Below are positions 1 through 64,000 of a DNA stretch of 64,000 bases, piece after piece; within the stretch, counting starts at the first letter, position 1, and each line of letters starts with the position of its first letter. The notes under the pieces were generated by a model. That model was not told the DNA's origin. It saw nothing but the letters and a program-made list of their open reading frames with translations, and did not search any database. Origin of the DNA: Acidithiobacillus caldus ATCC 51756 (GTDB taxonomy: Bacteria > Pseudomonadota > Gammaproteobacteria > Acidithiobacillales > Acidithiobacillaceae); the NCBI RefSeq assembly GCF_000175575.2, contig NZ_CP005986.1:1309549-1373548 (forward strand), written 5' to 3'. Both the position numbers and the translations under genes were made by a program.

Positions 1-1855
1 CATCCAGTTCCGAGAGATTGAGCCCGCCGTTGACCAATACCTTCATGCCACTGGTACCACTCGCCTCCCAGGGGCGTCGTGGCGTGTTGATCCAGAGATC
101 CACGCCCTGAACGAGGTGGCCGGCCACCAGCATGTCGTAGTCGGCAATGAACACGACTCGGCCAAAAAGATCCGGATGCTGGCGCAGGAAACGGGTCCAT
201 TCCTGAATCATGGCCTTGCCCGCACCATCGCGCGGGTGCGCCTTGCCGGCGATGAGCAACTGCACGGGATAGCGGGGATTACGCAGAATGCGATACAGAC
301 GGTCCGGATCCGTAAGCAACAGATTGGGACGCTTGTAGGCAGTGAAACGGCGGGCGAAGCCCAGGGTCAGGGTATTGGGATCCAGAGCCGTGCGCGCTGC
401 CTGGCACTCCTCGGCGGGACGGTGGGCAGCGGCCAGTTGCCGCTGTAGGGCCTCGCGCGCGAAGTGGATCACGCGCTGACGCGCCACACTGCGCAACTGC
501 CAGAGCTCGGCATCGGAGGCCTGCTGGAAGCGCTCGGGCAGGTCGCCGAGGTCGCCGCGCCAGCGATTCTTGCCACAGCGGCGCGTCCATAGGGCATCGG
601 CCTCCGCCGAATCCCAGGACGGCACGTGGACGCCGTTGGTGATGTGCGTGACAGGCACCTCCGCCTCCGGCCAACGCGGAAAGAGGGGCTGGAAAAGGCG
701 CCGGCTCACGGCCCCGTGAAGGGCGCTGACACCGTTGATGAGGATACTGCCGCGAATGGCAAGCCAGGCCATGTTGAAAGGTTCGTGGGGATCGTCCGGA
801 TGTTCCCTACCCAAGGCAAGGATGGTCTGGACATCGATGCCGAAGGCCTCCGGCGCACCCTCCACATAGCGCGCCAAGAGCTCCGGGGCAAAGCGGTCGA
901 ATCCCGCGGATACCGGTGTGTGCGTGGTAAAGACATTCCCAGCGCGGGTGGCGTTCAGTGCGCAGGGGAAGTCGGTACCGTGATCGCGCATGTGGCTGTA
1001 GGCCCGGGCGAGGATGGCAAAGGCGGCGTGGCCTTCATTCAAATGGCAGATTTCCGGTTGAATGCCCAGGCGACGCAAGAGAAACCAACCGCCAACACCC
1101 AGACAGATTTCCTGCTCGAGGCGCATTTCCGCGCCGCCCCCGTATAGTTCGGCCGTGATTCCTCGGTCCGCCGGGCTATTGAGGGGGTCGTTGCTGTCCA
1201 GCAGATAGAGGGTTACGCGGCCTACCTGCGCTTGCCAGGCGCGCAGGATCACCTCTCGACCAGGAAAGGGGAGGCTTAAACGCAACCATTCGCCATCGGC
1301 ATCGCGTACGGGGGTGACGGGCAATTGCGTCGGATCGTTGTAGGGATACAACTCCAGTTGGCGACCACAGTCGTCCAGGCTCTGGCGAAAATAGCCCTGC
1401 TGCCAAAGCATGCCGATGCCGAGCATGGGAACGCCCAGATCGCTCGCGGTTTTGAGGCAATCGCCGGCGAGAATACCGAGACCGCCGGAATAGATGGGCA
1501 GGGCCTCCGAGAGCCCGAATTCCATACTGAAGTAAGCAATCTTCTGAAAAGGCGCTTTGGGATATTTCTGCTCAAACCAGCCCGGATCGGTCAATTCGTT
1601 GCGGTGGCGCTGCAGGTGGCCCTCCAGCAGCGCCAGAAAGGCGGCATCCTGCGCCAGTGCTTGCAGCGTTTCACCAGAGATATTCTGCAGGATCAGCCAA
1701 GGATTGCGCGTGCGCGCCCAAAGCTCCGGTGCCACCTTTTGCCAGACGGCATCGGCGGCGTAGCTCCAGGACCAGCGCAGGTCCAGTGCCAACTCGGCCA
1801 GTCCGGCCAAGGATTCCGGCAATTGCGGCAAGAGATAGCAGGGGGCGATGCTCAT
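1..1855 (-). CDS. glgP: alpha-glucan (glycogen) phosphorylase, C-terminus beyond window
   Basis: Phosphorolysis of alpha-1,4-glucans to glucose-1-phosphate, in the cytoplasm, using pyridoxal phosphate. Reading leftward from the ATG at 1855, the first ~65 residues look like the DUF3417-type N-terminal segment found in the long bacterial alpha-glucan phosphorylases. The catalytic domain follows, with EFGLSEALPIYSGGLGILAGD near residue 110 and EASGTSGMK near the cut edge; the Lys codon of that motif (41-43) is the expected PLP-binding lysine. About 618 residues are visible, against roughly 850 for the family, so the C-terminal end lies outside. It lies downstream of the glycolytic operon on the same strand, after a 200-bp AT-rich gap, so it probably has its own promoter. 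The start has no strong ribosome-binding site. Confidence 0.93.
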   Translation of the reverse strand, partial: MSIAPCYLLPQLPESLAGLAELALDLRWSWSYAADAVWQKVAPELWARTRNPWLILQNISGETLQALAQDAAFLALLEGHLQRHRNELTDPGWFEQKYPKAPFQKIAYFSMEFGLSEALPIYSGGLGILAGDCLKTASDLGVPMLGIGMLWQQGYFRQSLDDCGRQLELYPYNDPTQLPVTPVRDADGEWLRLSLPFPGREVILRAWQAQVGRVTLYLLDSNDPLNSPADRGITAELYGGGAEMRLEQEICLGVGGWFLLRRLGIQPEICHLNEGHAAFAILARAYSHMRDHGTDFPCALNATRAGNVFTTHTPVSAGFDRFAPELLARYVEGAPEAFGIDVQTILALGREHPDDPHEPFNMAWLAIRGSILINGVSALHGAVSRRLFQPLFPRWPEAEVPVTHITNGVHVPSWDSAEADALWTRRCGKNRWRGDLGDLPERFQQASDAELWQLRSVARQRVIHFAREALQRQLAAAHRPAEECQAARTALDPNTLTLGFARRFTAYKRPNLLLTDPDRLYRILRNPRYPVQLLIAGKAHPRDGAGKAMIQEWTRFLRQHPDLFGRVVFIADYDMLVAGHLVQGVDLWINTPRRPWEASGTSGMKVLVNGGLNLSELD

Positions 1856-2019
1856 GAACACCTCGGATCGTTGCGGGCCAGGGAAATTCAGTAACTCCGG
1901 CTGGAAATACGGTGGTGTCGCGTCCTTCTATCGAGCGCGACAGCAAGGGGTTTGCTCGAAGGAACGCTGGCGCGGACGGGCATAACCTCCCCGAGATAAA
2001 CTTCATACTTAATCTTAGG

Positions 2020-2054
2020 ATTATATCTTAACTTAATGATAACATTGATGTTAT
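2020..2054 (-). promoter_or_regulatory. candidate glgP promoter with inverted repeat over the -35 region
   Basis: The gap between pyk and glgP contains a strongly AT-rich block in otherwise GC-rich DNA. On the minus strand a perfect TATAAT lies at 2025-2020. Upstream of it, ATAACAT-TG-ATGTTAT (2039-2054) is a 7-bp inverted repeat with a 2-bp centre, covering where a -35 element would sit. No good TTGACA is visible, which fits an activator- or repressor-controlled promoter. The regulator is unknown. Confidence 0.4.
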
Positions 2055-2059
2055 TTTCA

Positions 2060-3577
2060 TTAATCCAGGAGCTCATGGGGATCCCTGGGTAGGTCGATTG
2101 CGGTGGATTCGAGGTCGATGATTTCCAAGCGATTGGTACCGCCCGGGTGCCCTTGGCTTGGCCCCTGGGTGAGCAGCATGCGACCGCGGACCTTGCCCTG
2201 CTGGCGCAGCCAGGCGCGCGCGGCGAACTCCCAACCGGCACTGGGCGAGGCCATGTGCACCCCATGGACGCCGTAGCTGAACGCCAGTTCCTGGCAGACT
2301 TTTTCACGGGGACACAGAGCGATGATCCAGGGGCGCAAACGGTAGCGGGCAACGCGCCGAGCGCTGGCTCCCGATTCCGTGGGGGTAACGATACACAGAG
2401 GCTTCAGGACTCGGGCGGAATTGGCAGCCTGCAACGCCACCACCGACTCCACGTCCGGCGCCGTTGGCACATCGTCATCGTCCCCGGGCGCGTAGAGCAC
2501 GCGGGTGTCTTCAACGGCCTGAGCGATGCGCGCCAGCATGCGTACCGCCAGCACGGGATGTTCGCCCATGGCCGACTCTTCCGACAGCATGACGGCGTCG
2601 GTCCCGTCGAGGATGGCATTGGCCACGTCGGTGGCCTCGGCGCGGGTGGGTCGAGGCTGCTGCACCATGGATTCCAGCATCTGGGTTGCGGTGATTACCG
2701 GCTTGCCGTGGGCACGTGCCTTGCGAATGAGGCGTTTCTGCAGGATAGCGATGCCCTCTATGGGGGTTTCCACCCCTAGGTCGCCGCGGGCCACCATGAT
2801 GGCGTCGGCGGCCTCGAGAATCTCATCGATACGCTTGCACGCCTGTTTTCGCTCGATCTTGGCAACGATGAAGGGATCGTGTCCCAGTTGTCGGCAATAC
2901 CTTCGCGCCGCCTCGATATCCTCACGTTTTTCGACAAAGGATACGCTCAGAGCATCGACCCCCGCAGCGAGGGCAAAGGCAGCCAGATCGCGATCGCGGT
3001 CGGTAAAGGCACCGCCTTCCAGTTGGACCGCCGGGAGGTTGACCCCTTTGTGGGACAGGAGCACGCCGCCGTTCTGTACGCGACAGAGCCAGTGCCCGTC
3101 CTGTTCCTTTTCCACGTTCAAAACGATGAAACCGTCGCTGAGAAAGACGCTGTCGCCAGGGCGCAGAGGGCGGGCCAGGGGCGGCAGCTCCAGGGGAATG
3201 TGCAGGGCCGTGCCGCGCGGCAATACGGTGGCAGCGGGAGCCGTACTCCGCAGGCGGTCATTGTGCTTGTCCGGGTTGGCGTCGGGTGGCGCCAGCAGGA
3301 CGCGATCGCCGCGTTTGAGGCGCATGGGTTCGGGCAGCACACCGATGCGGATCTTGGGACCGGGTAGATCGGCAAGAATGGCCAGGCGACAGGATTCGGC
3401 GAGAGCGGCCCGGCGAATGCGCTGGATACGGGAACCGTGCTCCTCTGGCGTACCGTGGGCGAGATTGATCCGCGCCACCCGCATGCCCGCCTGGATCATT
3501 TTGCGCAGCGTCGCTTCCTTGTCCGAGGCGGGACCGATGGTGCAGACGATTTTGCTGCGACAGCCGCTCCAGCGCAT
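2060..3577 (-). CDS. pyk: pyruvate kinase
   Basis: Converts phosphoenolpyruvate and ADP to pyruvate and ATP, the last step of glycolysis. The N-terminal KIVCTIGPAS and RINLAHGTPEEH motifs, DLPGPKIRIG, the B-domain, and the signature VAKIERKQACKRIDEILEAAD followed by MVARGDLGVE and ATQMLESM are all in the expected order. The length of about 505 residues is normal for a single-domain-set pyruvate kinase. The ATG at 3577 overlaps the aldolase stop codon (TGATG); a GTG one codon upstream is an alternative. It is the last gene of the five-gene operon that begins at 7818. Translational coupling to the aldolase is likely. Confidence 0.95.
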   Translation of the reverse strand: MRWSGCRSKIVCTIGPASDKEATLRKMIQAGMRVARINLAHGTPEEHGSRIQRIRRAALAESCRLAILADLPGPKIRIGVLPEPMRLKRGDRVLLAPPDANPDKHNDRLRSTAPAATVLPRGTALHIPLELPPLARPLRPGDSVFLSDGFIVLNVEKEQDGHWLCRVQNGGVLLSHKGVNLPAVQLEGGAFTDRDRDLAAFALAAGVDALSVSFVEKREDIEAARRYCRQLGHDPFIVAKIERKQACKRIDEILEAADAIMVARGDLGVETPIEGIAILQKRLIRKARAHGKPVITATQMLESMVQQPRPTRAEATDVANAILDGTDAVMLSEESAMGEHPVLAVRMLARIAQAVEDTRVLYAPGDDDDVPTAPDVESVVALQAANSARVLKPLCIVTPTESGASARRVARYRLRPWIIALCPREKVCQELAFSYGVHGVHMASPSAGWEFAARAWLRQQGKVRGRMLLTQGPSQGHPGGTNRLEIIDLESTAIDLPRDPHELLD

Positions 3578-4500
3578 CACGCCGAACGGACCAGCAGCTT
3601 TGCGGCGGTGTCCACGTCCTGATTCTCGACGACGATGGCGTGGATGGCCTTACAAAAAGCGACGGCCTCGGGCTGACTGCGTTGGTGCACGTTGCGCCCG
3701 GTGGCACAGCCAGCGGTGTTACCATCGTGGATCTGCCCATACAGACGCTTGAGAAAATCCTCGGCAGAGGTTTCTGCGCCACCGGCACAGACGACCTGAG
3801 TGCGTCCCGCCGCCGCCACCGCCTCACCCAACAGTCTGGGATCTTGCACTCCCTGACTGTCGCGGGGCGGGTTGATCTTCACGAAGTCGGCGCCCAGACA
3901 GGCGGCAAGGCCCGTGGCCCCGGCCGTAAGATGCGGATCGTGCTCGCGTTCGCCCACTGCCTGCCCGCGCGGATAAGCCCAGATGACCGCAAGCAGACCC
4001 AAGGCATGGGCGTCGGCAATGAGCCGTGCCGCTTCCGTCAACATCTGCGCCTCATGGCGCGATCCAGGGTAGATGGTGTAGCCAACTCCCACCACATCCA
4101 GGCCGGAGTAGTGAATGAAATCGGCGAGCTGGGCCATGGTCTGCCACTGCAGGCTCAGGGGATCGTGTTCGGGGCCTTTGAGCAGATGGGTCTTGCTGTT
4201 GAGCTTGACCAGGTAGGGCACGTCCGGATAGTCGTTGCCGTAGCGCGCGAGAAGGCCCAGCTGTGTCGCAAAACAGCCCACGGGGGCGGCACTGGCGATG
4301 CGAAAGAGATGTTCCGGGTCGGCGTCGTCGCTGGCGACATTACCGCCCACGAAGTCGTCGTTGAGGTGTTCCACCTTCTGGTCGCCGGCCATAAGGAAAA
4401 GGCGACCGCTCCCTTGGGTGACGCGTTCGTAGTGCGCTTGCCAACGTTTGGCACTTTCGGCGGAAATGCCCGCCGGGGCAGACGGTTTAGAGGGATGCAT
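3577..4500 (-). CDS. class I fructose-bisphosphate aldolase, DhnA/archaeal type
   Basis: Predicted to cleave fructose-1,6-bisphosphate to the two triose phosphates through a Schiff base. The protein has the compact (307 residue) TIM-barrel pattern of the DhnA/FbaB family, not the metal-dependent class II enzyme. ADFVKINPP holds the likely Schiff-base lysine, and CAGGAET and a late GNTAGCATGRNV resemble the phosphate-binding loops. I place the start at the ATG at 4500, preceded by GGAG, 14 bp inside the end of the upstream flavoprotein gene; a longer ORF upstream lacks a ribosome-binding site. Its place next to PfkB and pyruvate kinase supports a glycolytic or gluconeogenic role. Confidence 0.88.
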   Translation of the reverse strand: MHPSKPSAPAGISAESAKRWQAHYERVTQGSGRLFLMAGDQKVEHLNDDFVGGNVASDDADPEHLFRIASAAPVGCFATQLGLLARYGNDYPDVPYLVKLNSKTHLLKGPEHDPLSLQWQTMAQLADFIHYSGLDVVGVGYTIYPGSRHEAQMLTEAARLIADAHALGLLAVIWAYPRGQAVGEREHDPHLTAGATGLAACLGADFVKINPPRDSQGVQDPRLLGEAVAAAGRTQVVCAGGAETSAEDFLKRLYGQIHDGNTAGCATGRNVHQRSQPEAVAFCKAIHAIVVENQDVDTAAKLLVRSA

Positions 4501-5890
4501 GGGAATCTCCAGAAAGGCAGGGGTGTTGAAGGGCATAGTGCCGGCGCAGGGCATCACCCGTTGCCGCTACCATGGGGTGCAGAGCGGGGGTCAGGCGCGG
4601 CTGGCTACCAAACTGCATGCTGGCCAGATCCGGCGCCGTGGCATGCATCTGGATGGCAAGGCCCATGGTATTGAGCAGTTCCCCCGTGGTCCTGCCGCCC
4701 AAGACCTGGGCCCCCAGCAGCTGCAAGGTATTGGCAGAAAATATGAGGCGGCAATAGATTTCGGTAGTATCGGGCATGGCCGCCGGATGATGGTCCGGCA
4801 TCCGTGCCTCGCCTACCAGGATGGGAAAGCCCTCGGCGCTCGCCTGCGTCTGGGTCATTCCCGCCACGCCGAAGGCCAAGCCGTCGATCTCGCTGGCATA
4901 GATGCTGACGGAACCCGCGTTGTAACGCAGCTCCCGCAGACCGTAGAGGTTCATCCCCGCGATGCGACCCTCGGCAGCGGCCTGTGAGGCAATCATGGCG
5001 TGGTTGGCCTTGCGTGTAAAATAGTCCTGTTTGTGGGCGCAGTCTCCCACGGCAAAGATGGCCGGATCCTCACGACTGCGCTGGAAGGCGTCGACCCAGA
5101 CACCGCCGGAACGACTCAGGGTCAGCCCCATATCCTTGGCCAGGGCCACGTTGGGGCGCACACCGATGGCGATGAGCACGGCATCCACCGAAAGTGGCTC
5201 CCGATCGGCGATCTGCACTTCGCCCACACGCCGGCCGTCCGCTCCCGGGCGCAGCGCTTCCACCCGTGCCTCGGTGTGGATGTGTACGCCGTGCTGGCGC
5301 AGTTGCTTTTCCACGGCCACACAGGCATCGAGATCAAAGGCCGCCTGCATCAGATGGGGAAGCATCTCGATGATGTGCACTTCGATCCCGCGTTTGCGCA
5401 CCTCGTCGGCAAATTCGACGCCGATGAAACCGCCACCGATGATGGCCAGACGATGTACATCCGGGATGATCTGACTGAAGAGCCGGTCGAGATAGTCGTA
5501 ATCCTTGCGAATGCTGAAAACGCCATGGAGATCCGTGCCGGGTATAGGTGGGATGAAGTTTTCCCCACCGGTGGCCAGTACCAGGCGCTCCCAGCCGATG
5601 ATACGACCATCCTCCAGTTGCGCCTCACGCCGTTCACGATCGACGCGCTGGACCAGGCCATTGATGAGTTTGCCCCCGGCGGCAAGCAGCGGTGCACGGC
5701 CGGCCATATCCTCCTCGGTACCACCCAGGGTGCCGAAAATGTAGGGGATACCGCAGGGGATCACGGCGTCCGTTTCTGGGCGCAGCACCGTGACTTCCTT
5801 GTGCGGCCAGAACTGCGCGGCGGTGATACCGGCCATCATGCCTGCTGGGCCACCGCCGACGATGAGCACATCGGTCTTGCTGCTGTTCAT
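4487..5890 (-). CDS. FAD-dependent pyridine nucleotide-disulfide oxidoreductase (CoA-disulfide reductase / NADH oxidase-like)
   Basis: A cytoplasmic flavoprotein of the CoADR/Nox/Npx family. DVLIVGGGPAGMMAG at the N-terminus is the FAD dinucleotide-binding site, VIPCGIPY around residue 45 carries the single redox cysteine typical of this family, LAIIGGGFIGVEFADE is the NAD(P)H-binding motif, and IFAVGDCA the second FAD contact. A C-terminal dimerisation domain follows. The ATG at 5890 has a GAGGGTGG ribosome-binding site; a TTG six codons upstream is less likely. The substrate (CoA disulfide, O2, peroxide or persulfide) cannot be read from sequence. Its presence between PfkB and aldolase genes in one operon is unusual and suggests redox coupling of this carbon pathway. 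Confidence 0.82.
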   Translation of the reverse strand: MNSSKTDVLIVGGGPAGMMAGITAAQFWPHKEVTVLRPETDAVIPCGIPYIFGTLGGTEEDMAGRAPLLAAGGKLINGLVQRVDRERREAQLEDGRIIGWERLVLATGGENFIPPIPGTDLHGVFSIRKDYDYLDRLFSQIIPDVHRLAIIGGGFIGVEFADEVRKRGIEVHIIEMLPHLMQAAFDLDACVAVEKQLRQHGVHIHTEARVEALRPGADGRRVGEVQIADREPLSVDAVLIAIGVRPNVALAKDMGLTLSRSGGVWVDAFQRSREDPAIFAVGDCAHKQDYFTRKANHAMIASQAAAEGRIAGMNLYGLRELRYNAGSVSIYASEIDGLAFGVAGMTQTQASAEGFPILVGEARMPDHHPAAMPDTTEIYCRLIFSANTLQLLGAQVLGGRTTGELLNTMGLAIQMHATAPDLASMQFGSQPRLTPALHPMVAATGDALRRHYALQHPCLSGDSHASL

Positions 5891-5933
5891 GATCCACCCT
5901 CGCGCCAAAATGGTGTTTTCAGTATAGACAGAT

Positions 5934-6902
5934 TCAGATATCCAGAGGCGTCACCTCGATCTGTTGCAACAGGGCGCCCAGATCGTTGTAAGAAAAAATA
6001 GCCGTACCCGGTTGTGCTGCGGTACCGGAACCACAGGCGACGGCCAGGCGTAAGGCTTCCTCAGGCCGCTGCCGGCGGGCAAAGGCGGCAACGAGTCCAG
6101 CAACCATGGAATCCCCGGAGCCCACCGTCGAGCGCACGGCAATGGCCGGCGCGCGAGCATAAAAACTCCCCGCTGGTCCCACCAGAAGCGCCCCCTCGCT
6201 ACCTAGGGAGACGCAGATATATTCCACGCCTTGGCGCTGCAGTCTGCGGCTTTCTTCGGCAACGTCTTCCAGACGCGTCAGCTCGCGGCCGCAGAGCAGA
6301 CCGAGCTCGTAGCGATTGGGCTTGATGATGAACGGTTTTTCGACGATGGCCGTGTGCAGCAGGGTACCGTGAGCATCCACCACACCAAAGCCGCCCTGGG
6401 CGCGAATCTCCCGCAACAGCTCGGCATAGATGTGCTCGTCCACCCCCGGCGGCACGGAACCCGTCAGCACGCCGAAGCCCTCCTTGCACAAGCCCAGGAA
6501 ACGCTCGCGCACGGCAGCCAGTGCCAGCGCCGATACCCGCGGGCCGATGCCAGTCACTTCGTATTGCACCGGCGGCTCGGCCTGAAGGATGGTAGCGTTG
6601 ATGCGCGTCTCACCCTCCACCTCGACACAGTGGGGATCGTCCAGGTGATGCTGAAGGAGGCGCTGCAGCAGCGCCCCCACATTGCCTGCCACTATGCAGC
6701 AACTGTGGGCGCACACCATGAGTTCCTTCAGCGCCCGCGCCACATTGATGCCATTACCGCCGGGATCATAGCGGGTGGTACGCGCATGGGTTTTCTGATC
6801 GTCGACGAGCCGGTCCACCTCGTAGGCGATATCCACGGCAGGATTCAAGGTCAGCGTGGCAATGGCTTGACAGGGTCGATCTAGGGTGAGGGCGTCAGCC
6901 AC
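5934..6902 (-). CDS. PfkB-family sugar-phosphate kinase (6-phosphofructokinase 2 / 1-phosphofructokinase type)
   Basis: ATP-dependent kinase of the ribokinase/PfkB fold. TLTLNPAVDIAYEVD at the N-terminus and GGNGINVARALKEL near residue 45 are substrate-binding motifs typical of PfkB/FruK. KPNRYEL lies mid-protein. STVGSGDSMVAGL contains the anion hole and the catalytic Asp. The GTG start at 6902 overlaps the upstream stop codon (GTGGCTGA) and is preceded by AGGAG at good spacing, so longer ORF starts can be discarded. About 322 residues, normal for the family. With the neighbouring aldolase and pyruvate kinase it likely phosphorylates fructose-6-phosphate, though tagatose-6-phosphate or fructose-1-phosphate cannot be excluded. 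Confidence 0.87.
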   Translation of the reverse strand: MADALTLDRPCQAIATLTLNPAVDIAYEVDRLVDDQKTHARTTRYDPGGNGINVARALKELMVCAHSCCIVAGNVGALLQRLLQHHLDDPHCVEVEGETRINATILQAEPPVQYEVTGIGPRVSALALAAVRERFLGLCKEGFGVLTGSVPPGVDEHIYAELLREIRAQGGFGVVDAHGTLLHTAIVEKPFIIKPNRYELGLLCGRELTRLEDVAEESRRLQRQGVEYICVSLGSEGALLVGPAGSFYARAPAIAVRSTVGSGDSMVAGLVAAFARRQRPEEALRLAVACGSGTAAQPGTAIFSYNDLGALLQQIEVTPLDI

Positions 6903-7818
6903 GGGCCGGCTCCTGGGTGTGGTGTACCAGGGCCGCCAGGGCGGCGGATACCAATCGGGCACGGGCTGGGTCGGCGCGCGAGGTCAGTATGATGGGTACG
7001 CGTGCGCCATAGACGATGCCGCCCAGGGTAGCGCCACCCAGATATTCCAGATCCTTGGCCAGAATGTTACCGGAGACGAGATCCGGTACCAGCAGGATAT
7101 CGACATCGCCGGATACTGGACTATGAATACCCTTGATACGAGCGGACTGTGCCGATATGGCATTGTCGAAGGCCAATGGTCCGTCCACCAGGACGCCGGC
7201 TATCTGGCCGCGATCGGCCATCTTGGCAAGACAGGCAGCGTCCACCGTCGACGGGATTGCCGGATTTACCACCTCCACCGCCGACAGTGCCGCCACCTTG
7301 GGCGTTTCCACCTCGAGCACACGGGCAATGGCTGCGGCATTGGCGATAATGGCAGCCTTGGTCATCAGATCCGGAGTGATGTTGATGGCGGCATCGGTGA
7401 TGAGCAACAGCTTGTGGTAGGACTGCAATTCGCAGACAAAGACATGGGAAAGACGACCGTTACCGCGTAATTTGGCCAGAATGGGGTGGAGAAAGGCGTC
7501 ACTGTGGATATGGCCTTTCATCAGCGCTACCGCGGCTCTCTGTAGCACGAGATCAACCCCTTTCTCTGCCGCCTGTTCGGCACTGTCGCTGTGGACGATC
7601 TGAAAACTCGGACATTGACCAGAGTCTGCGCCCAAGGCACGTAAAAGACCGCGGATGTGCTCACTGTCACCAATGAGGATTGGATCGATGATGTGGCGCG
7701 ACTTGGCCTCGCAGGCACCGCGCAACACGAACTCCTCGCCAGCATCCACCACCGCTACCGGAATGGCACCCAGGGGCTCCACGCGCTGCAGTAGTTCGTC
7801 GAAATGGGCAAAAGCCAT
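6895..7818 (-). CDS. phosphate acetyl/butyryltransferase-family protein
   Basis: Belongs to the Pta/Ptb family that interconverts acyl-CoA and acyl phosphate. Recognisable segments include ALMKGHIHSDAFLHPIL near residue 100, LLITDAAINITPDL, and the C-terminal VPDLVSGNILAKDLEYL phosphate-site motif with GGIVYGARVPIILTSRAD. About 307 residues, the short single-domain form. The ATG at 7818 follows GAGGAGAG. It is the first gene of a five-gene operon with very short or overlapping junctions down to pyk at 2060. No acetate or butyrate kinase gene is next to it, so whether the substrate is acetyl-, propionyl- or butyryl-CoA is open. Confidence 0.83.
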   Translation of the reverse strand: MAFAHFDELLQRVEPLGAIPVAVVDAGEEFVLRGACEAKSRHIIDPILIGDSEHIRGLLRALGADSGQCPSFQIVHSDSAEQAAEKGVDLVLQRAAVALMKGHIHSDAFLHPILAKLRGNGRLSHVFVCELQSYHKLLLITDAAINITPDLMTKAAIIANAAAIARVLEVETPKVAALSAVEVVNPAIPSTVDAACLAKMADRGQIAGVLVDGPLAFDNAISAQSARIKGIHSPVSGDVDILLVPDLVSGNILAKDLEYLGGATLGGIVYGARVPIILTSRADPARARLVSAALAALVHHTQEPARG

Positions 7819-8207
7819 TTTTCTCTCCTCGCCAGACCGCAATGGTCACTGACAGTGTAGGCAAGGCCCCGAGCTCCTGCCAGAAAAACCATCGCCAGGG
7901 CGTTGGCAATCGACTTCCACAACCAGCCTCTTCCCGCTGGACGCGGCCGCGTTTGACAGCGTCCAGGCTGCGTGCTAGGTTCTTGCCACTTTCATTGGCA
8001 GGAGGTTCCCCCGAACTTGGACAGTAGCCCTGGTTCAACGGTCAGCATCTGACTGGGTGTCCTCTGGCAGTTCCTGCCTTGGTCGCCCGGTTCTCGGGTG
8101 GCCGTAGAAAATTTCCTGTTTTGTGGTTGGGCCGCGCCTGGCGCGGAATTGTGCCCGCTTCGGTTTTCGCCGAACTCGGGTATTGCGTCTTGAGTCGTCT
8201 GGAGAAA
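7819..8207. other. divergent intergenic region, no gene recognised
   Basis: GC-rich spacer between the divergent carbon operon and the porin/CorA operon. Both promoters must lie here, but I found no convincing -35/-10 pair. Several overlapping ORFs have no ribosome-binding site and no protein-like composition. The 3' half may be transcribed as the start of the long leader of the porin operon. Confidence 0.4.
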
Positions 8208-8288
8208 ATGGCGGTGGATCCGGATCCTGAACCGGAACCCATGGCGGTCGCGGTGGCGGCCGGGGTTCCTGTGGTCAACATCTTGTAA
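8208..8288 (+). CDS. putative Mg2+-sensing leader peptide (26 aa, MAVDPDPEPEP...)
   Basis: A short ORF with ATG at 8208 and TAA at 8286-8288, preceded by GGAG at 8201-8204 (spacing short, 3 nt). The peptide begins MAVDPDPEPEP: four acidic-residue/proline pairs in a row within the first 11 codons. In Salmonella the mgtL leader (MEPDPTP...) uses just such an acidic/proline run, which destabilises the translating ribosome when Mg2+ is low. Here the next gene is a porin followed by five CorA paralogues. The stop codon lies 2 nt before the first arm of a strong hairpin. This is an inference from sequence logic; the peptide has not been shown to be made, and an in-frame ORF extends upstream without a clear start. 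Confidence 0.5.
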   Translation: MAVDPDPEPEPMAVAVAAGVPVVNIL

Positions 8289-8290
8289 GC

Positions 8291-8336
8291 GCTCCCTCGG
8301 CCCGCGACCGCGCATGCCGATGGGAGCATCGGGAGG
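8291..8336 (+). promoter_or_regulatory. two mutually exclusive RNA hairpins before the oprB ribosome-binding site
   Basis: Hairpin A pairs GCTCCCTCGG (8291-8300) with CCGA (8317-8320) and GGGAGC (8322-8327), leaving T8321 bulged. Hairpin B pairs CCGATG (8317-8322) with CATCGG (8327-8332) around a GGAG loop. They share 8317-8327 and cannot coexist. Hairpin B takes up the first two G of the oprB Shine-Dalgarno GGGAGG (8331-8336). A ribosome stopped at the leader UAA (8286-8288) would cover the 5' arm of hairpin A and favour B. Early ribosome release would leave A free to form and the ribosome-binding site exposed. The pairing is read from the sequence; the switch is a model. Confidence 0.5.
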
Positions 8337-8340
8337 CGTC

Positions 8341-9465
8341 ATGCGCTGGTATGGCTGGGTAATGAGGCTGGCACTGTTCTGTGCCGTGTGGCCAAAGGTA
8401 GCATTGGCGGCCAACTTTTGGTCGGGGTTTTCGCCGCACGCCCACTTCGCGGGAGAGTTCGTCGGCAACTTTGCCGGTGGACTTGCGCGCGGCGGCACCG
8501 GCACGGCCTATTTCGATGGTGGCCTGGATTGGGACAGCACGGCCGCCGGCGCTTACCCAGGCGGCAAGTTCGTCCTCCGTTATCTCGCCGTCGATACCGG
8601 CGAGCCCGATCAGCTCTACGTAGGGGATGTGCAGGGGGTGAGCAACCTCACCACCGATTACAACATCAGCCGGCTCTATAAGCTCTATTATCGTCAGAGC
8701 CTAGGCCCGGTAACCGCCCGTCTGGGGCTGCTCAACGCCAACGACTATTTCGACACCGTCGGTACCGCTAGCTATCTGCTGTGTCCGTCCTACGGCATCT
8801 TCCCCGTCTGGAGCAGCAATCTGCCGGGCTCGAGCACCTACCCCTTTTCGAGCCTCGGCGCGATGGTAGCCCTTGGTGGTGACCATCACCTGCTGGAAGC
8901 CGGCGTCTTCGGTGCCGATGCCATGCACCCTTATCGCCAGCCCTTCACCCATGGTGCGCTCATGCTGCTGCAGTACACCCAGGCTGGCAAACTGGGGGCA
9001 GGCGACTACACCATCAAACTCGGTGCTTTTCGCAACCGCCAAAACGCCCAACTTGCTCCCCGACTCGGACCGCAGACCAGCGGCTTTTTCGGGGCGATGG
9101 AGTATCGCTTCGACGCGCTGGGCCTCAATTGGGGGGCTTTTCTGGTGGGCGGTGGCGCACCCAAGCCTGTCAATGCCGTGCCATGGTATGCAGGGGCGGG
9201 GCTGCGTGTGAAAAATTGGTTCCCGAACCATCCCGACGACGTGCTCTCGGCGGGCGCTTCCCGCGTCAGCCTGCGTGGTCTGCCCCATGCCGAAACCAAC
9301 TACGAAGTGACGGGTATTTTCGCGCTCGGTCCGGGGGTGAAGCTGCAACCGGATCTGCAGGTCATCGTGCATCCGGGAGGTCAGCTGCCCACAGCCCTGG
9401 TGGGCATCCTGCGCGTCGATATCGATCTGGTCCAGTGGGCAAAAAGTCAAGGAGTAGCGCTATGA
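8341..9465 (+). CDS. OprB-family outer membrane porin
   Basis: About 374 residues. The N-terminus MRWYGWVMRLALFCAVWPKVALA is a signal peptide with cleavage expected after ALA. The mature part is rich in alternating aromatic beta-strands (FVLRYLAVDTG, YKLYYRQSLG, ARLGLLNANDYFDTVG) and matches the carbohydrate-selective porin OprB pattern, including the late YEVTGIFALGPGVKLQPDLQVIVHPGG. The ATG at 8341 follows GGGAGGCGTC. The stop overlaps the first CorA start by 4 bp (ATGA), so translation is probably coupled. Family knowledge suggests sugar uptake, but its place at the head of a CorA operon suggests outer-membrane entry of cations or small polyanions. The specificity cannot be read from sequence. 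Confidence 0.85.
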   Translation: MRWYGWVMRLALFCAVWPKVALAANFWSGFSPHAHFAGEFVGNFAGGLARGGTGTAYFDGGLDWDSTAAGAYPGGKFVLRYLAVDTGEPDQLYVGDVQGVSNLTTDYNISRLYKLYYRQSLGPVTARLGLLNANDYFDTVGTASYLLCPSYGIFPVWSSNLPGSSTYPFSSLGAMVALGGDHHLLEAGVFGADAMHPYRQPFTHGALMLLQYTQAGKLGAGDYTIKLGAFRNRQNAQLAPRLGPQTSGFFGAMEYRFDALGLNWGAFLVGGGAPKPVNAVPWYAGAGLRVKNWFPNHPDDVLSAGASRVSLRGLPHAETNYEVTGIFALGPGVKLQPDLQVIVHPGGQLPTALVGILRVDIDLVQWAKSQGVAL

Positions 9466-10397
9466 GCACCGTGCTCAAGGACACGCCAGAGGCCTTTCCA
9501 CAGGGCCCGCAGCGCCTGACGACGGCAGGCTGGATCTGGCTGTATCAGCCCGATCCCGTCAGCATCCAGAGGCTTGCCGCCGAGTTGGATGTGGACGAGG
9601 ACTTCCTCTTCGATGTCCTCGACCCGGACGAAAATCCGCGCCTGCAGCGGGAGGAAGATCACCTTCTGGGAATCCTGCCAGTACCGGTTCGTCGGGACGA
9701 GGACGGTGGCTGGCTGTTGCGGCCCATGGGCTTCATCCTGCAAGAAGAAACCCTGGTCACCATCAGCACCGTCCAATGGACCTTTCTCCAGGATCTCTTT
9801 TCGCGAGCGAGCACCGAGGCCGGGTCTGCCGGCGGACAACGGCGTAACCTCCTGCGTATCGTCCAGGCCATCACGGAAATCTACGAGCATGCTCTGGATG
9901 ACCTGGTCCAACGGATGGCGCAGCTGGAAGATCTGCTGGACAGCACCCAAAGCAACGACGACCTGTTCCGGTTGCTGGAGGTGGGGAAGGCCGCCCTGCA
10001 GATGCACGCGGCCCTGGCCGGCAACGTCGCCGTGATCTTCAAGCTCTCGCGCCACCACCGATTGGCCTGGAAAGACGAAGAAAAGCGTCGCCTCAATCTG
10101 TTGGTAGCCGATCTGCAGGCAGTACATGAACGTGCCGAGGTGCTCTCCCGGACCATGAACAGCACCATGGACGCCTATGGTGGCATGGTGCAGAACAACA
10201 TCAACCACGGCCTCAAGGTACTGACCACCCTGGCGCTGGTGCTCTACATCCCCGCCCTGATGGCTACCCTGTACGGCGTCAACCCGCCCATACCTTTGCA
10301 GGACAAGCCCTGGATCTTCTGGGTCGTCGTCCTGGGCAGCTTCGCCCTGTCTGGGCTGATGGCTGCGGTATTCCGTTATCGTCTCCGCTGGATCTGA
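9462..10397 (+). CDS. CorA-family divalent-cation transporter paralogue 1 (GVN variant)
   Basis: A protein of about 311 residues: soluble N-terminal domain of mixed alpha/beta type, long helical stalk, two C-terminal membrane helices (VLTTLALVLYIPALMATLYG and WIFWVVVLGSFALSGLMAAVF) and a basic tail. The signature at the end of TM1 reads YGVNPPIP, with Met of the canonical YGMN changed to Val. In the CorA family GMN sits at the periplasmic mouth of the pentameric pore and selects hydrated Mg2+. Start ATG at 9462 overlaps the porin stop. First of five tandem CorA genes; with Gly and Asn kept it may still form a pore alone or with its neighbours. Confidence 0.88.
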   Translation: MSTVLKDTPEAFPQGPQRLTTAGWIWLYQPDPVSIQRLAAELDVDEDFLFDVLDPDENPRLQREEDHLLGILPVPVRRDEDGGWLLRPMGFILQEETLVTISTVQWTFLQDLFSRASTEAGSAGGQRRNLLRIVQAITEIYEHALDDLVQRMAQLEDLLDSTQSNDDLFRLLEVGKAALQMHAALAGNVAVIFKLSRHHRLAWKDEEKRRLNLLVADLQAVHERAEVLSRTMNSTMDAYGGMVQNNINHGLKVLTTLALVLYIPALMATLYGVNPPIPLQDKPWIFWVVVLGSFALSGLMAAVFRYRLRWI

Positions 10398-10415
10398 ACG
10401 CTGGGAGCACACGCC

Positions 10416-11348
10416 ATGTCGGAAACCCTCAAACTCGTCGCCAACCGTAGCAACACCGAGGAGGGCTGCGCCAATTGGCAGCATCGCAACCTAGCCGATG
10501 ACCAGAGCCTTGCCGCCACAGCAGAGGAATTCCGTCTCAGTGAAGCCTTCCTGCGCCAGTGTCTGGATCCCGACGAGATTCCGCACATCGATCGCGAGGG
10601 CGAACACATCCTCCTCCTGCTCCAGGCGCCTTGGATCTACGAGGAGACCACCGCCGCCCTGTTCGTGGATACGGTGCCCCTGGGAATTCTTCTGCATCCG
10701 GCAGAAATCGTCACCATCAGCGCCAAGCCCCTGGCCCTCTGGGATCGACTACACCGGGAACTGTGTGATGACGCGGCACCCAAACTGCAGAGAGAGGCCT
10801 TTCTCGCGCGTTTCTTCACGGTGCTCGCCCGAGAATTCCTGCATGCCATCGATCGTCTGGAGGCGCAACTGGAAACGGCCAAGGAGCAGCTGCGTCGCTC
10901 CCAGAGCAATGCGGAATTCTTCCGCCTGCTGTCTTTGCAGAAGAGCCTCATTTATCTGACGGCAGCGCTGCGCGGCAACCTGGCCACGGGAGAGCGCCTG
11001 CTGCATTCCCCGCGCTGGCAAGGCAGTGCCGAGGAGCAGGATCAGCTGCGCGATGCCCTGGAGGATCTGCGTCAGGCACGGGATACCGCCGAGCTCATGG
11101 CCAGCACCACCACGAATGCCATGGATGCCTTTGCCGGCACCCTGCAAAACAACATCACCGTCGCCATTCGCGTGGTGACGGCCTGGACGGTGGTCATTAC
11201 CGTCCCCATAGCCGTGATTTCCATCATGGCCATGAACACGCCCTTGCCCCTGCACGACTGGCCCTATGCCTGGCCTGTGCTCATGGGCGGTTCCTTTGTG
11301 GCTTCGGGTCTGCTCTATATCGCCCTACGCCGCAGTCACTGGCTGTGA
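10416..11348 (+). CDS. CorA-family divalent-cation transporter paralogue 2 (AMN variant)
   Basis: About 310 residues with the CorA layout: N-terminal domain, coiled stalk (RLEAQLETAKEQLRRSQSNAEFFRLL), then two membrane helices. The pore signature reads MAMNTPLP: Gly is replaced by Ala while Met and Asn stay. Own Shine-Dalgarno GGGAG, 18 bp after the previous stop. An acidic substrate-facing loop with a final Glu (GMNxxxMPE) is absent; the loop is short and proline-rich as in paralogues 1 and 3. Inner-membrane location is certain from the two helices, but the ion and direction are not known. A change of the GMN glycine usually impairs transport in characterised CorA proteins, so a subunit role is possible. 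Confidence 0.87.
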   Translation: MSETLKLVANRSNTEEGCANWQHRNLADDQSLAATAEEFRLSEAFLRQCLDPDEIPHIDREGEHILLLLQAPWIYEETTAALFVDTVPLGILLHPAEIVTISAKPLALWDRLHRELCDDAAPKLQREAFLARFFTVLAREFLHAIDRLEAQLETAKEQLRRSQSNAEFFRLLSLQKSLIYLTAALRGNLATGERLLHSPRWQGSAEEQDQLRDALEDLRQARDTAELMASTTTNAMDAFAGTLQNNITVAIRVVTAWTVVITVPIAVISIMAMNTPLPLHDWPYAWPVLMGGSFVASGLLYIALRRSHWL

Positions 11349-11373
11349 GCGCAGCTGTTCTGGAGGAGTGACG

Positions 11374-12321
11374 ATGCAGGAAAGAAAACACGACGGCCTG
11401 GATGCCGGAGCGGAAATCCCCCTCAGCCCCGATCCCACCGGAAAGGAACGGCGCTGGCTCAGCATATCCCAACCGGAACCGGCAGAACTCGGCCGGCTTG
11501 GGCAGCAATTGGGGGTAGACCCGGGCTTTCTGGGTGATACCCTGGATCGGCACGAGCGCCCTAGCCTGCACCGGGAGGGAGAGACCACCATCCTTCTGCT
11601 GCGCGTGCCACGAATTTCCTCAGCGCCGCCGGACCCCTCTTGGGAAACGGTACCGCTGGGCATCCTCCTGCAGAAGTGGCAACTCGTGACCATCGAGACC
11701 CGACACTTTGGCTTTCTGGAGCAATTACGCGTACGACTCGGCAAGCGCGCCCGTCGCATCCGTCTGCGCGAAGCCATGGCGGAACTCCTGCAGGCCATCG
11801 CCCAGGAATACTTGCGCTCACTGCACCAGGTAAAAAAGGGGATGGACACGGTGGAGCACGATCTGCGTGCATCCCAGAACAACGACGACTTCTACCGCAT
11901 GGTCTCGTTGCAGAATGCCCTGACCCACTTTGCCGCCTCCCTACGCGGTAACATTGGTGTGTTGCAGCGGCTCTTGCAGATGCCGGTCTTCCGGGACGAC
12001 CAGGAAGATCTTGAGGATGTCGCCGATGCCCTCGTGGACCTGCAACAAGCCCGAGAAATGGCCGAGCTCTACGCCGCCACGCTGACAGATCTTCTGGATG
12101 CCTACGTGGGCGTGCTGCAGAACAATATCGCCAACCGCGTCAAGAAACTCACGGCCTGGACGGTGGTTTTGGCCGTATCCCTCATGTCCACGAGTCTTTA
12201 TGGCATGAATGTGCCTCTGCCCTGGCAGCATTGGCCATATATCACGCCGACCTTGGTGGGTGGGGGCTTCCTCATCGCCGCGGCAATCTACGTCTATTTT
12301 CGTCGTCACGACTGGATCTGA
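11374..12321 (+). CDS. CorA-family divalent-cation transporter paralogue 3 (canonical GMN)
   Basis: About 315 residues. The only one of the five with an intact signature: YGMNVPLP at the end of the first membrane helix. The N-terminal domain starts with a variable acidic/basic stretch. The stalk is helical (YLRSLHQVKKGMDTVEHDLRASQNNDD) and ends in VGVLQNNIANRVKKLTAWTVVL leading into TM1. The tail YFRRHDWI is close to the RYRLRWI tail of paralogue 1. ATG at 11374 has GGAGGAG at good spacing. If any member works alone as a Mg2+ or other divalent-cation channel, it is this one. ZntB-like or Co2+/Ni2+ transport are alternatives. Confidence 0.9.
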   Translation: MQERKHDGLDAGAEIPLSPDPTGKERRWLSISQPEPAELGRLGQQLGVDPGFLGDTLDRHERPSLHREGETTILLLRVPRISSAPPDPSWETVPLGILLQKWQLVTIETRHFGFLEQLRVRLGKRARRIRLREAMAELLQAIAQEYLRSLHQVKKGMDTVEHDLRASQNNDDFYRMVSLQNALTHFAASLRGNIGVLQRLLQMPVFRDDQEDLEDVADALVDLQQAREMAELYAATLTDLLDAYVGVLQNNIANRVKKLTAWTVVLAVSLMSTSLYGMNVPLPWQHWPYITPTLVGGGFLIAAAIYVYFRRHDWI

Positions 12322-12332
12322 GGAGGATGGTC

Positions 12333-13274
12333 ATGAGCGCCTGGTTCTTTCACGACGACCAAGGTTGGCAGGACGTGGACGCCTATGCGGGCCCCGGGGT
12401 TTATCTGCTGGATCCCGCCGACAGCCAAATGGCCGCGGTGCTGGACGCCGCCCTAGGTGCCGAGCTGCCGCAACTGGCACTGCCCGTCCAGCCTGGGCGC
12501 CGGCCGCCGCGTCTGGTCTTGGCTGCCCACGGCGTGTTGGCTCTGCGCCTGCACGTGGTCTTTCCCCGGCGTGAGCCGGAACTACGGCGCAGCGAGGAGG
12601 AGCAGCTGCAGACGCGTCTCGTCTGGGGTCGCGATCATCTGATTCTGGTAGCCCCGCAACAGCACTGGCGGCGCATCGTCCGCGACAGCCTGGAGCTGGA
12701 CCCCCATGCACCCCAGGACAAGATCCTGCAGAGGATATTGCTGACGGCCATCTACAGTCACGACAGCGCAACCCAACGCATCATCGCGGAGCTACGCGAA
12801 CTGCGAAACGCCTTACGCAGTTCCCTGAACAACCGGGAGATGCGGCGGATCGTGGTCCTCAATCGTCGTCTGGGAGAACTCGTGGTTTCCATTCGCGACC
12901 TGGGCCTGACGCTGCGCAGTCTACGCGCAGAATTGGGCGACGCCGACCCCTTGCGCGACCGTATCGACGAGATTTACGACGAGCAACGGCGCATCGAGGA
13001 GATTCTGACCCTGATCTGGGATCGCTACCTTGGAGTAACCAACGCGTACGCCGGTATCATCCAGAACAACGCCCACACCATCATGAAGGTCATGACCGCG
13101 TACCTTGCCTTCCTGATGGTGCCCATAGCGCTGATCATGCCCTTCCACATGAACACCGTACTGCCCATGGAGCACTTCCACTATGCCTGGTATGTGCTCC
13201 TGCTCTACAGCTTCGGGACCTCGGGCTGGTTCTTTTTCCAGTGGGGACGCAAGCGCGGCTTTTTTCATCTGTGA
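12333..13274 (+). CDS. CorA-family divalent-cation transporter paralogue 4 (HMN variant)
   Basis: About 313 residues and the most divergent N-terminal half of the set, starting MSAWFFHDDQGWQDVDAY. The C-terminal half is clearly CorA: IIQNNAHTIMKVMTAYLAFLM into TM1, then PFHMNTVLPMEHF, TM2, and a basic tail. The tyrosine-glycine of YGMN is replaced by Phe-His, adding a potentially metal-binding or protonatable side chain at the pore mouth. AGGAGG lies 6 nt before the ATG at 12333; an earlier ATG inside the ribosome-binding site is unlikely. It starts 11 bp after paralogue 3. A role as modified pore subunit or cation sensor is inference. Confidence 0.85.
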   Translation: MSAWFFHDDQGWQDVDAYAGPGVYLLDPADSQMAAVLDAALGAELPQLALPVQPGRRPPRLVLAAHGVLALRLHVVFPRREPELRRSEEEQLQTRLVWGRDHLILVAPQQHWRRIVRDSLELDPHAPQDKILQRILLTAIYSHDSATQRIIAELRELRNALRSSLNNREMRRIVVLNRRLGELVVSIRDLGLTLRSLRAELGDADPLRDRIDEIYDEQRRIEEILTLIWDRYLGVTNAYAGIIQNNAHTIMKVMTAYLAFLMVPIALIMPFHMNTVLPMEHFHYAWYVLLLYSFGTSGWFFFQWGRKRGFFHL

Positions 13275-13284
13275 GGAGTGCGAC

Positions 13285-14202
13285 ATGCTTGAGATCGTTC
13301 GCAATGCTTTTCTGACGGGTAACGACCGGGCGCGCGACTGGATGAAAATCGCTGCACCCTCGCCCACGGAGTTGAGCCAGGCGGCCACGACCATCCGGGC
13401 GGAGGAAAGCTTCCTGCGTCGTCGCCTCCAGGGCGGACCGGTGCGCCCCGTGGTGGAAGACTCGGGCTTTCTGACTTTTCAGATGCTGGTACCGGCCCAT
13501 GCGGCTCGGGCGGAGGGTGTGGATTTTCACCTGGTTCCCCTCAACATCTTTCTGGTGCCCCACTATTTCGTGACCTTGAGTGCAGAACCCCTCGCTTTCC
13601 TCGATACCATCATCCGCCCCGAGGCGCCCATCCGCCGTTGGGAACTCATCCTGCGTATCGCCAAGGAAATCGCGCTACGTTACGTGCATATGGCCAGGGA
13701 CGTAGCCCGGGAAACCGAAAGTGTCGAGGCAGAGCTCAAGGTGGCACAGCGCCACCACGTCATCTACCGGGCGCTGGCCATCAACGACCGCCTGCTGCAG
13801 CTGGACATGGGCCTGCTGCAGCTGGAATACGTCATCGACGAAATGCGCGAGCGCATGCCCAAGGACTCGCCAAGCTTCATGGAGGAGTTTACCGATGCCC
13901 GCATCGAGATCCGGCAGGCGCGGGAGCAGGTGGATCTGGAACAACAGACCCTCAACGAAATCATGGATGCCTACACCTACATCATCCACAACAACGTCAA
14001 CCATATTTTCAAATTCATGGCGGCGTTGATCATCCTCGCCTCCATACCCATCATCGTCTGCGATTCGGCTTCCATGAACGTGCCCTTGGGCAGCTTTCGG
14101 ACCTCGTCCTGGGGCTTTCCCCTGGATGTCGGTTTCCTGCTGCTGGTAGAGGCCATCACCGCCTGGCTCTTCTACCGCAAGGGCTGGCTTACCCTCGGCT
14201 GA
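13285..14202 (+). CDS. CorA-family divalent-cation transporter paralogue 5 (SMN variant)
   Basis: About 305 residues, with a shorter N-terminal domain than its neighbours. The stalk and TM1 approach are conserved (YTYIIHNNVNHIFKFMAALIILASIPII) and the signature is ASMNVPLG: Gly of GMN is Ser and the proline-rich loop ends in Gly. TM1 carries a Cys and Asp just before the signature (IVCDSASMN), polar residues unusual in a CorA pore. GAGGAG precedes the ATG at 13285, 10 bp after paralogue 4. It is the last gene of the operon; the next gene is convergent and ends 22 bp away. No clear rho-independent terminator is visible between them. Confidence 0.85.
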   Translation: MLEIVRNAFLTGNDRARDWMKIAAPSPTELSQAATTIRAEESFLRRRLQGGPVRPVVEDSGFLTFQMLVPAHAARAEGVDFHLVPLNIFLVPHYFVTLSAEPLAFLDTIIRPEAPIRRWELILRIAKEIALRYVHMARDVARETESVEAELKVAQRHHVIYRALAINDRLLQLDMGLLQLEYVIDEMRERMPKDSPSFMEEFTDARIEIRQAREQVDLEQQTLNEIMDAYTYIIHNNVNHIFKFMAALIILASIPIIVCDSASMNVPLGSFRTSSWGFPLDVGFLLLVEAITAWLFYRKGWLTLG

Positions 14203-14223
14203 GCGCGCCTGGCCGTGGTAGCC

Positions 14224-15483
14224 TCACAGGCCCGGGATACTGCTGATTCCGCCATAAACGCCCAGGCCCGCGGTGAGGATGCTGACCGCGACTACCAGCC
14301 AGAGATACCAGCCACGCAGACGGTGCTCCGGCGGCAGGGCGTAGATGGCCAAGGCGACCAGGAATCCCAGCACCAAAGGCAGCAGCAGCGCATTCATCAC
14401 CTCCACGGCGATATCCAGGGCGACGAGATTGGGAACCAAGGCGACGGCCAGAGCACCGGCCAGGACGATGAAGGTGTAGGTTCCGTAAAACCAGGGTGCC
14501 TCGCGGGGATGATACTCCAGGGAATGGCGAAAACCCGTCACCTCGCCCCAGCCCCAGGCACCGGCCAGCGAGGCGACGATGGCCGCTACCATTCCAGCGC
14601 CGACAATGCCCACGGAAAAGACCAGGTAACCCCAGGCACTGCCCAGGAAGGGCACGATGGCCTCCGACAGCTGTTGCACCGTATTCAGGGGAGCGTTGGG
14701 ATTACGCAGGGCAATGGTGGCCGCGACGGCCACCAGCACCGCGGCCATGACGGCCTGGGTGATGACGGCACCAAAGGCAGTATCCCAACGGGCCTCGCGG
14801 TATTGCTCCGGGCGCAGGCCTTTGTCGGCAACGGCCGACTGCTGGTAAAAGACCATCCAGGGCATGATCACGGCGCCGATATTGGCGGCAACCAACATCA
14901 TGTAATGGCTGTCGGCTACCGGGATCTGCAGGATGTCCCGCCCCATCTCGTGGATGTCGGGATGACTGACGATGGCAATGGCAAAGAACACCAGCTCGAA
15001 CAGGCCAAGGATCAGAGCGATGCGCTCCACCCGACGGTAGGAACCCGTCCACACGATCAAGAGCAGGGCTGCCGCCGCCGTGGCGATGCCGACAGCGCGC
15101 GGCAAACCGTAGAGTTCGCTCACACCCGCCATGCCCGAAAATTCCGTGAGCAAGGCGCCGGTGGTGGCGATGGTCAGACCACTCACCGAAAGATAGGCCC
15201 AGCCGCTGCCAAAACGCTCCCGGATCAGCTCGCCGTGACCCTTGCCGGTAAAAATGCCCAGGCGAACCGTCAGTTCCTGAACGATGAAGAGAATCGGCAT
15301 GAGGATGAACTGCAGCAACAAGAGCCGGTAACCCCACTGCGCGCCACTTTGTGCGGCGGTGATGATACTGCCCACGTCGGTGTCGGCGAGCATGACCACG
15401 AGACCCGGACCCAGCACGGCCAGAAAGGTTCTCCAGTGCCGGTGGGGAAGGGACCTGTGGGAATTTTTGGCGGCAAGAACCAT
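14224..15483 (-). CDS. NRAMP-family divalent metal transporter with altered metal-site motifs
   Basis: About 419 residues and around eleven membrane helices, the LeuT-fold NRAMP family that moves Mn2+, Fe2+ or, in a divergent clade, Mg2+. The TM1 segment GPGLVVMLADTDVGSIITAAQSGA aligns with the MntH segment containing DPGN; here the motif is DVGS, so Asp is kept but Pro and Asn are replaced. TM6 reads AVIMPWMVFYQQS, keeping Ala and Met but with Trp for the His of MPH. Such changes are seen in NRAMP relatives with altered ion choice. Start ATG at 15483 has no strong ribosome-binding site. A Fur-like sequence lies just upstream. It is convergent with the CorA operon and next to mgtC. Confidence 0.85.
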   Translation of the reverse strand: MVLAAKNSHRSLPHRHWRTFLAVLGPGLVVMLADTDVGSIITAAQSGAQWGYRLLLLQFILMPILFIVQELTVRLGIFTGKGHGELIRERFGSGWAYLSVSGLTIATTGALLTEFSGMAGVSELYGLPRAVGIATAAAALLLIVWTGSYRRVERIALILGLFELVFFAIAIVSHPDIHEMGRDILQIPVADSHYMMLVAANIGAVIMPWMVFYQQSAVADKGLRPEQYREARWDTAFGAVITQAVMAAVLVAVAATIALRNPNAPLNTVQQLSEAIVPFLGSAWGYLVFSVGIVGAGMVAAIVASLAGAWGWGEVTGFRHSLEYHPREAPWFYGTYTFIVLAGALAVALVPNLVALDIAVEVMNALLLPLVLGFLVALAIYALPPEHRLRGWYLWLVVAVSILTAGLGVYGGISSIPGL

Positions 15484-15504
15484 GGCGTAGGGCCCGACGT
15501 TTTA

Positions 15505-15524
15505 AATGAGAATGCGAATGATTA
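15505..15524. promoter_or_regulatory. Fur-box-like sequence upstream of the NRAMP gene
   Basis: Three tandem AATGnn hexamers (AATGAG, AATGCG, AATGAT) followed by TA, 22 bp upstream of the NRAMP start, in a short AT-rich patch. Fur boxes are often described as three adjacent hexamers of the AATGAT/GATAAT type, so iron-responsive control is plausible. Mn-responsive Fur-family regulators also use similar sites. No footprint evidence exists here. Confidence 0.4.
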
Positions 15525-15676
15525 CCGAACATCTTCTCGGTGTCAAGCCGTCACCGCTGCAATTCTGGCCGTCAGCGACCGCATCGCCACCATCCCCAGG
15601 GGTGCGGACAGGCCGGCGAGTTTCTTCCCGTAGTTGGAGAAAATCGGGCCACGCCAGGGAAAGGCAAGCAGCCGCC

Positions 15677-16384
15677 CTATCCACCCCCAGGATTCTGGTT
15701 CCAGAAAATCTGTTGGACACCGGGAATCTGTTCCAGGGCCTGGATTGCCCTGTCCAGTTCATCTTCTTCAATGTGACTGGGCAACAGGGTTGCCCGCATT
15801 TCCGTTTCCACCGTGCCGAAGGGACGCATGCTGAATTCGCGCACGGGATAGCCGGCGGCGTCGAGGATATCCGAGGCCTGCTCCTGAATATCGCCTTCGA
15901 GACCGCGGCGAACGATGAGAAAGACGGTGGCTGTAGTCTCGGTGCTGTCGCCCGTGGGTAGCCGATTGATCTGGTTGGCTACGGGACGCAAAAGGGTATT
16001 GGCGGCCAGGACAAAGGCCGCGGCGATGATGGCCGGCGCCCATTGCCCGGAGCCCGCACAGGCACCCACCGCTGCAGATCCCCAAATGGTGGCGGCGGTA
16101 TTCAGACCGCGAACGTTGACCCCTTCCTTCATGATGGTGCCGGCGCCCAGGAAGCCGATACCCGAGATGACATAGGCGACGATGCGTGCGAGTTCTGGGT
16201 CGCCGCCGATACGCCAGCCCAGATTCACGAAAATGGCGGCGCCCACGGCCACCAACGTGTTGGTGCGCAGACCGGCCGTACGCTGACGCCACTGACGTTC
16301 CACACCGATGAGCGCACCGAGAACGAAGGCCAAGGCGAGATCGGCCGTAGTGGCCAGGAGTTCCTGCTGCGCTGCCATCAACAT
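15677..16384 (-). CDS. mgtC: MgtC/SapB-family membrane protein
   Basis: About 235 residues with four or five N-terminal membrane helices and a cytoplasmic C-terminal domain. The family core is clear: FVLGALIGVERQWRQRTAGLRTNTLVAVGAAIFV, SGIGFLGAGTIMKEG and VRGLNTAATIW. MgtC proteins are not Mg2+ transporters themselves; in characterised bacteria they help growth at low Mg2+, partly by acting on ATP synthase or phosphate uptake. The ATG at 16384 follows GAGG at good spacing. It lies upstream of the NRAMP gene on the same strand, about 190 bp away, and close to five CorA genes, consistent with a shared cation-homeostasis theme. Confidence 0.88.
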   Translation of the reverse strand: MLMAAQQELLATTADLALAFVLGALIGVERQWRQRTAGLRTNTLVAVGAAIFVNLGWRIGGDPELARIVAYVISGIGFLGAGTIMKEGVNVRGLNTAATIWGSAAVGACAGSGQWAPAIIAAAFVLAANTLLRPVANQINRLPTGDSTETTATVFLIVRRGLEGDIQEQASDILDAAGYPVREFSMRPFGTVETEMRATLLPSHIEEDELDRAIQALEQIPGVQQIFWNQNPGGG

Positions 16385-16447
16385 GCTAGACCTCGGGTGT
16401 TTTCCCGCCATTATGGCACGGTAAGGATCGAAGGGAAGTGACTGCCA

Positions 16448-16732
16448 TCACAGCTCAGCCCACAAGACGACACTTGTCGCCAGCGGGATGAGATTCAACA
16501 GCGCACCGTGTCGGTTGAGCCAAGTCGAGCGCCAGCACAATCCGAGCGTCGTCACAAAACCGACGAAGACCACGATCGGCTTAACGGTGGTCAGTGAATG
16601 GACCAGTAGCACCGATGCCATCGCCCAAGCACCCAAGGGCAACGCGGCGATGGGCACTCAGTGATCGGGCAGAATGGCGTGGGGTAGGGCGACCAGAAAG
16701 GCCGCAGCGAGGAGCATCCAAAGTGCAGACAT
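16448..16732 (-). pseudogene. decayed small membrane protein with in-frame TGA (HxxxxDH-type permease remnant)
   Basis: Translation from the ATG at 16732 gives MSALWMLLAAAFLVALPHAILPDH, then TGA, and continues in the same frame VPIAALPLGAWAMASVLLVH and on to a stop at 16448. The HAILPDH pattern followed by a second hydrophobic helix resembles NicO/RcnA-like and related HxxxxDH membrane proteins, where Trp would be expected at the TGA position (one base change from TGG). The reading frame is otherwise open over about 94 codons but is short of any complete permease. I read it as a truncated pseudogene. An alternative start after the TGA would give only a 69-residue peptide. Confidence 0.5.
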
Positions 16733-16875
16733 CAACCGCCTAGGACCCGGTGTCGAGGGCATGGACGCGCTTCGGCGCGGGTGAAAGCTTAGGCGAAAGA
16801 GCGGCCGCGGAGCGCACCATGCCTTGCACGCCCGAGGCTACTCCAGTATAGTTCTGCGCTCACCGAAAGGTGCAC

Positions 16876-16951
16876 GCTCCCATCGTCTAGTGGTCCAGGA
16901 CACCGGCCTCTCACGTCGGTAACAGGGGTTCGAACCCCCTTGGGAGCGCCA
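16876..16951 (+). tRNA. tRNA-Glu (CTC)
   Basis: A 76-nt cloverleaf with GCTCCCA/TGGGAGC acceptor stem, anticodon stem CCGGC/GTCGG with loop CTCTCAC giving anticodon CTC, T-arm GGGGTTCGAACCCC, discriminator G and encoded CCA. Reads GAG codons. It borders a stretch of mobile-element debris on its 3' side, where integrative elements often insert. Confidence 0.96.
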
Positions 16952-17442
16952 TCTGCCCCCCCCTTTTATCTCCGGCCTCGATCTTGTAACTCACGATTGC
17001 AAAGAATTTTTTGGGTCCAGGGGTATCCGGTCGACGATTCCGCGCCAACAGGTTCTTCACGGCAACGTCGTCGCTCCCCTCAACAGACGCAATGAGGTTG
17101 TTCAGGGCCCGCTGCACATCCGCCACGCTCATGTGCCGAAAAGTCCTCACCATGGATTCCTCGGCTTCGACAGACTCTGAGGTAGCCAGAGTCTTGTAGA
17201 CACTCTCGATTGGATACCATGGATCGAGGAGGATGTGATGACTAGGAAAGTACCGCCGTACCCAAAGGAGTTGGAGTCTGGGACATAAGCTGTCCCGCGC
17301 CAACGGCATACTGGCGGGCTCAGTGGCCAATGCCCGATGTGCTGCTGCGGAGCGTGGGGCCCCAAAGAGCCTTTTCCAGCCGAGGTCGATATCCTGTCGG
17401 CCCGTCGCCTTCCACGATTCGCCGCCGAGGGCGATGGTGGCC
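16952..17442 (-). other. degraded coding debris beside tRNA-Glu, identity unknown
   Basis: On the minus strand an open frame contains a protein-like stretch (VYKTLATSESVEAEE, HMSVADVQRALNNLIASVEG, KKFFAIVSYKIEAGDKRGG) that runs into the tRNA. It carries no start of its own and follows the topoisomerase III remnant after a frame change. It may be the far end of the same mobile-element gene block, or unrelated. I do not recognise it. Confidence 0.35.
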
Positions 17443-17718
17443 GATTCAGCAGCGCCCCGATCGTGGCTAGTTGGTCCTTGGCATCCCGTTTGGGAAACTT
17501 CTTCCACTCCGTCGGCCGGATGGGCAGGTCCTGCATGCGCCAGATCTTCTTCTCCCTGACGGTCTTCGGTACGTCGCCGGGCAAATGGCGTCTGGCTCCG
17601 CCTGCTCCAGAATGTGTCCAAAGGCGTTGGTGATCTCATAACGGCTGGCCTGCAGTCCCAGCCCTTTCCGGATGGCGCGGGCCATGCTGGGCTTTTTGGC
17701 AATGATGACGGTGGTCAA
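17443..17718 (-). pseudogene. DNA topoisomerase III (TopB) N-terminal fragment, frameshifted
   Basis: Reading left from a TTG at 17718 (preceded by GAGGAG), the frame gives TTVIIAKKPSMARAIRKGLG and YEITNAFGHILEQAEPDA, the TOPRIM start of a type IA topoisomerase. Near 17585 the frame changes, and another frame continues with DLPIRPTEWKKFPKRDAKDQL, again the expected next segment (compare ADLPIVPEKW of E. coli TopB). Only about 100 of 650 residues remain. TopB/TraE homologues are common on conjugative plasmids and integrative elements, so this is probably the scar of an element that used the adjacent tRNA-Glu. Confidence 0.7.
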
Positions 17719-17780
17719 GGGTGTGCTCCTCGCTTCTCTGCTTGCGCAGGTATAGCGAGGGGCGCCGGCAATAGTTTGGA

Positions 17781-17829
17781 TTGACAACTGTGGTTGACAT
17801 GCACCGTGAGTGTCAACTATAGTTGACAC
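17781..17829 (+). promoter_or_regulatory. higBA-type promoter and double operator, leaderless architecture
   Basis: TTGACA at 17794-17799 and TATAGT at 17818-17823 are separated by 18 bp, a strong sigma70-type pair. Transcription would begin about 7 nt downstream, at the A of the toxin ATG (17830). No Shine-Dalgarno precedes that ATG. A perfect 20-bp palindrome GTGTCAACTATAGTTGACAC (17810-17829) covers the -10 and ends at the base before the ATG. A second imperfect copy, TTGACAACTGTGGTTGACA (17781-17799), covers the -35. These are probable sites for autorepression by the antitoxin. Confidence 0.7.
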
Positions 17830-18126
17830 ATGAAGGAAATCATCAAATCCGATATTTTCGATCGCTGGCTTATCGCACTTCGTGACCGACGAGCCCGAGC
17901 AAGGATCGAGGTGCGAATTCGGCGATTGAGCCTTGGTAATCCCGGAGATGTAAAACCAGTAGGGGAAGGCGTATTGGAAATACGGATTGATTACGATCCA
18001 GGTTACCACGTCTATTTTATGAGTCGTGGCCCATTGGTCATAGTACTGCTTTGTGCTGGCGACAAAAGCAGTCAGGACCGGGATATTGCCTTGGCCAAGA
18101 ACATTGCAGCACAGTGGAAGGAGTGA
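17830..18126 (+). CDS. RelE/HigB-type toxin, addiction-module killer family
   Basis: 98 residues. Motifs fit the phage-derived Gp49/HigB-like branch of the RelE superfamily: FDRWLIALRDRRARARIEVRIRRLSLGNPGDVKPVGEGVLEIRID, then YHVYFM and a late SSQDRDIALAKNIA. Members are usually ribosome-dependent mRNA endonucleases; the basic residues in the helical N-terminal half and the Arg in EIRIDYDPGYHVYF match that use. The toxin gene comes first, followed 5 bp later by the antitoxin, the HigBA order. The message is probably leaderless (see promoter entry). Next to mobile-element debris, a stabilisation role is likely. Confidence 0.85.
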   Translation: MKEIIKSDIFDRWLIALRDRRARARIEVRIRRLSLGNPGDVKPVGEGVLEIRIDYDPGYHVYFMSRGPLVIVLLCAGDKSSQDRDIALAKNIAAQWKE

Positions 18127-18131
18127 CGACG

Positions 18132-18425
18132 ATGGACATCCAATTCAGTCGCTATGACACGGTAGACTACCTTCAGACCGAGGAAGACATGGTGGCTTAT
18201 CTCGATGCGGTGATGGAAGACGGCGACCCTGCATTGATTGCCGCAGCGCTGGGGGACATAGCCCGCGCCCGCAATCTCAGCCGCCTCGCCCGAGAAGTCG
18301 GAATGAGCCGCCAGGGGCTGGACAAGGCCCTTTCGGGCAAAGGCAACCCCAGCTTGGCTACGGTCCTCAAGGTCGCCAAGGCGCTCGGGCTAAGACTGGC
18401 CTTTCAAACAGCCAGACAAGGTTAA
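18132..18425 (+). CDS. HigA-type antitoxin, Xre-family HTH
   Basis: 97 residues. An N-terminal toxin-binding part (YDTVDYLQTEEDMVAYLDAVMEDG) precedes a helix-turn-helix in ARARNLSRLAREVGMSRQGLDKALSGKGNPSLATVLKVAKALGLRL, as in putative addiction-module antidote proteins. It should neutralise the upstream toxin and repress the operon by binding the palindromes at 17781-17829. The ATG at 18132 lies 5 bp after the toxin stop, within range of GGAG at the toxin 3' end, so the antitoxin, unlike the toxin, has a normal ribosome-binding site. Confidence 0.86.
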   Translation: MDIQFSRYDTVDYLQTEEDMVAYLDAVMEDGDPALIAAALGDIARARNLSRLAREVGMSRQGLDKALSGKGNPSLATVLKVAKALGLRLAFQTARQG

Positions 18426-18558
18426 TTTTCCCGAAGGCCCCAGATAGAGAGCAGTGAGCGAACGATTGCGCCAATGCTGGCATCGTCAACGCTGGCGCTA
18501 GATGTCGCACAATACCATTTCGCCGAGTACTACTTCAAAATGGTGTTCGGCCTACTAA

Positions 18559-19707
18559 GGAGTCTCTGATTTAGCCATCTGATAGAATGGGCTGACCGAG
18601 TAGCGAGGAGATGCCATCCATGACCGGACAGATGACCTTTGCCGAGGAGCCCAGCCTGTCGCGACGCCGCAAGCAGACCAAGCGAGAACGCTTTCTGGCC
18701 GAGATGGATGCCGTGGTTCCCTGGGCCAGGCTTGTGGCCTTGATCGAGCCGCACTATCCCAAGGGTGGCAGTGGCCGCAAGCCCATGCCCTTGGAGCGGA
18801 TGCTGCGTATCCACTTTCTCCAGCAATGGTTCGGCTACTCCGATCCGGGGATGGAAGAGGCCCTGTACGAGGTTCCCCTGCTCCGTCAATTCGTCGGTAT
18901 CGACCTGGGCCGGGACTTCGTTCCTGACGAGACCACGATCCTGAAGTTCCGCCGCTTACTGGAGCGCCATGCGCTTGCTCAGGCCATCTTTGCCGAGGTG
19001 CAGGCGGTGTTGCGGGAGAAAGGGCTCTTTCTGCAGGAGGGCAAGACCGTGGATGCCACCTTGATTCACGCCCCGAGCTCCACCAAGAACCGAGACCGCC
19101 AGCGGGATCCGGAGATGAGCTCCACCAAGAAAGGGAATCAGTGGTATTTCGGGATGAAGGCGCATGTGGCAACGGATCTCCAAGGTATCGTACAGGCGGT
19201 GGACTTCACCGCGGCCAAGGTACCGGATCATCAGCGGCTGGAGGGGCTCCTTACCGGAGAGGAGTCGGTGGTCCTCGCTGACCGGGGCTATGACTATCCC
19301 CAGGTGCATGACACGCTGGTGGCCCGAGGCATACGGAACGCGGTAGCGCGGCGACGCTATCCTGGGCAGAAAACCGGCTTGGCGGCCCTCAAGCGCTACA
19401 ACCGCGCCATTGCCCGGATCCGTGCCCGGGGAGAACACGCCTTCCGGGTGCTGAAGTGCCAATTCGGTTATCAGCGAACCAGATATCGGGGTCTGGCCAA
19501 GAACGGTGCTCAACTGACCACGCTCTTTGCCTTGGCCAATCTGTACATGCTGAGGAGATATCTCCTGGCCGCGTAGGGAGTGGTGTGCCCAATATCCAAT
19601 AATTCTCCAGAAAATGGGGGAATTTGACGGATAAGTGACCTGATAGCAACGTGCTTAGGTCAATACTGGGGACAAGGCGCACCTTTTTAGGCTAGGTCAG
19701 AGCTTCC
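18559..19707 (+). mobile_element. IS5-family element (IS-A, copy 1), complete with target duplication
   Basis: 1149 bp flanked by the direct repeat CTAA (18555-18558 and 19708-19711), which fits the YTAR target rule of IS5. Imperfect terminal inverted repeats: GGAGTCTCTGATTTAGCC on the left and the complement of GGAAGCTCTGACCTAGCC on the right (14 of 18 match). It carries one transposase gene. A second copy lies at 38.5 kb and a fragment at 42.1 kb. Confidence 0.88.
18620..19576 (+). CDS. IS5-family transposase (IS-A, copy 1)
   Basis: 318 residues. N-terminal DUF772-like region (EQ-type PLERMLRIHFLQQWFGYSDPGMEEALYE), then DDE core with VDATLIHAPSSTKNRDRQRDPEM (first Asp), VLADRGYDYPQVH (second Asp, DRGYD) and RARGEHAFRVLKCQFGY holding the catalytic Glu. 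GAGGAG lies 9 nt before the ATG at 18620; an ATG directly against the ribosome-binding site (18611) is less likely. The gene is intact and the element has both ends, so it may still be active. Confidence 0.93.
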   Translation: MTGQMTFAEEPSLSRRRKQTKRERFLAEMDAVVPWARLVALIEPHYPKGGSGRKPMPLERMLRIHFLQQWFGYSDPGMEEALYEVPLLRQFVGIDLGRDFVPDETTILKFRRLLERHALAQAIFAEVQAVLREKGLFLQEGKTVDATLIHAPSSTKNRDRQRDPEMSSTKKGNQWYFGMKAHVATDLQGIVQAVDFTAAKVPDHQRLEGLLTGEESVVLADRGYDYPQVHDTLVARGIRNAVARRRYPGQKTGLAALKRYNRAIARIRARGEHAFRVLKCQFGYQRTRYRGLAKNGAQLTTLFALANLYMLRRYLLAA

Positions 19708-19813
19708 CTAAACCCCCGCCTCGCTCCGATGATCGGCCGAAGGGTACCAACCCACAGGATCTGGCGCCAAGACATAAGAGGTTCCCTAGTCCCCGGATTT
19801 TTATAAGATTTGC

Positions 19814-20821
19814 TCATTTTCTCAAGCTTTTTCCCGCTAGCCGAAAAAGAGCACCCCAAAAATCCCCGATATCAACCAATTTTTTATCATCACCGACTTT
19901 GCGTATGGCTGCAAAGACGGCATTGGAATCAAGATTCTGGCTCCAATCGGAATGGAACTGTTTTTCCAATTTCAGAGTGTCCCATCCTTTCAATAACACA
20001 CCCATTTCCCGATTGTCTTCCAGACTGGTCTGGGTAAAATTCTCCGACCCAATGAAGGCCAGATGGTTGCCAACGATCATCTTGGCGTGCATGTAGATGG
20101 GTTTCTTGGGCATCAGCCGCACCTGGCAGCCATGCTGCTCCAAGAAAGCCACATCGCGGCGATCCTCGGTACTGATGGTGGCCGGCAAAATCATCCGCAG
20201 ATCCTTCCCTTTTGTTGCCAAGGCATCGAGGATGGTCTTATAGGGCCCCAATTCTTCGGACTCCACATCAACCGTCCCCGGCTGATCGATGACCTGTAAA
20301 AGCTGCGATGCCGAAGTGCCAGGCGAAAGGACCAGAACCCGATGCGTCCAGGCGGGCGCATGCTGGCGGTTCCAATCCGCGTCGAACACCGCTTGCACCG
20401 CGCGAACGATCGTCGGATTGGTCGTGTCATACAGATACTCCCGATTCCGGTGGAAAGCCGACCAGTCCATGTTGGCCGTGCCAATCTCGGCCTCGTGGCC
20501 ATTCACACAATACTTGGCATGGTAGAACCGATAGGCGCCGTCGCCGCTCACGAACCGAGTGGGGACGTAGCGAAAATACGCCCCCGTCGCTTCGATGGCG
20601 CGAACTTCCTTTTGCACCTGCCAGGGCTTCATCCCGTAGGGCTTCGGCTCCACCATGATGCGGACGTCCACGCCTCGGTGCTCGGCATCCCGCACCGCGG
20701 CCAAGATTCGGCGATCGTCGAGGTAGTACACCCCGATATCGAGTTGATGACGGGCGGAGTCGATGACGTTCAAAATCGGCGCTGGGCCGGCGTTCGGTTC
20801 GATATACAAAGGCACGCGCAA
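19814..20821 (-). CDS. phospholipase D-family protein with two HKD-like motifs
   Basis: 335 residues, no clear signal peptide or membrane helix. Two PLD motifs are present: FYHAKYCVNGHEAEIGTANMD near residue 120 and YMHAKMIVGNHLAFIGSENF near residue 250. Both keep His and Lys and the following G-(T/S)-x-N, but the Asp of HxKxxxxD is Gly or Asn. The family covers cardiolipin synthase-like transferases, nucleases and toxins. The soluble, two-motif form could be a phosphodiesterase or nuclease. It stands alone between an IS element and a GGDEF gene, with an intact frame and the ATG at 20821. Confidence 0.75.
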   Translation of the reverse strand: MRVPLYIEPNAGPAPILNVIDSARHQLDIGVYYLDDRRILAAVRDAEHRGVDVRIMVEPKPYGMKPWQVQKEVRAIEATGAYFRYVPTRFVSGDGAYRFYHAKYCVNGHEAEIGTANMDWSAFHRNREYLYDTTNPTIVRAVQAVFDADWNRQHAPAWTHRVLVLSPGTSASQLLQVIDQPGTVDVESEELGPYKTILDALATKGKDLRMILPATISTEDRRDVAFLEQHGCQVRLMPKKPIYMHAKMIVGNHLAFIGSENFTQTSLEDNREMGVLLKGWDTLKLEKQFHSDWSQNLDSNAVFAAIRKVGDDKKLVDIGDFWGALFRLAGKSLRK

Positions 20822-21096
20822 CCTCTAGGGATCCGGGAAACCTTTTCAGATTTTAGGGGAAGAGCACGGAAAATGCCCTCCTGCCCATAGCACCGATGGT
20901 TTCGTCTGTTGCTGGATAGAGGTATAGCCAAAGGGCAGGGCGGAAAGCGCACAAACCAGCGCAGCCCCAGTTTGGCTCAAGAAGATGTGCCCTTGCGACG
21001 CTGGTTGTGGCGAATGACTGTGGACTGAACGGCGAGGAAAGGGGAGAGCGACGCGAACCCCTCGGGCGCGCCAACTCAAGAGCCATCGGTAAACTC

Positions 21097-22722
21097 TCAG
21101 AGTTCGTTGCTCAAGAAGACCCTCCGGCGCCCGGCGGCTTTTGCTGCGTACAGTGCCTTATCGGCGTCGATGATGCAGTCCTCCAGTTCCATGCCCGAAC
21201 GCCACTGCGTGATTCCAGCGCTGAAGGACACCGTAAAGCTCCCGTCTCGGACCATCGTGGGTTGTCTATCCAGCTCGTCCTGCACGCGCTCCAGGACACT
21301 GCGGGCCTTTTCTGCGGTGGAGTTGGGTAACAGGGCGACGAGCTCCTCGCCGCCGTAGCGGGCAAAACTGTCCGTCGCGCGCAAGGCGCGGCGAAAGGTT
21401 TCGCAAAAGTTGATCAGCACACGATCGCCCAGATCGTGTCCATAACGATCATTGATCCGTTTGAAGCGATCCAGATCCACGAGGGCAAGGACGAGGCTCT
21501 GGTTATGCCGCTCTGCACGGGCCTTTTCCCGCCGGAAGACCTCTGCCAGACCGCGACGGTTGAGCGCGCCGGTGAGTGGATCGACGTGCACCAGAGCGCT
21601 GACCGTCGCGAGTTCTTCCTCCAGTTCGTGGATCTTGTTCTGGGCCCGTCGCAATTGCTCGCGCGCATCCTTGAGAACAGCCAGGGAGCCGGCCGTCTTT
21701 TCGCGCAGGCGCTGACTGGTCTCGAGGACGCCGGTGACGATTCGGCGAATCTGCTGCCAGTCCTCTGCTACTTCCAGGTTTTGCGAATAGACCGCCAGCG
21801 CATTCTGTGCCTCGGCACTATCCTGACTGAAGTTCTCCAGGCTCTCGAAGATCAGCGTCATCAGATCGTGCAGGGCACGACGGGCTGCACCAATGCTGGA
21901 TTGCCGCTGCTCCTGCTGCAAAACCAGAGTCTTCAGACTACCAACCCCAGTTTGCACACGCTGCAGGCGCAAAGGCGGATGCAGGCTACTCTCGAGAATT
22001 TCCATCTGTCCCAAAAGCCAACGATCATCCTCGACCAGGCTCTTGATATTGCGCAGAAAAATATGGACGAGTTCAGACAGGGCGGCACTGAGGCGCGCGC
22101 CATCGGTCTCCAGTTGGTCGAGGCGTTGCCACAGTTGGCGGCTGCCCTGGAGCAGCTGCTGGAGATCGGGGGCATCTGCATTCAGTTCGGCTTCGAGTTG
22201 TCGAAGGATGGGGGCGGCCTCCCCATCCTCGCGCAGGCTCGCGGCGAGCCCCTGAAAAATGCTGCGGCGCCAGAGTTCCCGCCAGGCTTCCTGGGATCCT
22301 CGCGCAATCGGATCCTCTTCCACGCCGGCAGTGGCTGGCGGCACCCGGCGCGTGGGCTGCTTTTCCCAATTTTTCACCAAAGCCGTGAGCTTGTGGTACA
22401 GGGTGGTGTTGCTACTGTACTTCAAAACCTGCTCTCGGCTCATGATCTTTTGCAGGTGTGTGAGATTTTCCTGGTCGCGCTCCCACTCCCGGAACCAACG
22501 ACTCAGGAGCGTTGCCCAGTGGTATTCCGTTTCATCGCAGGCATTCGCGGCAGACGTGTCGGCGGCTGTGGCCGAGGTTTCGGATACGGCTTCCGGACCA
22601 AGCTTTTCCGTGCAAACCTCGTGGTAAACGCGGGCATAATTCTCCGGAGTTGGTGCCGCCTTGCGATTGGCCAGATGGCGCAGGGTCTCGCGAGCGATCT
22701 CGGTGGCGTTTACGGTCGACAT
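21097..22722 (-). CDS. diguanylate cyclase (GGDEF) with long helical sensory region
   Basis: 541 residues, cytoplasmic, no membrane segments. The N-terminus (ATEIARETLRHLANRKAAPTPENYARVYHE) matches a region often found in front of soluble GGDEF proteins. A long, largely helical middle part with coiled coil (REQLRRAQNKIHELEEELATVSAL) leads to the GGDEF domain, where the active site reads YGGEEL and an RxxD inhibitory site (RATD) stands five residues upstream. It should make cyclic-di-GMP from GTP with product inhibition. ATG at 22722. It is oriented away from the flagellar genes and followed only by non-coding DNA. Confidence 0.92.
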   Translation of the reverse strand: MSTVNATEIARETLRHLANRKAAPTPENYARVYHEVCTEKLGPEAVSETSATAADTSAANACDETEYHWATLLSRWFREWERDQENLTHLQKIMSREQVLKYSSNTTLYHKLTALVKNWEKQPTRRVPPATAGVEEDPIARGSQEAWRELWRRSIFQGLAASLREDGEAAPILRQLEAELNADAPDLQQLLQGSRQLWQRLDQLETDGARLSAALSELVHIFLRNIKSLVEDDRWLLGQMEILESSLHPPLRLQRVQTGVGSLKTLVLQQEQRQSSIGAARRALHDLMTLIFESLENFSQDSAEAQNALAVYSQNLEVAEDWQQIRRIVTGVLETSQRLREKTAGSLAVLKDAREQLRRAQNKIHELEEELATVSALVHVDPLTGALNRRGLAEVFRREKARAERHNQSLVLALVDLDRFKRINDRYGHDLGDRVLINFCETFRRALRATDSFARYGGEELVALLPNSTAEKARSVLERVQDELDRQPTMVRDGSFTVSFSAGITQWRSGMELEDCIIDADKALYAAKAAGRRRVFLSNEL

Positions 22723-22769
22723 GGTGAATCCCGCTGTGGCTTTTTCTATCGGCTTAGAGTAAGCCAGGA

Positions 22770-23651
22770 TCAGCCCATGGAATAGCTGACTACGGCGCGG
22801 TTTCTGCCCGTTTCTTTAGCCTGATACAAGGCCTGATCGGCAGTCTTGAGGATAGCCTGCGGATCGCCACCTTTCTGCAGCGGAGCAAGGCCCACCGATA
22901 CCGTGATGCTGAGGCCAGATCCATCGTCCTCACGCAAACGCTCGATGGCACGGCACAGTCTGTCTGCCATGCCCACGGCACACTGTGGATGCAGTTTCGG
23001 AAGGAGGGCGATGAATTCGTCGCCGCCGAAACGATAAAGGCCGTCATAGCGGCGCAGCGACTCGCGTAAACGCTGGGCGACCCGAGTGAGCAACCGATCT
23101 CCGAGGAGATGGCCGTGTCGATCGTTCAAAAACTTGAAACCATCGACATCGATCATGGCGACAAAGCAATCCTGGCCACGATCCACCAGCGCCTGCTCGC
23201 GCAGCAGATCGCGCTCGAATTGCCGACGGTTGGGAAGGCCCGTCAGTGCATCACGCTCGGCAAGGTACTGGCTGTGCGCAATGACCTGGTCGCTGACCGT
23301 CTTTCCAAAGGCGGAAACCTGGCGCAGCGTGCCCTTCGCATCGGGTAGACGACAAAAACTTGACGGATCAGCACCAGCCAACTGGTGCAGGAGATGATGG
23401 CACTCGTGTTGCAGCTCGTGCCAGAGCGTTTTGTGTTCTGGCGGTAGTCGCGTTTCTGGATCGTGCAGGGCGGCAAGAAGTCGCCGCTCGCTTTGCCGTG
23501 TCGCGGTCAAAGGCGGATCGTCTGCAAGCCACGTCTGCCAGAAATCCTGCCAGGCCCCGTGAAGTTCAAGCAGATCCTCAAAAAACCGCGAACTGTCGTC
23601 CGCCAAGCCCATAGACGGCAACTCAGACGACAATAGTTTGGTTCGGACCAT
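22770..23651 (-). CDS. diguanylate cyclase (GGDEF), DgcZ/CZB-like architecture possible
   Basis: 293 residues. An N-terminal helical domain contains several His and one Cys (KTLWHELQHECHHLLHQLAG), followed by a GGDEF domain with RFGGDEF and an RRYD inhibitory site five residues earlier. The His/Cys cluster recalls zinc-binding CZB or globin-like sensors, but I cannot assign it. AGGAGG precedes the ATG at 23651, so the longer upstream ORF is rejected. It lies 47 bp upstream of the other GGDEF gene on the same strand, so the two may be co-transcribed, and is divergent from the fliL-side genes. Confidence 0.9.
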   Translation of the reverse strand: MVRTKLLSSELPSMGLADDSSRFFEDLLELHGAWQDFWQTWLADDPPLTATRQSERRLLAALHDPETRLPPEHKTLWHELQHECHHLLHQLAGADPSSFCRLPDAKGTLRQVSAFGKTVSDQVIAHSQYLAERDALTGLPNRRQFERDLLREQALVDRGQDCFVAMIDVDGFKFLNDRHGHLLGDRLLTRVAQRLRESLRRYDGLYRFGGDEFIALLPKLHPQCAVGMADRLCRAIERLREDDGSGLSITVSVGLAPLQKGGDPQAILKTADQALYQAKETGRNRAVVSYSMG

Positions 23652-23786
23652 GTTCCAACCTCCTATGGTTGGTACATATATAGCAAAAGGCGTGCCCGGC
23701 CGGATTCCGAGATGCAGCGAGCCACCCTTCAGAAAAACGGATCGTGTGTCGTAGAACCAGCTGTTGCTGGCCAACAGGATACGTCC

Positions 23787-24206
23787 ATGACCACTCTGTC
23801 GCCAAACCGTCCCTGTTCCGCGGGTGTCTCGCCGAGGGCGGGCACGCTGCATTACCTCGCGCTGGACTCCATCGCACGGGTGGTCGAGCGACTTGCGGGC
23901 AGCACTGACCTACGTGAGCGTCAACTCCTGCTGCAACGTTTGACGCGCTTGGAGGCGCTCATCTATTGGCAGCTTTTTCACCTGGGAAAGAGCTCACGGC
24001 AGGATCTGGCCATCCAGGGCGATCGCCTGCTGCGGCTGCTCCTCCTGCGGCTGGCCCACCTGCGGATTTTTGGTGATTACGGTGTGCTCGGAGAATGTCG
24101 AGACATCCTCTCGGCGCTACAGCGTTTTTTGCAGGCATGGACAATGGTTATACCCGATCTTGCGGATTACACCGTCGACTTCGAGCGCCTGTGGTCGGGT
24201 CAATGA
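23787..24206 (+). CDS. conserved-looking hypothetical protein upstream of fliL
   Basis: 139 residues, not recognised. It is Leu- and Arg-rich and mostly helical (RERQLLLQRLTRLEALIYWQLFHLG, RLLRLLLLRLAHLRIFGDYG), without signal peptide or membrane helix. I use the ATG at 23787, which has AGGA at suitable spacing; an ATG at 23712 has none. It is divergent from a GGDEF gene and 116 bp upstream of fliL, so a link to the motility/cyclic-di-GMP block is suggested only by position. Confidence 0.55.
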   Translation: MTTLSPNRPCSAGVSPRAGTLHYLALDSIARVVERLAGSTDLRERQLLLQRLTRLEALIYWQLFHLGKSSRQDLAIQGDRLLRLLLLRLAHLRIFGDYGVLGECRDILSALQRFLQAWTMVIPDLADYTVDFERLWSGQ

Positions 24207-24322
24207 ACCGAGCATACCTCAAGGGGCAGCTGTATCCATCGCGAAACGCTTCGCAGGCCTACACGGTTATGGGAAGATACCGCGCTTTTCAACAAATGGG
24301 GCATTGAACAAGGTAAAAAGCC

Positions 24323-24823
24323 ATGGCGGTAAACAAAACATCGGGTAAGGGTAAATGGATTCTCATCGCAATCATCGTGATCCTTGTGCTGCTCCTCGCC
24401 AGTGCGGCGGGCTGGTGGTTCCTGCTACGTCCCTCGGCGGCACCCACGCCAGCGCAAATTGCGAAGGAGCGCGAGGCCAAGGTCAAGTTCATCGATCTTG
24501 GCTCTTTGGTAACCAATCTGCAAAGCAGCGATGGCAGCACCCACTATATCCAGGTCGAGGTGCAGCTGAAGACCTACGATCCTTCCATAGACGCCAAGGT
24601 CAAGGCCCTGATGCCGGAAATTCGCAATAGCATCCTCCTTCTACTGGCCGCGCAGCATGCCGACCAGGTCGGGCAACCCCAGGTGCGCACGGATCTGCTG
24701 AACGAAATCAAAAAACGGGTGAACGGCATCCTCGACAGCGACGGCGGCACCTTGCCAGCGGCGCAGACCAGCGCCAAGCAGCCCATCGCGGCTGTCTACT
24801 TCAGCAGTTTCGTGATCCAGTAA
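24323..24823 (+). CDS. fliL: flagellar basal body-associated protein FliL
   Basis: 166 residues. A short Lys-rich cytoplasmic start, one membrane helix (WILIAIIVILVLLLASAAGWWFLL), then a periplasmic domain with VKFIDLGSLVTNLQSSDGSTHYIQVEVQLKTYD, the typical FliL beta core. The family sits at the stator and raises motor torque. ATG at 24323 is preceded by AAGGT. It is followed by motA 9 bp after its stop, an arrangement that supports a stator operon fliL-motA-motB. Confidence 0.9.
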   Translation: MAVNKTSGKGKWILIAIIVILVLLLASAAGWWFLLRPSAAPTPAQIAKEREAKVKFIDLGSLVTNLQSSDGSTHYIQVEVQLKTYDPSIDAKVKALMPEIRNSILLLLAAQHADQVGQPQVRTDLLNEIKKRVNGILDSDGGTLPAAQTSAKQPIAAVYFSSFVIQ

Positions 24824-24832
24824 GGCGCAGCC

Positions 24833-25692
24833 ATGTTTCTGATTCTTGGTTATCTCATCGGCCTCGGCGCCATATTTGGGGGCTTCGTTCTGGAGGGTGG
24901 TAGTATCTCCGCATTGATCCAGCCTTATGAGCTGCTGATGATTGCCGGCGGCGCTTTTGGGGCGTTCTTTGCGGCCACCTTCCCGCGCAGCTTCAAAGCG
25001 GTTCTGCGAACCCTACCCATGGCCTTGAAGGGTTCCAAATACACCAAGGTAGCCTACCTTGAATTGCTGAGCCTGCTCAACGAACTTTTCTGCGCATTCG
25101 CCAGGGTGGCTTGATGTCCATTGAAGGAGATATCGACGATCCCGCTGCCAGTGAACTCTTCAAAAAGTATCCGGTGCTGCTTGCCGACCACAGTGTCCTG
25201 GAGTTTCTGACGGACTACCTGCGCCTCATGATCGGCGGCAATCTGGGTGTTTTCGAGATGGAAAATCTCATGGATCTCGATATCGATACCCACCACCGGG
25301 AACTGGAAGTACCCGTTCATGCGCTGACGCGGGCAGCCGATGGCATGCCGGCCTTTGGTATCGTGGCGGCCGTGATGGGTGTGGTGCACGTGATGGCTTC
25401 CGTAGACAAGCCGCCGGCCGTATTGGGAGAACTCATCGCTGCTGCCTTGGTAGGAACCTTCCTCGGCATTTTACTCGGTTACGCTGTCGTATCGCCCATA
25501 GCCTCACGCATTGAAGATCGGGTGGCGGAAGGCACAAAAATGCTGGAGTGCATCAAGGTTGCGCTGTTGGCCACCATGAACGCCTATCCTCCGCAAGTGG
25601 CCGTGGAATTCGGGCGTAAGGTACTATTTTCCACGGAGCGGCCAAGTTTCCAGGAACTGGATACCCATTTACGGGAAATGAAGGGTAAGTAA
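24833..25692 (+). pseudogene. motA: motA, flagellar stator proton channel subunit, frameshifted
   Basis: The first frame (ATG 24833) gives the MotA N-terminus with two membrane helices (ILGYLIGLGAIFGGFVLEG and LLMIAGGAFGAFFAATFP) and stops at 25112-25114 after LLNELFCAFARVA. Another frame carries on with RIRQGGLMSIEGDIDDPAASELF, the standard continuation, through the last two helices to the stop at 25692. The total of 860 nt is one short of a multiple of three, consistent with loss of one base near 25095-25100 (in TTTTCTGCGC). It may be a true mutation, a sequencing error, or less likely programmed frameshifting. If true, the stator is not functional unless another motA exists. Confidence 0.85.
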
Positions 25693-26616
25693 ATGGCGGC
25701 AAATGAAAAATCCCAGCCCATAGTCATCAAACGCATAAAAAAAACCGCGGGCGGCCACGGGGGTGCGTGGAAGATAGCCTACGCCGATTTCGTCACTGCC
25801 CTGATGGCATTTTTTCTGCTCATGTGGCTCCTGGGTTCGACCACCAAGGCTACACTGCAAGGTATTGCGCAGTGGTTCAAGAATCCGGAACAGGTATCGC
25901 TCATGGGAGGACCTGGCAGTGGTTCCTCAAACTCGGTGCTCAATGGCGGCGGCAGCAACATCAACAAGACGGTGGGTGAGGTACAACGAGGCCAGAAAAA
26001 ACAGAGCATGCCTACCAACGAGGCGCCCGCCGATCGGTCGCAGACGGTCGATCAGCGCAACCTCCGGGAGTTGAAGAACAAGTTGATGGCGCAGATCAAA
26101 AGCAACCCGGAGCTTGCTGCCTTTCGCCATCAATTACTCATCAGCATCACTCCGGAGGGTCTTCGAATCCAGGTGGTAGACAGCAGTAAACGGCCGATGT
26201 TTGCCAACGGTAGCACGGTGCTGGAGCCCTATGCCCGCACCATTTTTTCTGCCATTGCGCCGACGCTGGACGAATTGCCCAATCGTATTAGCATCACGGG
26301 ACATACGGATGCACTGCGTTACCTGAACGAAGGCAGGGGCTACAGCAATTTCAATCTGTCTGCTGGACGCGCCAATTCGGTTCGGCAGATCCTGGTACAG
26401 AGCGGTTTGGCCGAGAACAAGGTATTGCGGGTGGTGGGGATGGGCTCGGCGGTTCTCTTCGTACCCAAGGATCCGGACTCACCATTGAATCGCCGGGTAT
26501 CCATCGTCGTGCTGAGCCGTGCGGCCGAACAGCGTATCATCCGCGATCAACAGGTTGAAGATTCCGTCGAGAATGCGTCTTCTGCCCAGTCGTTGATCCA
26601 CGGCGCCCCCAAATAG
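25693..26616 (+). CDS. motB: flagellar stator subunit MotB
   Basis: 307 residues. KIAYADFVTALMAFFLLMWLL contains the single membrane helix with the proton-carrying Asp (YADF). A Gly/Ser/Asn-rich linker follows, then the OmpA-like peptidoglycan-binding domain (MFANGSTVLEPYARTIFSAIA, ISITGHTDALRY, NFNLSAGRANSVRQIL, RVVGMGS). The ATG directly follows the motA stop (TAAATG). All motor-critical features are intact, in contrast to the frameshifted motA. Confidence 0.93.
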   Translation: MAANEKSQPIVIKRIKKTAGGHGGAWKIAYADFVTALMAFFLLMWLLGSTTKATLQGIAQWFKNPEQVSLMGGPGSGSSNSVLNGGGSNINKTVGEVQRGQKKQSMPTNEAPADRSQTVDQRNLRELKNKLMAQIKSNPELAAFRHQLLISITPEGLRIQVVDSSKRPMFANGSTVLEPYARTIFSAIAPTLDELPNRISITGHTDALRYLNEGRGYSNFNLSAGRANSVRQILVQSGLAENKVLRVVGMGSAVLFVPKDPDSPLNRRVSIVVLSRAAEQRIIRDQQVEDSVENASSAQSLIHGAPK

Positions 26617-27650
26617 GCGGACGACCAACATCGAAAGTACGGATGGCCGTATCTGACCGCTAGTGCAAGCGGGGGAGAATTGGTTTATCTTTCTCTCGAC
26701 ATGCGCTCCGATTCCGATGAAGATTCCAGCGAGGCGACAGAGGTCCAGCTAGCGCAGCTCTGCGCCGTTGGCCTCGCGCTGATTCGCTACCCAGAGGTGG
26801 TGATCGAAACCGCCAACCCGATTTTTTTATCCCTTCTGGGCGAGCGCAACCTCGAGGCGGTGCGAGGACAGAGTCTGCGCCGGTGGTTCCCGGAGATCCC
26901 TCGCTCCGCACTGTTGCAGACGGAAACTTCGGAACGTCCGGGAACACGGCGGTCTTTTTGCCTGAGGCGCCTGCGTTCGGATGGCAGCTGGCAGATCGTC
27001 GATGTGGCGGTCTGCCCAGTACACGAATCCCCAAGCGTGCCCAAGGCAGTCTGGACGATGGCGGAGCGGATAAGCGATCCCGCGGGAGGGCAGCCCTGGT
27101 GTCCGCAGGAACACCGCGATCCCCTTACCGGACTCTACAATCGCCGAGCCCTCGATGCGCGTCTGGATGCCGATGTGGCAGAGGATCGCGATGTGCTTCT
27201 CTGCATCCTGGATCTGGACGATTTTGCCGCGGTCAATCAACGGTACGGTCATGAAACCGCAGACGCGATGCTCCGGGAGGTGGCGCATCGTCTGGAAACC
27301 GTCGTACCGTCCCACGCGCTACTTGCCAGATTGGGGGGCGACGAGTTTGCGGTACTGCTGGACCGGGACATGGAATCGCAGGCAGTGGAAGCGCTGTTGT
27401 GGAACATAGAGTCCGCGGTGGGTGAAGCGATAGTGCTCGAGGGTGCCGCCTGGTCGTTCAGTATCAGCGCCGGGGTCTGTCACCATCGATCGGGGAGTGG
27501 GCGAGGGGCAGAGAGCATTGTCCGCCGCACGGACCAGGCCCTCTATCTCAGCAAAGCCCACAAACAGGATCGCAGCCGCTTCTGGACGGTCTTTGGCGAT
27601 GGCACGCCGGTTCGCCCCAATCTCTGTCAGATTCTCCTCGGTCAGGGTGC

Positions 27651-29069
27651 GAGCTATGGTCAAGATTGGTGTATGAGCATTTGCTAACACGATTCAGGCG
27701 GCGTCCTGTTGAGGATCCAGCCGGGTTTCGTTGGCAGGCATCCCATCGACAAATGTCACCCCGGCAAAGAGCTCGCGCAGTCTTTCCGGATGCTGAATCC
27801 CGCGCCAGTGTCTCTCTGCCTGCTGGATGAGCTTGTAGCTCAGGCCAAGGAAAGTGGCTCGAGAGACACAGTTTTTAGTGCGGCTGCTGCGTTGCCGTAC
27901 GGTGGCGAAGGTCGATTCGATGGCGTTGCTGCTGCGGATATGCCGCCAGTGCTCTGCCGGGAAGTCGAAGAAGGTCAGCAGCACGTCCCGGTCCTTCTCG
28001 AGCTTTGCGACCGCTCTGGGATATTTGGCCTGGTAGTCCCGCACGAAGGCTTGCCAGGCTTTCTCCGCAGCTTCACGGGTGTCGGCCATCCAGATCGCCT
28101 GCAGGGCGGCCTTGGCTTTCCCCTGAAGGCGCTTCGGTAGCTCGTTGAGGATGTTGGCCGTCTTGTGCACCCAACAGCGCTGATGACGGGTTTGTGGGTA
28201 AATCTCGTCCAGGGCGGCCCAGAAACCCATCGCCCCATCTCCTATGGCCAGTAGTGGCGCCTCCTGCAGCCCGCGGTCGCGCAAGTCCCGCAGGATCTCT
28301 AGCCAGGAGGCTTTGGACTCCCGTAAACCGTCGGTGACCGCCACGACCTCCTTCTTGCCCTCGGCCGTCACGCCAATAATGACCAAGAGACACATCCGGG
28401 GATCGTCCTCCGCCCGCAGCTGGGTATAGACCCCGTCGGCCCACCAATAGGCGTAGCGTTTTCCCTGTAGAGACCGGCGCTGCCATTGGGCATGCTCTTG
28501 CGCCCATTCGACTTTCAAGCGTCCCAGCACGGCCGGAGAAAGCCCCTTGGCCTCCTCGCCCAGGAGAACAGACAGCGCCTCGTGCATCCGTCCCGACGAT
28601 ACCCCGTGCAGGTACAACCAGGGGAGCGCTGCGGCCACGGTCCGCGACTTGCGCACGTAGGGCGGTACCAGGGAAGAACGGAAGACCACGCCCGAACCGG
28701 AGCGGTCTCGCACCTTGGGGACCTGTACAGGCACGGGGCCGACCGCTGTCAGGATCTCCCGCTCCGGCAGATATCCATTCCGCACGACGGCCCGGCGACC
28801 ATCGACCATGCGTACCGCGGCATACTCCTCCAGCAGCACCTGCACCTCGCCCTCGATGGCCTGTTGGATCAGCTGGCGCGCGGACCGCCGCAATAAGCCC
28901 TCGATGTTCAGGCCCAACTCTCCCATTCCTCCGTCGAAACCAGTACTCTCTTGCATGGCGCACTCCTCATTCGTTGCGAATCGGATCCAGAAACCCTTTT
29001 CTAGCAACAGTGCGCCACCCTCCTCAAGCTAGTTGTAGACCTCCCGTACACCAGATTCGAGCATAGCTC
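27651..29069 (-). mobile_element. IS256-family insertion sequence, complete
   Basis: 1419 bp. Left end GAGCTATGGTCAAGATTGGT; right end is the complement of GAGCTATGCTCGAATCTGGT, giving good terminal inverted repeats. Flanked by 9-bp direct repeats TCAGGGTGC at 27642-27650 and 29070-29078. Recent insertion is likely, since the target frame is still readable on both sides. A decayed relative lies at 61.9-62.7 kb. Confidence 0.93.
27694..28956 (-). CDS. IS256-family (mutator-type) transposase
   Basis: About 420 residues. Begins with the typical LLRRSARQLIQQAIEGEVQVLLEEYA, then ILTAVGPVPVQVPKVRDR, GRMHEALSVLLGEEAKGLSPAVLGRLK, the first catalytic Asp in YWWADGVYTQLR, the second in LLAIGDGAMGFWAALDEIYPQTRHQRCWVHKTANI, and the C-terminal NAIESTFATVRQR with the Glu. 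GAGGAG lies 6 nt before the ATG at 28956, so the longer ORF start is rejected. Intact. Confidence 0.95.
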   Translation of the reverse strand: MQESTGFDGGMGELGLNIEGLLRRSARQLIQQAIEGEVQVLLEEYAAVRMVDGRRAVVRNGYLPEREILTAVGPVPVQVPKVRDRSGSGVVFRSSLVPPYVRKSRTVAAALPWLYLHGVSSGRMHEALSVLLGEEAKGLSPAVLGRLKVEWAQEHAQWQRRSLQGKRYAYWWADGVYTQLRAEDDPRMCLLVIIGVTAEGKKEVVAVTDGLRESKASWLEILRDLRDRGLQEAPLLAIGDGAMGFWAALDEIYPQTRHQRCWVHKTANILNELPKRLQGKAKAALQAIWMADTREAAEKAWQAFVRDYQAKYPRAVAKLEKDRDVLLTFFDFPAEHWRHIRSSNAIESTFATVRQRSSRTKNCVSRATFLGLSYKLIQQAERHWRGIQHPERLRELFAGVTFVDGMPANETRLDPQQDAA

Positions 29070-30137
29070 TCAGGGTGCGGTGGAAGTACACTACCAGCCC
29101 ATTCTCGACACCTTCAGCGGCCGTATCGTTGCCATCGAGGCCTTGGCACGTATGCGCGAAGCAAGCGGCACCATCTACCTTCCGGCACAATTCCTGCCGC
29201 AGATGAGCGTCGAAAATGGGGCCGAACTCAGTCGCGTGGTGCTGACTCGGGCACTGTCCGATCTGGCGCGCCTTGACCAAGGCGGATATCGCCTCGGCAT
29301 ATCCTTCAACCTGTCGCCCCTGTCTCTGGATCGCGAATGCGTGAGCTGTTTACGAAAAGTGGTTCAAGAGTCAGGGATCGAAGCACATCGAATAACGGTG
29401 GAGATCCTGGAAAGTAGTGATTTCAGTGATATAGATCGGGCTATTGAAACCTTGCGAGAAATCCGGGAATTGGGACTTGAACTCGCTTTGGATGACATGG
29501 GCAGCGCCTATGCATCGCTGCTACGTCTAAAGAATCTGCCCGTCGGTAAGATCAAACTCGACCAGAGTTTCGTGAGCTCTCTGGAGCGCACTCCCGAGGA
29601 TCTCCACATCGTCCGTGCCATTCAGGACCTTGCCGCCGATTTGCGCCTCGATCTGGTTGCCGAGGGGGTGGAGACCGAGGCCGTCCTGGATACCCTGGTT
29701 ACCATGGGCATTCCTGCAGTTCAGGGCTTTGCCGTCTCGCATCCCTTGACCCTGGAACGACTGCAGGCTTTTTTGCAGGAATTTCACTTTTCTCGTGAGC
29801 CTCTGCCGCGCACACTTTTTGGCTTCTATGCGGGCACCATGGCGTCCCATGCCACCATCTGCCGTATGCTGACCATCAATCCTACGGAGCTGAATCTGGA
29901 GCACCTGCCGCTGGCCAGTCACTGTCGCGGCCACGCGGTGCTGGAGCGTCTTGGCCACCCCCACGACAGCCCCCTGGGAGTCATGCATCAGCGTTACCAC
30001 GAGGCGCTGGGGAAGACATCGGAGCTGGGCTTGGGCGCGTGCCACTCCCGGCAGTGGGAACAGATGCAGGAGATCTTTGATACCTTTATGGCCATGGTGC
30101 TCTCAGCCTGGCGCCGAGAGCAAAGGGGCAGCAAAGG

Positions 30138-31520
30138 ATGACCGAAGCTCAGGAAACACCACCCACCCTCACGAGGGCAAGCGACCAGACACCGAGCCCG
30201 GCGCTGATGTCCGATTTGTTCATGAACTATCCTACGGCGCACACCCTGGTGCGCGATGGCAAGATAATCTTTCTCAATCCAGCAGCCATACGCCTCTTTG
30301 GCGGCGTCCATGCCGAGCAATTCATTGGCCAGCCAGTGCTGGACTTCATTCATCCCATGGACCGGGAATACGTCCGCCACAGAATAGCCCTGTTGGGTCC
30401 AGACCGACGGCAGAATGAACCCACGGAGATACGTATTCTTACCCTGGATGGCCAGGTGCGCATTCTGGCGACGGCATCGGCGGTAGCCTTTGCTGAAGAT
30501 GGAGGGCAGGTGATCATTGCCACCGGGATAGATGTCACCTCCTTTCATCGTCTGCAGGACGAACTACGCAGTTCTGAAGAAACCTTTCGACGACTCTTCG
30601 AGAACATGCACGATCTTTTCTACCGAACCAATGCGGCGGACGAGCTGACCCTCATCGGACCTGGTGTCGAGCGCGTGTTCGGTTACCGCCAGGCTGAGGT
30701 TTACGGTATGCCAGTAGCCAATGCGTACGTAATCCCGGCCCAACGTACACAGCTCTGGGCTCGTCTGAGAAAATATGGAGAGATAAACAATCGCATCGTG
30801 AAACTGCGACACAAGGACGGTCACGCCCTGGATATTGCGATCACCGCCAAGATGATTTTCGACGATACCGGTCACTTCCAGGGGGTCGAAGGTCTGCTCC
30901 GCGATGTCACGGAAGAGTTACGACTGCGCCGTGAACTGCAGATTCTTGCCACCATCGACAACCTTACGGGCCTACTGAATCGACGTACTTTCCTGGAACA
31001 GGCGAATCAGGCCGTGGGGATCGTCTCACGCTATCGAGAGCCGATGGTGTTCCTCATTGTGGACATCGATAATTTCAAGGAGATCAATGATAATCTGGGC
31101 CATCTCCTGGGTGACGAGGCGATTCGCAAGATCGTTGCCGCGGGACGCTCCTGCTTGAGGGAAAACGATATTTTTGGCCGACTTGGGGGCGATGAGTTTG
31201 GCATCATCCTGCGCCAATGTGAACCCACCGAGGCGCTGCAAATTTGTCAGCGAATCCTGGCGCGCGTACGCGAAGTGCGGATTCGTCTGCGGGGCAAGGG
31301 TGCCGATACACATATGTCCGTGAGTCTGGGCGTCACACCCGTCTGCCGTACCGATCGTCCCTTCGCGCGCGCCCTGGCCCGCGCCGATCGTGCCCTTTAC
31401 CTGGCCAAGAGTAGCGGACGCTGTTGCTGCGCGTATCAAGCACTGGAGGGCAGTCCCGTATTGCCGCTCCAAGCAGCGGACAGCAATCTGGACTTGGGAG
31501 CGATCCGAGATCATGTTTGA
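30138..31520 (+). CDS. PAS-PAS-GGDEF diguanylate cyclase
   Basis: 460 residues, cytoplasmic. Two PAS domains in order: PTAHTLVRDGKIIFLNPAAIRLFG to about residue 135, and FENMHDLFYRTNAADELTLIGPGVERVFGY to about residue 260. The GGDEF domain follows with DNLTGLLNRRTF, DIDNFKEINDNLGH, RLGGDEF and a RENDIFGRL segment holding an RxxD inhibitory site. The start overlaps the stop of the EAL gene (ATGA), so the two were co-translated before the IS insertion. The first PAS ligand cannot be read. Its stop overlaps the PilZ gene by 8 bp. Confidence 0.93.
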   Translation: MTEAQETPPTLTRASDQTPSPALMSDLFMNYPTAHTLVRDGKIIFLNPAAIRLFGGVHAEQFIGQPVLDFIHPMDREYVRHRIALLGPDRRQNEPTEIRILTLDGQVRILATASAVAFAEDGGQVIIATGIDVTSFHRLQDELRSSEETFRRLFENMHDLFYRTNAADELTLIGPGVERVFGYRQAEVYGMPVANAYVIPAQRTQLWARLRKYGEINNRIVKLRHKDGHALDIAITAKMIFDDTGHFQGVEGLLRDVTEELRLRRELQILATIDNLTGLLNRRTFLEQANQAVGIVSRYREPMVFLIVDIDNFKEINDNLGHLLGDEAIRKIVAAGRSCLRENDIFGRLGGDEFGIILRQCEPTEALQICQRILARVREVRIRLRGKGADTHMSVSLGVTPVCRTDRPFARALARADRALYLAKSSGRCCCAYQALEGSPVLPLQAADSNLDLGAIRDHV

Positions 31521-32247
31521 AATGTCCCCAAAATCCGAAGCCCCATCCATGCTGGAAGGAGACTGGGTAGAACTCGACGGCACTCAGGTTAGCGAGTATC
31601 TGTTGGATCTCCGGACGACTGCCATGGGTATCGGCGCCATCCGAAAAAACGACGGATGCCGTTTTTCCCTGCGCATGGCCCGCCTGACGGAAAGCCGGAT
31701 AGAAATGGTCATCGACCACGTGCCAGCGGGCGATCCCGTGCGCATCACCCCGGGTGAGACGATCTGGTGCTTTGTCTACGCGCAGGAATACGCTCTCAGT
31801 TTTGTCCTGATGGTGGAGGACGCTCTCGGCGAAAGCTTCCATACGGGTTATCCTGTCCGCATGTGGATTCGCAAGGATCGTCGCCACAAGCGCTTCATTC
31901 CGCGGGTGCCGATGCAGGCGACCTGGCACCGGGAGGGCGCGCCGGACATCACCGGGGATGTCATGGACATCGGTCTGGGTGGCTTTCTCGGCGGCGTCAA
32001 CGTCGTCACCAAGGCCGAACGCGATCCAGTGCTCAAAGAGGACGATTATGGCCTAGTGCGTCTAAGCCGAGACGAAGGGACGATTTGGTCTGGAGAGGGC
32101 GTATTACGGCGAATTTCCTGGGTCGGAGATCGGGACCACGGCGAGTTGTCTGCATTCCTGCTGTTGGGATTTGCTTTCGTCTTCCGCGACGAAAAGGGCA
32201 TGCGTCAGCTGACGGAGTTCCTGGATGGTTTGCTGGAATCCATGTAA
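31513..32247 (+). CDS. PilZ-domain cyclic-di-GMP receptor, YcgR-like
   Basis: About 244 residues. An N-terminal beta-rich domain (residues 1-115, SVLDLRTT-like ... IRITPGETIWCFVYA) resembles the YcgR/flagellar-brake N-domain. The PilZ domain begins with DRRHKRFIPRVPM, containing the RxxxR cyclic-di-GMP contact, and continues to DIGLGGF, corresponding to the (D/N)xSxxG motif with Gly in place of Ser. The ATG at 31513 overlaps the upstream stop. With two cyclases and motAB nearby it probably couples cyclic-di-GMP to motor speed or to exopolymer production. Confidence 0.82.
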   Translation: MFEMSPKSEAPSMLEGDWVELDGTQVSEYLLDLRTTAMGIGAIRKNDGCRFSLRMARLTESRIEMVIDHVPAGDPVRITPGETIWCFVYAQEYALSFVLMVEDALGESFHTGYPVRMWIRKDRRHKRFIPRVPMQATWHREGAPDITGDVMDIGLGGFLGGVNVVTKAERDPVLKEDDYGLVRLSRDEGTIWSGEGVLRRISWVGDRDHGELSAFLLLGFAFVFRDEKGMRQLTEFLDGLLESM

Positions 32248-32380
32248 CCATTACATTTCTATACATATAGTAGGAAGCGCTACGCCCGTCGATATTCCCG
32301 CGCGACGGAAGGGCTGATACACTGCCGCGTCGGCCGCCCCCGGAGTTTCCTCTGCCTGCCTCGCTTTGTCACCGCCAGCC

Positions 32381-33148
32381 ATGATCGCACGCGCGCCCTT
32401 GATCCTCGTCTTACGTCTTCTGCTCTCGGCTACGCTGCTGTCCATGGCTTCCTGTGCGCAACAGACGCCGGTGCCGCGGAACCCGCCTGCAGCCGTCACC
32501 CCGGTGTCCAAATCGGTGTGCCCTCGGCAGTCCTCGCAGTCCACTGTCCGTGGAGCGCCCCAGAATCGCTATCTCGACCGTATGGCTATCGTCGACGCCC
32601 AGAAGGATTTTACCCAGGCGCCCGAGCCCGATTATGTCCTGGATGCCGATTCAGTCGTGCGTTTTCCACGAATCGAACCCATCGGTGTCATTTTTATTGG
32701 CGACAGCATTCTCACAGGATGGTCGGGATACTTTGCCAAGGTTTTTCCCAACGCTTTCCTTGATGGTCGGGTCGGTCGTCAGTTCTCGTCCATTCTACCC
32801 ATATGGAAAGTACTGACGGAGTGTCATACCACGCAGGGTGTGCGTACCGTAGTCGTCGAATTGGGTACCAACGGTGAGGTATCGCCGGCAGATATGGACG
32901 CCTTTTTGCATATGGCGGGTGACCGTCAGATTTTTTTAGTGGTCCCTGAAATGCCACGTCCATGGGCGGCGGAAGTGCGCGATCTCTACCTGAAAACCGC
33001 AGCTTCCCATCCCAACGTACACCTGATACGTTGGGATCTGCTGAGCAAGGATCATCCGGACTATTACTGGTCGGATCGCGTCCACCCCAATTGGCTAGGG
33101 ATTCAGGTCATGGTACAGGCCATCGCCAAGGCACTACGCAAAGACTGA
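32381..33148 (+). CDS. SGNH-hydrolase-like lipoprotein
   Basis: 255 residues. N-terminus MIARAPLILVLRLLLSATLLSMASC ends in a lipobox (MASC), so it is likely anchored in the outer or inner membrane facing the periplasm. The SGNH fold shows FIGDSILTGWSGY (block I Ser), ELGTNGE (block III Asn) and DRVHPNW (Asp/His of block V). It may be an acetylesterase or acetyltransferase acting on peptidoglycan or a polysaccharide. The soluble domain is a close paralogue of the C-terminal domain of the next gene, 38 bp downstream, so the two probably act on the same polymer. Confidence 0.8.
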   Translation: MIARAPLILVLRLLLSATLLSMASCAQQTPVPRNPPAAVTPVSKSVCPRQSSQSTVRGAPQNRYLDRMAIVDAQKDFTQAPEPDYVLDADSVVRFPRIEPIGVIFIGDSILTGWSGYFAKVFPNAFLDGRVGRQFSSILPIWKVLTECHTTQGVRTVVVELGTNGEVSPADMDAFLHMAGDRQIFLVVPEMPRPWAAEVRDLYLKTAASHPNVHLIRWDLLSKDHPDYYWSDRVHPNWLGIQVMVQAIAKALRKD

Positions 33149-33186
33149 GTCATAAAACGCAATCTTATTTTTTTGGAGTCGTCGCG

Positions 33187-35271
33187 ATGTTGTTCCTCGA
33201 TTATCTGCGTTTCCTGGCTATCTTTGGCGTCATTGCCTTTCATCTGCACGATACCGTAGCCTATGCCACGCCTTGGTTTTCGGGCGGCTATCTCGGTGTC
33301 GATATTTTTCTTTTTCTTTCCGGATATTTTATAGAACGATCGCTATCTGGCATTCGGGATCAAGAATTGCTGCCGGCCGGTCGTTATTTCTTCAGCCGGC
33401 GTTTGTTGCGCATCATGATACCGATGCTTTTTGTCACTGCCGTGGTTGGTGGATTTTCCTATAGCCAGAATATGCCGCTATGGAAGGACATGCTTTACTC
33501 CTCCCTCTTTATTTATAATTTTTATCTGGTCTTTCATCATATCCCTTATTTTCAGGTATACTCTGCTCCACACCCATTCATGGGAATGTGGTTCATTGCC
33601 ATGCTGGTGCAGCTCTATATCGTGCATTTTCTCCTGTCGCGTTTGGTAGCCAACACCGTTGTCTATCGTCTCATACTGGTGATTCTGGGTGCGGTGACTT
33701 TGGTCGGGACCTCGCTGCTCATACAGCAGCATGAGACCAACATGGCCTATGTATTGCCCTGGCATGCCTTCTCCTACATTGGCGGAGCGCTGACCATGGC
33801 GCTCATGGGACAACCGGGCGAGACGGTTCGGGATCGCAGTCAGGATCTGGTGGTCTTGGTGACTGTCTTCGCTCTTTTGCTGCTCATGTTGCTCGCGCCC
33901 TACCGCGATTTCCTCGTCTACTCCGTGGCTACCGTGGTGTTGACGGCACTGTTCGTCGTGGCGGCACAACAATCCTCCATGCTGCAGGATAAGTCGTGGC
34001 CACTACTGGGCAAGCTGGGTGAGATGGCGTACTCGTTGTATCTGTGGAATGTCCCCGTCATTTCCTTTGTGCACTATTTCTACCCCCAGAATCCGGTTTT
34101 CGTCAGTGTCTGTCTATCTATAATTCTCATTCTTATTCTCTCGTTGATAACTTATTCTGCCATAGAAATGCCGGTACAAAAATGGTTTGGGAAGGCTCCA
34201 CGTCATGGAAGCGGCAGCCTTGTCAGTGCACCGGTGATGCTTCTGCTTTTGCTGGCGGGCTGGGGTTGGTACGCGCTGGCCGGTGCCCAATCTCAGAATG
34301 TCCATCAACGTGAACAGATGCAGCACGACGCACTGTACCGCGACTATCTCTTGCAGCAGGTAAAGCAGCTTCAGCAACAGGTGCGCGACGCACATCACGC
34401 TGCGCGCGTCGCCCGTGAGCTGAGCAAGGAACAATGGGTTCAGTGGCAACCGAGGCCACGTGCCGGTTACCTCTACGACGGCAAGGACCTGCGCGGTAAT
34501 CCAGAATTTCCACAGAAAAAAGTGCTGTTCATCAGTGATTCCGTTTTGCTTGGTTGGTCTGGCTACGTGGTTCACCAGGTTCCCGACGGCATTCTCGACG
34601 GCAAGGTTGGACGTTCCTTTCCGCAAGCAATGCCCGTACTCACAAGCATGCTAAGTCAACCGGAGAATCGCCACATAAAGGATATCGTTGTGGAATTGGG
34701 CACTAATGGGTATGTCGAGTGGCCAGAGCTGGAGGCCTTCATCCAGGCGGCTGGAGATCGACAGATCTTTTTGGTAATGCCCAGTGTACCGCGCCCCTGG
34801 GCGGCGGAAGTACGACAGACTTATCTGCGCGCCAAAGCGAAATACGGCAACGTTCATCTGATACCCTGGGACGACATCAGTCGTGATCATTTCAATTATT
34901 TCGTGGCGGATCAGGTGCATCTCACCTGGGACGGGATCCAGGCGCTGATGCGCGCTATCCTAGAGAGTTTGTGGAAGCACGGATACACCTTGCCGAAGGG
35001 TGCGCCCAGAGCCAGCGGCCCGTCGCCTGCGTTAGTACCCACCACCGCAACCCAGAGCAGCGACATGGCCCAAGCGAATCCGCCACGATCGGAAGACACC
35101 CAGCTCGACCCGCTCAAGCCCACACTCCCGACGCATCCCACCGCCCTCGTCGCCAGTCAGCACACCAACATTGGGAATCCGAAACCCACGACCACCGAGA
35201 CACCATCACCTTCCGGGGAATATGATTTTCAAGAACCAATGGTCGCGGCTCCAGCGACCTCGACACCTTGA
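33187..35271 (+). CDS. acyltransferase-3 / SGNH fusion, OatA-like O-acyltransferase
   Basis: 694 residues. About ten membrane helices of the acyltransferase-3 family: MLFLDYLRFLAIFGVIAFHLHD, GGYLGVDIFLFLSGYFI, FFSRRLLRI, and later LGEMAYSLYLWNVPVISF. One more helix (VMLLLLLAGWGWYALAGA) leads to a coiled linker (YLLQQVKQLQQQVRDAHHAARV) and a periplasmic SGNH domain with FISDSVLLGWSGY, ELGTNGY and DQVHLTW; block I is SDS, not GDS. A Pro/Thr-rich tail ends the protein. GGAG lies 8 nt before the ATG at 33187. By analogy with OatA it passes acyl groups across the membrane and onto peptidoglycan or exopolysaccharide. Confidence 0.88.
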   Translation: MLFLDYLRFLAIFGVIAFHLHDTVAYATPWFSGGYLGVDIFLFLSGYFIERSLSGIRDQELLPAGRYFFSRRLLRIMIPMLFVTAVVGGFSYSQNMPLWKDMLYSSLFIYNFYLVFHHIPYFQVYSAPHPFMGMWFIAMLVQLYIVHFLLSRLVANTVVYRLILVILGAVTLVGTSLLIQQHETNMAYVLPWHAFSYIGGALTMALMGQPGETVRDRSQDLVVLVTVFALLLLMLLAPYRDFLVYSVATVVLTALFVVAAQQSSMLQDKSWPLLGKLGEMAYSLYLWNVPVISFVHYFYPQNPVFVSVCLSIILILILSLITYSAIEMPVQKWFGKAPRHGSGSLVSAPVMLLLLLAGWGWYALAGAQSQNVHQREQMQHDALYRDYLLQQVKQLQQQVRDAHHAARVARELSKEQWVQWQPRPRAGYLYDGKDLRGNPEFPQKKVLFISDSVLLGWSGYVVHQVPDGILDGKVGRSFPQAMPVLTSMLSQPENRHIKDIVVELGTNGYVEWPELEAFIQAAGDRQIFLVMPSVPRPWAAEVRQTYLRAKAKYGNVHLIPWDDISRDHFNYFVADQVHLTWDGIQALMRAILESLWKHGYTLPKGAPRASGPSPALVPTTATQSSDMAQANPPRSEDTQLDPLKPTLPTHPTALVASQHTNIGNPKPTTTETPSPSGEYDFQEPMVAAPATSTP

Positions 35272-35540
35272 TCTCCCGCGCAGAGGGTACGTCCGCCAAT
35301 TCTAACGCCCAACTGAATCTCTCGCTGCGTTTTTTGATCGCACCGTCGCGGCGGCGATGGCGATCGTGCTGGACAAAAGGATGGCCGAATGCGTGTGGTG
35401 CCTGGTCCCGTATCGGTCTCGCGACAGTTCGGAAAAGGGAAGACTAGTTTCTGTCGCCGCTTTTCGGCAGAACACTGCCTGAAGTCCGGCAAGAAACGAA
35501 AAGCGAGGTTCGGAGAGCTATTCTGAGCGCCCGTTTTACT
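35272..35540. other. non-coding spacer, no gene recognised
   Basis: No ORF here has a ribosome-binding site or a protein-like composition. It separates the acyltransferase gene from the tRNA-Thr fragment. Small overlapping ORFs on the minus strand cross the tRNA fragment and are not credible. Confidence 0.5.
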
Positions 35541-35596
35541 TGGTGCCGGCAAGAGGAGTCGAACCTCCGACCTACTGATTACGAAACAGTTGCTTG
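35541..35596 (-). tRNA. 3' fragment of tRNA-Thr (CGT), probable attachment-site scar
   Basis: On the minus strand the sequence AGCAACTGTTTCGTAATCAG, then GTAGGTCGGAGGTTCGACTC and CTCTTGCCGGCACCA, is the anticodon arm (anticodon CGT), variable loop, T-arm and 3' acceptor strand with CCA of tRNA-Thr. The matching 5' acceptor strand (GCCGGCA) and D-arm are missing; the upstream bases are GGAGAAAAATGCTCA. The anticodon stem also has a T-T mismatch. Integrases commonly target tRNA 3' halves and leave such a fragment at one end of the element, so I read this as an att scar, not a working tRNA. Confidence 0.65.
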
Positions 35597-35707
35597 AGCA
35601 TTTTTCTCCTACCCAGCGTTTTAATTTTAGCATATAACATCCTGGTTTCAATAACAAATCACTATTATTAATATATCCTTCAATGGGTTGCTTTGGCCCG
35701 CGTTTCT

Positions 35708-35913
35708 GGCAGAACTAGAGCCAGACTAGTGCCAGAATTGCGCCATGAGCAGCTGATTTGATCAGTTGCTCTATCGCATTATGCCCATCTATATATCATC
35801 AGATATAGATGTAACAACCTGATATAAAAATGATATAAGCCGTTCGTTTAACTCGTAGAAATTGTGATAACCGTTCTTGTTTGGGCAGAACTAGAGCCAG
35901 ACTAGAGCCAGAA
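35708..35913. repeat. 30-bp direct repeats with internal 11-bp units, plus two palindromes
   Basis: GGCAGAACTAGAGCCAGACT plus AG(T/A)GCCAGAA occurs at 35708-35737 and 35884-35913 with one mismatch. Each contains tandem 11-bp units ACTAGAGCCAG / ACTAG(T/A)GCCAG. Between them lie two inverted repeats: GAGCAGCTGAT-TTG-ATCAGTTGCTC (35747-35771) and ATCTATAT-8-ATATAGAT (35787-35810). The block is AT-rich and lies 110 bp from the tRNA-Thr fragment. Such iterated sites recall integrase/excisionase arm sites or replication iterons. No gene is present from 35597 to 35950. Confidence 0.6.
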
Positions 35914-35949
35914 AACTAGGTCTAAGCAACTGAGTTTTCATCAACTGCT

Positions 35950-36055
35950 CTGAAGTTCCCTCCAAAAGTTGGATAGGGAGCCAAGCTCCGGGCTTCTGAA
36001 CAGGGAGTCGGAGATGAAGGGGAAACGCGAGCAGTACAGGCCGGAGTTTAAGACG
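35950..36055 (+). pseudogene. left end of an IS3-family element with OrfA start, cut by IS-B
   Basis: TGAAGTTCCCTCCAAAAGTT at the left resembles an IS3-type terminus. About 60 bp later an ATG at 36014 (after GGGAGTCGGAG) begins MKGKREQYRPEFK, a typical start of an IS3 OrfA. The frame then departs into unrelated sequence near 36055 where the next IS begins. No other part of this IS3 element is seen nearby. Confidence 0.6.
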
Positions 36056-36110
36056 GTGATGAAAAAGTCGGTGGTATACTGGGCGAAATGGTACAGCGGG
36101 GGTTGGAAAG

Positions 36111-37166
36111 ATGCGTGGAGCGAAGGTAGAGACCCAAGGGTTGTTCAGCTACGTTTCCCCGGAGCAACGGGTGCCCCAAGACCATCCGCTGAGAGCGATC
36201 CGGGCTATCGTGGATCGCTCCCTGGCGGAGATGGATAGCCACTTCAGCACGATGTACTCGACCTACGGTCGCCCCTCCATTCCACCGGAGTTTCTCCTGC
36301 GGGCGCTACTGCTGCAGGTGTTTTACAGCATCCGCTCGGAACGGCAGCTGATAGAGCAACTCAACTACAACCTGCTGTTCCGTTGGTTTGTCGGTTTGGG
36401 AATGGACGACGACGTCTGGGTGCCCACGGTCTTCAGCAAGAATCGGGATCGATTGCTGGATCACGGGACGGTGCGGGAATTCTTCCGATCCGTACTGGAA
36501 CAGGCCCGCGGCCAGAATCTGCTCTCCGAAGAGCATTTCTCCGTCGATGGCACCCTGCTGGAAGCTTGGGCTTCGCAGAAGTCTTTCCGGCCGAAAGATC
36601 CTGAGGACCGTGAGGGCGATGGTTCCGATTTCCGCGGCCAGACGCGCAGTAACGAGACGCACGCCTCGGTGACCGACCCCGATGCCCGGCTCTACAAAAA
36701 GGCGCCCGGCGAAGCTTCCCGCTTGGCCTATCTTGGGCATGTGCTCATGGACAATCGCCACGGGCTCATTGCCGGAGAGCAGGTCACCACCGCCGACGGC
36801 ACGGCGGAAGTCGACGCCGCCGTCCAACTCGTGGACGATCTGGGCGGGAACCAGCGCATCACCCTCGGTGCCGACAAGGGCTATGACCGCCACGGCTTCG
36901 TCCAGAATCTCCGGGATCGGAATGTGACCCCTCATGTAGCCCGCAAGCGGAAAGGCTCGGCCATCGATGCCCGGACTACTCGCCACTGGGGCTATGCCAT
37001 GAGCATCCACGTCCGGCGGCGGATAGAATCCATCTTCGGCTGGATGAAGACGGTGGGAGGGATGCGGAAAACCCGATTCCGTGGCTTGGAACGGGTCGGT
37101 CTGCACTTTTCCTTGGTCACTGTCGCCTACAACCTGGTCCGCATGGTGCGATTGGGGGTGGCCTGA
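36111..37166 (+). CDS. IS5/IS1182-type transposase (IS-B)
   Basis: 351 residues. GLFSYVSPEQRVPQDHPLRAIRAIVD at the N-terminus, PEFLLRALLLQVFYSIRSERQLIEQLNYNLLFRWFVGL, the DDE core with EHFSVDGTLLEAWAS (Asp), TLGADKGYDRHGF (Asp) and RRRIESIFGWMKTVGGMRKTRFRG (Glu). Intact frame. The terminal inverted repeats of this element could not be fixed; it probably spans about 36,055-37,330, abutting the next IS. Start by context at ATG 36111, with only a weak ribosome-binding site. Confidence 0.9.
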   Translation: MRGAKVETQGLFSYVSPEQRVPQDHPLRAIRAIVDRSLAEMDSHFSTMYSTYGRPSIPPEFLLRALLLQVFYSIRSERQLIEQLNYNLLFRWFVGLGMDDDVWVPTVFSKNRDRLLDHGTVREFFRSVLEQARGQNLLSEEHFSVDGTLLEAWASQKSFRPKDPEDREGDGSDFRGQTRSNETHASVTDPDARLYKKAPGEASRLAYLGHVLMDNRHGLIAGEQVTTADGTAEVDAAVQLVDDLGGNQRITLGADKGYDRHGFVQNLRDRNVTPHVARKRKGSAIDARTTRHWGYAMSIHVRRRIESIFGWMKTVGGMRKTRFRGLERVGLHFSLVTVAYNLVRMVRLGVA

Positions 37167-37336
37167 TGGGAGTACTGCGTCTGGAATCCGAAAATGGCCC
37201 CAAAAAAGACTGCAACAGCGGGCAAAACAGGCCTGATAGGGCTGCCTATTCCGCAATTTTTGACCAAATCGGATAGCGCCTCGGCGTTTCTACGGATTTT
37301 TTCCGCATCCTCTTAAAGCCAATACTGTTTACTTAG

Positions 37337-38521
37337 GGAAGCTCTGCACAGCCTGAGCTGGTAGAATGAGGGGGTACGCACAAGGCAGGAGGCGATCATG
37401 GCAGGTCAGATGACATTTGCGGAGACAATGGGGCTGTCGCGCCGACACAAGGAGACCAAGCGGGAGCGTTTCCTGCGGGAGATGGACCAGGTGGTGCCTT
37501 GGCAGGCTTTGATTGAGTGCATCGCTCCCTACTACCCCAAAGCTGGACCGCGTGGCGGTCGCAAGCCCATGCCGATAGAGCAAATGCTGCGTATTCACTT
37601 CCTGCAGCAATGGTATGCCTACTCGGACCCGGGCATGGAAGAGGCCCTGTATGAAATTCCCTTGCTACGGGCCTTTGCCGGTATCGACTTGGGCCGCGAC
37701 CTGATCCCCGACGAGTCCACTATCCTGCGCTTTCGTCGCCTGCTCGAGCAGCACGGCTTGGCGCAACAGATATTTGCCCAAGTACAGGAGCTGCTGGAAG
37801 CCTCCCACTTGATTCTGCAGGAAGGCAAGATGGTGGATGCCACCTTGATTCACGCCCCCAGCTCGACCAAGAATCGAGACCGCAAACGGGACCCCGAAAT
37901 GCATCAAACCAAGAAGGGGAACCAATGGTATTTCGGCATGAAGGCCCATGTCGCGACGGACACGCAAGGCCTGGTTCAGGCCGTCGAGTTCACCGCGGCC
38001 CATGTTCCGGACCATCGGGTGCTGGAAGAGCTGCTGACCGGAGACGAGAAGACGGTGCTCGCCGATCGTGGCTACGATTACCCGCAGGTCCATGAATTTT
38101 TGCGCAAGCAGGGGATTCAGGATGCCGTGGCTCGACGTCGCTTTCCCGGCCAGAAGACGGGGCTACAGGCACTCCAGCGTTTCAACCGCCGTGTAGCAAG
38201 CATCCGTGCGCGGGGTGAACATGCCTTCCGCGTCCTGAAGTGTCAGTTTGGCTACCGCAAGACCCGCTATCGGGGCTTAGCCAAAAACGGTGCGCAACTG
38301 ACCACCTTGTTTGCCCTGGTGAACCTCTACCTGGTTCGTAAGGAGCTCTGTTGGTTACGGGCGTAATCCGTCACAAAGACGAAAATCGGGTGATTTCCGT
38401 GGGCACCATGCGCTCTTTGGTGTCTCTGGGGAGGAAAAATGAGAATTTTGGTCGCCAAATCGATTTTGCGAGACAAACTCGCCCCAAATCACGACGATTT
38501 TACTACCAGTTCAGAGGTTCC
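37337..38521 (+). mobile_element. IS5-family element (IS-C), fused to a left-truncated IS-A copy
   Basis: Left end GGAAGCTCTGCACAGCC at 37337, right end ...CAGAGGTTCC at 38521; the ends are related to those of IS-A. It is preceded by TTAG (37333-37336) and followed by CTAG, so it lacks a matching target duplication of its own. The TTAG is matched only after the next element (39625-39628), so IS-C and the following IS-A copy look like one unit. Confidence 0.75.
37398..38366 (+). CDS. IS5-family transposase (IS-C)
   Basis: 322 residues and clearly a paralogue of the IS-A transposase: PIEQMLRIHFLQQWYAYSDPGMEEALYE, VDATLIHAPSSTKNRDRKRDPEM, VLADRGYDYPQVHEF and RARGEHAFRVLKCQFGYRKTRYRG, with the three catalytic residues in place. 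It differs in an extra Arg-Gly-Gly near residue 58 and in its last residues (VRKELCWLRA). GGAGG precedes the ATG at 37398. Frame intact. Confidence 0.93.
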   Translation: MAGQMTFAETMGLSRRHKETKRERFLREMDQVVPWQALIECIAPYYPKAGPRGGRKPMPIEQMLRIHFLQQWYAYSDPGMEEALYEIPLLRAFAGIDLGRDLIPDESTILRFRRLLEQHGLAQQIFAQVQELLEASHLILQEGKMVDATLIHAPSSTKNRDRKRDPEMHQTKKGNQWYFGMKAHVATDTQGLVQAVEFTAAHVPDHRVLEELLTGDEKTVLADRGYDYPQVHEFLRKQGIQDAVARRRFPGQKTGLQALQRFNRRVASIRARGEHAFRVLKCQFGYRKTRYRGLAKNGAQLTTLFALVNLYLVRKELCWLRA

Positions 38522-39624
38522 CTAGGAGATGCCACCATGTCTGGACAGATGACCTTTGCCGAGGAGCCCAGCCTGTCGCGACGCCGCAAGCAGACCAAGC
38601 GGGAACGCTTTCTGGCCGAGATGGATGCCGTGGTTCCCTGGGCCAGGCTTGTGGCCTTGATCGAGCCGCACTATCCCAAGGGTGGCAGTGGCCGCAAGCC
38701 CATGCCCTTGGAGCGGATGCTGCGTATCCACTTTCTCCAGCAATGGTTCGGCTACTCCGATCCAGGGATGGAAGAGGCCCTGTACGAGGTCCCTCTGCTT
38801 CGGCGATTCGCCGGTATCGACCTGGGCCGAGACTTCGTTCCTGACGAGACCACGATCCTGAAGTTCCGCCGCTTACTGGAGCGCCATGCGCTGGCTCAGG
38901 CCTTCTTTGCCGAGGTGCAGTCTGTGTTGCGGGAGAAAGGGCTCTTGCTGCAGGAAGGCAAGACCGTGGACGCCACATTGATTCATGCCCCGAGCTCCAC
39001 CAAGAACCGAGACCGCCAGCGGGATCCAGAGATGAGCTCCACCAAGAAAGGGAATCAGTGGTATTTCGGGATGAAGGCGCATGTGGCAACGGATCTCCAA
39101 GGTATCGTACAGGCGGTGGACTTCACCGCGGCCAAGGTACCGGATCATCGGATGCTGGATAGGCTCCTTACTGGAAAGGAGTCGGTGGTCCTCGCGGACC
39201 GGGGCTATGACTATCCCCAGGTGCATGACACGCTGGTGGCCCGAGGCATACGGAACGCGGTAGCGCGGCGACGCTATCCTGGGCAGAAAACCGGCTTGGC
39301 GGCCCTCAAGCGCTATAACCGCGCCATTGCCCGGATCCGTGCTCGGGGAGAGCACGTCTTTCGGGTGCTGAAGTGCCAGTTCGGCTACCGACGCACCCGC
39401 TATCGTGGACTGGCCAAAAACGGTGCTCAGCTGACCACGCTCTTTGCCTTGGCCAATCTGTACATGCTGAGGAGATATCTCCTGGCCGCGTAGGGAGTGG
39501 TGTGCCCAATATCCAATAATTCTCCAGAAAATGGGGGAATTTGAGGGATAAGTGACCTGATAGCAACGTGCTTGGGTCAATATTGGGGACAAGACGCACC
39601 TTTTTAGGCTAGGTCAGAGCTTCC
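38522..39624 (+). mobile_element. IS-A copy 2, left end replaced, right end intact
   Basis: From about 38526 (GAGATGCCACCATG) to 39624 the sequence follows IS-A copy 1, including the 131-bp region after the transposase and the right end CAGAGCTTCC. The left terminal repeat and about 50 bp of leader present in copy 1 are missing and are replaced by IS-C. TTAG follows at 39625-39628, equal to the TTAG before IS-C. Confidence 0.8.
38537..39493 (+). CDS. IS5-family transposase (IS-A, copy 2)
   Basis: 318 residues, near-identical to the product of copy 1 at 18.6 kb, with scattered changes (for example RRFAG for RQFVG, RMLDRLLTGK for QRLEGLLTGE). All DDE motifs are kept. The start is taken at ATG 38537 by analogy with copy 1; the same frame is open further upstream into IS-C but without a ribosome-binding site. 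Its product could act in trans on the other IS-A and perhaps IS-C ends. Confidence 0.92.
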   Translation: MSGQMTFAEEPSLSRRRKQTKRERFLAEMDAVVPWARLVALIEPHYPKGGSGRKPMPLERMLRIHFLQQWFGYSDPGMEEALYEVPLLRRFAGIDLGRDFVPDETTILKFRRLLERHALAQAFFAEVQSVLREKGLLLQEGKTVDATLIHAPSSTKNRDRQRDPEMSSTKKGNQWYFGMKAHVATDLQGIVQAVDFTAAKVPDHRMLDRLLTGKESVVLADRGYDYPQVHDTLVARGIRNAVARRRYPGQKTGLAALKRYNRAIARIRARGEHVFRVLKCQFGYRRTRYRGLAKNGAQLTTLFALANLYMLRRYLLAA

Positions 39625-39646
39625 TTAGATCACTACGGGTACTGGT

Positions 39647-39703
39647 GGGCGGCTCGAAAAACCTCATGGCCACTCGGGGTTTGATAGAATAGCGGTAGGC
39701 CGG
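39647..39703 (+). mobile_element. left-end remnant of an IS-D type element
   Basis: TGGGCGGCTCGAAAAACC, CATGGCCACTCG and GTTTGATAGAAT match, almost base for base, the left end of the IS-D element at 52.27 kb. The similarity ends where IS21 begins at 39704. IS21 therefore probably inserted into, or recombined with, an IS-D copy. Confidence 0.7.
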
Positions 39704-39811
39704 TGTTAATCAGCGTGTAAAAGTGAACAGGTGCAGGTAGGAATCAGCGTCGAAAACTGAACACCTGCTACCCTCTCGGGATTTGGCCCGGAGGAACCTG
39801 GAGTGCTTTGC

Positions 39812-41313
39812 ATGGAAACGATTGCCAAGATTCGTCTGCTGTATTTCACCAAGAAGAAGACCGTCAGTGAGATTGCCCGTCTCGTGCGTATGTCGCGCAA
39901 CACGGTGTACAAGTATCTGCATCATGATGGAGATGTCCCCAAGTACAATCGCCGGTCCTCGGCGAAGCCCCAACTCGGGCCGCAGGAGGCCATTCTGCAG
40001 AAGTGGGTGGAGACCGAGTCGCATCTGCCCCGCAAGCAGCGTCGGACGGCGCGCCGACTCTTTGAGGATCTGCGCAAGGAGGGCTATACCGGGGCCTACG
40101 ATAGCGTCCAGCGCTGGGTGAAGCACTGGCCGTGGAGCATCCGCGCGCGCAGAAGGCCTATATCCCGCTGGTCTTTCGCCCGGGCGAAGCCTACCAGTTC
40201 GACTGGAGCACCGAGACCGTCCTCTTGGGCGGTGTGACGTGCCGGGTGAAAGTGGCGCACTTTCGGCTCACCCATAGCCGGATGTCCTTTGTCCGGGCCT
40301 ATCCCAGGGAAACCCAGGAAATGGTCTTTGCGGCCCACCAAGAGGCCTTTGCCGCCTTTGGCGGGGTGCCCGAGCGGGGGATCTATGACAACCCCAAGAC
40401 CATCGTCGACGTGGTCTACAGCAAGCTCGTTGAGGGGCAAGATCGGGAGTTCAATCCTCGGTTCCTGTCGCTGATGAATCACTATCTGATCGATCCCACC
40501 GCCTGCACGGTAGCCGCCGGCTGGGAGAAGGGGCAGGTCGAGAATCAGGTGGATACGCTGCGCTCGTGGTTCTTCACCCCCACGCCGCGCTTCGATGACC
40601 TCGACCAGCTCAATGCCTGGCTGTGGCAACAGTGCCTGGAGCGCGCACAGACCGCGGCCCACCCCGAGCTGCAGGAGCGCAGCATCTGGGAGGTCTTCCA
40701 GGAAGAGCAGCCCTCCCTGCGCCCCTTCCGGGCGACCTTCGATGGCTACGTCGAAGTGCGAGCACGGGTGTCCAAGACCTGCCTGGTGACGGTGGATCGG
40801 AACCAGTACAGCGTGCCGGCCCAATACGTGGGCCAGTACCTGCAGGTACGACGTTATGTGGACCGTATCCTGGTCCTGCACGAAGGCCAAGGGGTGGCCA
40901 GCCATCGGCGGCATATGGGGCGCAATCAGGTCTTCACGGATGTCATCCACTATCTGGATGTCCTGGAGCGCAAGCCTGGTGCCTTGCGTAACGGACGTCC
41001 CTTCCAGGAACTGCCGCGCGCCATCGCCGCAGTGCGCCAACGGCTGCACGGCAAACCATTGGGGGATCACGAGTTCGTCACGGTGCTCCTGATGGCTCGG
41101 GAATACGGTATCGACAATCTGGAAACAGCCTGCGCCATGACCCTGGAGCAGGGTGCTGTGAATGCCGCGGTCGTGCTGAACGTCATGCATCGTCTGGCGA
41201 ATCCACTGCCTCCAGCGCCGCTGTGCACGCCGGAAGCCCTGCGTCTGCAAGAGGAGCCACAAGCCGACTGCGCCCGCTATGACCGGTTGCGGGGGAGTGC
41301 CTATGTCCACTGA
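39812..41313 (+). pseudogene. istA: IS21 transposase IstA, single-base frameshift
   Basis: The first frame from ATG 39812 (GGAG 8 nt before) gives the HTH part METIAKIRLLYFTKKKTVSEIARLVRMSRNTVYKYL and reaches YDSVQRWVKHW at about 40125. The continuation EHPRAQKAYIPLVFRPGEAYQFDWSTE, with the catalytic Asp of the rve domain, is in another frame up to the stop at 41313; one base has been lost near 40126-40131. The rest (YDNPKTIVD, AAGWEKGQVENQV with Glu, and the C-terminal beta domain) is complete. The element is probably not autonomous unless ribosomes shift frame here. Confidence 0.85.
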
Positions 41314-42034
41314 CCTGCTGCAATCCCTGCGCGCCCTGCACCTCTATGGCATGGCTCTGGCGGTAGAGGATTGGATGGATCAGCGCCTACCTCAGGATCC
41401 CGAGGCGTGGCTGGCACAACTCATCGCCGTAGAGACCCAGGAGCGCGCCCATCGTAGCCTCCTCTATCAGATGCGTACCGCACGTTTCCCGGCCCAGCGC
41501 GGCCTGGAAGACTTCGATTTTACCGAGAGTCCCGTGGACCAGAAGGCACTACAGCGGCTTGCTGAGGGTCACTATCTGGGCGCTGCCCACAACCTTATCT
41601 TCGTCGGGGGTACCGGGACGGGGAAAACCCATCTCGCACTGGCCCTGGGCCATGCCGCCATCTACCAGGGGCACCGCGTGCGCTGGTTCAACGTCGTCGA
41701 TCTGGTCAATCAATTGGAGCAGGAAAAGACCCGTGGCCAGAGTGGCCGCCTGGTCAAAACCCTACTGAACATGAACCTCGTCGTTCTCGATGAGCTGGGC
41801 TACTTACCCTTCTCTGAGTCCGGTGGCGCCTTGCTCTTTCACCTGATCAGTAAGCTCTACGAGCACACCGCGCTGATCGTCACCACGAACTTCTCCTTCG
41901 GGGAATGGGTCCAGGTCTTCGGCGACGCCAAGATGACCACCGCCATGCTCGATCGCCTCACACACCACTGCGACATCATCGAGACAGGGAACGACTCCTA
42001 CCGCTACAAACAGCGCCGTTCTCTCCCCCTCTGA
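41303..42034 (+). CDS. istB: IS21 helper ATPase IstB
   Basis: 243 residues. AAA+ ATPase with Walker [10 protein letters not shown], Walker [12 protein letters not shown], and sensor TTNFSFGEW. IstB assembles on DNA and directs IstA to target sites. The ATG at 41303 overlaps the istA stop by 11 bp, preceded by GGGGGAG, as usual for IS21. Frame intact. Confidence 0.95.
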
Positions 42035-42086
42035 AACTGTTCAAAATTGGACGCTGACACCTGTTCAAATTTCGCGCTGATTGACA

Positions 42087-42334
42087 GCCAGTCCACGATA
42101 GCGCGTGCGTCGGTAGCCGAATTGGCACTTCAGCACCCGGAAGGCGTGTTCTCCCCGGGCACGGATCCGGGCAATGGCGCGGTTGTAGCGTTTGAGTGCC
42201 GCCAATCCGGTTTCTGCCCAGGATAGCGTCGCCGCGCTACCGCGTTTCGTATGCCTCGGGCCGCCAGCGTGTCATGCACCTGGGGATAGTCGTAGCCCCG
42301 GTCAGCGAGGACCACCGACTCCTTTCCAGTAAGG
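42087..42334 (-). pseudogene. internal fragment of an IS-A transposase
   Basis: On the minus strand the sequence reads ESVVLADRGYDYPQVHDTL, ARGIRNAVARRRYPGQK and, after a frame change, the equivalent of RARGEHAFRVLKCQFGYRR. These are the second half of the IS-A transposase. The fragment is bounded by IS21 on the left and an IS3 end on the right. Neither IS-A terminus is present. Confidence 0.85.
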
Positions 42335-42588
42335 TGAATCCCCCCGGTTTTCGTGGAGGCTCTGAAGTGTGAAAAAATGGAGCCATGGATACCATGAAAT
42401 CGAGTCAAAAGTTTTCGCAGGAAGTACGTTCTCGCGCAGTGCGATTGGTGGAGGAGCATCGAGAGGAGTATCCCTCCCTTGCGGCCGCGCTGCAGTCGAT
42501 TGCGCCGAAGATTGGTTGCACCCCCAAGACGTTGCGGGTGTGGGTGAATCGAGCCGCAGTAGAGGCCGGCAGCCGGCCCGGATGGTAG
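42335..42588 (+). pseudogene. IS3-family left end with truncated OrfA
   Basis: TGAATCCCCCCGGTTTTCGT at 42335 is an IS3-type terminus. The ATG at 42385 (or 42394) begins [19 protein letters not shown] and [21 protein letters not shown], the N-terminal HTH of an IS3 OrfA, and stops early at 42588. No OrfB is present. The following 187 bp up to the porin gene contain no gene. Confidence 0.8.
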
Positions 42589-42775
42589 CGACCGCAGGTG
42601 GGGGAGCGATGAAGGACGCGCCATATCGAGGAAGGATAGATTTTGGGATCGCATGGTCCAATTGCGCTGCAACCGCGGTCATCCAGTAGCAGACGTCCGC
42701 AGGAACCAGCAGCTGTACAAATCACGCCCTCCATCCAATCATTAGCAAGGCAATTTCTGGGCTACGGATTCATGG

Positions 42776-44068
42776 TCAGAAAGCATATTGCAGCATCAAA
42801 CGATCGTCGATGAAGGTACCGTGATAGTCTGCGTAGGGATTACTATGATCCACCGCCAGACGATTACGTAGGGAAAGTCCCTTCCAGAACCCTCCCGGAC
42901 TGTAGGTCACGTCGAGGTAGTTGGCATCGACATTGGGCGCATAAGGGGCAGTGATATACATGCTGTAACTGTACTTGACACGCAGTTGCGGCAGTGGATG
43001 GATCAAGAATCCAAATTTCCAGGCATGCCCCGGTTGGGATGCCGACACCAGACCGTAATCCATGATACTGGTATACAGCGGATCAGCGCTGTACTGCTGG
43101 GTAAAGGGAGAGACGAATCCACCGTTGTACAACTCTGCACCGCCGGCAGAGAACGGCGAGCGGGCAGGGATCGCATTGTAAGCCGCAAAGATGGTGCCAA
43201 TTGGACTATGTAGTCCCAGCATCCCGCCAAAGATCGTTGCATCCACTGGTCCCGCGTATTGAGCACCGTCCGCCCACTCCCGAGCGTACTGAAAATCGGC
43301 AAAGGGTTTCACATCCCAGGAAAGGGTGGGAGCCCCATAGTGCACTGTTCCATAAAACAGGTTGGCAAGATCATAGAAATGATAGAACCAAGCACTGGAG
43401 TGCAGCCCATGCCAATGACCAGACAGTCCAAAGGCCAGGGTTCCGTTGAGATGGTCTGGCATACGGGGATAGAGTGGATTCTCATTCAACAGGGTCTGCC
43501 GATAATAGTTTTCCTGTATGCGGTTCTTGTAGCGGAACTCTCGCAGAGCAGTGAACCGTAGATCGCGAATCGGTGTGATCTGTACGAGAGCCGCCTGGTA
43601 GGTGTTGGGAATCATAAAGGCGTCTGCCGTTCCCATCCAAGGGGTACGCAGGAGCATATCCCCAGCCTTTACCCGCAACCACGGGTTGCGATATTGCAAA
43701 TAAGCCTGTCCGAGTACGTTCAAACTGTTACGATTGCCCATAAGCAATGCATCGAGATGCACGCCGTTGAGATCGTTTGCGCCCAGGCCATTGGCGGTAT
43801 AAAACGCTACCCCCGCGTTGAAGCCGTAAAGGGATGCCGTCTGAACTTTGAGCATGCCGCCAAGCGAGTAGGCCCAGCGGTTGGGAACCGAAGAACCAGA
43901 AAATATTTGATTGAAATAGTAGTTCCGAATATCCCCGGTTACTGTAGAATTCAGCAAAAACTGCTGAATACTATTGGCTCGAGCCGCCTCTGAAGTGGGA
44001 GTTCCTCCGTAGACCAAGGGCGCCGCCAACATCAACGTCGCCATCGTTAACCCGTATAGATGCTTCAT
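42776..44068 (-). CDS. OprD-family outer membrane porin
   Basis: 430 residues. N-terminal signal peptide MKHLYGLTMATLMLAAPLVYGG, then an OprD/Occ-type start (QQFLLNSTVTGDIRNYYFNQIF), many amphipathic strands, NPWLRVKAGDMLLRTPWMG, and a C-terminal Phe (MLQYAF), the outer-membrane insertion signal. Family members pass small organic acids, amino acids or similar solutes. ATG at 44068 has GAGG upstream. It lies 64 bp downstream of the TDT exporter on the same strand, so the two may be transcribed together and handle a related anion. The substrate cannot be told from sequence. Confidence 0.87.
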   Translation of the reverse strand: MKHLYGLTMATLMLAAPLVYGGTPTSEAARANSIQQFLLNSTVTGDIRNYYFNQIFSGSSVPNRWAYSLGGMLKVQTASLYGFNAGVAFYTANGLGANDLNGVHLDALLMGNRNSLNVLGQAYLQYRNPWLRVKAGDMLLRTPWMGTADAFMIPNTYQAALVQITPIRDLRFTALREFRYKNRIQENYYRQTLLNENPLYPRMPDHLNGTLAFGLSGHWHGLHSSAWFYHFYDLANLFYGTVHYGAPTLSWDVKPFADFQYAREWADGAQYAGPVDATIFGGMLGLHSPIGTIFAAYNAIPARSPFSAGGAELYNGGFVSPFTQQYSADPLYTSIMDYGLVSASQPGHAWKFGFLIHPLPQLRVKYSYSMYITAPYAPNVDANYLDVTYSPGGFWKGLSLRNRLAVDHSNPYADYHGTFIDDRLMLQYAF

Positions 44069-44132
44069 TACGACCTCCTCGAACGTCTGTTGTAGAAGTA
44101 TTGTTTAAGCTCACCAGCGTAAGGCTGGGAAG

Positions 44133-45308
44133 TTATAACATCGTCTTCACCATGGTAGTGCCGTGGACATCTTCGGAGCAGTCACGGACCATTCCCGTCT
44201 CCTCGGAGAGGCAGGGGGCTCGGAACAGCGCGCCGGTCCACATCCCCACAAAGCTACGCTGCGTGACGACGATCCAGAACCCCGCCAGCAGCACCGTGAA
44301 AACGGCACCGAGCACGGTCAGCGGGCCAAAATCCGTCACCTCGCCAAGGCCGTAGGTGGCAGCGTCGAACACCCCCAAGGGAAAGGTGAAGCCCCACCAG
44401 CCCATGTTGAAGGGCAGACCCTCGCGCAGATAACGCAGGGTGAAGGCGACGGCCATGACCATCCACCACAGGCCAAAGCCCCAGAGCACGAGGGCAACCA
44501 GAATACCCGCCAGCTGGCCGAAGTTCGCCATGGAGGCCAGCGGAGTCCCTGCAAAAGCCAGGACATCGGCCTTGCCCAGGGTAAGCATGGCGAAGGCGCC
44601 AGTCCCCAAGGGACCCAGGGGTAGCCAGGTGGACACGGCCATGTCGCGGTGGGGAAGCTTGTGCAGGGTCAGGCGAAGCAGGAGGATGGCCAGCACCGCA
44701 AGGGCCAGGAGCACGGAGATGCTCCACAGCACGTAACTCACATAGACCACGGGTCGCGCAAGGGCGGGAGACAGGTGCTGGGCCAAAAGGCCGCCGCTGG
44801 CCGCACTCACCTCCGGCGGAACGATGGGAAGCAGCCACGCGGCGGTCATCCGCTCGATACTGTGCTCGTGGGCCGTAAACATGAAAAAGGGAATGAGCAA
44901 GGCGGAGATCAAGGCCATCAGGACATCGACCCACCACAGGCCCTGGGCAATGGCGAGGGTCTGCGGAGTGATCGGCCAAAAATCCAGCAACCCGTTGATG
45001 ATGGTTGCAAATCCCATGGGAATGGCGCCGATGAAAAGCGACTGCACCGGATGCTCGAAAAGCTTCGCAAAACTGCGGGGGTAAAACAGCGCCCGCCCCG
45101 TGAACAGGGCAGCGAACAGGACGAAGAAGAAGACGTTGACGGCCCAGAGCCCGCGGGCGATCTCCAGCTGTCCCCAGTGGCCATAGGGAAAGGCCGCCAG
45201 CATCAACGCGAGGATACCTGTGCCCATGTTGGCGGCAAACCAGTTGGGGGTGAAGTGACGAACGATTTCCCGAGGATCCCGACCGGGGGCGGCGGACAGC
45301 AATCGCAT
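44133..45308 (-). CDS. TDT-family (TehA/SLAC1/Ssu1-like) transporter, candidate sulfite exporter
   Basis: 391 residues, about ten membrane helices. Opens with IVRHFTPNWFAANMGTGILALML, the TDT signature, then PMGFATIINGLLDF, and later PFNMGWWGFTFPLGVFDAATYGLG, the conserved C-terminal motif. Members export sulfite, carry malate or tellurite-related ions, or form anion channels. In a sulfur oxidiser, sulfite export is the most natural role, but that rests on the presumed host. ATG at 45308, preceded by AAGGGAG. The last 35 residues are hydrophilic and unusual for the family. Confidence 0.8.
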   Translation of the reverse strand: MRLLSAAPGRDPREIVRHFTPNWFAANMGTGILALMLAAFPYGHWGQLEIARGLWAVNVFFFVLFAALFTGRALFYPRSFAKLFEHPVQSLFIGAIPMGFATIINGLLDFWPITPQTLAIAQGLWWVDVLMALISALLIPFFMFTAHEHSIERMTAAWLLPIVPPEVSAASGGLLAQHLSPALARPVVYVSYVLWSISVLLALAVLAILLLRLTLHKLPHRDMAVSTWLPLGPLGTGAFAMLTLGKADVLAFAGTPLASMANFGQLAGILVALVLWGFGLWWMVMAVAFTLRYLREGLPFNMGWWGFTFPLGVFDAATYGLGEVTDFGPLTVLGAVFTVLLAGFWIVVTQRSFVGMWTGALFRAPCLSEETGMVRDCSEDVHGTTMVKTML

Positions 45309-45918
45309 GGATGCAGCACTCCCTTAGCGAAGGACTGAGCAGAGCATAGACACTTGCAATACGCCAAGCCAATGACGAATATGGATTCATGAAATTCGTT
45401 TATTTTATTTCTGGCATGCTCGCACAGGTTGGTGCATGACGCGTATAGCAAGGGCCTGGAGGACTAAGCCGACGGCCGCTTGAATCGCGGCCAGGCCCCA
45501 CATTTTCTCTGAGCGCATCGCGTTTTCATGATCGTACGGAGCTGAGGGTGCGCATGAATATCAAAAAAATACATGGCGGCGAACCAGTTGAAGGGATATA
45601 GATAGCCGCCTCCTAGCTCATGACTAGTCGGCAGACGACCAGCCTAGTCCGTACGATCACTATCTCGGAAATCATCCGAACAGTTTGCCGACCCTCCGGA
45701 CCGAGTCACTGTCATTGTCTTTTACAGTACGAGGAACACCTGCATTCTCTACGTACGCGTTACCGAGCAACTCAGTTTCTAACGGGCACCGAACGTTTCG
45801 AACTATATACACGACGATGAAGGTTCGTGTTCATCAGTTATAGGCAATTGAAAGCCCGCTGAGGCCGCGATCTTTTATACTAATCCTCATGCCGTCAATT
45901 TTTACTGTTATACGCAGT
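45309..45918. other. 610-bp intergenic region with one inverted repeat, no gene
   Basis: No credible coding sequence on either strand. Near the left side, ACGAAT (45375-45380) and ATTCGT (45394-45399) form an inverted repeat with a 13-bp centre, about 70 bp upstream of the TDT gene start, in a spot suitable for an activator of the LysR or similar type. The rest is of mixed composition, with stop codons in all frames and no repeats that I can see. Confidence 0.4.
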
Positions 45919-46188
45919 CTAGAGCTCTAATAATAGCTGTCGTTCCGTCCGTAGTATCCGATCTCGCACCAGCAGTAGGTACCGGCGATAGCGCGCCAAC
46001 TCGGTATCCATTACGATTTTCTGCTGGTCCAGATCTTCGGTGCATCCATCCGGAAGCATTCGGATTACCTTTTCCCAACTTTCCCGGACAATTTGATGGC
46101 GTTCTTCCAAGACGTCTAAAAACTCTACCAGGCGGTTTTCCTGGGGTGGTTCCTGGATATTTAGGTGATCGAGTCGACGTGCGTGCAT
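45919..46188 (-). CDS. small hypothetical protein downstream of cydB
   Basis: 89 residues, charged and helical (NRLVEFLDVLEERHQIVRESWEKVIRML, LARYRRYLLLVRDRILRTERQLLLEL), without membrane helix. It starts 78 bp after cydB on the same strand; GGGGATAA precedes the ATG at 46188. It is not CydX, which is a short membrane peptide. I do not recognise it. Position suggests co-transcription with cydAB. Confidence 0.5.
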   Translation of the reverse strand: MHARRLDHLNIQEPPQENRLVEFLDVLEERHQIVRESWEKVIRMLPDGCTEDLDQQKIVMDTELARYRRYLLLVRDRILRTERQLLLEL

Positions 46189-46266
46189 GCCATTATCCCC
46201 TGGATTGCCGTATTGCGTCCCCAGGACGATCGCCGGATGGTTAGGCGACGTCCGGGAAGTGAGAGC

Positions 46267-47346
46267 TTAGTGACCCATGTAGCTCGCCTTCTTGGTATAC
46301 CGTCCCCGGAATACCCAGATCTGGTACCAGTTGTACAGGATCATTACGGGTACGAAGCCGGTCATGAAGAGGGTAAAGACCGCGATGGAGTCGGCAGGGT
46401 TGGCGGCCGCGCTTATCGTCCAGGTATTCGGTACGATGTAGGGGTACATGGTAGCCCACATGGCGAACCAGAGCACAGCGACAACTGCCTCACCCCAGAG
46501 CAGTGCGGTAAAGTCGCGCTGCATTGTATGTGCCATCATGGACTTGTACGCGGCAAAGAGAACGACCATCAATACCAGCGCCCAGTTCCACCAGTTGGGT
46601 CCGGTCCACTTTGCGGCCGCCCAGGGAAAGATCGCGTAGGACCAGACGATGGTGACGACAATGGTCACCAGGGCAAGATAGGAAAAGAAGGTTGTCCAGG
46701 TCTGGGCTTTTTTGTTGATGACATCGCCAGGCTCAAATCGAGCGCATAGATAGAGACCACCAGCCAGACACGCCGCAACCACTGCTCCAAACCCGGTAAA
46801 AAGTGAGAAGGGGGTGAGGAATGTCAAGGCATTCCCGGAGAAGTGTGGAATCGGTGAGTCGACAAAAAGGCCAGGTGAATGCACTGCCATTGCCGGCCCG
46901 GTACGCATGGGAAATCCTTGCAAGGTTGCACCGAGAGCAAGTCCTGCACCAAAAGGGGCCAGCAGGCTACCGAAGGCGAAAGCCCAGCCCCAAAGGCGTT
47001 TACTCCCCGTAGCGTGGACGTGAAATTCAAAGGCAACGGCGCGCGAAATGATACCCCAAAGGGCCAGCATCAGGGGGATCATGAGGTAGTTGAAGGCTGA
47101 CCCGTAGACTAGGGGAAACGCCCCAAACAGTACGCCGCCGGCTACGACCAGCCACGTTTCGTTACCGTCCCAGATGCCCGCCATGGATGCCATGATCGCC
47201 CCGCGCTCCTCCTCATCGGGAGAAAACAGGGCAAAAATTCCAGCACCCAGATCGGCACCATCCAAGCCGATATAGAAGAGAAAAATGAGACAGAGCAGTA
47301 GCCACCACCAGGTGGTGAGCGTGGTGGCAATATGCGTAATATCCAT
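46267..47346 (-). CDS. cydB: cytochrome bd-type quinol oxidase subunit II
   Basis: 359 residues, about nine membrane helices. LIFLFYIGLDGADLGAGIFALF, GIWDGNETWLVVAGGVLFGAFPLVY and the region AVAFEFHVHA are the CydB core; Asp and Trp of the GNETWLV segment contact the haem/quinol side in the family. It pairs with CydA to reduce O2 to water in the inner membrane without pumping protons. ATG at 47346, 49 bp after cydA, with AAGGAGTAG before it. Confidence 0.95.
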   Translation of the reverse strand: MDITHIATTLTTWWWLLLCLIFLFYIGLDGADLGAGIFALFSPDEEERGAIMASMAGIWDGNETWLVVAGGVLFGAFPLVYGSAFNYLMIPLMLALWGIISRAVAFEFHVHATGSKRLWGWAFAFGSLLAPFGAGLALGATLQGFPMRTGPAMAVHSPGLFVDSPIPHFSGNALTFLTPFSLFTGFGAVVAACLAGGLYLCARFEPGDVINKKAQTWTTFFSYLALVTIVVTIVWSYAIFPWAAAKWTGPNWWNWALVLMVVLFAAYKSMMAHTMQRDFTALLWGEAVVAVLWFAMWATMYPYIVPNTWTISAAANPADSIAVFTLFMTGFVPVMILYNWYQIWVFRGRYTKKASYMGH

Positions 47347-47394
47347 CGATAGCTACTCCTTGTGGATACCCCGGAGACACCCGGGGTACGATCG

Positions 47395-48849
47395 TTACGG
47401 TTCCGGATGCAGAATCGGTTTCGCAAAGCTTGGTCGGACCATGCCGCCGCCAGCCTCAACGGAAGCGTCCGTGTCGGAGCTGACGCCGGGCAGCGGACTA
47501 TCCAGATCGGGTCCTTTCCGGATGACCTTGCTGAAGAAGTACCAGGCTCCCGCCCAGACACTGAGTTCGAAGACGATGTAGCCCGCAAACCACGCGATCT
47601 CCTGACCGACACCCATGTGGCTGACGCCTTCATAGGTACGCATGATGTTGTAGACCACCCAGGGCTGGCGTCCCACCTCGCGCGTCCACCAGCCGGTCCA
47701 GATAGCGAGGTAGGGCAGGAAGCCACTAAACACCATCAGACGCAGGAACCAGGGGCGTTGCCGAAGTTCCTGAACGGTAAATTTACCGCGCAGCATCAAG
47801 AGCGTTCCCCACAGCGCCATGAAGAACAAGAAGAAACCAATGGCCACCATGATGCGGAAGGCGTAGAAAGGCACCCAGACATCGGGGCGATCTTTGGCCG
47901 GGAAGCTGTCCATACCCGTTACCTTGCCATTCCAGGTATGCGTTTCCAGCAAGCTCAGCACGTGGGGTATGGTGATGGCGAACACGTTACCGTCGTTTTT
48001 GGCATTCGGGATAGCAATCAGATGCCAGCCCGTATTGACTTTGCCATTGGGAAGGTAGGTGTGGTAATGCCCTTCCATCGCCGCAAGGGAGGTTGGTTCG
48101 CTATGCGCAACATCCACGCCCAGACTATCACCCAACCAGATCTGAATTGGCGCACAGATCAATAAGGCCAACACAGCAGGTTTGAGCATCTTGATGAAGA
48201 GATCGGCATGTCGATTCTTGAGGATATACCAGGAACTGACGGCGGCGAGCACGAAAAATCCTAACAACATCGTAGCCATCCACATGTGCGGGAATCCCCA
48301 GATGGCGTTGTCGTTGAAGATGGCATGCCACCAGTTGGTGACCTGAAAAATGCCATCCTTGAGCACCACCCCGTTGGGGGTTTGCATCCAGGAGTTGGCT
48401 ACCAGGATCCAATAGGCCGACAGACTGGAGGCAAAAGCGACGTTGAAAGTCGAGAAAAGATGCATGCCTTTCCCGATCTTATTCCAGCCAAACACCATGA
48501 GCCCGATAAACCCGGCTTCGTACATGAAGGCGGTGATGGTCTCAAACCCGAGAATATTGCCAAAGAATGGCCCTGCGGCTTGCGAGAAAGGTCCATAGAG
48601 AATGCCGAAGGCCATCTCCATGGTGACACCGGTAGCGACACCCGCACCAAAGTTTACGATAAATATTTTCTCAAAGAAGCGTTCCAGCCGATACCAGCGT
48701 TCATCGCCGGATCGGAGCCAGGCTACTTCGAGCCCAAAGAGAATCCAGGATACGCCAATGGTAAGCGGTGTCCAAAGGATATGCATGGAAGTGATCCATG
48801 CAAAGTCCAGCCGACTCAACAGAATCGGCAATGTATTTTCCATAAGCAT
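47395..48849 (-). CDS. cydA: cytochrome bd-type quinol oxidase subunit I, CIO-like short Q-loop
   Basis: 484 residues. RLDFAWITSMHILWTPLTIGVSW carries the His ligand near residue 20, TGVTMEMAFG the acidic residue cluster, NWWHAIFN and HMWMATMLLGFF further His/Met ligands, and GWWTREVGRQPWVVYN the GRQPW motif. The periplasmic Q-loop is short, as in the cyanide-insensitive (CIO) branch. AGGAGG lies upstream of the ATG at 48849; the longer ORF is rejected. Divergent from an FNR-type regulator that probably controls it. Confidence 0.95.
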   Translation of the reverse strand: MLMENTLPILLSRLDFAWITSMHILWTPLTIGVSWILFGLEVAWLRSGDERWYRLERFFEKIFIVNFGAGVATGVTMEMAFGILYGPFSQAAGPFFGNILGFETITAFMYEAGFIGLMVFGWNKIGKGMHLFSTFNVAFASSLSAYWILVANSWMQTPNGVVLKDGIFQVTNWWHAIFNDNAIWGFPHMWMATMLLGFFVLAAVSSWYILKNRHADLFIKMLKPAVLALLICAPIQIWLGDSLGVDVAHSEPTSLAAMEGHYHTYLPNGKVNTGWHLIAIPNAKNDGNVFAITIPHVLSLLETHTWNGKVTGMDSFPAKDRPDVWVPFYAFRIMVAIGFFLFFMALWGTLLMLRGKFTVQELRQRPWFLRLMVFSGFLPYLAIWTGWWTREVGRQPWVVYNIMRTYEGVSHMGVGQEIAWFAGYIVFELSVWAGAWYFFSKVIRKGPDLDSPLPGVSSDTDASVEAGGGMVRPSFAKPILHPEP

Positions 48850-48955
48850 TCGGGTTGTCCTCCTAGAATACAGAACCCATGTGTCCCGGGCTAAAGAAAG
48901 CATGCTTCGTGCCTAACTCTTGTGCTACGATAAAACAATCGGTTAGGCTGAATCG

Positions 48956-49043
48956 TTGTCAAAACGCAATAACCCTGCTGGGGGCTTTGACCCATATATC
49001 TCACCGTTGTAGTTTCTTTTGGTGCGGTGTTGATAATTCGCAA
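48956..49043. promoter_or_regulatory. paired 14-bp FNR-like sites in the cydA / fnr-type intergenic region
   Basis: TTGTCAAAACGCAA (48956-48969) and TTGATAATTCGCAA (49030-49043) share TTGnnAAnnCGCAA and lie 74 bp apart, about seven helical turns. The second has a perfect FNR half-site, TTGAT, with a degenerate other half. They stand between the divergent cydA and the Crp/Fnr-family gene, whose recognition helix fits TTGAT. Confidence 0.45.
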
Positions 49044-49124
49044 TGCGCTTCAGAGTGCTTGCATTCGGACGGATTCGCGTTAGGCTGGTCGGGGTATCGT
49101 GGAGCGCACCACTGGAGACGATAG

Positions 49125-49856
49125 ATGTCCGGCTTGCTGACAGACCAGGGTCTGGCCCCTTGTACCACCTGCCCGATCCATCGCTGGAGTATTTTTTCTG
49201 GGCTGAACGATGCGGACCTGGAACAGCTTCCCATGGCGGTCCACGATCTCGCCGTTTCTGAGGGTGCCGTACTCAGCGTGGAAGGGCTTCCCAGCGACAA
49301 GGCATTTGTGGTCCGGCAGGGAGCGGTCAAACTGGAAAGGGCGGGACCAGATGGGCATCACTTGGTACAGCTACTGCGCAGTGGAGACATCTGGGGATTC
49401 GAGGGATTAGATCAACTTCCGTATCGGCACACGGCCACAGCGTTAGAGGCGGCTCGGATCTGCTGTCTGGAAGTAGAGGCCTTGCAGCATTGGTGTGAGC
49501 GCGACGCCCGTGTCCGCCAGGCCATACGCCGGCGGCTACAACAGGCCCATCAGGAGACCGAAGATCACTTATTGTTATTACTCTCTTCGAGTGCTGAGGT
49601 TCGCGTAGCGGGTTTTTTGTCGCGCTGGTGTCGAGACTATCCCGACGGTCAAAAAATATCGCTCCCGCTCAGCCGGCAAGAAATGGCGAACTACCTTGGC
49701 ATGTCCAAGGAGCATCTGAGCCGAATCATGGCGAAACTGAAACGCGATGGCGTGGTACGCGAGCGGCACGGTTGGATTCAGGTGAATTATCAGCGCGTGC
49801 GCGCAATATATTCTGGTGTGTTACAAGCCACCGATGCCGAGAAGGACAGCTCATGA
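49125..49856 (+). CDS. Crp/Fnr-family transcription regulator with partial FNR cysteine set
   Basis: 243 residues. N-terminal CxxC (C13, C16 in APCTTCPIH), cyclic-nucleotide-like beta-roll (residues 25-120), dimer helix, then HTH with LSRQEMANYLGMSKEHLSRIMAKLKRDGVV. The recognition helix holds ExxSR as in E. coli FNR, which reads TTGAT. Of the four FNR cluster cysteines, C13, C16 and C114 (next to C113) have counterparts; the third N-terminal one is replaced (Trp-Ser). Whether an iron-sulfur cluster forms is uncertain. GGAG lies 8 nt before the ATG. Divergent from cydA, so a likely regulator of the bd oxidase. Confidence 0.87.
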   Translation: MSGLLTDQGLAPCTTCPIHRWSIFSGLNDADLEQLPMAVHDLAVSEGAVLSVEGLPSDKAFVVRQGAVKLERAGPDGHHLVQLLRSGDIWGFEGLDQLPYRHTATALEAARICCLEVEALQHWCERDARVRQAIRRRLQQAHQETEDHLLLLLSSSAEVRVAGFLSRWCRDYPDGQKISLPLSRQEMANYLGMSKEHLSRIMAKLKRDGVVRERHGWIQVNYQRVRAIYSGVLQATDAEKDSS

Positions 49857-51290
49857 TCACCATCGTTGAGCATTAATCACCTTCGCCATATCGATTGGCC
49901 AATTGGTATCGGGTTGGCCGAGATGCTCTGTGGTTTCTTCCCCGCTGATATCCTCGAGGGTACGGCCGGAGGGCTCCTTGAGGCAGAAGGCGGTGAGGAG
50001 GAGGCCAGCGAGGGCGAAGAAGAAGGTGATCATGAGGGTGCCGTGGAGGCCGAACTTGGCCAGGAGGATGGGGAAGACCAGGGCACCGAGGAAGGCGCCG
50101 ACCTTGGCGGTACCGGCGGACAGGCCGTGGCCGGTGGTACGCAGGTTGACGGGATAGAGTTCACCGGCCAGTACGAAGGTGGTGGTGTTGGGGCCATACT
50201 CGGCGAAGAAGTAGGACAAACCGTAGAGGACCAGGAAGACGGCGATGGACTGGGTGAGGATGGGGAAGGCGCCGATGAGCAGGAACATCAGGCCCATCAT
50301 GAAGAAACCCAGCATCTGCAGGGTCTTGTGGCCGACGCGGTCGATGGTGAAGGCGGCCAGGAAATAGCCGGGCACGGCGGCCACGGCAAAGACGATGAGG
50401 CTCAAGGCCGTACTCTGGATCACGTCGGCGTGGGGCGCCAGGTGGTGCATGACCATGGGGGTGGAGATGGTATTGCCGTAGTAGGCGTAGTCGAACATGA
50501 ACCAGGAGCCGGCGGTGCCGAGCAGGGTCAGCCAGTACTTGGACAGGGGCTGCTTGACGACCTTGTCGTTTTTGTTGGCGACGGCGGTGCCGAGGCTGAA
50601 GGAAGCCAACTGGCGCTCGGCGGTGGCGCTATCGCCCTTGACGCGGGCAAGCCAGCGTGGGGACTCGGGGAGGGTGCGGCGGATGTAGATGACGGCCATG
50701 GCGGGCAGGGCACCGAGGCCGAGCATCAGGCGCCAGGCGGCATCGTGGTTCATGCCGGCGGCGAGGAGGGTGAGGGCGACGACGGGGCCCATGACGAGGC
50801 CGATGGCCTGTGCCGAGAAGACCAGGGAGACCATGCGGCCGCGGGATTTGGCGTTGGCGTACTCGGACATGAGGACGGCGGACATGGGGTAGTCGCCGCC
50901 AATGCCGAGGCCCAAGATGACGCGGGCGATGAGGAGGACGGTGACGTTGGGGGCGACGGCGGAGAGCAGGGCGCCGATGGTCATGAGGATGGCCTCGAGG
51001 CCGTACACTTTCTTGCGCCCGAGTTTGTCGGCGAGGATGCCGAAGAAGTAGGCGCCGGCGAAGGTGGCGATGAGGGAAATGGAGCCGATGAGGCCCACCT
51101 CGGAGGCGCTAAGATGCCATTCGGCCTTGATGAGGACGAGGGCGGTACCGATGATGAAGAGATCGTAGGCCGAGGTGAAAAAGCCCATGGAGGCCGCCCA
51201 CATGGCCTTCAAATGAAACGGACTGAATGGAGCTGTGTTGAGGGTATGGGCAACAGTGTTATCGTGCATTCCATCGGATGCGGATGCCAT
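49857..51290 (-). CDS. MFS permease, phosphate:H+ symporter (Pho84/PHS)-like
   Basis: 477 residues, twelve membrane helices. FFTSAYDLFIIGTALVLI in TM1 with Asp, GILADKLGRKKVYG in loop 2-3, and GLGIGGDYPMSAVLMSEYA in TM4, where GGDYP is the hallmark of the phosphate permease branch; ESPRWLAR ends TM6 and AEYGPNTTTFVLAGELYP marks the second half. Inner-membrane uptake of phosphate with protons is the likely function; sugars or organic acids are less likely. GAGGAG precedes the ATG at 51290. The stop is one base after the regulator stop on the other strand (fully convergent). Confidence 0.85.
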   Translation of the reverse strand: MASASDGMHDNTVAHTLNTAPFSPFHLKAMWAASMGFFTSAYDLFIIGTALVLIKAEWHLSASEVGLIGSISLIATFAGAYFFGILADKLGRKKVYGLEAILMTIGALLSAVAPNVTVLLIARVILGLGIGGDYPMSAVLMSEYANAKSRGRMVSLVFSAQAIGLVMGPVVALTLLAAGMNHDAAWRLMLGLGALPAMAVIYIRRTLPESPRWLARVKGDSATAERQLASFSLGTAVANKNDKVVKQPLSKYWLTLLGTAGSWFMFDYAYYGNTISTPMVMHHLAPHADVIQSTALSLIVFAVAAVPGYFLAAFTIDRVGHKTLQMLGFFMMGLMFLLIGAFPILTQSIAVFLVLYGLSYFFAEYGPNTTTFVLAGELYPVNLRTTGHGLSAGTAKVGAFLGALVFPILLAKFGLHGTLMITFFFALAGLLLTAFCLKEPSGRTLEDISGEETTEHLGQPDTNWPIDMAKVINAQRW

Positions 51291-51469
51291 GAAGAGGCTC
51301 CTCGCTTTGTGGTTAACGGGTTGGCTGCATGCGCATACTAACAAATCTATGTGACAGTTTTATGACATAATGATAAAAATATTTTATTGCCTCCGTGGGT
51401 ATGGGCTATCGAACGCCTCCGCCTGGACTCAGTCAGTTCCCGAACTCTGGGATTGTGTGCTGTGCCCTC

Positions 51470-51990
51470 TAACGTCCTCTTGCGGAGGTATCTGGATCGC
51501 CATGCCGGGGCGTTTCTGCCGATAGTGGGCGCGGTGCTGGCCCGACTGCTGCAGAGGGTTCGGGCATCGATCAATCCGCTGTCCTGTGGCTATGTCCCTC
51601 TGGATCTGAACGTCTTTACCCTCGACAATTCCAGTACCCGGAAGGAAGGGATTGGCTGGATCTACGCAGGTTTTGTCGGCTTATGCCCCTATTGCCGTTT
51701 ACCTGGGGCAGGGGGGCGAACGTTGGCGTGGAACTGTGGGAAGGAACACGGCACAGCGCCGAAGCGAATACAAGACCTTGGACCGCGACCCGCCCAGAAC
51801 CCTGAGCCTCACCAGGCAATCGATCTTCATATGCATGGACGCCGGCTTTCACAGCAAGACCATCGCCGCGACTCTGGCTCGCTATGCCGACACACATCGG
51901 CAGCAAGAAGCGAACCTGGCTTTCCTCATCGAGTGGAAACGGCGCGGCCATGACCTGGATCGGCTCATCGCCGCCAGCCTGGAGGATTAG
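51470..51990 (+). pseudogene. IS1380-family transposase remnant
   Basis: One frame has LPIVGAVLARLLQRVRASI and PLDLNVFTLDNSSTRKEGIGWIYAGFVG, the DxDxT-like first catalytic region of IS1380 transposases. It then changes frame to YAPIAVYLGQGGERWR, and TLSLTRQSIFICMDAGFHSKTIAATLARY (second Asp region), ending at 51990. N- and C-terminal parts are missing. The next 280 bp up to IS-D contain nothing recognisable. Confidence 0.75.
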
Positions 51991-52270
51991 GAAACCTGCT
52001 GGGCACGGCACCGGCATGCACGGGGTCTTCGTCTTGAGGAACGGGACGACGCTTGCAAACAGCAAACAACTCCTGATGCCAGAAAGTAGCCTGGAAGGCT
52101 GTGACACGACACTGCCCGAGCGTTTCGCCCCATAGGCCAGCACCGCGATATACACCGAGTGACGAGCGGTACCGTGCCGGGATGGTATGCGCGAAGGTGA
52201 CGGGTTCGGGTTGAGTGATCGTTAGCTTACGATAGACTGTAGCCTCGGGGGCACGGCCATGACAAGAACT

Positions 52271-53505
52271 TGGGCGCCTCGAAAAACCCCATGGCCACTC
52301 GAGGTTTGATAGAATGGCGGTGGGCCGAATTGCAACGGAGTAGACGGGATGATGGCGCGCAGGACTGCGGTCAAGAACGATCTGTTGGCCGATGAGGGTT
52401 ACGCCCACAAGGTGGATGCCATCGGTGACCCCTTGCAGAAGATCGAGGCTGTGGTTGATTTCTCTGCTTTGGCGCAGGCCGTAGAGCGGATCTCCCCGCC
52501 CCCGGAGCAGCCCAAAGGTGGGCGTCCTCCCTATCCTACTGAGATGATGGTTCGGGTCTTGGTGGTCAAACGCTTGCACGGCCTTTCTGACGAGCAGACC
52601 GAGTTTCAACCGCTGGATCGTCGCAGTTTCCGGCGTTTCTGTGGCCTGGAGCACTCCCGCAACATTCCCGACCGGACCACGATCTGGAACTTTGAGAATC
52701 GGATCGGAGTGGACGGGGTCAACGCACTGTTTGCTGAGCTGGATCGTCAGATCCGTGCGCGCGGCCTGGAGGCTCGTGCAGGGCAAATCGTCGACGCCAC
52801 CTTGGTGCCCGCGCCCAAGCAGCATTTCACCCGGGAAGAGAAAGCAATCCTGGATCAGGACGCTATGCCCGCGGACTGGAAGCCCGCCAAGCGACGGCAG
52901 AAGGATGTAGATGCCCGATGGACCAAGAAGCATGGTAAATCCCATCACGGCTACAAATTCACGGTGAGTGTGGACCGTAAACACAAATTCATTCGCACTT
53001 GGGTGCCCGACACGGCGTGTGTGCACGATTCCCAACATCTGGAAGCGGCGCTCGAGGAGTGGAACACCAGCGCCGAGATCTATGCGGACAAAGGCTATGT
53101 CGGTGCCGAACGGGAGGAACGCCTTCGGGAGCAAGGCTATCGCCCGCGGATCCAGCGCAAGGCGAAGCAGGGCAAGCCGCTTTCTGCCTGCCAGGAGCGG
53201 CGGAACCGGCGTATTGCCAAAGTGCGTGCGCGGGTAGAGCACGTCTTTGCTGCCATCACCCAGTGGGGTGGTAAGCGTATCCGCACCATTGGTCAGGACC
53301 GCGCCAACTTCGCCATGGGCATGATGGTGCTCGTTTACAATATGCATCGCCTGGCCTTTCTGGGGCCGTAATGCGTCCAGAGCTCAGAAAACCGGGCTGA
53401 AAAGCCTAAAACAGAGGAGAAACCGGCTCAAAAAGGCCATTTCTGAGCCCCAGGCGGATTCGTCATGCCGCGTGGTCAGTTTTTGGCGGTTGATCGAGGT
53501 GCCCA
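52271..53505 (+). mobile_element. IS5-type element (IS-D)
   Basis: Left end TGGGCGCCTCGAAAAACC; right end complement of TGGGCACCTCGATCAACC, giving an 18-bp imperfect inverted repeat (15 of 18 match). About 1235 bp with one intact transposase gene. No clear target duplication. A left-end remnant of the same element type lies at 39647-39703. Confidence 0.7.
52349..53371 (+). CDS. IS5-family transposase (IS-D)
   Basis: 340 residues. KGGRPPYPTEMMVRVLVVKRLHGLSDEQTEFQPLDRRSFRRFCGL, then the DDE core: ARGLEARAGQIVDATLVPAPKQH (Asp), YADKGYVGAEREERLREQGY (Asp, DKGY) and RARVEHVFAAITQWGGK (Glu). Frame intact from ATG 52349 (ATG 52352 is an alternative), with GGAG upstream. It belongs to a different IS5 subgroup from IS-A and IS-C. 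Confidence 0.92.
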   Translation: MMARRTAVKNDLLADEGYAHKVDAIGDPLQKIEAVVDFSALAQAVERISPPPEQPKGGRPPYPTEMMVRVLVVKRLHGLSDEQTEFQPLDRRSFRRFCGLEHSRNIPDRTTIWNFENRIGVDGVNALFAELDRQIRARGLEARAGQIVDATLVPAPKQHFTREEKAILDQDAMPADWKPAKRRQKDVDARWTKKHGKSHHGYKFTVSVDRKHKFIRTWVPDTACVHDSQHLEAALEEWNTSAEIYADKGYVGAEREERLREQGYRPRIQRKAKQGKPLSACQERRNRRIAKVRARVEHVFAAITQWGGKRIRTIGQDRANFAMGMMVLVYNMHRLAFLGP

Positions 53506-53739
53506 CCTGTATGGACGCAACATAGTGTAAGTATGTATTGAACTGCTATACACTTCGCATGGTTTCGAACAATCCTTATCATTTAAGTAGGAGATGTATA
53601 GCATGTTGAGAAACATTTTACTCGCTGGTTTTTCTGTAGTTTTGACTGCGTGTTTTAGCGCCCCATCATTCGCGCTGACGGCGTCACAGCTATCGCACAT
53701 GACCAAAGAACAAAAAATCCAGGCTCAGAAATATTTTAG

Positions 53740-55043
53740 GGTTCTTCGACGTTTCATGTGGGTAGCCGGAGATCGAGCTTACCCAGGATGAGATAGGCCA
53801 TATTGATGAAGTTCTTGTGGGTGCGGTAGCCACGGGCCTTGGCCTTGGCAGACTGCAGGAGGCTGTTGAAGCCCTCCAAGATACCGTTGGTGATCTGGCT
53901 CTCGAACCAGCGGAGGATGCCATCCCAGTGGTTCATGAGGGTGTAGGTGACTTTGACCAGAGGGGGTAGTCCGCTGGCCTTGGCGTTTTCCATCCAGGCC
54001 TTGAGGAGCACAGCGCCCTGGTGGCGATTCTGGATCGTGAAGATTTCTTGGAAGGTCAGGCGGAACTGGTAGGCCTGGGCCGTCTTGAGGTTCTGGTTCT
54101 TGAGGAGCTCCTGGAGCTTGGCGCTCTGCTTGGCCGAGAGCTTTCCTGGATTCTTGAGCCAAAGCCAGCGGCTCTTCTTTAGGTCGGGTTGGGAGTACAC
54201 CTCTCCCTTGCGCACGACGTCCACGGCCTCATTGATGAGCTTCATCAGGTGAAAGCGATCGAAGGTGACCTGGGCGTTGGGTAGGTGTTCTGCGGCACCT
54301 TTTTGGAAGGCTGGAGAGAGGTCCATGCTCACCTCCGCAATAGCCTCGGAGTTACCACCATGGGCCTGCAGATCTTCGCAGAACTTCTCAAAGGTCTGAG
54401 CATCCTTGCCTGGGGTGGCGAAGAGTAAGCGCTTGGCCGCCAGGTCCACGAACAGGGAGATGTAGTCGTGGCCGCGCCGGCTGCTGGTTTCGTCGACACC
54501 GATGGCCTGAACCTCCGACATGTCCACCGCCTCGCGGGCTTTGGAGACATAATGGTCGATCACCCGCCAGAGTCGCTGGTCCGTCTCCCGGACCAATCGG
54601 GAAACCGTCAACACCGGCATCTCCCGGACCATGGCCATGACGAGAGCCTCGAAGAGCAGTGTGAATCCTGAGCCTTCCCGCGCCCAGGGGACGGGCACCA
54701 AATGCACACCGTGTTCCGGGCACTGGACCCGCGGCACCCGAGCATGGAGGTAGGCCGCATGCTGGAAGAAGTCGAGGTGGCGCCAGACCTTCTCCTGCGT
54801 GTCATGGACGGGACAATCCTGACCGCAGACCGGACAAGGGAAGTGGCTACCTCTTGAGAAGTTCACATAGAGGTCCAGGCGCTTCTCCTCCACCGTAAAC
54901 CGAACCACGTCCACCGCCCACGGTGGAACTAGGCCCAATGCCAGCGTGAACAGCTGATTCCCTTGGTCCATAAATCCCCTCGGCTTGCTGACCGCTCCAC
55001 TAGGCAATCATACCGCCTTACCCACTCAAAATGTCGAAGAGCC
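53740..55043 (-). mobile_element. ISL3-family element, complete
   Basis: 1304 bp. Left end GGTTCTTCGACGTTTCATGT; right end complement of GGCTCTTCGACATTTTGAGT, typical ISL3 terminal repeats. Flanked by the 8-bp direct repeat TATTTTAG (53732-53739 and 55044-55051), the usual ISL3 duplication size. Carries one transposase. Confidence 0.93.
53754..54971 (-). CDS. ISL3-family transposase
   Basis: 405 residues. N-terminal zinc-binding motif CPVCGQDCPVHD with further CPEHG, HTH region, then the DDE transposase domain: AIGVDETSSRRGHDYISLFVDL (first Asp), VSMDLSPAFQKGAAEHLPNAQVTFDRFHLMKLI (second Asp region) and NGILEGFNSLLQSAKAKARGYRTHKNF (Glu). GAGGGG precedes the ATG at 54971. Intact. Confidence 0.95.
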   Translation of the reverse strand: MDQGNQLFTLALGLVPPWAVDVVRFTVEEKRLDLYVNFSRGSHFPCPVCGQDCPVHDTQEKVWRHLDFFQHAAYLHARVPRVQCPEHGVHLVPVPWAREGSGFTLLFEALVMAMVREMPVLTVSRLVRETDQRLWRVIDHYVSKAREAVDMSEVQAIGVDETSSRRGHDYISLFVDLAAKRLLFATPGKDAQTFEKFCEDLQAHGGNSEAIAEVSMDLSPAFQKGAAEHLPNAQVTFDRFHLMKLINEAVDVVRKGEVYSQPDLKKSRWLWLKNPGKLSAKQSAKLQELLKNQNLKTAQAYQFRLTFQEIFTIQNRHQGAVLLKAWMENAKASGLPPLVKVTYTLMNHWDGILRWFESQITNGILEGFNSLLQSAKAKARGYRTHKNFINMAYLILGKLDLRLPT

Positions 55044-55591
55044 TATTTTAGATCTCACTCATTGTGATTCTCACGGATTTTTAAAAGGTATCATCCTGGA
55101 CCCTATTGGATACTGAAAAATGCAAAGAAACTCGATTTTACAAAAAACCAGATTGCTCAGGAAGCAAAGCTTAAAGATGGTATGGCAATTAGCACCATTA
55201 CCGATGACAAAAACTACAGAACGCCTATGCCATATATAAAGAAAATGCAGCGGCCGCACAACCGAAAGCTTCGGTCATAAAACGTGATATTTACAATGTT
55301 GGCAAAGCGGAAACGCTTTTGGCTTGGGAGATGGTTCCGTATCATCTGAAAGGGTATTCAATACTCAATCGAGATCAGAAAAATGAATATCGTATACTTG
55401 CAAGTGAAGCATGGTCAAAGCATGCTAGCATGAAGAATGACTAGAATCGCGCGAGTGCTTAGGACTGCTCGCATTTGATAAGAATGTTGGCCGCTTCGCG
55501 CTTGCTGGGCAGAAGCGGCTCATCTATTCTAACGAGTAATCCTATTCTGGCGTCGACGGACAGCGGATCCCCAGTCGCTGCGTAGGCTTAC

Positions 55592-58500
55592 TCAGGCCGG
55601 ATCCAGAGCACCAGATATGACGTCCTTATGGGCAGGCTCTTCCTGAACACGGCGCTGCTTGCCGAACCATACATAAAATGCAGGTATAACGTATAGAGAT
55701 ACCAACGAGCCAAAACCCAAGCCAGAAACAATCACGAGCCCAATAGAGAATCGAGCATCCGCGTTTCCCCCAGTAGCAAAAAGCAGCGGGATAGCTCCCG
55801 CGATCATTGCGGATACGGTCATGAGGATAGGACGCAACCGCAGAGATGCCGCGTCAATCACAGCACTTCGTTTATCTAGACCTTTTTCCTGCTGTATAGT
55901 GCTGGCAAACTGTACAATCAGAATGCCTTGCTTTGCAATCAAACCAATAAGCATCACCATCCCTACCTCAGAGTAGATATTGATGCTCGACACCCCGAGT
56001 GCGATAGGCAATAACGCGCCAAAAAGCGCTACCGGAACGGCGGTCAGAACGACCATGGCATCGCGAAACGTGTTGAACTGTGCCGCTAGTAGTAGCAATA
56101 CCATGAGCAGGGCAAAGGCAAAGGTGATGGCAAGCGTATTCCCTTGATGCACGTATTGGCGGGAAACTCCGGCATAGTGTACTTCAACCCCTTTGGGCAG
56201 CATCTGCTTTGCCGTTGTTTTTAAGACAGATAAGGCCTGTCCCAAGGACACTCCTGGTGCAGGATTTGCCTCTATCGTCACTGATGGCAATTGGCCAAAC
56301 TGGGGTAGATACGTGGGTGCGGTATGGGCCTTTAATGTGACCAGTGTGGACAGTGGAATTTGTGCCCCGGTAGCCGTTGCAATCGTATAGGACTTAAGAA
56401 AGTCCGGATTAGCACGGAGAGCGGGGGGAACCTGTGGAACCACACGATAACTGAGTCCCTTCATATCAAAATAATTTACATAGTTGCCGCCAAGCAAGGT
56501 CTCTAGGTTCTTGCCTATATCGGCCATGCTCAAACCAAAGGAAGCGGCCATAAGACGATTGATGCGAATCGTATCTATCTGATTGTTGTACTTGAGATTC
56601 TTGCAGATAAACGCGAAATCCCCGCTGGCTTTGGCCTTGTCGATGATTTTCCGTGCCAGACCATCGAGCTCATGGTAGTTGCCGGAGGTGCTCGTCAAGA
56701 CAAACTGCACCGGCAGTCCTACGGCAGATCCTGGTAAAGGCGGCAGGCCGAACGCGGATAATTTCATTCCGGGGACTTGACTCGCAAGCTGTTGTACTTT
56801 TTGACGCACCTGCTGCGTCGTGACACCGTCCCGATGCGGCTTCAATACCACACCGGCCATTACCTCGTTATTTAGAAGCATGCCGCCAATACCGACACCG
56901 TTGACGGCAAAGCTAACGGCCCGACTATTGACTTTGTCGAAATCGGTCGTGGTAAGGTAGCGGTCGTAGGCATTCATGTACTGCAAGGTTGCTGTGGGCT
57001 GGGCAACGCCGTTGACGTAGACGATTCCCTGATTCGCTGGCGGTGCGAGCTCGCTGGGTGCTATCGCGAATAACCCGTAGATTCCTGCCGTGAGTGCGAC
57101 GGCCAGCACAATGACCGCCGGCCAGACCGTGAGGACCCGCGATAAAGAACGTCCATAGACGCCTTTCAAGCGGTTGAAGGCATGTTCGACCGCGACGGCG
57201 ATACGACCTTCATGCCCTGGCTTCAAGACGCGCGATGACAGCATCGGTGCCAAGGTGAGCGCGACAATCATGGAAAGGGCCACGGTCGCGACGATAGTCA
57301 GGGCGAATTCACTGAACAAATGACCGACCAAACCGCCGATGAAGGCCATTGGTGCAAACACGGCCATCAACGTGGTCGCCATGACCAGGATAGGGCTCGC
57401 GAGTTCCTTGGCGCTGGCCAACGCGGCATGTAGCGGTGTCGCGCCATGTTCCATGTGACGATGCACGTTCTCCACAACGATAATGGCGTCGTCAACCACT
57501 AAGCCGATGGCGAGCACCATGGCCAAGAGCGTGAGTAAGTTGATGGTAAAGCCCATGGCATGGAGCAGAGTCAAGGCACCGACCATCGCAACCGGTAACG
57601 CGACGGCCGGAACGATGAGCGCTCGCCAGGTACCCATGAAGAGATAAATCACCAGTACGACCGCAAGCAGCGCCAGTGCGATGTCGGTGAGCACCTCGTG
57701 AATCGAGCTTTGAATAAATTGCGCGCCATTGTAGATGACCTGCTCGTGCATTCCGGCGGGCATGGTCGTCTGTAGCTGTGCGAGCACCGTTTTTACACCC
57801 GCGGCCACTTGTAGAGCGTTGCTTCCTGGTGCCTGCTGGATACCTATGTTCACCGCAGGCTTGCCATCGACCAGTACGGAGGAATCGTAGGTCTGCGCTC
57901 CCAACGAGACCTGGGCCACCTGATCGAGGTGAATAGGCACACCATCCCTGGTCGCGACAACCAGTTGACCAAACGCTTTCGGTGTGTGCAGGGCGGTAGA
58001 CGCGCTTAACGAGACGGCGGTGTAGTGACCGCGCAACCGGCCCACCGCCGCGACGAAGTCGTTTTTTTGCAGAGCACTATCGATCTCCGCTGGCGTTACC
58101 CCGTATACGGACATGGCGTGCGGATTCAACCAAACGCGCATCGCATAGGTATTACCATTGGGACCTGTGCCGGGGGGCAGGATGGAGGTCAATCCGATCC
58201 CCGGAACTCCCTCTATCGCGGGCTGAACGACTCGGGTGAGGTAGTCGGTAATCTGCTGCTGGTTATATCCTTTTCCCTGAAAACTCAGCAGCATCAAGTA
58301 GGCGCCTGAACCCGGCATTTCTTCAACGATCGGTTGCATGACCCCTTTGGGCAGCTGATTAAGAACGGTGTTGACCTTGCTCTGAACCTGTGAAAGCGCC
58401 GCATTTGGATTCACGCCCATGCGCATGTACAGGGTGATGATGGACACGCCATCTTCACTCACGGCCGTCATATAATTGATACCCGGGGCCTGACCCACAG

Positions 58501-58708
58501 CTTTCTCCAGGGGTGCCGTGATAAAGGCGTTCACCGTCTTTGGTGTCGCTCCAAAATAGTGCGTTGTCACCGTAACCATGGAACTCTTGGTCGGGGGATA
58601 CTCGGTAATAGGCATCAATCCCAGGGAGCGAAGCCCAAAGAAAAATAATACCAAAGCAAGACTGATTGCAAGAATGGGGCGGCGAATGAAAGGTTCAGTG
58701 AAATGCAT
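55592..58708 (-). CDS. RND-family inner-membrane efflux pump (HAE1, AcrB/MexF-like)
   Basis: 1038 residues, twelve membrane helices and two large periplasmic domains. FIRRPILAISLALVLFFFG is TM1; GLVVDDAIIVVENVHRHME in TM4 has the paired Asp of the proton relay; LIAKQGILIVQFA in TM10 has the Lys. The HAE1 branch exports hydrophobic or amphiphilic compounds; heavy-metal (HME) motifs are absent. ATG at 58708 with AGGA upstream (a TTG two codons earlier is less likely). Third gene of an OMF-adaptor-pump operon that starts at 61359. Confidence 0.94.
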   Translation of the reverse strand: MHFTEPFIRRPILAISLALVLFFFGLRSLGLMPITEYPPTKSSMVTVTTHYFGATPKTVNAFITAPLEKAVGQAPGINYMTAVSEDGVSIITLYMRMGVNPNAALSQVQSKVNTVLNQLPKGVMQPIVEEMPGSGAYLMLLSFQGKGYNQQQITDYLTRVVQPAIEGVPGIGLTSILPPGTGPNGNTYAMRVWLNPHAMSVYGVTPAEIDSALQKNDFVAAVGRLRGHYTAVSLSASTALHTPKAFGQLVVATRDGVPIHLDQVAQVSLGAQTYDSSVLVDGKPAVNIGIQQAPGSNALQVAAGVKTVLAQLQTTMPAGMHEQVIYNGAQFIQSSIHEVLTDIALALLAVVLVIYLFMGTWRALIVPAVALPVAMVGALTLLHAMGFTINLLTLLAMVLAIGLVVDDAIIVVENVHRHMEHGATPLHAALASAKELASPILVMATTLMAVFAPMAFIGGLVGHLFSEFALTIVATVALSMIVALTLAPMLSSRVLKPGHEGRIAVAVEHAFNRLKGVYGRSLSRVLTVWPAVIVLAVALTAGIYGLFAIAPSELAPPANQGIVYVNGVAQPTATLQYMNAYDRYLTTTDFDKVNSRAVSFAVNGVGIGGMLLNNEVMAGVVLKPHRDGVTTQQVRQKVQQLASQVPGMKLSAFGLPPLPGSAVGLPVQFVLTSTSGNYHELDGLARKIIDKAKASGDFAFICKNLKYNNQIDTIRINRLMAASFGLSMADIGKNLETLLGGNYVNYFDMKGLSYRVVPQVPPALRANPDFLKSYTIATATGAQIPLSTLVTLKAHTAPTYLPQFGQLPSVTIEANPAPGVSLGQALSVLKTTAKQMLPKGVEVHYAGVSRQYVHQGNTLAITFAFALLMVLLLLAAQFNTFRDAMVVLTAVPVALFGALLPIALGVSSINIYSEVGMVMLIGLIAKQGILIVQFASTIQQEKGLDKRSAVIDAASLRLRPILMTVSAMIAGAIPLLFATGGNADARFSIGLVIVSGLGFGSLVSLYVIPAFYVWFGKQRRVQEEPAHKDVISGALDPA

Positions 58709-58732
58709 CGTCAAATATCCTCTGGATGCGCG

Positions 58733-59815
58733 TCAAATCTTGGCAGCGTTATTAATACGAACCGTGTCTCCACTACGTAGTTTTACCTGGCCCGCCGTAA
58801 CAACTTTCTCTCCAGGCTTCAGCCCTGACGTAATGGCCACATCTTCACCAAAATGCGGACCGGTTTTTACCATAACCTGCTTGGCCACAAGCGTATGATT
58901 TCTTCCCGCGGTAACAATATACACAAAATCGCCATAAGTATTGAAACTGACGGCTACGGTCGGTACGAGCAACTGCGGAAGCGGCGCACTTTTGGGTACC
59001 ACGGCGAGTGCAAACATTCCCGGCTTTACCGGCGCGTCCTTAGGTAGTTCTGCGCGGACCTCGAGTGCGCGATTCTTCGCATTCACCTCGTTCGATAACG
59101 CCTTTATGGTCGCATCAATACGGTGAACCTTGGAGCCCAGCCGCAGTTTTACCTGGATCGGCATTCCTGGGTGAACCAGGACACTATCTTTTTGCGGCAA
59201 AGTAAAGTCCAAATAAAGGTGGTGGAGATTTTCCAGAACCACTGCCGGTTGGTCTTTTTCTAAGTATTGACCAAGATTTACCTTGCGCAATCCGACAAGG
59301 CCAGAGAACGGTGCGATTATCTTGGTGTCATTCAGGCTTTCTTGTAAAGCCGTGACCTTTGCGCGAGCTGCCGCAGCGGTATATTTTGCTTTATCCAGGG
59401 CAGCCGTAGAGATGCCGTGAATTGCGTATACCTTTTCTGCGCGCTGATAATCGACTTGTGCGAGGCGCGATTCGGCGAGTGCCTCCTGAAGCTCTCCAGG
59501 AATTGGGCCGGGATTGAGCTCCACCAGCAACTGGCCACGGTGGACCAGTTGGCCAGAGTGAAATGAGATCTTGGTGACAATACCGGAGGCCTGCGCGCTC
59601 AGCATTGCGCCCTGTTGAGCCACCACCTGTCCCACTTCCGTTAACCGCTCCGTCACCGGCTTGCGAATCACATCCGCGACGGATACCGTGACCGGTGGAT
59701 TGGCAGAAGCTTCCAGTCGCTTCTTCAAGCGTTCTTGTGCCAGGCGATAATACGAACCGACACCAATTGCCAGGAAGGCAATGATCAGGAGAACGAGTAT
59801 CAGAGCTTTTTTCAT
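58733..59815 (-). CDS. RND periplasmic adaptor (membrane fusion protein)
   Basis: 360 residues. One N-terminal membrane anchor (ALILVLLIIAFLAIGVGSYYRLA), then the lipoyl half SAQASGIVTKISFHSGQLVHRGQLLVELNP, a short helical hairpin, second lipoyl half TKIIAPFSGLVGLRKVNLGQYLEKDQ, and the beta-barrel and membrane-proximal domains. Bridges the pump and the outer-membrane channel. The ATG at 59815 overlaps the OMF stop by 4 bp, and 24 bp separate it from the pump gene. Confidence 0.92.
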   Translation of the reverse strand: MKKALILVLLIIAFLAIGVGSYYRLAQERLKKRLEASANPPVTVSVADVIRKPVTERLTEVGQVVAQQGAMLSAQASGIVTKISFHSGQLVHRGQLLVELNPGPIPGELQEALAESRLAQVDYQRAEKVYAIHGISTAALDKAKYTAAAARAKVTALQESLNDTKIIAPFSGLVGLRKVNLGQYLEKDQPAVVLENLHHLYLDFTLPQKDSVLVHPGMPIQVKLRLGSKVHRIDATIKALSNEVNAKNRALEVRAELPKDAPVKPGMFALAVVPKSAPLPQLLVPTVAVSFNTYGDFVYIVTAGRNHTLVAKQVMVKTGPHFGEDVAITSGLKPGEKVVTAGQVKLRSGDTVRINNAAKI

Positions 59816-61359
59816 GTGCGATTCCCAGGATGATGTTGTACTTGCGTATCGGGGCGTTGGTTGCCGTCTTCGTGCGGTTTTACCTGAAGATCCGGACCCT
59901 CGCCCATAGCGACAAAGAGGGCCACGTTGTCGAGATACAGAGTGCTCCGCGCCTTGATGGCCGCGACGGTATCTTCTTGATACGCAATCTCGGCGTTCAG
60001 GAGTGCGTTGTAATCGACAACCCCGTCACGATACTTCGCAACGGCGAGTTTCAGCGCTTTTGCTGCAGCCTTTGCCGACGCTTTACTGTGCTTACACGCG
60101 GTGTGCGCAGACTGGAGTGCACGGAGCGCGTCAGCGGTTTGGCGAAAGGCATCGAACACGGTGGCGCGGTATCGGTTCGCAGCTTCGTGGTACGCGTCCA
60201 TAGCGGCCTGGCGCTCGGCGGTCAATGCACCACCTTCATAAATGGGCGCGACGAGGCTGGCGCCCAACGACCACAAGGTGGAGACCGGATTGAAGAACAG
60301 CATCCCCGTTTGGGCGGCTTTGCCGATACTGCCGGTGATATCCAGTTGAGGGTAGAGATTGGCGGTCGCGACATCGGCGTTTGCCGAAGCCACGCGAACT
60401 TCCGCCCGGGCGGCCTCAATATCCGGACGAGTTTTTAGTAAGGCCGACGGCACGACTACGGGGATGTTTTGGGGAAGATGCAGGCGCTTGAGTGCCGGCA
60501 GATTGACGGGACGATTCGGCATACTCCCTAGCAAGGCATCGAGCGCGTGACGCGCCGCTGACACCGATGCTTCCAAGGGAGCGAGGCGCGCCTGCGCGGC
60601 GTCGGTGATGGCTTGCTGTTGTTCCACATTCTGCAGGTTCTGATAGCCCAGTTTATATTCGGCGCGCAGCAAAGTGAGCAAACGTTCATCCGCACGGGCT
60701 ATGTGCTGTGCGGCCTGCAACTGGGCTTGTGCTTGCGCACCATCGATGGCCGCATTCATGGTGGCCGCGATGACGAAAATCTGCGCCTGTCGTAACTGTG
60801 CGCTTTGTACTTCGGTTCTCGCTTTGGCTGCATGGACCAGGTCTTCCTGACCGCCGAAGACATCGGGGTTGTACTGCACCGAGACGGTTCCCAGAATCAG
60901 GCTGTACAGATTGCCAGGCACCTTGTACTGCGAGCCCCCATCCGCTCCTGTGCGTAGAGCTTTGCTGCGGTCCGCACCGAGGTTTGCACCGATGCTGGGC
61001 ATCAACCCGCCCTGGGCTGCGGCAACCAGTGCTTTGGCCCGTGCGAGCGATGCCCGATCCGCGGCAAGATCGGGATTGTGTTGAAGGACTTGATCCACGA
61101 TCCGATCCAGCCCGGGCGACGCAAAGGTGGTCCACCACCGTGCATACGCCTGGTCGGACCAGCGCAAACGCTGTTGCCCGCCGATCTTTTGCGGGAGGGC
61201 CTTTTGGGTATACCGCGCCGGCTGCGGTATCGTCGGCGGCGGTAGATGCGGGCCGACTGCGCAACCCGTCAAAGCGGCACCAATGAGCGCGCTTGCAGCA
61301 ACGCGAGACATCCGACGGGAAGGCTCTGTCGTTCGAAAAATAGCTTGGATTCCGCTCAT
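59812..61359 (-). CDS. outer-membrane efflux lipoprotein (NodT/OprM-type OMF)
   Basis: About 515 residues. A lipoprotein signal ends in ALTGC. The mature protein has WWTTFASPGLDRIVDQVLQHNPDLAADRASLARAKA and the mirrored KTRPDIEAARAEVRVASANADVATANLYPQLDI repeat of TolC-like channels. The start is uncertain: ATG 61359 gives a 33-residue signal with a long basic n-region; ATG 61311 (MSRVAASALIG) gives a more usual lipoprotein signal, but neither has a strong ribosome-binding site. First gene of the RND operon. Confidence 0.9.
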   Translation of the reverse strand: MSGIQAIFRTTEPSRRMSRVAASALIGAALTGCAVGPHLPPPTIPQPARYTQKALPQKIGGQQRLRWSDQAYARWWTTFASPGLDRIVDQVLQHNPDLAADRASLARAKALVAAAQGGLMPSIGANLGADRSKALRTGADGGSQYKVPGNLYSLILGTVSVQYNPDVFGGQEDLVHAAKARTEVQSAQLRQAQIFVIAATMNAAIDGAQAQAQLQAAQHIARADERLLTLLRAEYKLGYQNLQNVEQQQAITDAAQARLAPLEASVSAARHALDALLGSMPNRPVNLPALKRLHLPQNIPVVVPSALLKTRPDIEAARAEVRVASANADVATANLYPQLDITGSIGKAAQTGMLFFNPVSTLWSLGASLVAPIYEGGALTAERQAAMDAYHEAANRYRATVFDAFRQTADALRALQSAHTACKHSKASAKAAAKALKLAVAKYRDGVVDYNALLNAEIAYQEDTVAAIKARSTLYLDNVALFVAMGEGPDLQVKPHEDGNQRPDTQVQHHPGNRT

Positions 61360-61716
61360 ACCCAAAGCACCTGCGTGGTCGTGCACGTTCCAGCCGCCGT
61401 TACACTGGGCAAGGTGTGTGTGGGGATGACGAACGCTAGATGGATCGTGGGCGGGGCAACATCTATGTTGGTCTCGACGGCATTGTTCAATACAGACAAC
61501 GATTTTCTGCCAGAACGGCCCTTGACGGATCCGATTATTCTGGCGGATGAGATTCTAATGAGACCGTACCAATCCTCATGCAACGCCCATCCTTTACTCC
61601 AGTCCATCTGCACAACTCCTATCTAGACCCCGTCGCGCACTCGGGCATGAGCACGTGACCATAGCTTTTGCCATCGCTTTAGCTTGGCATGTGATCGAAA
61701 GCATAAGGGAAAGTTG

Positions 61717-61792
61717 TGTAACAATCTGTCAAAATTGGGCGCTTTTTTGTAACAAATCGTAAAATATGTAACATCCTGGTAGATCTGTTACA
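61717..61792. promoter_or_regulatory. four TGTAACA boxes upstream of the RND operon
   Basis: TGTAACA at 61717-61723, 61748-61754 and 61767-61773, and its complement TGTTACA at 61786-61792; spacings of 31, 19 and 19 bp place them at roughly whole helical turns. OmpR/RstA-type regulators bind GTAACA-like repeats, and an OmpR-family regulator gene lies 1 kb away at 62796. The 590-bp region 61360-61948 otherwise contains no gene. Confidence 0.5.
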
Positions 61793-61948
61793 AAATACCC
61801 TTGCTGGAGGCACGGGTTGATGTTCCTATATATTCGGCTTTGTACTCCTGTGTCGGCCAGCCTGGCGATGGCCACCGGCATCTGCCCGGTAATTGGGCCA
61901 GGCTCGAATCAGGTTGTGCGAGGATTACAGCGAACGTGTGGATTACTG

Positions 61949-62734
61949 TTGCCAGAAAAAGGCTTTTGGATCTGATCAGCAACGGGTAAGGAGAGGGCCG
62001 TGGAACAGGGTAATGCCTTTGCGAAGGGAACGGGAGAGTCGGGCCTGGACATCGAAGGGTTGCTGCGGCGATCTGCTCGCATATGGATGGATCAGGCAAT
62101 CGCGCGGAATGGGGTACCTTCCGGAGCAGGAGATCCTGACGGTGGTCGGCCCCGTGCCCGTACCGATCCCCAAGGTGCGAGACCGGCCCAGTTCGGGCGT
62201 GGTCTTCCGTTCTTCCCTGGTACTGCCGTATGTGCGCAAGTCGCGGACCGTGGCCGCCTCGCTCCCCTGGCGGTATCGACACGGGGTATCGTCGGGACGG
62301 ATGCAAGCGGCGCTGTCCGTCCTCCTGGGCGAGGAGGCCAAGGGGCTTTCTCCGGCCGTGCTGGGGCGCTTGAAAGCCGAATGGGCACAGGAGCATGATC
62401 GATGGCAGCGCCAATTCCTACAGGGAAAGCGCTATGCCTACGGGTGGGCCGATGGAGTCTGTACTGACCTGCGGTTGGAGGACGATCCCCAAAATGTGTC
62501 TCTTGGTCATCCTTGGCGTGACGGCCGAAGGCAAGAAGGAGGTCGTGGCGGTCACCGACGGTTTACGGGACTCCAAAGCCTCCTGGCTAGAGATCCTGCG
62601 GGACTTGCGCGACCGCGGGCCACAGGAGGCGCCCCTACTGGCCATAGGAGATGGGGCGATGGGTTTCTGGGCCGCCCTAGACGAGATCTGTCCGCAAACT
62701 CGCCATCAGCGCTGTTGGGTGCACAATGCCGCCA
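61949..62734 (+). pseudogene. decayed IS256-family transposase copy
   Basis: The leader TTGCCAGAAAAAGGCTTTTG and the coding segments follow the IS256 element at 27.7-29.1 kb: LDIEGLLRRSAR, then MGYLPEQEILTVVGPVPVPIPKVRDR and ALSVLLGEEAKGLSPAVLGRLKAEW in a second frame, KKEVVAVTDGLRDSKASWLEILRDL and AIGDGAMGFWAALDEICPQTRHQRCWVH in a third. The C-terminal third and at least the right IR are missing. It now lies in the spacer between the RND operon and the regulator gene. Confidence 0.85.
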
Positions 62735-62795
62735 ATGAGATGGTTGGGTAAGTAAGGTGGCCGTTTCCAGCCCAACGGTGGAGAAGAGGTGACGC

Positions 62796-63512
62796 ATGGA
62801 AATCAAATCTTCCGCACACATTCTGGTGGTTGACGACGATTTACGGCTACGGAGTCTGGTGGAAGCACACCTCCGTCAGGTGGGGTTTACTGTCGACGGA
62901 GTGCGTGATGGCCAAGGACTCGATCATAAACTTCACGGGGGGGAGGTAGATTTGATCATACTCGATTTGGGCTTGCCCGATGAGGATGGTCTGCAGATTT
63001 GTCAGCGCCTACGCCTGACATACGATACCCCTATCCTGATACTGACGGCCCGTGGGGATGAGGTGGATCGCATACTTGGGTTGGAGATGGGCGCCGACGA
63101 TTACCTATCAAAACCTTTTCATCCACGGGAGTTAATCGCTCGTGTTCAGGCTATACTGCGAAGAACAAAGCCCATGAACAGGGGTCGCCAGCACGCCGAT
63201 GAGCCAGAAATATGTATGAAGGGCGCTTTTGTGGTGGACACGCGCCGTCAAAAAATTCTGTGGCGGGGAGAACCGTTAGAGTTATCACAAGCCGATTTTC
63301 AGACACTTTCTACGCTTATCAAGCACGAGGGACAACCGCTCAGTCGGGAACGGCTCATGCTTCTGAGTCGGGGCCGAACCTATGCGTCGGATGACCGAAG
63401 CATAGACATGCAGATCTCGCGATTACGAAAGCTACTCGATTCCAAAACCGACGGTGCTCAGCACATTCGCACAGTATGGGGTAGCGGATACATGTTTCTC
63501 TCCGAACCATGA
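62796..63512 (+). CDS. OmpR/PhoB-family response regulator
   Basis: 238 residues. Receiver domain with DDD (HILVVDDDLRLR), phosphoacceptor Asp in LIILDLGLPDEDG, Thr in ILTARGD and Lys in LSKPF. C-terminal winged helix with PLELSQADFQTLSTLIKHEGQPLSRERLM and DRSIDMQISRLRKLLD...RTVWGSGYMF. GAGGTG lies before the ATG at 62796. The stop overlaps the sensor kinase start (ATGA). It may control the RND operon through the TGTAACA boxes upstream. Confidence 0.94.
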   Translation: MEIKSSAHILVVDDDLRLRSLVEAHLRQVGFTVDGVRDGQGLDHKLHGGEVDLIILDLGLPDEDGLQICQRLRLTYDTPILILTARGDEVDRILGLEMGADDYLSKPFHPRELIARVQAILRRTKPMNRGRQHADEPEICMKGAFVVDTRRQKILWRGEPLELSQADFQTLSTLIKHEGQPLSRERLMLLSRGRTYASDDRSIDMQISRLRKLLDSKTDGAQHIRTVWGSGYMFLSEP

Positions 63513-64000
63513 TACGCTTAGGTGGCTGGCCTCGGAGCACATTGGGTCGAACGTTATTGTTGTTGACCGCTCTACTCCTCGTCTCTCAAGGTACCGTGTA
63601 TGTCCTTTACCATCGCTACGTACTGGACCCCGCCGCTGATCGTTTCGCACAACTGCTTTGGCGAATGACTACCACACTTGAGAACAAGGCATTTACGCAG
63701 GCCCGGATTACCGGGTTCGATTATTTACCGCCGAATGATAAACCCGGTCTACCACCAAACGATTACTTTCTTCGACGCACGGCCAATTCTTATCGTCGTA
63801 TTTCTCCAGGGGCATCGTTCAGGGCAACGAACGATAAAGGTCATCGCGTCTGGATTTGGATTCGCCCAAACCGTAAAGACCAGTGGATTGGATTTCCTAT
63901 GGGAGCTATGGATTTTGTCACCCAAGGTTTCTTGTTCGCCAAGCTTGGGTTGTTGATGTTATTTACTTTAGTTGGTGCCTGGCTGATTGTGCGCCAAATA
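63509..64000 (+). CDS. sensor histidine kinase, EnvZ-type, N-terminal part only
   Basis: 164 residues visible. MIRLGGWPRSTLGRTLLLLTALLLVSQGTVYVL is a cytoplasmic start plus TM1. A periplasmic domain of about 90 residues follows (HRYVLDPAADRFAQLLWRM, FDYLPPNDKPGLPPNDYF), then TM2 (LFAKLGLLMLFTLVGAWLIVRQI) at the window edge. The HAMP and kinase domains must lie outside. Translationally coupled to the response regulator by a 4-bp overlap. Confidence 0.85.
   Translation, partial: MIRLGGWPRSTLGRTLLLLTALLLVSQGTVYVLYHRYVLDPAADRFAQLLWRMTTTLENKAFTQARITGFDYLPPNDKPGLPPNDYFLRRTANSYRRISPGASFRATNDKGHRVWIWIRPNRKDQWIGFPMGAMDFVTQGFLFAKLGLLMLFTLVGAWLIVRQI

Follow-up and report, generated by a model that had tools for sequence, protein, structure and literature searches.

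A conserved leader with an acidic-proline ORF ahead of a porin-CorA operon in Acidithiobacillus caldus, a plausible Mg2+ attenuator

The stretch of DNA analyzed here (the window) comprises 64,000 nucleotides of the Acidithiobacillus caldus ATCC 51756 genome and carries, on the + strand, a gene for an OprB-family porin followed head to tail by five genes of the CorA family (Table 1). All five CorA-family proteins scored above the Pfam cut-off for the CorA domain. The start of the porin gene was put at 8341 because the frame opened by an upstream ATG runs into a stop codon in the nearest related species found, Acidithiobacillus sp. KMB_Bin03 (catalogue name; genome G001, locus L032), hereafter called the relative; all conservation reported below rests on these two species of the genus. 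A phosphotransacylase-type gene with its start near 7818 is transcribed divergently from the porin gene, and the leader that is the subject of this report lies between the two. At the other end, Nramp and MgtC genes adjoin the CorA operon in convergent orientation. The same gene order was found in the relative. Upstream of mgtC, at 16440-16740 on the - strand, we observed remnants resembling an RcnA/UreH-like nickel/cobalt exporter; at about 18130-19047 of L032 the relative has the corresponding reading frame, with a His-rich repeat that is partly masked.

Inspection of the GMN selectivity motif revealed the variants GVN, AMN, GMN, HMN and SMN among the five CorA proteins, with GMN itself in the product of gene 3 only. 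Since four of the five lack the canonical motif, Mg2+ is not certain to be their cargo. Across the family, type 1 CorA proteins retain GVN and type 3 proteins GMN; outside this genus, type 5 has AMN and type 4 has HMM or HME. CorA functions as a pentamer, and as the five proteins encoded here are non-identical, a mixed pentamer is conceivable.

Table 1. Positions of the features of the porin-CorA leader and operon, numbered within the window.
Feature	Position	Strand	Details
Predicted extended -10 promoter, TTGACA-17-TAGGTT with TG extension	7953..7981	+	Best + strand promoter in both species
Conserved structured 5' element	7985..8107	+	101/123 bases identical; two mutually exclusive folds
5' element, fold one	1:2, 8019-8034 x 8050-8062; 3:4, 8081-8089 x 8095-8103	+	
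5' element, fold two	2:3, 8051-8062 x 8081-8092	+	
Poorly conserved linker	8108..8194	+	43-67% identity, sliding windows
Shine-Dalgarno GGAG of small ORF	8201..8204	+	3 nt before ATG; identical in relative
26-codon leader ORF, peptide MAVDPDPEPEPMAVAVAAGVPVVNIL	8208..8288	+	ATG 8208, TAA 8286-8288
Hairpin C, inside ORF	8234..8269	+	8234-8240 x 8263-8269, inner stem 8245-8251 x 8256-8262
Hairpin A	8291-8301 x 8316-8327	+	11 bp, one bulge; starts 2 nt after ORF stop, before porin Shine-Dalgarno
Hairpin B	8317-8322 x 8327-8332	+	Excludes A, captures two G of porin Shine-Dalgarno; lost in relative
Porin Shine-Dalgarno GGGAGG	8331..8336	+	4 nt before ATG 8341; GGAGG and spacing conserved
OprB-family porin	8341..9465	+	Pfam OprB 3.5e-13
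Five tandem CorA-family genes	9462..14202	+	Pfam CorA 1.5e-43 to 2.5e-18
CorA genes 1-5, approximate limits	9462-10397, 10416-11348, 11374-12321, 12327-13274, 13285-14202	+	

The leader contains a 26-codon ORF whose coordinates, including a stop codon 2 nt ahead of hairpin A, were borne out as first described. The orthologous peptide of the relative is MSVDPDPEPEPVVVAFAAAVPLVNVM, with Shine-Dalgarno (SD) sequence, start and stop conserved, and in both species 133 nt, with no indels, separate the start codon of the ORF from that of the porin gene. The peptides begin MAVDPDPEPEP in the window species and MSVDPDPEPEP in the relative, such that residues 4-11, DPDPEPEP, are invariant and in both species sit behind an SD and ATG. 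The codons of this run differ by three synonymous substitutions, all of them in Pro codons, and eight amino acid changes, mostly conservative, lie outside it. An in-frame start is also present six codons upstream in both species (TTG 8190 here, ATG in the relative), and the residues between the alternative starts are conservatively replaced (SRLEK here, QRVER in the relative); via this upstream start, the leader peptide may have 32 residues.

It is worth asking whether such a short ORF is a functionless product of chance in a GC-rich leader. The spacing between GGAG and ATG, flagged from the outset as a weak point, is indeed short at 3 nt, and the overall ratio of four synonymous to eight nonsynonymous sense-codon differences is unremarkable and by itself no proof of coding selection. 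In neutral simulations with the observed number of substitutions, however, 0.7% of the outcomes matched or exceeded the observed peptide similarity, 1.6% left DPDPEPEP intact and 0.08% did both (joint P of about 0.0008, for features noticed before the tests were applied to them); the tail of the peptide, taken alone, did not differ significantly from the simulations (P 0.17). The retention of the run without indels, together with its uniqueness in the DNA examined, makes a chance ORF very unlikely. A fourfold [DE]P run was encountered solely in this ORF and its orthologue when 342 kb of family DNA were searched in six frames. The DNA pattern of an SD, an ATG and three D/E-P pairs matched nine times in 369 class genomes; seven of the matches look out of frame by eye and the other two are both Acidithiobacillus ORFs. 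A second match in the genome, DPDPEPDP, was rejected as antisense to a TadE-like coding frame, and a run match in genome G021 because it lies within a 684-codon protein.

Two hairpins of the leader are retained between the species. Hairpin A, directly after the stop codon, is more stable than shuffled sequences in both species (shuffle fraction 0.005 in the window species and 0.002 in the relative). In the relative it persists as an unbroken stem of 10 bp, in which the 5' arm has diverged and shifted by 3 nt and a U-A pair is replaced by C-G. In substitution simulations, 0/3000 descendants of the window sequence folded as well, but the reverse direction gave a less telling fraction of 0.08. 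Hairpin C, within the ORF, compared similarly with shuffles (0.015 in the window species and 0.002 in the relative), and it was better preserved than after drift in the simulations (P 0.044 and 0.0017). Taken as one unit, 8200-8380 was no more stable than shuffles (z -0.63). A long-range helix D, pairing 8238-8267 with the hairpin A region, forms a strong duplex in the window species (-48.6 kcal/mol) and was dropped because in the relative it is 13 kcal/mol worse than A and C combined.

The original prediction proposed a switch between hairpins A and B, in which a ribosome reaching the stop would let B form and weaken porin translation, and ribosome drop-off would let A form and open the porin ribosome-binding site. 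Hairpin B is present in the window species (-7.9 kcal/mol), is incompatible with A and pairs with two G of the SD as described; in the relative, four substitutions weaken it to -1.4 kcal/mol, a loss such as sequence free of constraint would show. Aligning the two leaders, a check that had been proposed along with the switch, revealed that the acidic-proline run and hairpin A are kept, and that the two hairpins do not co-vary jointly. The idea was to be given up if neither the small ORF nor either stem proved to be conserved; the ORF and hairpin A are. When the leader was folded with no ribosome, or with one placed on the acidic run or the stop codon, exposure of the porin SD was inconsistent between the species: a ribosome occupying the stop raised predicted accessibility from 0.27 to 0.66 in the window species, contrary to the proposed direction, and lowered it from 0.48 to 0.32 in the relative. 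The leader-peptide idea is thus supported; the A/B switch has to be dropped, because hairpin B is lost and folding produced no consistent unmasking.

With the same leader peptide, the output could instead be termination by Rho, on the model of enteric mgtA and corA: efficient translation would expose a Rho site and abortive translation would hide it, and access to the porin SD would be irrelevant. This would suit the fact that masking of the SD by hairpin B is not conserved whereas hairpins A and C are, and a weak stretch of C over G is found around 8254-8331 and at the matching place in the relative. Yet this excess is small (no more than 0.08 over 60 nt) and falls largely within a stable hairpin, and we regard a Rho output as somewhat unlikely.

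The conserved leader extends well beyond the region originally pointed out, which is too short: it begins about 220 nt upstream, at a predicted promoter whose hexamers are identical between the species and whose spacer differs. A stricter consensus scan found no promoter here. From the predicted promoter, transcription would be expected to start near 7988. Sliding-window identity is mostly 73-93% over 7955-8104 and 8195-8269, vs 43-67% around 8105-8194; by sequence, the leader is hence composed of two conserved islands flanking a diverged linker. The upstream island, 7985-8107, directly follows the conserved promoter and so would lie right at the start of the transcript. Both of its mutually exclusive folds have canonical pairs throughout in both species, and the changed pairs are mostly swaps between G-U and Watson-Crick on the + strand. 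A two-sequence consensus fold in which refolding was allowed gave P 0.005 on the + strand vs 0.147 on the - strand against simulated pairs; this test was preferred over one of pair keeping (0/10,000), which is biased because the folds had been chosen on both sequences. The energies of the two folds almost coincide in the relative and differ by 7 kcal/mol in the window species. Within the element, behind a GGAGG, we also observed a TTG-started ORF (8017-8052) with a common stop position in both species; its peptide is LDSSPGSTVSI here and LDSSPGSALII in the relative, and 3/3 codon differences are nonsynonymous.

Searches for relatives of the 5' element were negative in Rfam 15, in which no family matched and M-box and Mg_sensor were absent at E values up to 5. 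A model built from the two sequences and applied with strict filters found no other credible copy, whether in the genome analyzed here or in 273 further class genomes; its second match (G000:C1:2581373, 28 bits) lies inside a Gly-rich coding ORF and was judged to be due to chance. No tRNA-like element was found, nor any intrinsic terminator on the + strand, and as helix 3:4 is not followed by a run of T the element is not an ordinary terminator.

Divergent genes share this intergenic region, and the island could accordingly be conserved as DNA, as operator or promoter of the phosphotransacylase gene, rather than as RNA. We consider this very unlikely, given that the structure signal is confined to the + strand, that pair changes between G-U and Watson-Crick follow the + strand and that the best conserved promoter is a + strand one just upstream. 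An RNA element might, on the other hand, be the main switch of the operon, a riboswitch or attenuator alternating between 1:2 plus 3:4 and 2:3, with the small ORF passive or serving as a coupling upstream ORF. The element is among the best-conserved parts of the leader, its structure is strand-specific and both folds are intact in both species; but no U-tract follows 3:4, no relative of the element was found beyond the genus, and the retention of DPDPEPEP would be left unexplained, which renders this alternative unlikely. The element is nonetheless a riboswitch candidate amenable to testing and merits attention equal to that given to the leader peptide.

The acidic-proline run was taken from the beginning as a signature of ribosome drop-off, and it fits the trigger defined experimentally: acidic residues that recur side by side or one apart among the first 30 of the peptide (PMC11282234). 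Early acidic repeats in the nascent chain destabilize the ribosome in Salmonella and E. coli, an effect counteracted by EttA and bL31, and translation of the leaders mgtL, corL and mgtQ is inversely coupled to expression of mgtA, corA and mgtB, respectively (PMC11282234, PMC11552253, PMC8092293). The genome analyzed here encodes both bL31 and EttA. As in mgtL-type leaders, a short ORF lies in the 5' leader of an operon of CorA-family genes, whose Mg2+ cargo is presumed, and acidic residues repeated with Pro occur within the first 30 residues of its product. The mgtL leader of Salmonella and E. coli mgtA shares with the present one an acidic-Pro run at the peptide start (EPDP, compared with DPDPEPEP here), a long structured 5' leader and a downstream Mg2+ transporter; unlike it, mgtL serves a P-type ATPase gene and involves Rho and PhoP, and no Rfam relation was found. 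The enteric corL (PMC11552253) likewise precedes corA and has mutually exclusive leader structures, but it contains few Pro or acidic residues and is followed by a single corA, and no relation was seen. In mgtQ of the Salmonella mgtCBRU operon (PMC8092293), a short acidic-codon ORF upstream of a Mg2+ transporter gene is accompanied by alternative stem-loops and acts on translation of the next gene. That ORF has 8 codons, lies between mgtC and mgtB and works through an RBS-masking stem that was shown experimentally, whereas the present one has 26 codons with four D/E-P pairs and precedes a porin-CorA operon; a conserved SD-masking stem competing with another stem was not found in the two-species comparison. 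M-box and Mg_sensor RNAs resemble the leader in being 5' leader RNAs of Mg2+ transporter genes and, as stated, gave no match. The closest working counterpart is mgtQ if the output is translation, and mgtL or corL if it is Rho-dependent.

The leader as a whole is conserved and probably regulatory, and a function as a Mg2+ attenuator is plausible. In our tentative reading, held at somewhat less than an even chance, a translated peptide of the mgtL/mgtQ kind is the core of a control region ahead of the porin and CorA genes. We infer translation of the ORF, drop-off, the Mg2+ signal and the direction of control as follows. Ribosomes would start at 8208 and meet DPDPEPEP at residues 4-11, on which they would tend to drop off when cellular Mg2+ is low; at high Mg2+ they would reach the stop at 8286. 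A ribosome translating the whole ORF would melt hairpin C and, once it had arrived at the stop, would also open the 5' side of A; upon abortive translation both hairpins would stay folded. This difference would set the output of porin and CorA proteins, expression being higher on abortion, through either porin translation or Rho-dependent transcription. The island at 7985-8107 could add an earlier control step through its two exclusive folds.

Comparison with the other two genera of the family suggests how the arrangement arose. Most of their members with a match have four clustered CorA paralogues (types 1, 2/3, 4 and 5) with no porin ahead, and homologues of the porin are situated elsewhere, one of them adjoining an Nramp gene. 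Neither a leader ORF with the run nor the 5' element was found at the CorA clusters of these genera, and no leader ORF was seen at the other porin loci; genus-2 clusters are preceded by a promoter of their own and by a short leader that lacks an acidic-proline ORF. At the genus-2 loci L087-L100, we observed a promoter-like TTTACA followed by TATAAA or TATAAG about 100 nt before the first corA, and then a conserved GGCTCCGTCC-like stretch. As the CorA cluster occurs elsewhere with no porin in front, the porin, the 5' element and the leader ORF were probably joined to it within this genus, a history that fits an independent origin and not descent from enteric leaders. Common descent with enteric mgtL or corL found no backing: we found no homology, no match to Mg2+ leaders in Rfam and no credible second instance of the pattern in the 369 class genomes. 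The leader thus looks like a convergent, independently evolved counterpart of the enteric Mg2+-sensing leader peptides. Among the papers searched, we found none on CorA or on Mg2+ regulation in Acidithiobacillus.

A bolder proposal, which we deem quite unlikely, is a tandem ion sensor independent of the enteric ones, in which an undescribed divalent-cation riboswitch at 7985-8107 and an acidic-proline drop-off peptide would together control a porin and five non-identical CorA proteins, possibly assembled as a mixed pentamer. If the leader does act as proposed, Mg2+ sensing by ribosome drop-off, a principle worked out in enteric bacteria, would be one that evolves repeatedly and can be found by its codon signature. 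The independent case would lie in a genus of extreme acidophiles, and before CorA genes rather than before that of an ATPase.
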